The notes under the pieces: model-generated
Seen by the model: the letters and a program-made list of their open reading frames with translations, nothing else
Told to the model about the DNA's origin: nothing
Databases searched by the model: none
Position numbers and translations under genes: made by a program
Part shown: positions 1-36,746 of the stretch, piece by piece
Numbering within the stretch: the first letter of the stretch is position 1
Layout: the number at the start of each line of letters is the position of its first letter
Assembly: GCA_025358705.1 (NCBI GenBank)
Contig: JANYII010000016.1
Coordinates: 1 to 36,746 of the forward strand
Source of the DNA: Betaproteobacteria bacterium
GTDB taxonomy: Bacteria; Pseudomonadota; Gammaproteobacteria; Burkholderiales; SG8-39
DNA length: 36,746 nt
Direction: 5' to 3'

Positions 1-1122
1 CAGAAGAAGGGCGTGCGGTTCACCGCCGCCTGGGGCCGGCAGGCGTTCAACATCGGCGGGCGCTTCAAGTTCTGGGGCGGATTGACGGTGGAGGCCGTGG
101 GCGGCGGGCCCGGTCTGGTCGAGTCGCTGACCAGCATCGCGAAAAAGAACGGTATCGAGATCTGGTATGAGGCACGAGCGAAGGAACTGTTGGCAGACGA
201 TTCCGGGGTTACCGGAGTTATCGTCAGATACCAAGGAAAAACAATCTCGCTGAAATCGAAGGCGGTGGTACTCGCCGCCGGCGGATTTCAAGCAGATCCG
301 GAGCAGCGGGTGCGCTACCTGGGGCCGGGCTGGGAACTGGCCAAGGTGCGGGGCACGAGATTCAATACCGGCGACGGCATCCGCATGGCGCTCGACGCTG
401 GCGCAGCGGCGACCGGCAACTGGTCCGGCTGCCACGCGGTGGCCTGGGAGCGCAACGCGCCCGAGTTCGGCGACCTGGCCGTTGGCGACCAGTTCCAGAA
501 GCACTCCTATCCCTGGGGCGTGTACATCAACGCCGAAGGCAAGCGCTTCGTGGATGAAGGCGCGGACTTCCGCAACTACACCTATGCCAAGTACGGCCGG
601 GTGATCCTCTCACAGCCCGGACAGTTCGCCTGGCAGATCTTCGATGCCAAGGTGAAGGGCCAGCTGCGCGACGAATACAAGATCAAGCAGGTCACCAGGC
701 GCACTGGCAATTCGCTCGAAGAATTGTGCAAGAACCTCGAGGACACGAACCAGGAGCAGGCCCTGAAGGAACTCCAGGCCTACAACGGCGCGGTGCAGAC
801 CGATATCCCGTTCAACCCAAATATCAAAGATGGAAGATGTACTAAAAATTTAAACATCAATAAATCAAACTGGGCCAACACGCTGGACACGCCGCCGTTC
901 GAAGCCTACGCGGTGACCTGCGGCATCACCTTCAGCTTCGGCGGCCTGAAAATCAACAGCGACGCGCAGGTACTTTCGTCGGATGGCGCGCCGATTCCGG
1001 GCCTCTACGCCGCGGGCGAACTCGTCGGCGGCATCTTCTATTTCAACTACCCCGGCGGGACGGGACTCACCAACGGCGCCGTATTCGGCAAGATCGCCGG
1101 CAGGAACGCCGCGCGGGCCTAG
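1..1122 (+). CDS. FAD-dependent dehydrogenase / fumarate-reductase-type flavoprotein (tricarballylate dehydrogenase TcuA-like), 5' truncated by window edge
   Basis: Frame open from base 1; AAGGF, GLYAAGELVGGIFYFNYPGGTGLTNGAVFGKIAGRNAA C-terminal FAD motif. Confidence 0.85.
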   Translation, partial: QKKGVRFTAAWGRQAFNIGGRFKFWGGLTVEAVGGGPGLVESLTSIAKKNGIEIWYEARAKELLADDSGVTGVIVRYQGKTISLKSKAVVLAAGGFQADPEQRVRYLGPGWELAKVRGTRFNTGDGIRMALDAGAAATGNWSGCHAVAWERNAPEFGDLAVGDQFQKHSYPWGVYINAEGKRFVDEGADFRNYTYAKYGRVILSQPGQFAWQIFDAKVKGQLRDEYKIKQVTRRTGNSLEELCKNLEDTNQEQALKELQAYNGAVQTDIPFNPNIKDGRCTKNLNINKSNWANTLDTPPFEAYAVTCGITFSFGGLKINSDAQVLSSDGAPIPGLYAAGELVGGIFYFNYPGGTGLTNGAVFGKIAGRNAARA

Positions 1123-2054
1123 GATTTGGGACCGGCTTCCTTCTTCGCTTCCTTTTTCGTTTCTTCCAGCAGCCAGGCCTCGAACCCCGCGACATCCTGC
1201 TTGCCCGCCGTGCGTGACGAGCGCACCAGGTAGTAGCCGCGCGATGAAACGATCGATTTCCTGAACGGCGTCACGAGCTGCCTGTCGCGCAGCGTGCGCC
1301 GCAGCAGCGGCAGGCGTCCGAGTGCGACGCCCTGCCCGTTGATGGCGGCCTGCACCAGCTGGTCGTACTGGCTGTATTGCAGCGCGCCCGCGGGTTTCAG
1401 GTCCCGCAGCCCGTGCGCGTGCAGCCAGAGATTCCACTCGATCCAGGAGGCCTGCGGATCGTCCATGTGCAGCAGCACGTGCGCGCGCAGATCCGCCGGC
1501 ACGCGCAGCGGCCGGGATGCGTCGGCCGCCAGTGCCGGGCTGCACACCGGGATCACCTCCTCCTCGAACAGCGGCCGCTCGCCTTCCATCTCCGCCGCCT
1601 TCGCGTAGCGGATCGCGAGGTCCACTCCGTCGCGCTCAAGGTTGATGGTGTCGTAGGAGGCCGAGATCCGCACGTCAATGCCTGGATGGGCCTGCAGGTA
1701 GCCGTTCAGCCGCGGAATCAGCCAGAGCGAGGCGAAGCCCGGCGTCGTCGTGACGGTCACCGTGCGCGCCGCGGCGGTGCCGCGCAGTTTCTGCGTCGTA
1801 TCGTGCAGTTCCTGCAGCACCTCCTGCGCCACCTGGTACAGGCGCTGCCCGTTTTCGGTCAGGAACAGCGCCCGGGTCCGGCGCTCGAACAGCTTGCCAC
1901 CGAGGCTCTTCTCCAGCGCCTGGATCTGGCGGCTGACCGCGGACTGGGTCAGGAACAGCTCGCCCGCCGCCTTGGTGAACGACAGGTGGCGGGCCGCCGC
2001 CTCGAAGGCGAGCAGCAATTCCAGGGGCGGCACCTGCCAGCGCTGGCTATGCAT
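1119..2054 (-). CDS. LysR family transcriptional regulator (GcvA-like)
   Basis: N-terminal HTH LELLLAFEAAARHLSFTKAAGELFLTQSAVSRQIQALEKSLGGKLFERRTR. Confidence 0.95.
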   Translation of the reverse strand: MHSQRWQVPPLELLLAFEAAARHLSFTKAAGELFLTQSAVSRQIQALEKSLGGKLFERRTRALFLTENGQRLYQVAQEVLQELHDTTQKLRGTAAARTVTVTTTPGFASLWLIPRLNGYLQAHPGIDVRISASYDTINLERDGVDLAIRYAKAAEMEGERPLFEEEVIPVCSPALAADASRPLRVPADLRAHVLLHMDDPQASWIEWNLWLHAHGLRDLKPAGALQYSQYDQLVQAAINGQGVALGRLPLLRRTLRDRQLVTPFRKSIVSSRGYYLVRSSRTAGKQDVAGFEAWLLEETKKEAKKEAGPKS

Positions 2055-2151
2055 GCTTATAGCGCATCCATACTATGCGGAAACACCGTTTGTCCCTCTG
2101 GAGCATGGCGCTCAACATAGATGCACGTAAATCATGTGTCAAGGAGATACC

Positions 2152-2415
2152 ATGGACTTGAGCCCGATCGCCGCCAGCATCCCCGTCCACAACAGCCAGC
2201 CGGTCCGGCTGCAGAACGGCTTCGGCCGGCGCATCACGGTCATCGAAGGCAACGTCTGGGTCACGCAGGACGGCGACCCGCGCGACCTCGTGCTGCGCGC
2301 GGGCGACGACTTCCGCTTCGACCGTCCGGTGGACGCCCTCGTATCCGCGCTCGGCGGCGACGCCCGGATCGCGTACGAAGACGGCATCGACGTCGGCAGC
2401 GCGCGCCATGGCTGA
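2152..2415 (+). CDS. DUF2917-like small protein
   Basis: RITVIEGNVWVTQDGDPRDLVLRAGDDFRF; ATG at 2152 with AAGGAGAT RBS; overlaps the next CDS by 8 nt. Confidence 0.75.
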   Translation: MDLSPIAASIPVHNSQPVRLQNGFGRRITVIEGNVWVTQDGDPRDLVLRAGDDFRFDRPVDALVSALGGDARIAYEDGIDVGSARHG

Positions 2416-2989
2416 CGCGCTCGTACTGCCACGCTCGGCGTTTCCCTACCCGGCGCATTCGGTCGAGATACGCGCGCTGGCGGATGGCAGGCCGTTGCTG
2501 ATCCGCCCGCTCGCGACGCGGGACGCGGAGCTCTTGCAGGAATTCATCCGCGGCCTTTCGCCGCATTCCCGCTACCAGCGCTTCCAGAGCACGCTACACG
2601 AGTTGTCGCCGGAGCTGCTGGCGAAACTGACGGACCTCGACTACCAGCGCAGCATGGCGTTCGCCGCGATTGTCTTCGAGCACGGGCACCGGCGCATCGT
2701 CGCCGAGGCACGCTATGCGCCGGCCCTGGACCGGCCGGGCGCCGCCGAGTTCGGCCTCGCCGTGTCGGACGCCTGGCAGCGCCAGGGCCTGGGCACCCTT
2801 TTACTCGACAAACTGCTCCAGCACGCGGAGCGCAGCGGCATCACGCGTATCCAGGGCGACGTGCTGCACGACAACGCGGCCATGCTTCGCCTGACGCGGC
2901 AACTCGGCTTTGGCGCGCGTACGCATCCGGACGGCGCCTGGCTCACGCGCGTCGAGCGCAACCTCGGCGCCTTCGCCCTCGCCGCCTGA
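2408..2989 (+). CDS. GNAT family N-acetyltransferase
   Basis: IRPLATRDAELLQEF ... AEFGLAVSDAWQRQGLGTLLLDKLLQHAERSGI acetyl-CoA binding motif. Confidence 0.9.
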   Translation: MADALVLPRSAFPYPAHSVEIRALADGRPLLIRPLATRDAELLQEFIRGLSPHSRYQRFQSTLHELSPELLAKLTDLDYQRSMAFAAIVFEHGHRRIVAEARYAPALDRPGAAEFGLAVSDAWQRQGLGTLLLDKLLQHAERSGITRIQGDVLHDNAAMLRLTRQLGFGARTHPDGAWLTRVERNLGAFALAA

Positions 2990-3029
2990 CGGCGTAAGAT
3001 CGGAGCTCCAAAGCGTCGGGAGCTTCAAA

Positions 3030-3983
3030 GTGCTGCGCTGGCTGCTCGTCCTGTGTTGCCTGCTGGTTGAGACCGCCTCGGCGGTCTATCCCGAAAAACC
3101 GATCCGCTTCGTGATCCCCTCCGCGCCGGGCGGCTCGCCCGACGTGCTGATGCGGATCCTGCTCGCCGAAATGTCCAGGAACATGGGCGTGGCGTTCGTG
3201 GTGGAGAACAAGCCCGGCGCATCGTTCGTCATCGGCACCCAGGACATCGTGCGCGCACCGGCCGACGGCTACACGCTTGGCTACGGCAACATCGTGTCGC
3301 TGGCGGTGAACCGCTCGCTGCTGGAGAAAATGCCCTATGACGTGGAACGCGATCTCACGCTGATATCCAATTGCGTCCGCGTCTACAACATGCTGGCGGT
3401 GAACAACAACCTGCCGGTACGCACGGTGCCAGAGCTGATCGCGCACGCCAAGCGCAATCCCGGCCGGCTGGTGATGGCTTCCGGCGGCAACGGCACCACC
3501 GGCCACCTTGGCGGCGAACTATTCAAGGCGATGACCGGGACTTTCATCCTGCACGTGCCTTACCGCGGCAGCCCGCAGGCGATCAACGACCTGATGGGCG
3601 GCCAGGTACAGATGATGTTCGACAACGTGCCCTCGATCGGACCGCACGTGAAGGCGGGCCGCGTGCGCGGCATCGCGGTGTCCGGTCCGCGACGCTCGCC
3701 CGTGTTCCCCAACATCCCGACCGTCGCCGAGGCGGGCGTACCGGGCTACGAAACCATCGCCTGGGGCGGAATCATGGGCCCGGCCAATTTGCCCAAGGAA
3801 ATCGTCGCACGCCTGCTGGCCGAGATCCGTGCCGCCTACGCTTCCCCGGCAGTGCAGGAGCGCTACCGCAACCTCGATACCGAGATCGACGGCGGCACCC
3901 CGGAACAGTTCCAGGAACTGGTGCGCAGCGAGACGCCAAAATGGGCTGCGGTGGTGAAGCGCTCCGGCGCCAAAGTCGACTGA
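3030..3983 (+). CDS. Bug/TctC-type tripartite tricarboxylate transporter substrate-binding protein
   Basis: Signal peptide then YPEKPIRFVIPSAPGGSPDVLMRIL; GTG start at 3030 inferred; ORF frame extends to 2910. Confidence 0.93.
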   Translation: MLRWLLVLCCLLVETASAVYPEKPIRFVIPSAPGGSPDVLMRILLAEMSRNMGVAFVVENKPGASFVIGTQDIVRAPADGYTLGYGNIVSLAVNRSLLEKMPYDVERDLTLISNCVRVYNMLAVNNNLPVRTVPELIAHAKRNPGRLVMASGGNGTTGHLGGELFKAMTGTFILHVPYRGSPQAINDLMGGQVQMMFDNVPSIGPHVKAGRVRGIAVSGPRRSPVFPNIPTVAEAGVPGYETIAWGGIMGPANLPKEIVARLLAEIRAAYASPAVQERYRNLDTEIDGGTPEQFQELVRSETPKWAAVVKRSGAKVD

Positions 3984-3984
3984 C

Positions 3985-5427
3985 ATGGGTGAGCGTTACG
4001 ACTTGATCGTCCGCAACGGGACTATCGTCGACGGCACGCGTGCGCCGCGCCATGAAGCGGACGTCGGCGTACGAGGTGATCGCGTCGTGCGCATCGGCAA
4101 CCTGAAAAACGAGCGGGCGAAGAAAGCAATCGATGCGGCGGGCAAGATTGTCTCGCCCGGCTTCATCGACGCGCATACGCACGACGATCGCCTGATGCTC
4201 TCGGCGCCGGAGATGGCGCCGAAGGCCAGCCAGGGCGTGACGACCGTCATCGCGGGCAACTGCGGCATCTCGCTCGCGCCGCTGGTGCTGGGCAACCGCA
4301 CGGCGCCGCCGCCGCTCGACCTGCTTGGCGAAGGGGATTGGTACAGGTTCGGCTCATTTGCCGAGTACGTGAAAACCCTGGAGGAGAATCCCGCCGCGAC
4401 CAATGCAGCCTTGCTCGTCGGGCATACCACCTTGCGGGTGGTGGCGATGGGTGACCTGGATCGGGCTGCAACTGAAAATGAAATCGGGAAAATGCAGGTC
4501 ATGGTGCGCGAGGCCCTGGACGCGGGAGCCATTGGCGTTTCCACAGGCCTGTACTACGAGCCCGCGCGCGCGGCGCCCACCGAAGAGGTGATCGAAGTCT
4601 GCCGCCCGCTCACCGCAAGTAAGGCGCTCTACTGCACCCACATGCGCGACGAGGGGGACGAGGTCACCGGTTCGCTGGAGGAGACTTTCCGCATTGGCCG
4701 GGAGTTGAACGTGCCGGTGGTGGTGTCGCACCACAAGGTCGTCGGCACGCCGAACTTCGGCCGCACGAGCGAAACGCTGCCCCTGATTGCGGAACGGATG
4801 AAGTCGCAGGGCATCAGCCTGGATTGCTATCCCTACTGTGCTTCCTCGACCATCCTGTCGGCGGACCGCGCGGCACTGGGGACGAAAACGCTCGTCACCT
4901 GGTCGAAGCCTCACCCGGAATTTGCCGGCATGGATTTGGCGGTTATTGCGGGGAAAATGAATCTTTCAATAGAAAAAACAACCCAGAAACTCCTCCCCGC
5001 GGGCGCGATCTACTTCTCCATGGACGAAGCCGACGTGCAGCGCGTGCTCGCCTTCGAGCACACCATGGTCGGCTCGGACGGCCTGCCGCACGACGCGGCG
5101 CCGCACCCGCGCCTCTGGGGAACCTTTCCACGCGTGCTCGGCCACTACTCGCGCAGCCTCGGACTCTTTCCGCTCGAGACCGCCGTCTACAAGATGACCG
5201 GCCTCACAGCGAAGACCTTCGGCCTGAAGGACCGCGGCGTGCTGAAGGAAGGCGCCTACGCCGACCTGTGCGTATTCGACGCCGCTACCGTTGATGAAGC
5301 CGCGACCTTCGCGCGCCCGATCCAGCCGGCCAGGGGTATCGAAACCGTGATCGTCAACGGCGCGATCACGTGGCAAGATGGAAAATCCACTGGCGCACGG
5401 CCGGGGCGCGTGCTGCGCCGCCATTAA
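3985..5427 (+). CDS. N-acyl-D-amino-acid deacylase / D-aminoacylase family amidohydrolase
   Basis: YDLIVRNGTIVDGTRAPRHEADVGVRGDRVVRIG ... GFIDAHTHDD; MVGSDGLPHD; C-terminal amidohydrolase layout. Confidence 0.92.
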   Translation: MGERYDLIVRNGTIVDGTRAPRHEADVGVRGDRVVRIGNLKNERAKKAIDAAGKIVSPGFIDAHTHDDRLMLSAPEMAPKASQGVTTVIAGNCGISLAPLVLGNRTAPPPLDLLGEGDWYRFGSFAEYVKTLEENPAATNAALLVGHTTLRVVAMGDLDRAATENEIGKMQVMVREALDAGAIGVSTGLYYEPARAAPTEEVIEVCRPLTASKALYCTHMRDEGDEVTGSLEETFRIGRELNVPVVVSHHKVVGTPNFGRTSETLPLIAERMKSQGISLDCYPYCASSTILSADRAALGTKTLVTWSKPHPEFAGMDLAVIAGKMNLSIEKTTQKLLPAGAIYFSMDEADVQRVLAFEHTMVGSDGLPHDAAPHPRLWGTFPRVLGHYSRSLGLFPLETAVYKMTGLTAKTFGLKDRGVLKEGAYADLCVFDAATVDEAATFARPIQPARGIETVIVNGAITWQDGKSTGARPGRVLRRH

Positions 5428-5447
5428 CTTCTGGGAAAGATCCAGCC

Positions 5448-6152
5448 ATGACAAGCAGGGATATCAAGGTCCGGTCCAGCGGCGGTGGAGATTTCGATTG
5501 CTACCTCTCGATACCCGCTGGCAGCGCAAAGGTGCCTGCCGTGGTGCTCGCCTCCGCGATCCACGGCGTTGACGGCGACATCCGCGCCCTCGCCGACGAA
5601 TTCGCGGCGCTCGGATTCATCGCAGCCGCGCCGGACCTGTTCTGGCGCTCGGTGCCGGGGCCGCTGGCACGCGACGATCCACGCTCGAAGCCGCGCGGGC
5701 AGCCGCGCCTGGAGAAGATCAAGGCGGGCGAAGCCGACATGATGGATACGCTCGCCGAAGTGCGCCGGCTGCCGCAATCGAACGGCCGGGCGATGACGAT
5801 GGGATTCTGCTACGGCGGTCCCTACGCAATCCTCGGACCGGCGCGCCTCGGCTACGACGCCGGCATGGGCTGCCATTCCACGCAGATGAAGGACTACATC
5901 GGCGAGCTGACGGGCGTGAAAAAGCCGGTCTGCCTCATCTGGGGCGACCAGGACGTCATGGCACCCGCCGAAGTGCTCGACGCCTACCGCCCGGTTCCGG
6001 CGCGCATGAAGAACTTCGAGCTGCACGTCTTTCCCGGCATCCTCCACGGCTACATGATGCGCAGCCACAAAGACGTGTTCGACGCGAAGACGCGCGACTT
6101 TTCCATGGCGCGGGCCCGCGCAATCCTCGAGGGACTGCGCGGCACGGCCTGA
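5448..6152 (+). CDS. Dienelactone hydrolase family protein
   Basis: PAVVLASAIHGVDGDIRALADEFAALGFIAAAPDLFWR; GFCYGG nucleophile elbow; GILHGYMM His. Confidence 0.92.
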   Translation: MTSRDIKVRSSGGGDFDCYLSIPAGSAKVPAVVLASAIHGVDGDIRALADEFAALGFIAAAPDLFWRSVPGPLARDDPRSKPRGQPRLEKIKAGEADMMDTLAEVRRLPQSNGRAMTMGFCYGGPYAILGPARLGYDAGMGCHSTQMKDYIGELTGVKKPVCLIWGDQDVMAPAEVLDAYRPVPARMKNFELHVFPGILHGYMMRSHKDVFDAKTRDFSMARARAILEGLRGTA

Positions 6153-6160
6153 GCACGGTC

Positions 6161-6194
6161 GTTGCAATTGCAATATTGTGGTTGCATTTGCAAT
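6161..6194. promoter_or_regulatory. Putative MarR operator: two direct copies of GTTGCAWTTGCAAT, 20-bp period
   Basis: 6161 GTTGCAATTGCAAT and 6181 GTTGCATTTGCAAT; first copy contains perfect palindrome TTGCAATTGCAA; directly upstream of the marR-like gene. Confidence 0.6.
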
Positions 6195-6217
6195 TATAGG
6201 CCTGTAGACTTCCATTG

Positions 6218-6676
6218 ATGGTCGCAACCCCCGATCCCCGCCAGCGCGCGTGGGCCCGCTTCGTCACTGCCCAGGCAATGCTGCTCGAACATATTGAAGC
6301 CGCCTTTTCTGAGGCGGACCTGCCGCCGCTCGCCTGGTATGACGTGCTTTGGATCCTCGAAAACGCCGAGCACGGCCGGCTGCGGATGGCGGACCTCGCG
6401 CGCAAAGCCGTGGTGTCGCGCAGCAACGTGACCCGCCTCACCGATCGCATGGAAAAGGCCGGCCTGGTGGCGCGTTCGGACTGCCCGATCGACGGTCGCG
6501 GCACGGTCTGCGAACTGACCGCCAAGGGACGCGCGCTGCGCGCGAAGATGTGGCCCGTGTACAGGAAGCAGATCGACACCCTTTTCAGCAAGCACCTCGA
6601 CTCGCGCGAGGCGGACCTGATTTCCACGGCATTCGGCCGCATCATTGATTCATCCAACCAGAGGAAAAGCTCATGA
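6218..6676 (+). CDS. MarR family transcriptional regulator
   Basis: LAWYDVLWILENAEHGRLRMADLARKAVVSRSNVTRLTDRMEKAGLVAR wHTH. Confidence 0.94.
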   Translation: MVATPDPRQRAWARFVTAQAMLLEHIEAAFSEADLPPLAWYDVLWILENAEHGRLRMADLARKAVVSRSNVTRLTDRMEKAGLVARSDCPIDGRGTVCELTAKGRALRAKMWPVYRKQIDTLFSKHLDSREADLISTAFGRIIDSSNQRKSS

Positions 6677-7275
6677 AACTCTATTACTCCCCCGGCGCCT
6701 GCTCGCTCGCCCCGCACATCGCCATGCGCGAAGCCGGCATCCCGGTCGACCTGATGAAGGTGGACCTGAAGGCCAAGCAATACGACGGCGGCGACTACAA
6801 GCAGGTGAACAGCAAGGGCTACGTGCCGGCGGTTGAAACGCCAGCCGGCGTGCTGACGGAGGCGCCGGTGATCCTGCAGTACATCGCCGACCAGAAACCG
6901 GAATCCGGCCTCGCCCCCAAGCCCGATGACCCGGCGCGCTACAAGCTGCAGGAGATGCTCAATTTCATTACCTCCGAGATGCACAAGGGCATGGGCAATT
7001 TCTTCAACCCGGCGCTGAACGACGGCTGGCGCCAGGCGGTCACCGACCGCCTCGGCCTGCGGATGGATTGGGTGGCGAAGCAGCTGGAAGGCAAGCAGTA
7101 CATCATGGGCGACAAGTTCACCGTCGCCGACGCCTACCTGTTCACCATCCTCAACTGGGCCGGGCCGAGCAAGTTCGACATGAGCAAGTGGCCGACCATC
7201 GTCGAGTACCACAAGCGCGTCGCCGCGCGGCCGAAGGTGCAGGAAGCGCTCAAAGCCGAAGGCCTGGTGAAGTAG
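6673..7275 (+). CDS. Glutathione S-transferase (beta-class-like)
   Basis: MKLYYSPGACSLAPHIAMREAGIPVDLMKVDL; PSKFDMSKWPTIVEYHKRVAARPKVQEAL. Confidence 0.94.
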   Translation: MKLYYSPGACSLAPHIAMREAGIPVDLMKVDLKAKQYDGGDYKQVNSKGYVPAVETPAGVLTEAPVILQYIADQKPESGLAPKPDDPARYKLQEMLNFITSEMHKGMGNFFNPALNDGWRQAVTDRLGLRMDWVAKQLEGKQYIMGDKFTVADAYLFTILNWAGPSKFDMSKWPTIVEYHKRVAARPKVQEALKAEGLVK

Positions 7276-8049
7276 ATGGGCGCAGCCCTCCCTACCCTGT
7301 TCCTCTCCCATGGCTCGCCGATGCACGCGATCCAGCCGGGAGCGGTGCGCGCGGTATGGGAGGGCATCGCGCGCGACCTGCCGCGCCCGAAGGCGATCCT
7401 GATCGCCTCGGCGCACTGGGAGACGAACATCCCGGCGCTCACAGGAGCGGCGAAGCCGGAAACCATCCACGATTTCTACGGCTTTCCGAAGCCGCTTTAC
7501 GAAATTCAGTACCCGGCGCCCGGTGCGCCGGGGATTGCTGAAAAAGCCCTGGGCTTGCTGAAAGAAAATAAATTCAAAGTGTCTATTGATCCCGCCCGCG
7601 GGCTGGATCACGGCGCCTGGTCTCCCCTCCTCTACATGTACCCGAAGGCTGACGTACCAGTGGTGCAGGTCGCGGTGCAGACCGAGCTCGGCCCGCAACA
7701 TCATCTTGAACTTGGCCGGGCGCTCGCACCCCTGGCGCAGGAAGGCGTGCTCATCATCGGCTCCGGTCATATGACGCACAACCTGCGCGAGCGCAGCAGT
7801 AACGGCCCCGCACCGTACGCGTCGGAATTCCAGGCATGGGTGAAGGACAGGATCGAGACAAAGGATTTTGATTCGCTGGTGAACTACCGCGCGCTCAACC
7901 CGCACGGCGTGCGCGCGCATCCGACTGACGAGCATTTCCTGCCGCTGTTTGTCGCGCTGGGCGCGGCGGTAAAGGACTACAAGGCTGAACGTCTGTACGA
8001 CGCGATAGAGATGGGCTCGCTCGCGATGGACGCCTACCGATTTTCCTAG
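7276..8049 (+). CDS. DODA/LigB-type extradiol ring-cleavage dioxygenase (YgiD-like)
   Basis: PTLFLSHGSPMHAI; AILIASAHWET; LDHGAWSPLLYMYP; IIGSGHMTHNLRE. Confidence 0.93.
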   Translation: MGAALPTLFLSHGSPMHAIQPGAVRAVWEGIARDLPRPKAILIASAHWETNIPALTGAAKPETIHDFYGFPKPLYEIQYPAPGAPGIAEKALGLLKENKFKVSIDPARGLDHGAWSPLLYMYPKADVPVVQVAVQTELGPQHHLELGRALAPLAQEGVLIIGSGHMTHNLRERSSNGPAPYASEFQAWVKDRIETKDFDSLVNYRALNPHGVRAHPTDEHFLPLFVALGAAVKDYKAERLYDAIEMGSLAMDAYRFS

Positions 8050-9005
8050 CGGTACCGGTACACCACCAGCTTCCCTGACGCGGACTCAGGCGTCCACACC
8101 TCGCCCTTGCGGCCGTGGATCTGGCGCACGTTGGCGCTGCCGCTGGATGAACCGTAGGTATCCCACTTTTCGGTCGCGGGATCGAAACGCATCATCAACT
8201 GCTTGTCCCATTCCGAGATCCAGACCTTGTCCGTCTCGTCGACGTACACCGCGTAGGTGCGCGGCCGCTCGCCCGGCGCTTTCCACACCTTCCACGTTCC
8301 CGTCTTCGGGTCGTAGCGGCTGAGGTTGCCGGAATTCCACTCGGACACCCAGACCATGCCCTTGGAATCCGACCACACGCGACGAGCTCCCTGGTCACGC
8401 GTCGGCGGCTCGATCACCTGCACCTTGTGGGTGGCGGCATCGATGCGCCCGACATACGACCCGGCCAGCGAGGCGAAGTAGACGGTGCCATCGGGCGTGG
8501 CATGAATTCCGTACGGCCCGCGGCCTTTCGGCGCGTCATAGACCTTCAGGTCGCCGCTTTTCGGATCGAGGCGCCCGTAGATCCCGTTCTGGCCCGTAAA
8601 CCAGTGAATGCCCGCCTTGTCGAAGATCGCCGTATTGAGGTTGGCGTAGCCGGTGTCTTTCGGCAGCGGCCAGATTTTCACTGCCAGGGTCTTCTGGTCG
8701 ACGCGCGCGATCGCGTTCTGCCCGCCGTCGGTGAACCACGCGGAACCGTCGCGATCGAGGATCACGCCGTGCGGCGACGAGCCCCGTCCCAGCGGAATCA
8801 GTTCAACCTTCCCGGTCTTCGGATCCAGCCGGCCCGCGTTGCCGCTGCCCTGGCCGGAAAACCAGACCGGACCGTCGGGCGCCGGGTCCGCCCAGATGTC
8901 ATGCGCCGTGATGCGCGGCGGCAGCGGATATTCCTGCACGCTCATCTGGGCGGCCGCCCAGGACGGGAGGATCGAAAGAAACGCCACGGTCAGCAGGATG
9001 CGCAT
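8046..9005 (-). CDS. Virginiamycin-B-lyase-like / SMP-30-type beta-propeller protein, signal peptide
   Basis: Repeated GRLDPKTG...GPYGI / WSDSKGMVWVSEWNSGNLSRYDPKTGTWKVW blades; hydrophobic leader. Confidence 0.85.
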   Translation of the reverse strand: MRILLTVAFLSILPSWAAAQMSVQEYPLPPRITAHDIWADPAPDGPVWFSGQGSGNAGRLDPKTGKVELIPLGRGSSPHGVILDRDGSAWFTDGGQNAIARVDQKTLAVKIWPLPKDTGYANLNTAIFDKAGIHWFTGQNGIYGRLDPKSGDLKVYDAPKGRGPYGIHATPDGTVYFASLAGSYVGRIDAATHKVQVIEPPTRDQGARRVWSDSKGMVWVSEWNSGNLSRYDPKTGTWKVWKAPGERPRTYAVYVDETDKVWISEWDKQLMMRFDPATEKWDTYGSSSGSANVRQIHGRKGEVWTPESASGKLVVYRYR

Positions 9006-9032
9006 GGACGGATTCTAGCTAAACTAGCCCGA

Positions 9033-9689
9033 ATGCCGGTGACAAGAAGAAAAAAGGCATCCCGCGAGATGCTCGGGCTTACCCGGGCCGAGTTCGCCAC
9101 CCTGCGCCGCCTGCGCACGCCGGAAAAAATCCAGGCATTCCTCTACGGCCTGAAGCAGAACTTCGAGCGCGACGGCGAGACCTGCCATTCCGTGCGCGTG
9201 GTGCTTAGGGACCGCCGCGCGCATTGCATCGAAGGCGCCGTTACCGCGGCGTGCGCGCTGTGGATCCATGGCGAGCCGCCGCTGCTGCTCGATTTCCAGG
9301 CGGTGCACGATTTCGACCACGTGGTCGCGGTGTTCCGGCGCAACGGCCGCTGGGGCGCGATCTCCAAGACCAACGGCATCGGCCTCAGGTGGCGCGACCC
9401 GGTGTACCGCACGCTGCGCGAACTCGCGATGTCCTACCTGCACGAGTACTACAACAAGCGCGACCGCAAGACCCTGCGCACCTACTCGCGCCCCTACGAC
9501 CTGAGAAGGATGAAGCCGGAAATCTGGGTCACCGCCGACGACGGCGCCTGGGACCTGGTCGACGCACTGGAAGCCACGCAGCACTACAAGCTGATGACCC
9601 CCGCGCAAGCGCGCAGCCTGCTGCGCAGGGATCCCTTCGAGCGCGAGGTAGGAAACCTCCTGCAATACAAAAGACCTAAGAAGCGCTAG
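9033..9689 (+). CDS. Hypothetical protein, possible transglutaminase-like cysteine enzyme fold
   Basis: ATG at 9033; HCIEGAVTAACAL ... DHVVAVFRRNGRWGAISKTN motif spacing. Confidence 0.75.
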   Translation: MPVTRRKKASREMLGLTRAEFATLRRLRTPEKIQAFLYGLKQNFERDGETCHSVRVVLRDRRAHCIEGAVTAACALWIHGEPPLLLDFQAVHDFDHVVAVFRRNGRWGAISKTNGIGLRWRDPVYRTLRELAMSYLHEYYNKRDRKTLRTYSRPYDLRRMKPEIWVTADDGAWDLVDALEATQHYKLMTPAQARSLLRRDPFEREVGNLLQYKRPKKR

Positions 9690-9691
9690 GC

Positions 9692-10660
9692 CTACTTCTC
9701 TTCCACCTTGCCGATTTTCTCCAGCGCCACCGCGAGGCGCCTGGCATCGTTGTCCCAGTATTTCTGGAATTCGGGCGCATCCAGGTAGCTGATCGGCGTC
9801 GACACCTTCTCCATCTGCGCCTTGAACTCCGCCGAATTCGCCGCCTCGCGCACCGCATCACGCAACCTGGTGAGGATCGGCGCGGGCGTCGCTGCTGGCG
9901 CGACCACGCCGGACCAGATGTAGAACTCGGCGTCGTAGCCGAGCTCCTTGAAGGTCGGAATCTCCGGCAACAGCGCGAGGCGCTGGGTGCTCCAGCTCGC
10001 CAGCGCGCGCATCTTGCCGCCCTTGATCTGCCCGATGGCAGCCGCCGGCCCGGAGGCGAGCGCTTCGACCTGGCCGCCGAGCAACGCGGTCACCGCCGGT
10101 CCGCCGCCCTGGTAGGGCACGTGGAACAGCTTGATGCCGGCGGCGTTTGCAAAGATCTCCATCGCCACGTGCAGTGTGCCGTAAACGCCCGAGGACGAAT
10201 AATTGATCTTCCCGGGACTGGCCTTGGCAGCATCGACGAAATCCTTGAGCGTCCTGTACGGGCCGTCCGCGCGCACCACCAGCACCGTCGGATCGGCGGT
10301 CACCAGCGCGACCGGCGCGAAATCCTTCATCTCATAGGCCGGCTGCTTGCCGTTGATGCGGTCGGATACCGGGAAAATGGAGATCGAGGAAAGCGCCATC
10401 AGGATGGTGTAGCCGTCCGGCGACGCCTTCGCGACGGAAGCGGTCCCCGTCGCGCCGCCGGCGCCCGCGCGGTTGATCACCAGCACCGGCTGCTTGAGCG
10501 TCTTTTCCATTGCCACGGCCAGCGGGCGGCCGACGATGTCGGCCACGCCACCGGGCGGGAACGCGACGACCATATTGATCGGCTTCGACGGCCAGGCGTC
10601 TTGCGCGTGCAGAAGCGGCGCGACCAGGGCAATGGCGACTGCGACGAGGATTTTGTGCAT
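9692..10660 (-). CDS. Bug/TctC-type substrate-binding protein
   Basis: MHKILVAVAIALVAPLLHAQDAWPSKPINMVVAFPPGGVADIVGRPLA. Confidence 0.95.
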   Translation of the reverse strand: MHKILVAVAIALVAPLLHAQDAWPSKPINMVVAFPPGGVADIVGRPLAVAMEKTLKQPVLVINRAGAGGATGTASVAKASPDGYTILMALSSISIFPVSDRINGKQPAYEMKDFAPVALVTADPTVLVVRADGPYRTLKDFVDAAKASPGKINYSSSGVYGTLHVAMEIFANAAGIKLFHVPYQGGGPAVTALLGGQVEALASGPAAAIGQIKGGKMRALASWSTQRLALLPEIPTFKELGYDAEFYIWSGVVAPAATPAPILTRLRDAVREAANSAEFKAQMEKVSTPISYLDAPEFQKYWDNDARRLAVALEKIGKVEEK

Positions 10661-10812
10661 TTCGACTTCCTCCTGACGCGTATCTTACAAGTGGCCTACG
10701 GAAATATTCCGGTAAACCCCAGCCTGCGGATAGGTTTCGGCGTGCGGCTCTAGCTGTAAGTCTGCGTGCCTTCCGCCGACCAATCGGTAATAATTGCCGG
10801 AAGGAGGAAGGT

Positions 10813-11355
10813 ATGAAACGCCGTAGCCTGTTGACGTTCCTGGCATTGGGTCCCTTCTTCATGCACGCCCATGCACAGTCGAAGACAACGAAAGGGATCA
10901 AGGAGATGCAAGACAACTGGAAGACCCTGCTCGCCCCTGGAACCCCCGTTCCCAGCGCGACCGAAGAGCTGAAGCTCTCGAAGGACGAATGGAAGAAGCG
11001 CCTGCAGCCGGCCTCCTACAGCGTGCTGCGCGAAGAGGACACCGAGCGCGCCGGCACCAGCCCGCTCGACCGCGAGAAGCGCGCCGGCGTGTTCGTCTGC
11101 GCCGGTTGCGGCCTGCCGCTGTTCACTTCCGAGATGAAATTCGACAGCGGCACCGGCTGGCCGTCGTTCTTCACCACCATTCCGGGCGCCCTGCAGACCA
11201 AGACGGACTACAAGATCATCTACCCGCGCACCGAGTACCACTGCGCGCGCTGCGGCGGCCATCACGGCCACCTGTTCGACGACGGCCCGGCGCCCACCGG
11301 CAAGCGCTACTGCAACAACGGCGTGGCGCTGAAGTTCATACCGCAGAAGGCGTGA
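10813..11355 (+). CDS. msrB: Peptide-methionine (R)-S-oxide reductase with N-terminal signal sequence
   Basis: Leader MKRRSLLTFLALGPFFMHAHAQ; VCAGCGLPLF, CARCGGHHGHLFDDGP, RYCNNGVAL. Confidence 0.95.
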   Translation: MKRRSLLTFLALGPFFMHAHAQSKTTKGIKEMQDNWKTLLAPGTPVPSATEELKLSKDEWKKRLQPASYSVLREEDTERAGTSPLDREKRAGVFVCAGCGLPLFTSEMKFDSGTGWPSFFTTIPGALQTKTDYKIIYPRTEYHCARCGGHHGHLFDDGPAPTGKRYCNNGVALKFIPQKA

Positions 11356-12154
11356 TCTTCAATTCCTCGGCCAGCGGATTGGCCGGGACGTGGAAGCGCA
11401 CCGGCCCGTCCGGCAGGGCGTTCAGGAACTGCTTGAGGTAGGGATCTTCCGAGGCGAGCAGCGCGTCGGGCGTGCCCTCGCCCATCAGCTTGCCTTCCGC
11501 GATCACGTAGATATAGTCCACCAGCTTGAGCGACTCGGAAACGTCGTAGGTCACGACGATCGAGGTAAGCCCGAGCGCGTCGTTCAGCTTGCGGATCAGG
11601 GTGGCGATCACGTTCAGCGAGATCGGGTCCAGCCCGGCGAAGGGCTCGTCGTACATCACCAGCAGCGGATCGGTCACGATCGCGCGCGCCAGCGCCACGC
11701 GCCGCGTCATGCCGCCCGAAAGATCGCCCGGCATCATGTCGCGCACGCCGCGCAGCCCCACCGCGTCCAGCTTCATCAGCACCAGCGGGCGGATCAGTTC
11801 CTCGGGCAGGTCGTAGTGCTCGCGGATCGCGAACGCGAGGTTCTCGTACACGGTCAGGTCGGTGAACAGGCCGCTCGACTGGAACATCATGCCCATCTTG
11901 CGGCGCAGGGCGTACAGCTCGTCGGTGGAGAGCTTGTGCACCAGCTTACCGGCCACCCTGATCCAGCCGCGCTCCGGCGCGAGCTGGCCGCCGATCAGCT
12001 TGAGCAGCGTCGACTTGCCGCTGCCGCTGCCGCCGAGGATCGCGACCACCTTGCCGCGCGGAATCCTGAGCGACAGGCCGCGGAAAATTGGCTGCTCGCC
12101 GTAGCTGAAGTGCAGCTCGGAGACTTCGACCAGGTCCGTGGCATCGGTTTGCAT
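11336..12154 (-). CDS. mlaF: ABC transporter ATP-binding protein, MlaF-like
   Basis: GGSGSGKST Walker A, LSGGM signature, LLVMYDEPFAGLDP Walker B typical of Mla ATPases. Confidence 0.88.
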   Translation of the reverse strand: MQTDATDLVEVSELHFSYGEQPIFRGLSLRIPRGKVVAILGGSGSGKSTLLKLIGGQLAPERGWIRVAGKLVHKLSTDELYALRRKMGMMFQSSGLFTDLTVYENLAFAIREHYDLPEELIRPLVLMKLDAVGLRGVRDMMPGDLSGGMTRRVALARAIVTDPLLVMYDEPFAGLDPISLNVIATLIRKLNDALGLTSIVVTYDVSESLKLVDYIYVIAEGKLMGEGTPDALLASEDPYLKQFLNALPDGPVRFHVPANPLAEELKITPSAV

Positions 12155-12273
12155 TCGACCGGGAGTTTAACCGACTCGCCATCGATCACCGGCGGCGCTC
12201 TCTCGACCGCGGCCGCCAAGTGTAAAATCCTGCGCACAAGTTTCCCCAGTCAACCTGATTCGCATACGGGAAG

Positions 12274-13131
12274 GTGAGCGTGGACCTGGACGCCGTTTTC
12301 GAGCGCAACTATGCGCTCGCCGCGCCACACACCCTGCTGATGAAGGCGCAAGTGCGTTCGATCTTCGACCGCCTGGTCGAAGTGCGCCACCTGCCGGGAG
12401 ACTGCATCGAATTTGGCGGCTTTCGCGGGGGGCTAAGCTTCTTTCTCGGGCTGTGCGTGCGCGACCTGGGCCTGGCCAAGCGCGTCTTCATGCTCGACAG
12501 CTTCGAGGGCCTGCCGCCGACCGATTCCAGGCTTGACGGCCCCTTCCAGGGCGGCATGATGGTGAGCGATCTGGCGTCGGTGCTGCAGCAGCGCGCCATG
12601 CTGGGCCTGGACGCCGTGGTCGAGGTGCGCCCGGGCTGGTTCCAGGATTCGCTCGAAAAAATGCCGGCGACGGCGCAGTTCTGTCTCGCGCACCTTGACG
12701 CCGACGTCTATTCGAGCACGAAGACCGCGCTGCGCTACGTCCTGCCCCGGCTCGCGCAGGGCGGCGCGCTGGTCCTGGACGACTGCCTGTTCTTCGGCGC
12801 CACAGGCGTGCTGCAGGCCGCGGAAGAGGAGATCGGCAGCGGCCTGCACCTCCACCTCGGACCAAAAACGCAGGCCTTTGCGTTTCCCGCGGGCGATCCG
12901 AACCCACGACGCCGCGCGCCGGTCTGGCGCACGCTGGGTGGACGGCGCTACGACGTGGCGGAGCTGCTGCAGCGCGCCGATTACATCGAACTGGTCGCCT
13001 CGGAAGCGGCCTATTTCCGCGGCCTGGCGCAGGCATATGGGGATTATCTTGAATTGGTGTCGGGGAAGCCTGAGCTGCCTCCCGACAGCCACCGGGTCGC
13101 CCCCAACATCGGCATCCTGCGCAAAAGCTGA
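12274..13131 (+). CDS. TylF/MycF-type class I SAM-dependent methyltransferase
   Basis: GDCIEFGGFRGGLSFFLG ... MLDSFEGLPPTD ... FCLAHLDADVYSSTKTALRYVLPRLAQGGALVLDD. Confidence 0.9.
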   Translation: MSVDLDAVFERNYALAAPHTLLMKAQVRSIFDRLVEVRHLPGDCIEFGGFRGGLSFFLGLCVRDLGLAKRVFMLDSFEGLPPTDSRLDGPFQGGMMVSDLASVLQQRAMLGLDAVVEVRPGWFQDSLEKMPATAQFCLAHLDADVYSSTKTALRYVLPRLAQGGALVLDDCLFFGATGVLQAAEEEIGSGLHLHLGPKTQAFAFPAGDPNPRRRAPVWRTLGGRRYDVAELLQRADYIELVASEAAYFRGLAQAYGDYLELVSGKPELPPDSHRVAPNIGILRKS

Positions 13132-13138
13132 GGCGGCG

Positions 13139-13554
13139 TTAGCCGCCGAGGGCCTTGTACAGATCGGCTACTGCCACGCGCTGGGCACGCAAAGCTTCAT
13201 AACGCGCGATCTCCGCGGCCAGCAGGTTGCGCTCGGCGTCGATTACGTCGAGCTGGCTGGCCAGGCCGTTTTCGTAACGCAAGCGGGAGAGCCTGAGCGC
13301 GGAGCCGGGCGCGCATCTGCGCCGCCTGCGCCGCGCGCGGCGGCGAGCAGCAGATTGCTGTTGTGCGCGAACGCCTCTTCGAGCAGCTTTTCCAGCGCCG
13401 GGTCGCCGTACACGCGCCACCAGTTGCCGTCCTTCGCGGAATTTTCCGACGCCTGCTTCCACGCGTCGGGCATTTCCACCGCCGGACGCTTGTAGTCGGG
13501 CTGCACCGCGCAGCCAGCGAGGAACAGGAGAGGCAGAACAAGAGTCTTATTCAA
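13139..13554 (-). pseudogene. Outer-membrane efflux protein (NodT/OprM family) remnant: N-terminus joined out of frame to C-terminus
   Basis: [32 protein letters not shown]...NSNLLLAAAR, then SALRLSRLRYENGLASQLDVIDAERNLLAAEI..YKALGG in another frame; most of the central protein is absent. Confidence 0.85.
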
Positions 13555-14055
13555 TGCCGGCCTCCCTCTTCTTGGCCGCCTCGTCGATCTCGCGGCGGAT
13601 TTCCGCAGTCGAGCGCTTCTCCGTCAGGTGCCCGTCGCTGATCAGCTTGAAGAACATGGGCACGAAGAAAATTGCGAGGAAAGTCGCCGCGATCATGCCG
13701 CCCATCACGCCGGTGGAGATCGCCAGCGGCAGCACGCCGAGGATGAAGGCGAGCGAGGTCATCAGGATCGGCCGGAAGCGCAGCCGCGCCGCTTCCAGCG
13801 CCGCGGCGGAGGCCGATCTGGAAGTAGACGTCGTTCGTCAGCCGGCCAATCTGCCCCGTGATCATCTGCATGCCGGGAACGATGAAGGAAAGCGTGGACA
13901 GTCCATTCTTGATCCAGATTGCCGACAGCGCGCCGAACATGCCGAACGGCAGCGCCAGCAGCACCGACAGCGGCAGCGACCACTTCTCGTACTGCGCGGC
14001 GAGGCCCAGGGCAAGGGCCGAGGTGCCGCTCGATTTCTTTTCCTGGTAGGACGCG
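13547..14055 (-). pseudogene. RND (AcrB/HAE1) efflux permease C-terminal remnant with internal deletions/frameshift
   Basis: [44 protein letters not shown] then in another frame [51 protein letters not shown]. Confidence 0.85.
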
Positions 14056-14194
14056 CCGCGCCAGTCCGTCACGGTCAGCAGCCAGCTCGCGAACGGCGAG
14101 ATGGTCAATGGCGCCATGCCCACGCCCGCGGTCGTGAGCGAAACTGCCAGCGCGCGCCGGCGGCAACGACTACCCAGCCGTAGTTGAACCGCAT
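14050..14194 (-). pseudogene. MFS transporter N-terminal remnant
   Basis: [14 protein letters not shown] then, in another frame, [33 protein letters not shown]; runs directly into RND sequence. Confidence 0.65.
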
Positions 14195-14214
14195 AGCGGT
14201 ATTCGCGCCCGCGC

Positions 14215-14676
14215 TCAGGCCGCGGCCTTCTGCATCGCCGCGATGTCGAGCTTGGTCATCTTCACGACCGCCTGCATCACCTTGTCGGACTTCGCCGGAT
14301 TCTTCAGAAGCTCCGGCAGGATCGCGGGCACGACCTGCCAGGACAGGCCGTACTGGTCGCGCAGCCAGCCGCACACCTCGGTGGCGCCGCCGGCGGAGAG
14401 CTTCTCCCACATCTCGTCCAGCTCCTTCTGCGTCTCGCAGTTCACCATCAGCGAGATCGCGTGGTTGAACTTGAAGTTCGGGCCGGCGTTGAGTGCGAGG
14501 AACTCGCGGCCGTCGAGCTCGAAGTGCACGGTCATCACCGAGCCCTTCTTTCCCGGCCCCGTGTCGCCGTAATGCGTAACCTGCCTGATCTTCGAGTTAC
14601 GGAAGACAGAGACGTAGAACTTCGCTGCTTCCTCGGCCTGGCCGTCGAACCACAGGCATGTCGATATTTTTTGCAT
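14215..14676 (-). CDS. VOC family (PhnB/3-demethylubiquinone methyltransferase-like) protein
   Basis: [30 protein letters not shown]..; [18 protein letters not shown]. Confidence 0.92.
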
Positions 14677-14678
14677 GG

Positions 14679-15098
14679 CTACATCGTCTGCGGCACGATG
14701 ACCATCCAGCCCACGCCGAATTTGTCGGCCACCATGCCGAAGCGTGGTGAGAAGAAAGTCTTGCCGAGCGGCATCTGCACCTTGCCGCCGTCGCCCAGCG
14801 CAGCGAACAGCCGGTCGGCATCGGCCGCGTCCTTCGCATCAACCGATAGGCAGAAGCCCTCGAACTTCGGCTTGCTTCCGCAATTTCCATCGGAGGCCAT
14901 CACCAGCGTCTCGCCGACGCGGAACGCGGAATGCATGACCCTCTTCTCGGCACCTGGCGGGATCATGCCCGGCGGCATCGGATCCGGGCTGTCGCTGAAG
15001 CGCATCAGCATCTCGACCTTGATGCCGAGGGCCTTCTTGTAGAACTCGAGGGCCTCTTCGCAGCGGCCGTCGAAAAACAGGTAGGGCTGGGCTTGCAT
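14679..15098 (-). CDS. VOC family / PhnB-like protein
   Basis: PYLFFDGRCEEALEFYKKALGIKVEMLMRFSDSPDP..; FFSPRFGMVADKFGVGWMV. Confidence 0.92.
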   Translation of the reverse strand: MQAQPYLFFDGRCEEALEFYKKALGIKVEMLMRFSDSPDPMPPGMIPPGAEKRVMHSAFRVGETLVMASDGNCGSKPKFEGFCLSVDAKDAADADRLFAALGDGGKVQMPLGKTFFSPRFGMVADKFGVGWMVIVPQTM

Positions 15099-15107
15099 GG
15101 GATCTCC

Positions 15108-15638
15108 TTATTTTTCCGCGATTGTTTTCAGGTTGGCGAGACCAGCCTCGAAATCCGTGCCGATCATCTTGTCCATGTTGAAGAACACGCCCATCAGTTT
15201 GGAGATGAAATTGGCGGGGCCGAACATCGCCCAGGTCACCGTCGTCACCCCATCCTTGCCGTCCATGGTGAATTCGGCCGTGTTGTGGCCCTCGAAAGGC
15301 TCGAGGAAATCCAGCTTGATGACGACCCTGGAAGGCGCGACGTCGGTGATCTCCATGCGGCCCTTGCCGACGTTCTTGTTGCCGTGCCACTCGTACACCG
15401 CGCCCTTGCCCGCCGTCACCTCGCCGAAAGTCCGCTTCATCGCCGGATCCTTGTTCTCGTAAGGCGACCACGCAGCCCAGGCCTTGAAGTCGCTGATTTG
15501 CGCGGCGATCTTCACAGGCGGCGCCTTGATGCTCGCCGTCCGCTCGACGCGGAACGTGTCGGGCTTCATTGCCGCCAGGACAAGAGCACCCACGACCAGG
15601 AGCGCGAAAATGATGGCGACGATCTTGAGTGTCCGCAT
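15108..15638 (-). CDS. SRPBCC family protein (polyketide cyclase-like) with N-terminal TM/leader
   Basis: IIFALLVVGALVLAAM leader; FRVERTASIKAPPVKIAAQISDFKAWAAWSPYE. Confidence 0.88.
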   Translation of the reverse strand: MRTLKIVAIIFALLVVGALVLAAMKPDTFRVERTASIKAPPVKIAAQISDFKAWAAWSPYENKDPAMKRTFGEVTAGKGAVYEWHGNKNVGKGRMEITDVAPSRVVIKLDFLEPFEGHNTAEFTMDGKDGVTTVTWAMFGPANFISKLMGVFFNMDKMIGTDFEAGLANLKTIAEK

Positions 15639-15645
15639 ATGCCGG

Positions 15646-16092
15646 CTATCCGGGAATTTCCGGCTCGACGAGCTTCGCCAGCGCCACCAGGGATTCCTGC
15701 CAGCCGAGGTAGCACATCTCGACGGGAATCACCTCGGGAATGCCTGCCTGCACGATGTTCAGGTCGGTGCCGCAGGAGACCGCATTCAGGGTCACGGTGA
15801 CCTGGATGACGCCCGGAAGGTTCGGGTCGTCGAACTTGTCCGTGTAGCGGATCAAGGCATCGGGAACCAGCTCCAGATATTCGCCGCCGAAGGAATGGCC
15901 GTTCCCCGAGCCGAAGTTCGTGAACGTCATCCTGAACGTACCGCCGACCTTCGCTTCCAGGTGATGGACCGTGCAGGTGAAGCCGTTGGGGGGAATCCAC
16001 TTGGCCATCGCCTCGGCATTGAGGAATGCGCGATAGACCCGCGAGGGCGGAGCGCGCAGTACGCGGTGGAGACGAACAGTGTTGCCTGCCAT
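15646..16092 (-). CDS. SRPBCC/AHSA1 family protein
   Basis: TVRLHRVLRAPPSRVYRAFLNAEAMAKWIPPNGFTC. Confidence 0.9.
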   Translation of the reverse strand: MAGNTVRLHRVLRAPPSRVYRAFLNAEAMAKWIPPNGFTCTVHHLEAKVGGTFRMTFTNFGSGNGHSFGGEYLELVPDALIRYTDKFDDPNLPGVIQVTVTLNAVSCGTDLNIVQAGIPEVIPVEMCYLGWQESLVALAKLVEPEIPG

Positions 16093-16098
16093 GATCTT

Positions 16099-16590
16099 CT
16101 ATCCTTTCGCAAGATAAGCGGTGAGATTTTCCATGGTGCCGGTCCAGCCCCCCTTCATGCTGTCGCGACCCTTGTCGAAGGTGCCGACCTCCAGCTCGGT
16201 CGAGCCGTCGACCGGGACCCACTCGATTGTGAGTTCGGTCCGGTTGCCCAAATCCTTGAAGCTCACCGTGGTGAGCATCTCGCGCGGCCAGGCGGGGTTC
16301 ATCGGGTGCGTGGTCAGGCCGCCGTCCTTGTCCGAGAATGAATTGATCCAGACCATGCGCTCTGGCTTGACGACCTCCCGGTAGACGAACCGGCCCCATA
16401 TTTCCTGGCCGTCCGGCGTGCGCATGCCGTAGTGGTAGGTGCCGCCAGGACGGAGGTCCATCTTCGCGGCGATCACCGTGAATCCCTTTGGGCTGAACCA
16501 CTGCTTCAGGCGCTCGACCTCGGTCCAGGCCAGCCAGACGCGCTCGCGCGGCGCGTCGAAGACGCGCGATATGACGAAGGGCGCGGTCAC
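16099..16590 (-). CDS. SRPBCC/AHSA1 family protein
   Basis: FVISRVFDAPRERVWLAWTEVERLKQWFSPKGFTV; GGWTGTMENLTAYL. Confidence 0.92.
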   Translation of the reverse strand: MTAPFVISRVFDAPRERVWLAWTEVERLKQWFSPKGFTVIAAKMDLRPGGTYHYGMRTPDGQEIWGRFVYREVVKPERMVWINSFSDKDGGLTTHPMNPAWPREMLTTVSFKDLGNRTELTIEWVPVDGSTELEVGTFDKGRDSMKGGWTGTMENLTAYLAKG

Positions 16591-16945
16591 AGGCTCACCA
16601 CCATCTTGAAGCCGCCGAAAATCATGCGCTTGGCGTCAAAGGGCATCTTCTTCGGATCCATCATCGAGGCGAGACGCTTGTCCTTCATCACCTTGCCCAT
16701 GACGCGGTCGCGGTCCTTGCGCGACTTGTAGACGATCCACGAGAACCACACCACCTCGCTGCCTTTCAGCTTGACGCTGCGCGGGAACGAGGTGCGCTTG
16801 CCCCACGACACGTCGTCGGCGATGCACTCGTGGTACTCGAGCGCGCCGTGGTCCTTCCAGACCTTGCAGGCCTTGCGCGCCATCGCCACGTAGGCAGCGT
16901 GTTTTTCTTCGGCACCGGAACCACAAATCCATCGACGTAACTCAT
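16587..16945 (-). pseudogene. DUF1428 family protein with apparent -1 frameshift near 16910
   Basis: ATG at 16945 reads MSYVDGFVVPVP; then frame shifts to EEKHAAYVAMARKACKVWKDHGALEYHECIADDV... to the stop at 16587. Confidence 0.8.
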
Positions 16946-16949
16946 GTTT

Positions 16950-17411
16950 TCAATCTCCTTTGAGGAATGTTTCGAGCTTGCCGAAGGTCACGGTCCAGCC
17001 TTGCCGATGACCATCGCGCGCCGCCTCGTCGAAGAACTGCTCGTGGCGGAACTCCATGTCGGTCCCCTTGCCTTCCGGGCGCAGCAGGATGGTGATCTGC
17101 GAAACGCGGTCGGGCGTGGTTCTCGGCCAGCACCAGCTGAAGACGAGCTTGCGGTGCGGCTGCACTTCCTTGTAGACGCCGGCCGCCTCGTGTTCGTTCC
17201 CGTCCGGTCCGCCGAACACCAGGCGAAAGCGCCCGCCGGGCCGCAGGTCGATGTCTGCGACCGACACCGGCTGCTGCTCGCCTGCCGGGCCGAACCACTG
17301 CCTCAGCGCTTGCGGCTCAGTCCACGCCCGCCAGACCTTTTCCGGCGCGACGGGGAACTTCCGGTGGAGGGTGAGCGCGGGTTTGTTGGTTTGAATGCTG
17401 GCTTGTTCCAT
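16950..17411 (-). CDS. SRPBCC/AHSA1 family protein
   Basis: LTLHRKFPVAPEKVWRAWTEPQALRQWFGPAG...GWTVTFGKLETFL. Confidence 0.9.
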   Translation of the reverse strand: MEQASIQTNKPALTLHRKFPVAPEKVWRAWTEPQALRQWFGPAGEQQPVSVADIDLRPGGRFRLVFGGPDGNEHEAAGVYKEVQPHRKLVFSWCWPRTTPDRVSQITILLRPEGKGTDMEFRHEQFFDEAARDGHRQGWTVTFGKLETFLKGD

Positions 17412-17749
17412 GTCTGCAACTCCTCTTGCTGGTAAAGGTAGCGAGCGAGCGAATCGAGCTTGTCGCTCCAGAATTTTTCGTAGCGCGACATCCACGCGGA
17501 AGCGTTCTTCATCGGCGCAGCGGAGAGTTCGCAGCTCACCACCCGCCCTTCCTTCTCGCGCGCGATCAGGCCAGCGTCCTCGAGCACGCGCAGGTGCTTC
17601 ATGAAGCCCGGCAGCGACATGCCCGAGGGTGCCGCCAGTTCGCTCACTCCGAGACTGCCGCCGCTGAGCGACTCCAGCACGGCGCGGCGCGTGGGATCGG
17701 CAAGCGCGGAGAACACGCGGTCCAGGACAGGGTCTTCATACTTAACCAT
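17303..17749 (-). CDS. ArsR family transcriptional regulator (AHSA1-associated type)
   Basis: LDRVFSALADPTRRAVLESLSGGSLGVSELAAPSGMSLPGFMKHLRVLEDAGLI wHTH. Confidence 0.93.
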   Translation of the reverse strand: MVKYEDPVLDRVFSALADPTRRAVLESLSGGSLGVSELAAPSGMSLPGFMKHLRVLEDAGLIAREKEGRVVSCELSAAPMKNASAWMSRYEKFWSDKLDSLARYLYQQEELQTWNKPAFKPTNPRSPSTGSSPSRRKRSGGRGLSRKR

Positions 17750-17757
17750 ACGGTTTA
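17742..17757. promoter_or_regulatory. Putative ArsR operator TTAACCATACGGTTTA overlapping the arsR start codon
   Basis: Near-perfect dyad (AACC-N4-GGTT with extended arms); ATG of the regulator (17747-17749, minus) lies inside. Confidence 0.55.
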
Positions 17758-17803
17758 GTATTAATCAGCCTGGTTTGCGTGTCAAGCACCCTAGAATGTC
17801 CGC

Positions 17804-18796
17804 GTGAACTCAAAGCCTTACGAAAACCTGACCCCGGACGCGGTTCTGGACGCGCTGGAAAGCGTGGGCCTGCGCGGCGACGGGCGCATGCTGGCGCTGA
17901 ACAGCTACGAGAACCGCGTCTACCAGGTCAGCCTGGAAGACGATTCCTACGTGGTGGCCAAGTTCTACCGCCCGCACCGCTGGAGCGAAGACCAACTCCT
18001 GGAAGAGCACGCGTTCGCGCATGAACTGGTGGAGCGTGAAATTCCCGTCGTCGCCCCCTTCGCGCTCGATGGCAAGACGCTCAACACCTTCAACGACATC
18101 CGCTTCGCGGTGTTCCCGCGCCGCGGCGGCCGCCCGCCCGAACTGGAAAATGAAAATGTGCTGGAGTGGATCGGCCGCTTCCTCGGCCGCATCCATGCCG
18201 TCGGCGCGGTACGGCCATTCAATGCGCGGCCCGTGCTGAACGTCGAGACCTTCGGCACCGAACCGCGCGACTGGCTGCTCGCTTCCGGAATGATCCCGGC
18301 GGACCTGAAGGACACCTGGGTGACGACCGTGGACCTCGCGTTGCGGGCAACCGCGCACCACTTCCAGATCAGGGAAACGCGCGCGATCCGCCTGCATGGC
18401 GATTGTCATGCGGGCAACATCCTGTGGACCGAGGGTGGCAACACGACCCTCGGCGGTCCGCACTTCGTCGACCTGGACGACGCGCGCATGGGGCCTGCGG
18501 TGCAGGACCTGTGGATGCTACTGGCCGGCGACCGGCCGACCGCTACCCGGCAGTTGCGCGCCATGCTGGAAGGCTACGAACAGTTTCACGCCTTCGACCG
18601 GGAACAACTGGGGCTGATCGAGCCGCTCAGGACGCTGCGCCTGGTCCACTACTCCGCGTGGCTCGCGCGCCGCTGGGACGATCCGGCGTTTCCGGCCGCG
18701 TTCCCGTGGTTCGGCACCCACCGCTACTGGCAGGATCGCATCCTGGAACTGCGGGAGCAGACCTCCAACATGGACGAAGCGCCGCTGGACGTATAG
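17804..18796 (+). CDS. srkA: Stress response serine/threonine kinase (RdoA/SrkA family)
   Basis: LNSYENRVYQVSLEDDSYVVAKFYRPHRWSEDQLLEEHAFAHEL; LHGDCHAGNILW; FVDLDDARMGPAVQDLWML. Confidence 0.95.
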   Translation: MNSKPYENLTPDAVLDALESVGLRGDGRMLALNSYENRVYQVSLEDDSYVVAKFYRPHRWSEDQLLEEHAFAHELVEREIPVVAPFALDGKTLNTFNDIRFAVFPRRGGRPPELENENVLEWIGRFLGRIHAVGAVRPFNARPVLNVETFGTEPRDWLLASGMIPADLKDTWVTTVDLALRATAHHFQIRETRAIRLHGDCHAGNILWTEGGNTTLGGPHFVDLDDARMGPAVQDLWMLLAGDRPTATRQLRAMLEGYEQFHAFDREQLGLIEPLRTLRLVHYSAWLARRWDDPAFPAAFPWFGTHRYWQDRILELREQTSNMDEAPLDV

Positions 18797-18835
18797 ATTC
18801 ACGCCTTTTTCGCGCACCACCAACCCCTAACGCAC

Positions 18836-20902
18836 ATGGTCCTATTCGCCGCCACCGTATTCACCAGCGCGTTCCTGCTGTTCCTGGTGCAGCCCATCAT
18901 CGCCAAGCAGATCCTGCCCTGGTTCGGCGGCAACGCCTCGGTGTGGACCGTGTGCATGGTGTTCTTCCAACTGGTGCTGCTCGGCGGCTACGCCTACGCC
19001 GACGCCGTCGTGCGCAAGCTCGCGCCGCGCAACCAGGCGATCCTGCACACGGTGCTGATCGCCGCGAGCCTGGCCTTTCTGCCGATCCTCGCCTCCGAGA
19101 GCTGGAAGCCGGCGCCGGACACGGAACCGACCGCGCGCATCCTGCTGCTGCTTGTCACGACCATCGGCCTGCCTTACTTCCTGCTCTCGACCACCGGCCC
19201 CCTGGTGCAGGCCTGGTTCGCGCGCAGTTTTCCGAGCGGCACGGTCTACCGCCTGTTCGCTCTCTCCAACCTGGCCTCGCTCGTCGCGCTGATCGCCTAC
19301 CCGCCGCTGGTCGAGCCGGCGATCACGCTGCAGGCCCAGTCCTACGCCTGGAGCGCGATCTACGTCCTGTTCGCCGTGCTGTGCGCCGCATCCGCTTGGA
19401 TGGCGGCGGCGAAGCCGAATGTGGCCCCAGCTGCTGCTGCAGAAGCTGGTACTGAAAATACCGCTCCAAAAACTTCCGACTACCTACTCTGGCTGACGCT
19501 GTCGGCGCTCGGCTCGCTGATGCTGCTGGCCGTCACCAGCCACATCACGCAGAACGTCGCTTCCGTTCCCTTCGTCTGGATCCTGCCGCTGGTGCTCTAC
19601 CTGCTGTCTTTCATCCTTGTCTTCGACGTCGGCGGCGGCCGGAGCAAGAGCGGCTGGTACGCGCGCATCTGGGGCCTGCCGCTGCTGTTCGGGCTGCTCG
19701 CGGCGATGGCCTGGTACCTGTCGCAGAACCTGGGCGTGATGAAGATACGCTGGCTGATCGCGCTCTACTGCGCCGGCTTGTTCGTGGCCTGCATGTTCTG
19801 CCACGGCGAACTCGCGGCAATGCGCCCGTCGCCAAGGTACCTCACGCGCTTCTACCTGATGATCTCCATCGGCGGCGCCGCGGGCGGCCTGTTCGTCGGG
19901 CTGGTCGCGCCGCGCATCTTCAATATCCACGTCGAATTGCCGCTGTCCATGATCCTGTGCGGCGCGCTCGCGGCGCTGCTCGCCTGGCCCACGGCGCAGA
20001 CCGGGTGGGGAATTTCTTCAAGGAAGAAAATTCTTTTCGCGGCGCCCGTGGCAGCGCTTGCCGTCACTGCGTTCGTGGCATGGAACACCTGGGAATACGT
20101 CGACTACATCCGCACCAACGCCGTGGTGATGACGCGCAATTTCTACGGCACCTTGCGCGTCAAGGAGTACGAGCGCAGCAGCGACGGGCTTGCCTCGCGC
20201 GCGCTGGTGCACGGCGTCATCAACCACGGCTGGCAGTACGTCGATCCTGCCAAGAGACGGGAGCCCATCAGCTATTTCGGTCCCGGTGCCGGCATTGCCA
20301 AGGCGCTCGACTTCTACAGCGGCCGGCCGCGGCGCGTGGGCATCATCGGCCTGGGCGTGGGCTCGTTCACCGCCTGGGGCAAGGCCGGCGATGCGTTCCG
20401 CATCTACGAGCTCGACCCCGACGTCGTCAGGATCGCGCGCGAGCAGTTCTGGTACCTGTCGGAATCACCCTCGAAGATCGACGTCGTCGTTGGCGACGGG
20501 CGGCTGAACATGGAGCGCGACCCGCCGCAGAACTTCGACCTGATCTCGATCGACGCCTTCTCCAGCGGCTCGATCCCGATCCACCTGCTGACGCGCGAGG
20601 CGCTGCGGGCCTACCGGCGCCACCTCGCGCCCGGCGGCGTCATCGTCTACAACGTCACCAACCGCTTCGTGAACCTCGCGCCGCAGCTAAAGCTCGTCGC
20701 CGAGGCCGAGGGCATGAAGGCCATCCTCATGAACGACGATCCATCGGACGAGAAATATTCCGGCACCGCCTACGTCCTGGTGACCGACAACGACAAGCTG
20801 ATTGCCGACGAGCGCTTCGCGGATGCAGACGACATAGATCCAATCCCGGGCCTCACCGCCTGGACCGACAGCTTCAACAACCTCTTCAAGGTAGTCCGCT
20901 AG
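18836..20902 (+). CDS. Fused membrane / spermidine synthase-like protein
   Basis: Multi-TM N-terminal half; C-terminal GIIGLGVGSFTAWGKAGDAFRIYELDPDVVRIA ... DVVVGDGRLNMERD..FDLISIDAFSSGSIPIHLLT. Confidence 0.92.
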   Translation: MVLFAATVFTSAFLLFLVQPIIAKQILPWFGGNASVWTVCMVFFQLVLLGGYAYADAVVRKLAPRNQAILHTVLIAASLAFLPILASESWKPAPDTEPTARILLLLVTTIGLPYFLLSTTGPLVQAWFARSFPSGTVYRLFALSNLASLVALIAYPPLVEPAITLQAQSYAWSAIYVLFAVLCAASAWMAAAKPNVAPAAAAEAGTENTAPKTSDYLLWLTLSALGSLMLLAVTSHITQNVASVPFVWILPLVLYLLSFILVFDVGGGRSKSGWYARIWGLPLLFGLLAAMAWYLSQNLGVMKIRWLIALYCAGLFVACMFCHGELAAMRPSPRYLTRFYLMISIGGAAGGLFVGLVAPRIFNIHVELPLSMILCGALAALLAWPTAQTGWGISSRKKILFAAPVAALAVTAFVAWNTWEYVDYIRTNAVVMTRNFYGTLRVKEYERSSDGLASRALVHGVINHGWQYVDPAKRREPISYFGPGAGIAKALDFYSGRPRRVGIIGLGVGSFTAWGKAGDAFRIYELDPDVVRIAREQFWYLSESPSKIDVVVGDGRLNMERDPPQNFDLISIDAFSSGSIPIHLLTREALRAYRRHLAPGGVIVYNVTNRFVNLAPQLKLVAEAEGMKAILMNDDPSDEKYSGTAYVLVTDNDKLIADERFADADDIDPIPGLTAWTDSFNNLFKVVR

Positions 20903-20973
20903 GAAATCAGGGTCAGACTACGATTTCCCAGAGGGAAATCGTAGTCTGACCCTGATTTCCTCTGATTTCCTAG
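20899..20973. repeat. Perfect 29-bp-arm palindrome (20901-20929 / 20933-20961, 3-nt centre) plus extra inverted terminal copy; REP-like element and/or bidirectional terminator
   Basis: AGGAAATCAGGGTCAGACTACGATTTCCC-AGA-GGGAAATCGTAGTCTGACCCTGATTTCCT followed by CTGATTTCCTAG (inverse of 20899-20910). Confidence 0.95.
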
Positions 20974-21608
20974 ATGTCGTCGAGGGAAGCGTCGAGATGC
21001 GCGATGTCGGCCCAGGTGCGCACCCGCCACCCCGCGGCCGACAATTCCACGCGGTTCAGGCCGGCATTCGGTATGCCGAACTCGCGCTCGGCGCTGATCG
21101 ATAGCCCGGTGATATGCCGGTAGAGCATGTCGAGCACGCCGCCGTGCGTGAAGACGAGCACGCTCTTGCCTTTGTTTTCATCCGCGATGCGGGAAACAAT
21201 GGCAATGCTGCGCGCAAAGAAATCCTTCAAAGCCTCGCCGGTGCGGAACGCGTACTCCGGATCGCGCGCCTCGAAACGGGCGAAATCCTCCGGGAATCGG
21301 ACCTTCACCTCGACGTAGGTCAGCTTTTCGAAGATGCCGTAGTGCCTTTCACGCAGGTCTTTTTCCTCAATGATGCTCATTGAAAGATTCGTCGCGGTCT
21401 GCTGCGCCGTCTGCCGCGCGCGCGACAGGTCGCTCGAGTAGATCGCGTCGAATTTTTCCTTCGACAGAACCTTCGAGGCCGCCAGGGCCTGCGCCTGCCC
21501 GATGGCGTTCAGCGGCACGTCGAGTTGCCCCTGCACGCGATGCTCCGCATTCCAGGCGGTCTCGCCGTGCCGCACGATACAGAGCCGCGTATTCATGTCT
21601 TCGCTCAT
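20970..21608 (-). CDS. Histidine phosphatase family protein (GpmB-like)
   Basis: LCIVRHGETAWNAEHRVQGQLDVPLNAIGQAQA; VFTHGGVLDML. ATG at 21608. Confidence 0.94.
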   Translation of the reverse strand: MSEDMNTRLCIVRHGETAWNAEHRVQGQLDVPLNAIGQAQALAASKVLSKEKFDAIYSSDLSRARQTAQQTATNLSMSIIEEKDLRERHYGIFEKLTYVEVKVRFPEDFARFEARDPEYAFRTGEALKDFFARSIAIVSRIADENKGKSVLVFTHGGVLDMLYRHITGLSISAEREFGIPNAGLNRVELSAAGWRVRTWADIAHLDASLDDI

Positions 21609-22501
21609 CGCTTGCCCGCCCCCATCCACGCGATCGAGCCGACGACGATGAACGCACCCAGGATCTGGAGCGGCGCCACGGCCTGGTCGAGGACGATCCA
21701 CGCAAGCCCCAGCACCGCGATCGGCTCGAAGTTGAGCACCGCGGCGTTATTGACCGCGCCCAACTTTGGCAGCAGCACGAAGGTCGAGGTGATCGCGGTG
21801 CCGTAGAACACGGTCAGCAGCGCGAGCGCGATCCAGCCGGTGCTGTCCGCGGGAAGCGCAAAACTGTGCGTCAGCGAGCCCCCGGCGAGCGTCACCACCG
21901 CCACCACGCTCATGAAGAGGAAGCTGCGCAGCCGCCCGTCCATGCTTCCCAGCCAGCGGGTGATGAGATACAGCGCCGTGGCGAACGAAATCGAGGCGCC
22001 GAGCGCCCACATCACGCCGGCGCCGACTTCCGCCCAGCGGCCCGCGATGTCGCCACTTTTGCCGTAGACGTCGAGCGCGAGCGCGAGGCCGACCAGCGCC
22101 ACCGGCATGGCGAGCAGCACGCGCCGCGAAGGCCGCTCGCCGCCGCCGATCCACGAGATCAGCGACAGCAGCATCGGAAAGGTCTGGAACGCGAGCAGCG
22201 CCAGCGCCACCGGGATCAGCGCCACCGCCGAGTACAGGCAGTAACTCTGCACCGAGATCAGCAAACCGATGAAGACCGATTGGGCAAACGTTTTTTGCCC
22301 AATTTTCAAGGACGTCCTGGAAAAAAGCAGCAGCAGCAACACGATCAGCGCCGTGCCGGTGGAGCGGAAGGCGACCGCGGTGGTGACGTTGGTACCGTGG
22401 TCGAAGGCGATGCGCGCGGCGACGTGGTTGCTGCCGAACACGGCCGCGATCGCAAGCAGCAACGCGATCCCGACCCAGCGGGGAATGGCGTGCCCGGACA
22501 A
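21605..22501 (-). CDS. EamA/DMT family permease
   Basis: Multi-TM; FGSNHVAARIAF, LNFEPIAVLGLAWIVLDQAVAPLQILGAFIVVGSI. TTG start at 22501 inferred. Confidence 0.9.
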   Translation of the reverse strand: MSGHAIPRWVGIALLLAIAAVFGSNHVAARIAFDHGTNVTTAVAFRSTGTALIVLLLLLFSRTSLKIGQKTFAQSVFIGLLISVQSYCLYSAVALIPVALALLAFQTFPMLLSLISWIGGGERPSRRVLLAMPVALVGLALALDVYGKSGDIAGRWAEVGAGVMWALGASISFATALYLITRWLGSMDGRLRSFLFMSVVAVVTLAGGSLTHSFALPADSTGWIALALLTVFYGTAITSTFVLLPKLGAVNNAAVLNFEPIAVLGLAWIVLDQAVAPLQILGAFIVVGSIAWMGAGKR

Positions 22502-22503
22502 AG

Positions 22504-23481
22504 CTAGCTCAAGGACTCTGGATTCAGGATACGGATCGGTTTGCCGTCCAGCCAGGCCTCCACGTTCTCGACGCAATCGCCCCAGAAGGTGCGATAGACG
22601 TCCTCGCTCACGTAGCCCAGGTGCGGGCTGAGCGTGACGTTGTCCAGCTTGCGCAGCGGATGGTCCTTGGGCAGCGGCTCGGTGCCGTAGACATCGAGCG
22701 CGGCATGCGCGAGCTTGCCGCTTTGGAGCGCCGCCAGCATCGCGACTTCGTCGACGATCGGGCCGCGCGACGTATTGACGAGGATCGCGGTCGGCTTCAT
22801 CCGCGCGAGTTCGGCGGCGCCAACCAGCCCGCGGCTGCGATCCGAGAGCACCAGCTGGATGCTGACGAAGTCGGAGGTGCGGAAGAGCTCTTCCTTCGAG
22901 ACGTAGGCGGCGCCGGCGAGGGCCGCTTTCTCCGCGGTCAGGTTCTGGCTCCAGGCGACGACGTCCATGCCGAACGCCTTGGCGTAGCCCGCCACGCGGC
23001 TGCCCAGCTTGCCCAGCCCGACCAGGCCGAGGCGCCTGCCTTCCAGTACGATGCCGCCGGCAATGCCTTCGTGCCAGCGGCCCGCGCGCATGTTTCGCTC
23101 GCCGCGCGCGAAATCGCGTGCCGCCGCGAGCATCAGCAGGAAACAGAACTCCGCGGTCACGGCGGAAGTCGTCCCCGCGCGCGTGTTGCTGACCGGAACC
23201 TTGCGCGCACTGCACGCCGCGAGATCCAGGCTCGCCGAACGCAGCCCGGTGAGCGCCATGAATTTCAGCTTCGGCAGCTTCTCGATGAGTTCGCGCGGAA
23301 ACGGCGTGCGCTCGCGCATCAGCACCAGCACCTCGAACGGCGCCAGTTTCGCGGCTGCCTCATCGCGCGATGCGAACGCCTCGTGGAACACCTGCACTTC
23401 CACGCCGCGCTTGCGCAGCCGCTCCCAGTCCGCGGACTTGAGCGCGAGTTGCTGGTAATCGTCTAGGATCGCGAGCTTCAA
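22504..23481 (-). CDS. D-2-hydroxyacid dehydrogenase family protein
   Basis: GRRLGLVGLGKLGSRVAGYAKAFGMDVVAWS; NTSRGPIVDEVAMLAAL; LSPHLGYVSEDVY. TTG start inferred. Confidence 0.93.
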   Translation of the reverse strand: MKLAILDDYQQLALKSADWERLRKRGVEVQVFHEAFASRDEAAAKLAPFEVLVLMRERTPFPRELIEKLPKLKFMALTGLRSASLDLAACSARKVPVSNTRAGTTSAVTAEFCFLLMLAAARDFARGERNMRAGRWHEGIAGGIVLEGRRLGLVGLGKLGSRVAGYAKAFGMDVVAWSQNLTAEKAALAGAAYVSKEELFRTSDFVSIQLVLSDRSRGLVGAAELARMKPTAILVNTSRGPIVDEVAMLAALQSGKLAHAALDVYGTEPLPKDHPLRKLDNVTLSPHLGYVSEDVYRTFWGDCVENVEAWLDGKPIRILNPESLS

Positions 23482-23482
23482 C

Positions 23483-24454
23483 TTAATCAGGCTTGATGCC
23501 GTTGTCCTTGACGACCTTGCCCCAGCGCGCCATCTCGTCAACCAGAAATTTCTGCTGCGCTTCCGGGCTCGACACGACGAGGTCCATGCCGAGCGTCTCG
23601 GTCAGTGTCTTGCGCAGGTCCGCCTGGCCGAGCGCCTTGACCAGCTCGGCGTGGAATTTGTCGATGACCGGCTTGGGCGTGCCCGTGGGCGCGAAGATGC
23701 CCCACCAGGCGAGCGCATTGAAGCCGGGCAGGCCGAGCTCCGCCAGCGCCGGTACGTCCGGCATCGTGTGCGAGCGCTTCTGCCCGGTGACCGCGATCGG
23801 GCGCAGCTTGCCGCTCTTCACGTGCGGAGAGATCGCCGCGACGGACGCGACGCCCAACTCGATCTGGCCGCCGATCGCATCGGTGGTCATCGGCCCGCCG
23901 CCCTTGTAGGGCACGTGCACCAGCTTCAGTCCCGCCGCCTGCTGCACCAGGATCATGGTCAGGTGGCCGAGCGAACCGTTGCCGATGGTGCCAAAGCTGA
24001 TCGAGTCGGGCTTCGCCTTGGCCGCCTTGATGACGTCGCCCCAGTTCTGGTACGGCTTCGACGCGGCAGTGGCGATCGCCATCGGCGCGGTGCCGACCAG
24101 CATCACCGGCGCGAAATCCCTCGCGGTGTCGAACTGCATCGCCGGGTTCAGCGACGGATTGACCGCGTGCGTGTCGAACACGAACACGAAGGTGTAGCCG
24201 TCGGGCTTGGCCTTGGCGACAAACGCCGTGCCGATGGCGCCCGAGGCGCCGGGCTTGTTCTCGACGATGAACTGCTGCTTCAGCGCGTCGGTCAGCTTCA
24301 CGCTCACCAGCCGCGCCAGCGGATCCACCGAGCCGCCCGGCGGGAACGGCACCACGAACGAAACGGGCTTCGTCGGCCAGTCCTGGGCAAGCGCGGAAGA
24401 TGCAGCGCCCACAGTGGCAAAGACAGACAGCAATGCAGCTACGAATCGGGTCAT
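23483..24454 (-). CDS. Bug/TctC-type substrate-binding protein
   Basis: MTRFVAALLSVFATVGAASSALAQDWPTKPVSFVVPFPPGGSVDPLARLV. Confidence 0.95.
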   Translation of the reverse strand: MTRFVAALLSVFATVGAASSALAQDWPTKPVSFVVPFPPGGSVDPLARLVSVKLTDALKQQFIVENKPGASGAIGTAFVAKAKPDGYTFVFVFDTHAVNPSLNPAMQFDTARDFAPVMLVGTAPMAIATAASKPYQNWGDVIKAAKAKPDSISFGTIGNGSLGHLTMILVQQAAGLKLVHVPYKGGGPMTTDAIGGQIELGVASVAAISPHVKSGKLRPIAVTGQKRSHTMPDVPALAELGLPGFNALAWWGIFAPTGTPKPVIDKFHAELVKALGQADLRKTLTETLGMDLVVSSPEAQQKFLVDEMARWGKVVKDNGIKPD

Positions 24455-24542
24455 GGACTTCCTTTCCTTTTGACGCGCCGGATAATAAGCGATCTGGCGC
24501 GGCGAAGTAAGATTCTCGTCCGCAATACGACCACCGCTTGAT

Positions 24543-25913
24543 ATGGATTCCCAGAGGCAAGCGATGATCCCGGGCAATTTCCTCAAACCGTTCATTATTT
24601 CCGCCGTGGCCCTGGCCGCGCCGCAGCTTTGCGCGCAGGTTCCCGTTCAGGCTTTCCTCGGGGTACTCAACACCAATCCGGCGGCCGCAAAAGCATCTCT
24701 CGCCCGGATCCGGGACGGCTGGCGCGACACCTACACAGCGCCGATGCTGGAACTGGTGGGCTTCGTGCCGGTGCTTTCCGTGCAGGAAGAGGTGATAGCG
24801 CAGATCGGCCGGGCGACCGGCCTTCGCTCGCGCGACCTGAACTCGCAGTATGAATGGCTCTGGGCACGCGACCCTGGCGAGCACCCGGACTACGCCGAGT
24901 TCAAGGCCTCGCTTTACGAGCAGGTCGATCCGCGCTTTCGCGAATACTTCGGCAAGGGCCGCAAGGCAACCATCCGCCTCGACGAAATCCGCTGGGGCGG
25001 GGTCTGGCGCGACGGCATTCCGCCGCTCAAGAATCCGAAAATGATCCCGGCGGCGCAGGCCACCTACCTCGCCGACGATAATGTCGTTTTCGGCGTCGCC
25101 ATCGACGGCGATGTGCGCGCCTATCCCAAGCGCATTCTTGCCTGGCACGAAATGGTCAAGGACCGGATCGCCGGCCGCGAGCTGAATGGCGTGTACTGCA
25201 CCTTGTGCGGTTCGATGATCCTTTACGACGCCACGGTCAACGGCGTCCATCACGAATTGGGGACCAGCGGCTTCCTCTATCGCTCAAACAAGCTGATGTA
25301 CGACCACGCGACCAAGTCGCTGTGGTCGACGCTTGGCGGCGAACCGGTTGTGGGTCCACTGGTCGGCAAGGGGATCGAACTGCAGACGCTACGCGTGGTA
25401 ACCACCACCTGGGGCGAATGGAAGAAGCGCCATCCCGGCACCACAGTGCTCGCCCTGGAGACCGGGCACGAGCGCGATTACTCTGAGGGTGCTGCCTATC
25501 GGGACTACTTTTCCACCGACCGCCTGATGTTCGGCGTGCCTAAGCTCGACACGCGGCTGCCCAACAAGGCCGAAGTGCTGGCGCTGCGCGCTTCGGGCAA
25601 GCCGGCCGACCAGCTTGCGATCGCGGCGGACTTTCTCGCCGCGAACCGCGTCTACCATGGCCGTATAGGCTCGCAACAGTTCGTGGTCCTGACCGACGCA
25701 TCCGGCGCCAACCGCGTCTACGAAAGCGCGAACCTGCGCTTTGCGACCTGGGATGGCGATTCCACGGCGCGCGACAGTTCCGGCGGGACCTGGAAGGTGA
25801 CCGAAGACGGGCTCACCGGACCCGGCGGCGCCTCGCTCAAGCGCCTGCCCGCGCACCGCGCCTTCTGGTTCGGCTGGTACGCCGCCTACCCTGCGACCCG
25901 GCTCGTGAAGTAA
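24543..25913 (+). CDS. DUF3179 domain-containing protein
   Basis: DGDVRAYPKRILAWHEMVKDRIAGRELNGVYCTLCGSMILYDATVNGVHHELGTSGFLYRSNKLMYDHATKSLWS. Confidence 0.9.
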   Translation: MDSQRQAMIPGNFLKPFIISAVALAAPQLCAQVPVQAFLGVLNTNPAAAKASLARIRDGWRDTYTAPMLELVGFVPVLSVQEEVIAQIGRATGLRSRDLNSQYEWLWARDPGEHPDYAEFKASLYEQVDPRFREYFGKGRKATIRLDEIRWGGVWRDGIPPLKNPKMIPAAQATYLADDNVVFGVAIDGDVRAYPKRILAWHEMVKDRIAGRELNGVYCTLCGSMILYDATVNGVHHELGTSGFLYRSNKLMYDHATKSLWSTLGGEPVVGPLVGKGIELQTLRVVTTTWGEWKKRHPGTTVLALETGHERDYSEGAAYRDYFSTDRLMFGVPKLDTRLPNKAEVLALRASGKPADQLAIAADFLAANRVYHGRIGSQQFVVLTDASGANRVYESANLRFATWDGDSTARDSSGGTWKVTEDGLTGPGGASLKRLPAHRAFWFGWYAAYPATRLVK

Positions 25914-26688
25914 GCGCAGCGGCGGACAGCAATCCCTCCGCGAGCCAGTTCCTCAGAAGCTGGGCGCCGCGCTGCGCGGCATGTTCACCGCCGGCGAATC
26001 TACGCAAGCCCGAGCAGATCTGCGCGAAATCCCGCCCGTGCTTCACAGCCCGCAGCGCCCAGGCTTCGTCCGCTTCCAGCACCCGGTAGCAAGGCTCGAA
26101 TCCCTTGCGCCACACGATCCATGACACCGCGGTCCGCCGCGGGCTCATTGCGATTTTGCGGCCACCCGCGCGCGCGGTCCGCCAGACCTGCGGCGCGTTG
26201 CTGTGCAGCACCAGCAGCTGCACCGACGGCTGCAGAACGAAGCGCAACGCCGGCCAGTCCGCTGGTGGCACGATCGCGAGTCGATCTACCTCCAGCAACG
26301 GCGCGTCCGCGGCATCGAAGGCCAGGCCGAGCGCCCATTCGAACTGCGCCAGTTCCGCAAGCGCCTGCCGATCGCGCCCACGCGAGGAATGTTGCAGGAA
26401 GCGCGCCAGTCCGGCGCCGTACCAGCGCAGATTCGTGTGCCGGGACGGATGCGCGGCGATATAAGCGCGCACGATCCGCGCGAATCTCTCCTCACCCAGG
26501 CGGGCCGCCAACCCGGGGTAGTCGTTACCCAGTACTTCGGCCAGGCGCAAGCGGTACGCGTTCGCGTATATCCTGAGACGCCGCGCGGCACTCGCCCGCC
26601 GCGTCGCCAGCATGGCGCGCTCCATCTTTCGGCCCGGCTTGTAGACGTGGTCCTGGAAAGCTAGCTGCAGGGAAGCAAGTTCTCTCAT
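25837..26688 (-). CDS. bufC: BufC/HvfC-like DUF2063 domain protein (partner of MNIO enzyme)
   Basis: LQLAFQDHVYKP...RRLRIYANAYRLRLAEVLGNDYPGLAARLGEERFARIVRAYIAAHPSRHTNLRWYGAGLARFL; adjacent to DUF692. Confidence 0.88.
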   Translation of the reverse strand: MRELASLQLAFQDHVYKPGRKMERAMLATRRASAARRLRIYANAYRLRLAEVLGNDYPGLAARLGEERFARIVRAYIAAHPSRHTNLRWYGAGLARFLQHSSRGRDRQALAELAQFEWALGLAFDAADAPLLEVDRLAIVPPADWPALRFVLQPSVQLLVLHSNAPQVWRTARAGGRKIAMSPRRTAVSWIVWRKGFEPCYRVLEADEAWALRAVKHGRDFAQICSGLRRFAGGEHAAQRGAQLLRNWLAEGLLSAAALTSRAGSQGRRRTSRTRRRGARAGA

Positions 26689-27506
26689 GCAGCTTTCTTT
26701 CGCAATACATTTCCCGAAATCGCGCGAGCACGGTCGAGTTCGAGCACTAACGTACCAAGCGGCGGTATCTTGTCGTCGCGCTCGATCATGGTCGGCACCG
26801 GCCCGAACCGCTGCAGGGCCTGTGCATACAGGTCCCACACCGGCCCGATCACCTTCGCATCGTGCGTGTCGATGATCAGGTCGCCGCAATTGTCGTGTCC
26901 GGCAAGATGGATCTGCCGGACGCGCGCGGCTGGAATGCCGTCGAGGAATTCGACTGGATCGAAGCCGTGGTTGAACGCGCTGACGTAGATGTTATTGATA
27001 TCAAGCAGGATGTCACAGTCGGCGTCGCGCGCCAGCGCGGCGAGAAAGTCCCACTCCGACATCGCCGATTTGCGATACGCGACGTAGCTTGAAACGTTCT
27101 CCAGCAGGATGCGACGGCCGAGGAAATCCTGCACCGTGCGCACCCGGCGCGCGACATGCCGCAGCGCCTCTTCGGTATAAGGCAGCGGCATCAGGTCGTG
27201 CAGGTTCCGGCCGCCGACGCCCGTCCAGCACAGGTGATCCGAGATCCATTCGGGCTCGACCCGCGCCGCCAGCGCTTTCAGCCCGGCGAGGTAACCACGG
27301 TCTAGCGAATCGATACTGCCGACCGACAGCGACACGCCATGCAGCACCACCGGATAGCGCTCGCGGATGCGCGTCAGGTAATGCAGCGGGCGGCCGCCGG
27401 GAACCATGTAGTTCTCGGACAGGGCCTCGAACCACTCCACGCGCGGGCTTGACTTGAGGATCGCCTCGTAATGCCTGGGACGCAGGCCGAGGCCGAAGCC
27501 CTTCAC
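26685..27506 (-). CDS. bufB: BufB/HvfB-like DUF692 (MNIO, multinuclear nonheme iron oxidase) protein
   Basis: GLGLRPRHYEAIL..VEWFEALSENYM; LHGVSLSVGS; EWISDHLCW; ILLENVSSYV; DILLDINNIYVSAFNHG; QIHLAGHD. Confidence 0.93.
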   Translation of the reverse strand: MKGFGLGLRPRHYEAILKSSPRVEWFEALSENYMVPGGRPLHYLTRIRERYPVVLHGVSLSVGSIDSLDRGYLAGLKALAARVEPEWISDHLCWTGVGGRNLHDLMPLPYTEEALRHVARRVRTVQDFLGRRILLENVSSYVAYRKSAMSEWDFLAALARDADCDILLDINNIYVSAFNHGFDPVEFLDGIPAARVRQIHLAGHDNCGDLIIDTHDAKVIGPVWDLYAQALQRFGPVPTMIERDDKIPPLGTLVLELDRARAISGNVLRKKAA

Positions 27507-27523
27507 TTACAAGCTGGGTATGG

Positions 27524-27778
27524 CTACTTCTTCTTCATCTCGGCCTTCGCCTTGTCGCAGTCCGCCTTGCTCATCTCCTTGAAACCCTTGCCCCTGCATT
27601 CGTTCAGCCCCTTGCAGCCGTTGCCCGCGCCGCTGCAATCGCTGTGGCCTTTGCAGCTGTTCACGCCTTCGCACTTCACCTTGGCGGTCTGCGCGGCCAC
27701 AGGTCCGGCCGCCGTCATCGCGAATATGCCCGCCGCGGCCGTCGCCAGGGCCATTCCAGTCAGTTTCTTCAATTTCAT
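27524..27778 (-). CDS. bufA2: BUFA2-type periplasmic bufferin (six-Cys metallophore precursor)
   Basis: Signal peptide then KVKCEGVNSCKGHSDCSGAGNGCKGLNECRGKGFKEMSKADCDKAKAEMKKK; next to bufB/bufC. Confidence 0.88.
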   Translation of the reverse strand: MKLKKLTGMALATAAAGIFAMTAAGPVAAQTAKVKCEGVNSCKGHSDCSGAGNGCKGLNECRGKGFKEMSKADCDKAKAEMKKK

Positions 27779-27829
27779 CGGTGATCTCCGTATCAAATGA
27801 GTCTCGCAATCGTTGACCGGACCGTCCGG

Positions 27830-27973
27830 TTACTTCTTCATCGGTTCCTTCTTCATCATTTCCTCTTTCTTCATCATTTCTTCCTTCTTCATCTGCTCGT
27901 CCTTGCTCATATCGCTGGCACAGCCGGCCAATGCCAGGCAACCCGCGATCACGAATGCGACTGATTTGTTCAT
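27830..27973 (-). CDS. Small (47 aa) Met/Lys/Glu-repeat lipoprotein, not in the supplied ORF track
   Basis: MNKSVAFVIAGCLALAGCASDMSKDEQMKKEEMMKKEEMMKKEPMKK*; lipobox LAGC; GGGAGGCAGG RBS-like sequence before ATG. Confidence 0.85.
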   Translation of the reverse strand: MNKSVAFVIAGCLALAGCASDMSKDEQMKKEEMMKKEEMMKKEPMKK

Positions 27974-28002
27974 CCTGCCTCCCTGGTTGAGTTTCATGGA
28001 TA

Positions 28003-28030
28003 AGACCTCCGGCGGGGCTAATTCCTTACA
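28003..28030 (-). promoter_or_regulatory. Putative ECF-type promoter TGTAAGGAAT-N14-GTCT for the bufferin operon
   Basis: Minus-strand -35-like 28021-28030, -10-like 28003-28006, 29 nt before the lipoprotein ATG. Confidence 0.6.
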
Positions 28031-28093
28031 TTCGGGTAGAAATTTGCCGCCGACGCCCTGCCGCGGGCCATTTCATGGAAAATCCACGGGCCC

Positions 28094-29035
28094 GTGCCCG
28101 CGACCCCGCCCCTGATTCCTGGACGTTCCTGCCCCGTGAATTACCGCTACGGAGTCGGAGCGCTCTGCGCCCCGGCAACGCTTTTCGCCGACAGCCTCTG
28201 GATCGCGGGCGGCCTGTATGGAAATACCTTCGCCTTGCGGCGGCTGGAGGAACTGTTCGCCGCCGAGCAGGGCGAATCCGAATTGGTGTTCAACGGCGAC
28301 TTCCACTGGTTCGACGTCGCCGACAAGGCGTTCGCCGAAATCGAGAGCGGCGTTTCGCGCCACGCGGCAACGCGTGGCAACGTGGAGACCGAGATTGGGC
28401 AGCCCCATGCCGGGACGGGCTGCGGCTGCGGCTACCCGGACTGGGTGGGTGACGAAGACGTTGTCCGCTCCAACCGCATCATCGAGCGGCTGAAGGAAAC
28501 CGCGCGGCGGGCGCCCGGCGCCGCCGCCCGCCTCGCCGCGCTTCCGATGTACCGTATTGCCGAGATCTGCGGGCAACGCATCGCGATCGTGCATGGCGAT
28601 GCGGACTCCCTCGCAGGCTGGGGCTTTTCGCAGGAAGTGCTGGCGACGCCGGATGGGCGGAAGGCCGCGGCCGCCACGTTCCGCGCTGCCGGCGTGTGCA
28701 TGTTCGCCTCGAGCCACAGCTGCCTGCCGGTCCTGCAGGCATTCAACGGCGCCGGGGTTGTCGCCAACAACGGTGCGGCCGGAATGCCGAATTTCGCGGG
28801 CACCGCGTACGGCCTGGCGACGAGAATTGCCCCGACTCCGCATCCCAATGCCGTTTATCGCATGCAGGTCGGCTCGCTCCAGGCGGAGGCCATCCCGATC
28901 GAATACGACACTGATGCCTGGTGCGAGGCGTTCCTCGGGCAATGGCCCGAAGGCAGCGACGCGCATGCCTCGTACTGGCGCCGGATTACCCAAGGACCTC
29001 ACTACGGCGTGGCAAGCGCCTTGCGCGCAGCCTGA
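28094..29035 (+). CDS. Calcineurin-like metallophosphoesterase-related protein, degenerate first metal motif
   Basis: IAGGLYGNTFALRRLEEL, LVFNGDFHWFD, RGNVETEI, IVHGDADSLAGWGF, SSHSC; GTG start 28094 or 28136. Confidence 0.65.
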   Translation: MPATPPLIPGRSCPVNYRYGVGALCAPATLFADSLWIAGGLYGNTFALRRLEELFAAEQGESELVFNGDFHWFDVADKAFAEIESGVSRHAATRGNVETEIGQPHAGTGCGCGYPDWVGDEDVVRSNRIIERLKETARRAPGAAARLAALPMYRIAEICGQRIAIVHGDADSLAGWGFSQEVLATPDGRKAAAATFRAAGVCMFASSHSCLPVLQAFNGAGVVANNGAAGMPNFAGTAYGLATRIAPTPHPNAVYRMQVGSLQAEAIPIEYDTDAWCEAFLGQWPEGSDAHASYWRRITQGPHYGVASALRAA

Positions 29036-29065
29036 GATTCGTCATCGGGCTTGTGTTCCTTAATT

Positions 29066-29083
29066 TTGGACTGTACAGTCCAA
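29066..29083. promoter_or_regulatory. Putative TetR operator, perfect 18-bp palindrome TTGGACTGTACAGTCCAA
   Basis: Sequence equals its own reverse complement; 3 nt upstream of the tetR-like ATG (29087). Confidence 0.7.
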
Positions 29084-29086
29084 TAT

Positions 29087-29665
29087 ATGGCCCGACCCCG
29101 CGAATTCGACGCCGACGCCGTCCTGGAGAGCGCGACCCGGGTTTTCTGGACGAAGGGTTTCGAAAACACTTCGCTCGACGACCTGTGCGCGGCCACCGGA
29201 CTCAATCGCTCCAGCCTGTACGCGTCGTTCGGCGCCAAACGCGACCTCTACCTCAGCGCGCTCGCGCGCTACGAGGACGGCTCGGCCGCGCGCATCGCCG
29301 CGGCGATCGAGGGCAAGCCGGTGCGAGAGGGCGTGCGGGATTTCCTCGAAGCGCTGATTGATTCGATCGTCGCCGGGCCCGGCCGCCGCGGCTGCTTCAT
29401 CGGCAATTGCGCCGCGGAGCTTGGGCGCCTAGACAGCGGCGCTGCCGCGCGCGTGCGGCGCAGCCTGGCCCGCATCGAGACGGCGTTCCGCGATGCACTC
29501 ACGGAAGCTCAGATGCGCGGTGAATTGTCTCGCGAAAGCGATCCCACCGCGCTCGCGCGATTCCTCACGGCGGGCATCCAGGGCCTGCGACTCGTAGGCA
29601 AGGTAAATCCGGATCGCACGGTGCTGAACGATATCGCCCGAACGATCGTGCGTTGTCTCGCATAA
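29087..29665 (+). CDS. TetR/AcrR family transcriptional regulator
   Basis: MARPREFDADAVLESATRVFWTKGFENTSLDDLCAATGLNRSSLYASFGAKRDLYLSAL. Confidence 0.96.
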   Translation: MARPREFDADAVLESATRVFWTKGFENTSLDDLCAATGLNRSSLYASFGAKRDLYLSALARYEDGSAARIAAAIEGKPVREGVRDFLEALIDSIVAGPGRRGCFIGNCAAELGRLDSGAAARVRRSLARIETAFRDALTEAQMRGELSRESDPTALARFLTAGIQGLRLVGKVNPDRTVLNDIARTIVRCLA

Positions 29666-29685
29666 CCGCTACCGAGGAGAATCTG

Positions 29686-30213
29686 ATGGCATTGTTACCC
29701 CGCAAGCCCGTCCCAGCGCTGGAATTCGACACCGTCGGCGGCGACCGCTGGTCGCTCGCCGCGCAGAAACCGCCGCAGTTCACAATGGTGGTGTTCTACC
29801 GCGGCTTGCACTGCCCAATCTGCAACCGCTACACAAGAGAATTGAACGGCATGATCGCCGACTACGACAAGCGCGGCGTTTCGACCGTCATCACGAGCAC
29901 CGACTCCCAGGAGCGTGCCGCCGAGGCTAAGACGAAGTGGGGGCTGCCGGATCTGACGGTTGGCTACGGCGTGACGATCGACAAGGCGCGTGAGTGGGGC
30001 CTGTACGTCTCGACCAGCCGCGGCAAGACCTCGGCCGGAATCGAAGAGCCGCCGCTGTTCGCAGAACCCGGCATTTTCCTCGTCAAGCCAGACGCGACGC
30101 TCTACTGGGCTTCCGTGTCCACAATGCCGTTCGCACGGCCACATTTCACGGATATCCTGGGTGCGATAGATTTCGCGGTCGGCAAGAATTACCCGGCGCG
30201 AGGCGAAGCGTGA
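29686..30213 (+). CDS. Peroxiredoxin-like / AhpC-TSA family protein
   Basis: MVVFYRGLHCPICNRYTRELNGMIADYDKRGVSTVITSTDSQERA. Confidence 0.9.
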   Translation: MALLPRKPVPALEFDTVGGDRWSLAAQKPPQFTMVVFYRGLHCPICNRYTRELNGMIADYDKRGVSTVITSTDSQERAAEAKTKWGLPDLTVGYGVTIDKAREWGLYVSTSRGKTSAGIEEPPLFAEPGIFLVKPDATLYWASVSTMPFARPHFTDILGAIDFAVGKNYPARGEA

Positions 30214-30905
30214 CGATCAGGGCGCTGACTTTCGACACGGGCGGGACCATCCTCGACTGGCACCGCGGCATTAGCGGCGCGTTCGCCGCCGCCGGCGCGT
30301 CGCGCGGCCTGAAGGCCGACTGGGCCGCGGTCACCAACGAGTACCGCCGCCGTTCGCTGAAGGGCATCGTCAATTCGGTGCAGCCCGCCTACAACTTCGA
30401 CGACGTGCACCGAAGCAAGCTGGATGAGGTAATCGCGGAGTTCAAGCTGGACGCGCTCACTGTCGCCGACCGCGATGCGATCTGGCGCACCTGGCACAAT
30501 CTGGATGCCTGGCCTGATTTCACGGCCGGTGCCGCGCGCCTGCGCAAGCGTTACGTGGTCGCCTCCTTCACGCTGCTCACGACTTCGCTCGTGATCGACG
30601 TCTCGAAGAAAAACGGTATCGACTGGGACGCGATCATTTCCTGCGAAATGATCGGCATCTACAAGACGCGACCCGAGGCGTATCGCACCGCCGCGAAGTG
30701 GCTGCAACTGGAGCCCGCCGAAATCCTGATGGTCGCCTGCCACAATTTCGATCTCGACGCGGCGCGCGCCTGCGGCTACCAGACCGCGTTCGTGCGGCGG
30801 CCCGACGAATGGGGCCCCGGCGGCCCTCCCGATCCGAATGCGAATCCTGCGTGCACGCTCGTGGTGGATGGATTCGCCGAGCTGGCAGACAAGCTGGGCG
30901 CGTAA
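30210..30905 (+). CDS. HAD family hydrolase (haloacid dehalogenase type II-like)
   Basis: IRALTFDTGGTILDWHRGI; LTTSLVIDVSKKNGIDWDAIISCEMIGIYKTRPEAY; MVACHNFDLDAARACGYQTAFV. GTG start overlapping the previous TGA. Confidence 0.88.
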   Translation: MTIRALTFDTGGTILDWHRGISGAFAAAGASRGLKADWAAVTNEYRRRSLKGIVNSVQPAYNFDDVHRSKLDEVIAEFKLDALTVADRDAIWRTWHNLDAWPDFTAGAARLRKRYVVASFTLLTTSLVIDVSKKNGIDWDAIISCEMIGIYKTRPEAYRTAAKWLQLEPAEILMVACHNFDLDAARACGYQTAFVRRPDEWGPGGPPDPNANPACTLVVDGFAELADKLGA

Positions 30906-30931
30906 CGCCTCGGATCGGGTTGGCGGGGCAA

Positions 30932-30959
30932 TGTAAGGTTCAGTGCCGCCCACTCGACA
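30932..30959 (+). promoter_or_regulatory. Weaker ECF-type promoter candidate TGTAAGGTTC-N14-GACA before the thioredoxin gene
   Basis: Same TGTAAGG core and 14-nt spacing as sites 28003-28030 and 33878-33905; -10 tetramer differs (GACA vs GTCT). Confidence 0.35.
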
Positions 30960-30998
30960 GAGGAGCGACATCGAAGAAAAACCTACAGGAGAAGGAAA

Positions 30999-31382
30999 AT
31001 GCGAATCTGGCTGAAGCATGCTCTCGCCGTTCTAACGCTTTTTATTGCCTTTGGCGCAGCGGCGGGCGAACAGGACTACGACAAGGCCGCGTTCGAAAAG
31101 TCCCTGGCCGAAGGCAAACCGGTGATTGTCGAATTTTTCGCCGACTGGTGCCCGACCTGCAAGGCGCAAAAGCCCATCGTGCAGGAGCTGATGCGCGACG
31201 CGAAAATGAAGGAGGTTACGCTGTTCGTGGCCGACTACGATAAGGAAAGGGATCTGAAAAAGGCGCTGCGCGTGTCCCAGCAGAGCACTTTCGTCGTGTT
31301 CAAGGGCGGCAAGGAGGTCGCGCGCTCGACCGGCCAGACCCGTAAAGCGGATCTGGAAGCGACTTTCGCCAAGGCAAACTGA
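30999..31382 (+). CDS. Periplasmic thioredoxin-fold protein (DsbD C-terminal-like)
   Basis: Signal peptide; PVIVEFFADWCPTCKAQKPIVQELM; cis-Pro region QQSTFVVFKGGKEV. Confidence 0.93.
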   Translation: MRIWLKHALAVLTLFIAFGAAAGEQDYDKAAFEKSLAEGKPVIVEFFADWCPTCKAQKPIVQELMRDAKMKEVTLFVADYDKERDLKKALRVSQQSTFVVFKGGKEVARSTGQTRKADLEATFAKAN

Positions 31383-31406
31383 AGGCTTGCACGGGACGCC
31401 GGCCTG

Positions 31407-32135
31407 ATGGATTTCGGGCCCGGTACTTACGGGCTGGGTTATGTCGCCGGGCTGCTGACGACGCTTTCCCCCTGCGTCCTGCCCCTGGTGCCGATCGTCG
31501 CCGCCACCGCGCTGGCGGCGCACCGGCTCGGACCCTGCGCGCTTGCGCTCGGCCTGACGGTCTCGTTTGCCGCAGTCGGCATATTCGTTGCGGCGCTCGG
31601 CGCTTCGCTCGGCCTGGACCAGGCGCTCTTCCGCAACATCGCCGCAACCGTTCTGATCGCGTTCGGCGTCCTGTTGCTTTCGACCAGGCTTCAGGAGCGT
31701 ATCGCGACGGCGGCGTCAGGCTTGAGCGCAGCGGGCGATGGCTTGATTGTCCGCCTGAATCTGGACGGCCTGGCGGGTCAGTTCATCGTCGGCCTGGTGC
31801 TGGGCATCGTCTGGTCGCCTTGCGTCGGCCCCACGCTCGGGGCCGCGACGACGCTGGCGTCGCAGGGCCAGAGCCTGGCGCAGATTTCCCTCCTCATGGT
31901 GATTTTCGGCCTTGGCGCCGGCACCCCGCTGGTCGCGCTCGGCTCAGTGTCGCGCGCCACCATGATCCGGCTGCGCGGCAGCATGCTCTCGACGGGCAAG
32001 TTTGGAAAATTCGTACTTGGCATTGTTCTCGTGCTGCTGGGCATCGCCATCCTGAGCGGATTCGACAAGTCCTTCGAGGCCTGGGCCGTCGGCATCTATC
32101 CGGATTGGCTTAACGATCTGACTACTCGCTTTTGA
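31407..32135 (+). CDS. CcdA/DsbD-like transmembrane thiol reductant transporter
   Basis: YVAGLLTTLSPCVLPLVPIVAATAL; VGLVLGIVWSPCVGPTLGAATTLA, paired Cys-Pro TM segments. Confidence 0.93.
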   Translation: MDFGPGTYGLGYVAGLLTTLSPCVLPLVPIVAATALAAHRLGPCALALGLTVSFAAVGIFVAALGASLGLDQALFRNIAATVLIAFGVLLLSTRLQERIATAASGLSAAGDGLIVRLNLDGLAGQFIVGLVLGIVWSPCVGPTLGAATTLASQGQSLAQISLLMVIFGLGAGTPLVALGSVSRATMIRLRGSMLSTGKFGKFVLGIVLVLLGIAILSGFDKSFEAWAVGIYPDWLNDLTTRF

Positions 32136-32149
32136 ACACCGACCAATAA

Positions 32150-32833
32150 TCAGCCCCTAAGCGCACCCGCCACACTGTCCACCACTGCGGCATTGGCGCC
32201 GACGATCCCGACGCTGCCCCAGCGCAGCGGCACCACGCTCGCGTACATGCCGTCATGTGCGGCGCGCGCCCGCGCGGGCATGGGCGTGTCCGGCATGATC
32301 AGCAACGTCACCTTGTCCTGCGGCACCATCAACACCACGTGGTAGGCGGTACCGCCCTGAAACGGGCAGGGGCCGATGTGCATGACCTTGCCGATCCCGT
32401 CCAGGCGTTCGAGCGGCAGCGAATCGGCCAGAATACGCGCGGCTTCGGCGCGCGGCATCGCCCCCATCATGATCGACTTGGCCTCGTCCTTCATCACAAA
32501 ATCGATGCAGGCCATCGCCATCGGATCATCCCGCCCGCGCCACGCATACAGTCCAAGTCCGATCGCGCCCACCGCCACTGCTGCGGCGGCAAGCAGACGC
32601 CGCCTGTCCTGGCGAGGCGTTTCGATCGAGCCGGTTGCCGGCAACGTTTCGAGAAGCCGATCCGCGAAGCGCGCGGGAACCGGCGCCTCGAGGGCACCGC
32701 GCAGTTGGACCTCGAAATCCGCGTGCCCCTCGATCAGCTCGGCACAGGCGATGCAGGTCATGCGGTGTTCGCGCATCGCATCGTTCTCGCCGTCTCCAGA
32801 CAGAAGGATGCGCCGGTAATCCAGGCAATTCAT
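32150..32833 (-). CDS. DUF3379-type putative anti-sigma factor
   Basis: MNCLDYRRILLSGDGENDAMREHRMTCIACAELIEGH; single TM LLAAAAVAVGAIGLGLYAW; overlaps the sigma gene by 4 nt. Confidence 0.85.
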   Translation of the reverse strand: MNCLDYRRILLSGDGENDAMREHRMTCIACAELIEGHADFEVQLRGALEAPVPARFADRLLETLPATGSIETPRQDRRRLLAAAAVAVGAIGLGLYAWRGRDDPMAMACIDFVMKDEAKSIMMGAMPRAEAARILADSLPLERLDGIGKVMHIGPCPFQGGTAYHVVLMVPQDKVTLLIMPDTPMPARARAAHDGMYASVVPLRWGSVGIVGANAAVVDSVAGALRG

Positions 32834-33342
32834 GACCGCTCTCCTTTGCGCTCTTTCGCCCCAGCAGGCAGCACCAGCCGCTTCAGCGCCTGGCGGGCGC
32901 GCGTGAGCCGCGTCATCACCGCCCCCTCGGTCGTCTCCAACATTCTCGCGATCTCGGCGCAGGTGAATCCGCCGAGCACCTGCAGCGCCAGCGGCTCCGC
33001 ATACGATACCGGGAGCGCCATCAGCGCATCGCGCATTTCCACGGCAAAAGGGCTGGATCGCTCGTCGATAACATCGATTTCGGCCGCATCCACCCCGCCA
33101 TGGCGCGCGTCCTGGGCTGTCGCGCGATGGAATTCGTTCTTGACGATCGAGAACAACCAGGATTTCACCGCCGCCCGGTCCCTGACCTGGGGGAATGCGC
33201 GCCAGCCACGCAGCAGCGCCTCCTGGACGACGTCTTCGGCCTGCTGCCGGTTGCGCGTCAGCCAATAGGCATATCGAAACAGGTCGCCGGCATGCGCCCT
33301 GACCGCGTCGTCGAACGAGACCCCGCCACTGTCGGCGTTCAC
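32830..33342 (-). CDS. ECF-type RNA polymerase sigma factor (second of tandem pair)
   Basis: LFRYAYWLTRNRQQAEDVVQEALLRGWRAF (sigma2); LPVSYAEPLALQVLGGFTCAEIARMLETTEGAVMTRLTRARQAL (sigma4). GTG start 33342. Confidence 0.92.
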   Translation of the reverse strand: MNADSGGVSFDDAVRAHAGDLFRYAYWLTRNRQQAEDVVQEALLRGWRAFPQVRDRAAVKSWLFSIVKNEFHRATAQDARHGGVDAAEIDVIDERSSPFAVEMRDALMALPVSYAEPLALQVLGGFTCAEIARMLETTEGAVMTRLTRARQALKRLVLPAGAKERKGERS

Positions 33343-33869
33343 TGCGCCGTCCAGCCCGCGGGATACGATTTCCGGATCCGCGACCGCGCGCGGTGCAGCA
33401 TGACCGCGCAGTTGGACTTGGAGACGGCCAGAGCGCGGCAGGTTTCGACCGTGTTCAGCCCCATGACCGCGCGCAGGAAAAACGCTTCCCCCGTGCGCCC
33501 GGGCAGTTGGCATATGCAACGCTCAAGCTCTTCCAGGCGCCGCCGACGCTCCAGCGCCTTCTCCGGATCGTCATAGGAGGAAAAATGCGAGCCATCGGAC
33601 TCCAGGGGCGTACCGTCGTTGTCCATTTCATGCCACTGGTCCCGGACGGACCGTCTGACGCAATCGACGATCTTATGCTTGAGGATGCCGGTGAGCCAGC
33701 TATAAAGCGATGAGCCCCCGGTGAACGTGCCGATATTCTCGATCGCAGCGAGCAGCGTTTCCTGTACCGCATCCTCGGCGTGCGCGGCATTGACCAGACG
33801 GGACCGGGCGAAGCGGACCAGTTTCGGGCGGTATTGCACCAGGTCTTCGGCTCGATGAGCGGCGGTCAT
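33339..33869 (-). CDS. ECF-type RNA polymerase sigma factor (first of tandem pair)
   Basis: LVRFARSRLVNAAHAEDAVQETLLAAIENIGTFTGGSSLYSWLTGILKHKIVDCVRR; LPGRTGEAFFLRAVMGLNTVETCRALAVSKSNCAVMLHRARSRIRK. Confidence 0.93.
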   Translation of the reverse strand: MTAAHRAEDLVQYRPKLVRFARSRLVNAAHAEDAVQETLLAAIENIGTFTGGSSLYSWLTGILKHKIVDCVRRSVRDQWHEMDNDGTPLESDGSHFSSYDDPEKALERRRRLEELERCICQLPGRTGEAFFLRAVMGLNTVETCRALAVSKSNCAVMLHRARSRIRKSYPAGWTAQ

Positions 33870-33877
33870 TGAAGAAT

Positions 33878-33905
33878 AGACCCGGCCGCGGGCCCATTCC
33901 TTACA
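33878..33905 (-). promoter_or_regulatory. Putative ECF-type autoregulatory promoter TGTAAGGAAT-N14-GTCT
   Basis: Minus-strand -35-like 33896-33905, -10-like 33878-33881; same 14-nt spacing as 28003-28030; 8 nt before the sigma ATG. Confidence 0.6.
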
Positions 33906-33932
33906 ATGCGAACTCCCAAAAAGGAGAAATGC

Positions 33933-34682
33933 ATGAAGTCATTCGATCTTTCCGGCCGCGTCGCGATCGTCACCGGCGGCAACGGCGGCATTGGGCAGGG
34001 CATGGCGCGCGGACTCGCCGCGGCGGGCGCAAAGGTGATTGTCGCGGGACGCAACGCGCAGAAGAGCGCTGCCGCGGCGAAAGAGATCCGCGGCGACGCG
34101 ATCGAGGTCGACGTCAAGAGCGAAGAATCGCTCAAGGCCCTCATCGCCGGGACGGTCAAGCGCCACGGCAGGCTCGACATCCTCGTCAACAACGCCGGCA
34201 TCAACATCCGCAAGCAGCCGCAGGAATACACGCTCGCCGAGTACCACGAGGTCATGAACACCAACCTCACCAGCGCGTTCAACCTCTCGCAGCTCGCCTA
34301 CCCCGAGATGAAGAAGGCCGGCGGCGGCAAGATCATCAACATCGGCTCGATGATGTCGATTTTCGGCGCGTCGTTCACCACGCCCTACGCCACCTCCAAG
34401 GGCGGCATCGTGCAGATGAGCCGCGCCATGGCCTGCGCCTGGGCGAAGGACAACATCCAGGTAAACAGCGTGCTGCCGGGCTGGATCGACACCGAACTCA
34501 CGCGCGGCGCGCGCCAGCAGATAGACGGATTGCACGAGCGCGTCCTCGCGCGCACGCCCGCCGGGCGCTGGGGCGATCCGGGCGACTTCGCGGGCATTGC
34601 GGTTTTTCTTGCGAGCGCTGCTTCTGATTTCCTGACTGGAACTGCTATTCCCGTGGACGGAGGGTATTCAATCCAGGGATAG
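33933..34682 (+). CDS. SDR family oxidoreductase (gluconate/glucose dehydrogenase-like)
   Basis: GRVAIVTGGNGGIGQGMARGLAAAGAKVIVAGR; LVNNAGIN; YATSKGG; C-terminal FLTGTAIPVDGGYSIQG. Confidence 0.95.
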   Translation: MKSFDLSGRVAIVTGGNGGIGQGMARGLAAAGAKVIVAGRNAQKSAAAAKEIRGDAIEVDVKSEESLKALIAGTVKRHGRLDILVNNAGINIRKQPQEYTLAEYHEVMNTNLTSAFNLSQLAYPEMKKAGGGKIINIGSMMSIFGASFTTPYATSKGGIVQMSRAMACAWAKDNIQVNSVLPGWIDTELTRGARQQIDGLHERVLARTPAGRWGDPGDFAGIAVFLASAASDFLTGTAIPVDGGYSIQG

Positions 34683-34698
34683 CCCGCCGTCGAAAGCG

Positions 34699-35994
34699 TT
34701 ACTTTGTCCTCTTCTTGCGGACCTCTGGCGTGGGTCCAAGCTGCTCGCGCAAGCGCTTCACGGCCTCGGGTTCGCCGCGGACTTTGAAGAACGTGCCGTC
34801 GTTGCCACCGCGCTCTTCCAGCACTTCGCAGTTGGAGAAAATCTCCCCGCGCAGCTTTTGCGCCGACCAGGGCAGGAAGAGCTCGGTTTCGACGAGGTCT
34901 TTCTGGAAGAAGGCAACGATCGCGGCGCGCAGCTTCGCGATGTCGCCCTCGCGGCGCGCGCTCATCACGACGCACTTCGGGTACAGCGCACGCAGTGCCG
35001 CTTCATCGCCGCCGCGGTCAATCTTGTTGAACACGTACAGGCGCGGCACGCCCTCGGCGCCGATCTCGTCCAGTACCTTCTCCGTTACCGCGAGCTGGCG
35101 CTCATAGCCCGGGTCGCTCGCGTCGACGACGTGCAGCAGGAGCGAGGCCTCGAGTGCCTCGTCCAGCGTGGACTTGAACGAAGCCACCAGGCCGTGCGGC
35201 AGGTTCTTGATGAAGCCGACCGTGTCGCTGACCAGCACGCGCGGCACGCTTTCGGGATGCAGCGCGCGCACGGTGGTGTCGAGCGTCGCGAAGAGCTTGT
35301 TGGCGACCAGCGCCTCGCTGCCGGTGAGCGCGCGCATCAGGGTGGATTTTCCCGCGTTGGTGTAGCCGACCAGCGCGACGCGCGAGAGACCCGGACGTTC
35401 CTGCCGCCGCGCGCGTTGCGTCTTGCGCTCGGCGCCCATCGCGGCGAGTTCCTTTTCCAGTTCCGAAATGCGGTCGCGGATCTTGCGCCGGTCGAGCTCG
35501 GTACGCGACTCGCTCGCGCCTCGGCCGCCGACGCCGCTGCGCCCGCGGCCCTGCGGCCCGGCGAGCTTCGCCGCTTCGCGCATGCGCGGCGCCATGTAGC
35601 CGAGGCGCGCGATCTCGACCTGCGCGCGCGCGGCACGGGAGCGTGCGTGGCGGTGGAAGATCTCGAGGATGACCATGGTGCGGTCCATGACTTCGCAATC
35701 GGTCTCCTTCTCGAGGTTGCGCGCCTGCGAAGGGGAGATTTCATGGTCGACGAGGATCAGGTCGGCGTCCTCCGCGAGGCTCTTCAGCTCCTCGCGCTTG
35801 CCGGTGCCGAAGTAGGCCGTCTGGTCGAACTGGGCCCGCTTCTGCGTGAAGGTGCCCACGACCTCGAAGCCGAGCGTCTTCGCGAGCTGGCCAAGCTCGG
35901 CCAGCGAGGCATCGAATTCAAGGTCACTTGTGTCCTGCCGGTGGACGGCCGACACGATGGCGCGCTTCGGCTTGTCTTTGGTTTCTTGCGTCAT
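34699..35994 (-). CDS. hflX: GTPase HflX
   Basis: FGTGKREEL; VDHEISPSQARNLE; RLGYMAPRMREAAKLAGPQGRGRSGVGGRGASESRTELDRRKIRDRI; GYTNAGKSTLMRALTGSEALVANKLFATLDTT. Confidence 0.97.
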   Translation of the reverse strand: MTQETKDKPKRAIVSAVHRQDTSDLEFDASLAELGQLAKTLGFEVVGTFTQKRAQFDQTAYFGTGKREELKSLAEDADLILVDHEISPSQARNLEKETDCEVMDRTMVILEIFHRHARSRAARAQVEIARLGYMAPRMREAAKLAGPQGRGRSGVGGRGASESRTELDRRKIRDRISELEKELAAMGAERKTQRARRQERPGLSRVALVGYTNAGKSTLMRALTGSEALVANKLFATLDTTVRALHPESVPRVLVSDTVGFIKNLPHGLVASFKSTLDEALEASLLLHVVDASDPGYERQLAVTEKVLDEIGAEGVPRLYVFNKIDRGGDEAALRALYPKCVVMSARREGDIAKLRAAIVAFFQKDLVETELFLPWSAQKLRGEIFSNCEVLEERGGNDGTFFKVRGEPEAVKRLREQLGPTPEVRKKRTK

Positions 35995-36022
35995 GGGGCG
36001 CGCAGCCTACCAGTGAAACCCG

Positions 36023-36511
36023 TCAAAGTCCCAATTCCCACACCTCGGCTACCAGGCGCTTGCCGAAACTGCGGTGCTTTTCGCTCGACACCCTGCGGAA
36101 TCCCTCCGCCTGGTAGATGGCGCGGGCGGCGGCAAGGTGGCTTTGCGTCCAGAGCGCCATCTTCCGGTAGCCGGCCGCGCGCGCGAAGCGGATGCAAGCC
36201 CGCGTCAGCCGCCTGCCCAGCCCCTGGCCGCGCGCCTTGGGATGGATGATCAGCAGGCGCAGCTTCGACACGGTGCGCGACTTCCGCACGAGGAAAACCG
36301 AGCCCACGACTTCGCCACCCATCTCCGCGATCCAGCAACGCTCGAGCTTCGGCTTGAAATCGCGCACGAAGTCCGCGACTATTTCCGCCACCAGCGCCTC
36401 GAAAGTCGTGTCGTAGCCGAATTCCTTCGCGTACAGCTCGCCGTGAAGCTGGACGACGCGACCCATGTCGCCCGGGCGCGGATCCCTGAACCGGATGTTC
36501 TTTTTCTTCAT
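36023..36511 (-). CDS. GNAT family N-acetyltransferase
   Basis: IRFRDPRPGDMGRVVQLHGELYAKEFGYD; LRLLIIHPKARGQGLGRRLTRACIRFAR; ATG at 36511. Confidence 0.93.
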   Translation of the reverse strand: MKKKNIRFRDPRPGDMGRVVQLHGELYAKEFGYDTTFEALVAEIVADFVRDFKPKLERCWIAEMGGEVVGSVFLVRKSRTVSKLRLLIIHPKARGQGLGRRLTRACIRFARAAGYRKMALWTQSHLAAARAIYQAEGFRRVSSEKHRSFGKRLVAEVWELGL

Positions 36512-36592
36512 CGAAGGTAGTACTCTGCGCACCGGGAGAATGTCGACAATGCTAGCGCGTTTTATTCGTGCCACCACCTGCCGGGAGAAACC

Positions 36593-36746
36593 ATGAATCT
36601 GCAAAAGACCGTCCTCGCCCTCTCGTTCTCGCTCTGCGCCGGGTCGCTGAGTGCCACCGAACCCGCCGGCGTCCTGGCCCAGTCAAGGAAGAACACGCCG
36701 CAGCCGCCCTGGCTGCAGGGCGACCAGTGGGACATGGCCAACACCC
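36593..36746 (+). CDS. Secreted protein, possibly cyclase/kynurenine-formamidase family; 3' truncated by window edge
   Basis: Signal-like MNLQKTVLALSFSLCAGSLSA then QSRKNTPQPPWLQGDQWDMANT. Confidence 0.5.
   Translation, partial: MNLQKTVLALSFSLCAGSLSATEPAGVLAQSRKNTPQPPWLQGDQWDMANT

Follow-up and report, generated by a model that had tools for sequence, protein, structure and literature searches.

Putative capture of a sigmaE-type ECF sigma factor by a sigma factor-DUF3379 pair, a predicted composite switch linked to bufferin-like genes

Two ECF sigma factor genes and a gene encoding a DUF3379 membrane protein form a tightly packed triad in the window, the 36,746-nucleotide stretch of betaproteobacterial DNA (contig JANYII010000016.1) that was analysed here. 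We consider it probable that this triad works as a composite ECF switch, in which a base pair of sigma 2 and DUF3379 has captured a further sigma factor, sigma 1, and both sigma genes lie behind a shared promoter (Table 1). The source genome is a fragmented draft of 3 Mb that is 90%-complete. The initial annotation had described two different, complete ECF sigma factors in tandem with 4-nt overlaps, and this description holds: the three ORFs are intact on the minus strand, the overlaps are exactly GTGA (33339-33342) between sigma 1 and sigma 2 and ATGA (32830-32833) between sigma 2 and the DUF3379 gene, and both sigma 1 (176 aa, ATG start) and sigma 2 (170 aa, GTG start) contain Sigma70_r2 and r4_2 domains above the Pfam cut-offs. 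The best NCBIfam match is TIGR02943 for sigma 1 (138.5 bits, cut-off 162.2) and PRK12517 for sigma 2 (124 bits, cut-off 197), while the 227-aa DUF3379 protein matches PF11859 from end to end (E 1.7e-20, 73.7 bits, cut-off 33.2). With a DUF3379 gene overlapping the 3' end of sigma 2 and a GTAAGG-N16-GGTCT motif before the operon, the locus has the make-up of a PRK12517-like sigma factor and DUF3379 pair.

Table 1. Genes of the triad and of the predicted regulon operon in the window, with their putative promoter motifs
Feature	Coordinates	Strand	Evidence
Promoter motif TGTAAGGAATGGGCCCGCGGCCGGGTCTATT before sigma 1	33875..33905	-	motif search, relatives' upstream sequences
Sigma 1, sigmaE/MseR (TIGR02943-like) type ECF without zf-HC2 partner	33339..33869	-	profile matches, neighbourhood comparison, tree
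Sigma 2, PRK12517-like ECF; GTG start inside sigma 1 stop (GTGA)	32830..33342	-	
DUF3379 membrane anti-sigma (predicted)	32150..32833	-	PF11859 match, motif, model
Second motif copy TGTAAGGAATTAGCCCCGCCGGAGGTCTTAT before bufferin-like operon	28000..28030	-	motif search
47-aa Met/Lys-rich lipoprotein, first gene of predicted regulon operon	27830..27973	-	
84-aa Cys-rich secreted peptide, candidate MNIO substrate (bufferin-like)	27524..27778	-	no Pfam match
MNIO enzyme (MbnB_TglH_ChrH, formerly DUF692)	26685..27506	-	E 1e-113
DUF2063 partner protein of MNIO; ATGA overlap with MNIO gene	25837..26688	-	

DUF3379 is present in 14 of the 98 genomes of the window's family. Six of these carry the triad. 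Besides the window genome they are G060, G067 and G068, which share its genus, and G040 and G041, which belong to a second one, so the three-gene order noted in the window recurs. Sigma 1 and sigma 2, as well as sigma 2 and DUF3379, abut or share a few nucleotides in all six triads; in G067 the DUF3379 gene is divided between two contig ends. The second triad genus also includes G042, which has sigma 2 and DUF3379 but no sigma 1 and in which the promoter immediately precedes sigma 2, and the pair stands without sigma 1 at nine further loci in five other family genera. Across the class, 30 DUF3379 loci were read: a single sigma 2-type sigma factor is found at 28, and sigma 1 precedes sigma 2 and DUF3379 at none. 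Since the pair is common and sigma 1 was found in front of it in two genera, the triad is a local derivative of the pair. The arrangement is more than chance, as its order and short-overlap junctions recur and sigma 1 is under purifying selection. At four loci from three other genera (L113, L114, L119 and L120), sigma 2-DUF3379 is adjoined by genes encoding CAAKNPCAAK repeats arranged about a CxxCH haem motif.

A putative promoter motif of the form TGTAAGG-N16-GGTCTNAT, which the initial annotation had overlooked, precedes sigma 2 where the family has the pair alone and sigma 1 where it has the triad, and it never lies between sigma 1 and sigma 2 in the family DUF3379 loci with readable upstream sequence. 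This placement suggests that sigma 1 was inserted between an existing, autoregulatory promoter and sigma 2. The initial annotation had sigma 2 and DUF3379 occupying the place of a zf-HC2 gene behind sigma 1; the reverse appears to be the case, sigma 1 having entered a widespread pair that had its own promoter. The sites in the window read TGTAAGGAAT-N13-GGTCTATT immediately before sigma 1 and TGTAAGGAAT-N13-GGTCTTAT before the operon at 25.8-28.0 kb. In the 3 Mb genome there are two matches to the pattern TGTAAGGAATN{13,17}TCT, both in the window, while the reversed control and shuffles of the window gave none. Allowing at most one mismatch, the motif has 24 sites in 12 of the 14 genomes with DUF3379 and none in 14 genomes without it, several of which carry sigma 1-type pairs; in the other two DUF3379-bearing genomes, G068 and G040, it is present with two mismatches. 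Many of the GTAAGG matches that fell within sigma 1-type genes were discarded as coding sequence (EICKEL); among 12 order-wide matches, 4 belonged to this group.

In the window, G060 and G068, 5 nt separate the end of the 31-base motif from the ATG of sigma 1, and in G040 and G041 the -10 element is equally close. In Neisseria the sigmaE +1 is six nt after the -10 (PMC2893595), and by analogy the sigma 1 message would start at the A of its ATG and be leaderless. Where sigma 2 is solitary, its leader is roughly 45-60 nt long. A short-chain dehydrogenase gene (33906-34682), also close in G060 and G067, diverges from sigma 1 at a distance of 36 nt, so that the promoters of the two genes overlap each other's starts. 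At the other end of the triad, genes for a secreted thioredoxin and a CcdA-like protein (30999-32135) converge on the DUF3379 gene, 14 nt away, a neighbourhood that is not conserved in G060 or G068.

The operon behind the second motif copy has the order lipoprotein, Cys-rich peptide, MNIO, DUF2063, which is the layout of bufferin clusters. Such clusters aid growth under copper stress (PMC12452194). In genomes with the solitary pair the motif is also oriented away from sigma 2 and towards bufferin/MNIO operons; in the second triad genus the bufferin/MNIO operon has no clear copy of the GGTCT motif. Sigma 2 and DUF3379 very probably control both the triad operon and the bufferin-like operon. DUF3179 genes recur near sigma 2-DUF3379 loci (24543-25913 in the window and L116:2990-4160), and in G004 such a gene directly follows a sequence that matches the promoter motif exactly.

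Pfam classes DUF3379 as a family of unknown function, and a literature search on it found no paper. The initial annotation had called the protein anti-sigma-like, which stands, and had treated it as an alternative to a zf-HC2 protein, which does not, since its own N-terminus (HRMTCIAC) contains the HxxxCxxC zinc motif of ZAS anti-sigma factors. In an AlphaFold model (mean pLDDT 92) there are helices between residues 3 and 63, a long helix at 73-99 is interpreted as spanning the membrane, and the C-terminal domain is of the alpha/beta type, giving a layout of a ZAS-like N-terminal domain (about 1-64), a transmembrane helix (about 73-99) and a Met-rich periplasmic domain. The family profile weakly matches the anti-sigma factor RsiW over the N-terminus (E 0.037), and a PDB fold search with the model gave no match below E 0.078. 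Both features of a zinc-type (ZAS/class I) membrane anti-sigma factor, HxxxCxxC and one transmembrane helix, are present, and DUF3379 looks like a membrane-bound member of the ZAS-like proteins rather than an alternative to them. The DUF3379 proteins of some class members (L121, L122, L123 and L125) do not contain HxxxCxxC and are still paired with a sigma 2-type gene. The periplasmic domain contains 11-12 Met residues in the window's genus, 7-12 in the other triad genus and 0-4 in solitary family members, and is also Met-rich in G042, which is without sigma 1. Such a composition would fit a metal as the signal sensed by this domain, though the richness in Met may be unrelated to metal.

Sigma factors of the sigma 1 type had been said to be followed normally by a small zf-HC2 gene that is missing here, and the relatives of sigma 1 agree: a small ZAS (zf-HC2) gene lies directly 3' of the sigma 1-type gene at 29 of 29 loci, and at seven of seven further loci (36 in all), taken from the window's family, Oxalobacteraceae, Methylophilaceae and small genomes of the order. 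The ZAS partner in these relatives has the spacing C4-H30-C34-C37, which is that reported for MseR of Neisseria (PMC2893595). In the window the small MseR-type gene downstream of sigma 1 has been lost, and sigma 2 follows at once. The initial annotation had also considered that a zf-HC2 partner of sigma 1 might be encoded elsewhere, or that one of the sigma factors might be decayed. No orphan zf-HC2 gene was found in the draft genome, and the sole zf-HC2 gene over the cut-off, on contig C62, adjoins a sigma factor 45% identical to sigma 1, with which it forms a complete paralogous pair. Decay of sigma 1 is not supported either, as the core-binding residues of region 2, including the motif AEDAVQE, are retained and omega, calculated from codon differences, is 0.23-0.27 for sigma 1, compared with 0.14-0.18 for sigma 2 and 0.18-0.27 for DUF3379. 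Purifying selection therefore acts on sigma 1 despite its rapid evolution.

The six triad sigma 1 proteins form one group in the tree (support 86/93; 99% of bootstrap trees), which is placed among ZAS-paired members and has longer branches than the paired copies. The paired rows nearest to them by path are the g24 copies; a HAD gene follows the pair in g24, and a HAD homologue is found in the window at 30213-30905. The HAD and thioredoxin/CcdA genes, which in the window are neighbours of the triad, lie in G067 next to an ECF gene with an NrsF-like membrane gene (L079:1546-2118). Among 73 conserved columns, defined as those kept in at least 80% of 35 ZAS-paired sigma 1-type proteins, 41, among them the AED.VQE block of region 2, are retained by five or more of the six triad proteins, and 12 have disappeared from five or more. 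Many of the lost columns belong to the linker between sigma2 and sigma4 (F, G, P, W), to the beginning of sigma4 or to the C-terminus, and we infer that they reflect release from binding by an MseR-type protein. In the triad sigma 1 proteins of the window's genus, a conserved W in the region 4.2 recognition helix is replaced by A. The accelerated evolution of sigma 1 may represent relaxation and not a switch of partner. In G073 a complete sigma 1-type and zf-HC2 pair (L109:2688-3299, contig C85) is located directly behind the same motif, approximately 19 kb from DUF3379, and seems to be an independent example of an ECF circuit that has come under the control of a second one.

The consensus for Neisseria sigmaE promoters, GTMAGBWTT-N12/13-CGTCTAAH (PMC2893595), is nearly identical to the triad motif. 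In small genomes of the same order, GTAAGGTTT-N12-CGTCTAA precedes a thioredoxin-MsrA fusion gene (msrAB), as in Neisseria, and these genomes carry a sigma 1-type sigma factor with an MseR-like ZAS neighbour. From the near match of the Neisseria consensus and the msrAB promoters of these genomes, the sigma 1 and sigma 2 families appear to read closely similar promoters. The idea that the motif is exclusive to sigma 2 was dropped because of this similarity, and what is kept is that the motif tracks DUF3379 within the family. A free sigma 1 with the ancestral preference would then drive its own operon without a brake, so that either DUF3379 restrains sigma 1 or the specificity of sigma 1 has changed. 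Such a change may have occurred in the window's genus, given the substitution of Trp by Ala in the recognition helix, in which case sigma 1 may use a different promoter and would do no harm when unrestrained. A candidate sigma 1-specific promoter, GTAAG-N17-CGACTA, seen before a canonical sigma 1 locus and once each in two g24 genomes, is absent from the triad genomes, and no sigma 1 regulon was therefore identified.

In the composite switch that we favour, DUF3379, with its zinc-type cytosolic domain and its periplasmic sensor domain, would bind sigma 2 and keep it inactive. Sensing by the periplasmic domain, probably of copper or another metal, or else of thiol or Met oxidation, would release sigma 2, which would then transcribe from the TGTAAGG-N16-GGTCTNAT promoters of its own operon and of the lipoprotein/bufferin-like/MNIO/DUF2063 operon. 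In the common ancestor of the two genera, an ECF sigma factor of the sigmaE/MseR type would have been captured between the promoter and sigma 2 without its MseR partner, and its synthesis would now be under the sigma 2 and DUF3379 promoter. Because the sigma 1 family recognizes a nearly identical promoter, DUF3379 would most likely be the sole brake on sigma 1 too, and one anti-sigma factor gating two sigma factors would create a steep positive-feedback switch. It is plausible on gene content that DUF3379 holds both sigma factors, as the initial annotation had suggested. The binding of sigma 1 by DUF3379 is the weakest step of this explanation, and we give it slightly less than an even chance. 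The complete picture, of one DUF3379 protein clamping two ECF sigma factors of different subfamilies that use the same promoter, with a captured orphan of the sigmaE type and a single amplifying switch over metal-buffering peptide genes, is put forward tentatively.

A possible alternative, though a somewhat doubtful one, is a feed-forward cascade in which sigma 1 is not bound by DUF3379, is made only once sigma 2 is freed, and directs a second gene set with an altered promoter preference and no anti-sigma factor of its own. The loss of the ZAS partner and of residues conserved in ZAS-paired relatives, the changed -35 recognition helix in the window's genus and the inferred leaderless start of sigma 1 directly at the promoter all agree with it, as does the G073 pair, an independent sigma 1-type gene under sigma 2-type control. 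However, the promoter search gave no sigma 1-specific site, and a free sigma 1 retaining the preference of its family would lock the operon on.

Control of sigma 1 in trans by the zf-HC2 protein encoded on contig C62 is unlikely. That gene exists and its neighbour resembles sigma 1, but the pair is already complete by itself, and the 12 columns lost from the triad proteins, many in the linker and C-terminus, are those conserved where a ZAS partner is present. That sigma 1 is a decaying passenger is very unlikely; its fast divergence, and its absence from G042, where the promoter abuts sigma 2, would be expected of one, but the gene is intact in six genomes with an omega of about 0.25 and AEDAVQE kept. 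Least likely is a heteromeric sigma factor, with sigma 1 and sigma 2 acting jointly at one promoter in the manner of SigO and RsoA of Bacillus subtilis. The overlapping genes of the triad suggest coupled production, but a bipartite sigma factor of this type is not supported: the sigma regions are divided between SigO and RsoA, whereas sigma 1 and sigma 2 each have a complete region 2 and region 4, and sigma 2 is without sigma 1 in most genomes.

The composite switch would give DUF3379 a concrete predicted role, as the anti-sigma factor of a specific promoter and regulon. The family also offers a natural experiment in ECF partner change, since it allows a direct comparison between paired relatives, triads and a lineage that has no sigma 1. 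Should the brake prove to be shared, this would be the second documented kind of one anti-sigma factor over two sigma factors after FpvR, and also a case of promoter convergence between two ECF subfamilies.

Among known systems, sigmaE (NMB2144) and MseR (NMB2145) of Neisseria (PMC2893595) are similar in the homology of sigma 1, the ZAS partner of its relatives, the promoter match and autoregulation, but MseR is absent here and the anti-sigma factor of the operon is predicted to be DUF3379, a membrane protein whose proper partner is a different sigma factor. The pairs of a PRK12517-like ECF sigma factor and DUF3379 share the gene order, the overlap and the upstream promoter motif, and differ in that a second ECF gene lies here between the promoter and sigma 2. 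Caulobacter sigmaF/NrsF and the bufferin (MNIO) clusters (PMC3511200, PMC12452194) likewise link an ECF sigma factor to MNIO/bufferin genes and metal stress, but with NrsF instead of DUF3379 and a single sigma factor; in the passages of PMC12452194 that were consulted, the anti-sigma factor named near bufferin clusters is NrsF and not DUF3379. The closest parallel in working is FpvR of Pseudomonas aeruginosa, one membrane anti-sigma factor that inhibits FpvI and PvdS, which are 34.7% identical (PMC4256889). One membrane anti-sigma factor over two dissimilar ECF sigma factors is thus already known, with binding shown for FpvR. What appears to be new is the architecture and the families: FpvR, FpvI and PvdS belong to other families with TonB-type signalling, whereas here three overlapping genes are combined in one operon.
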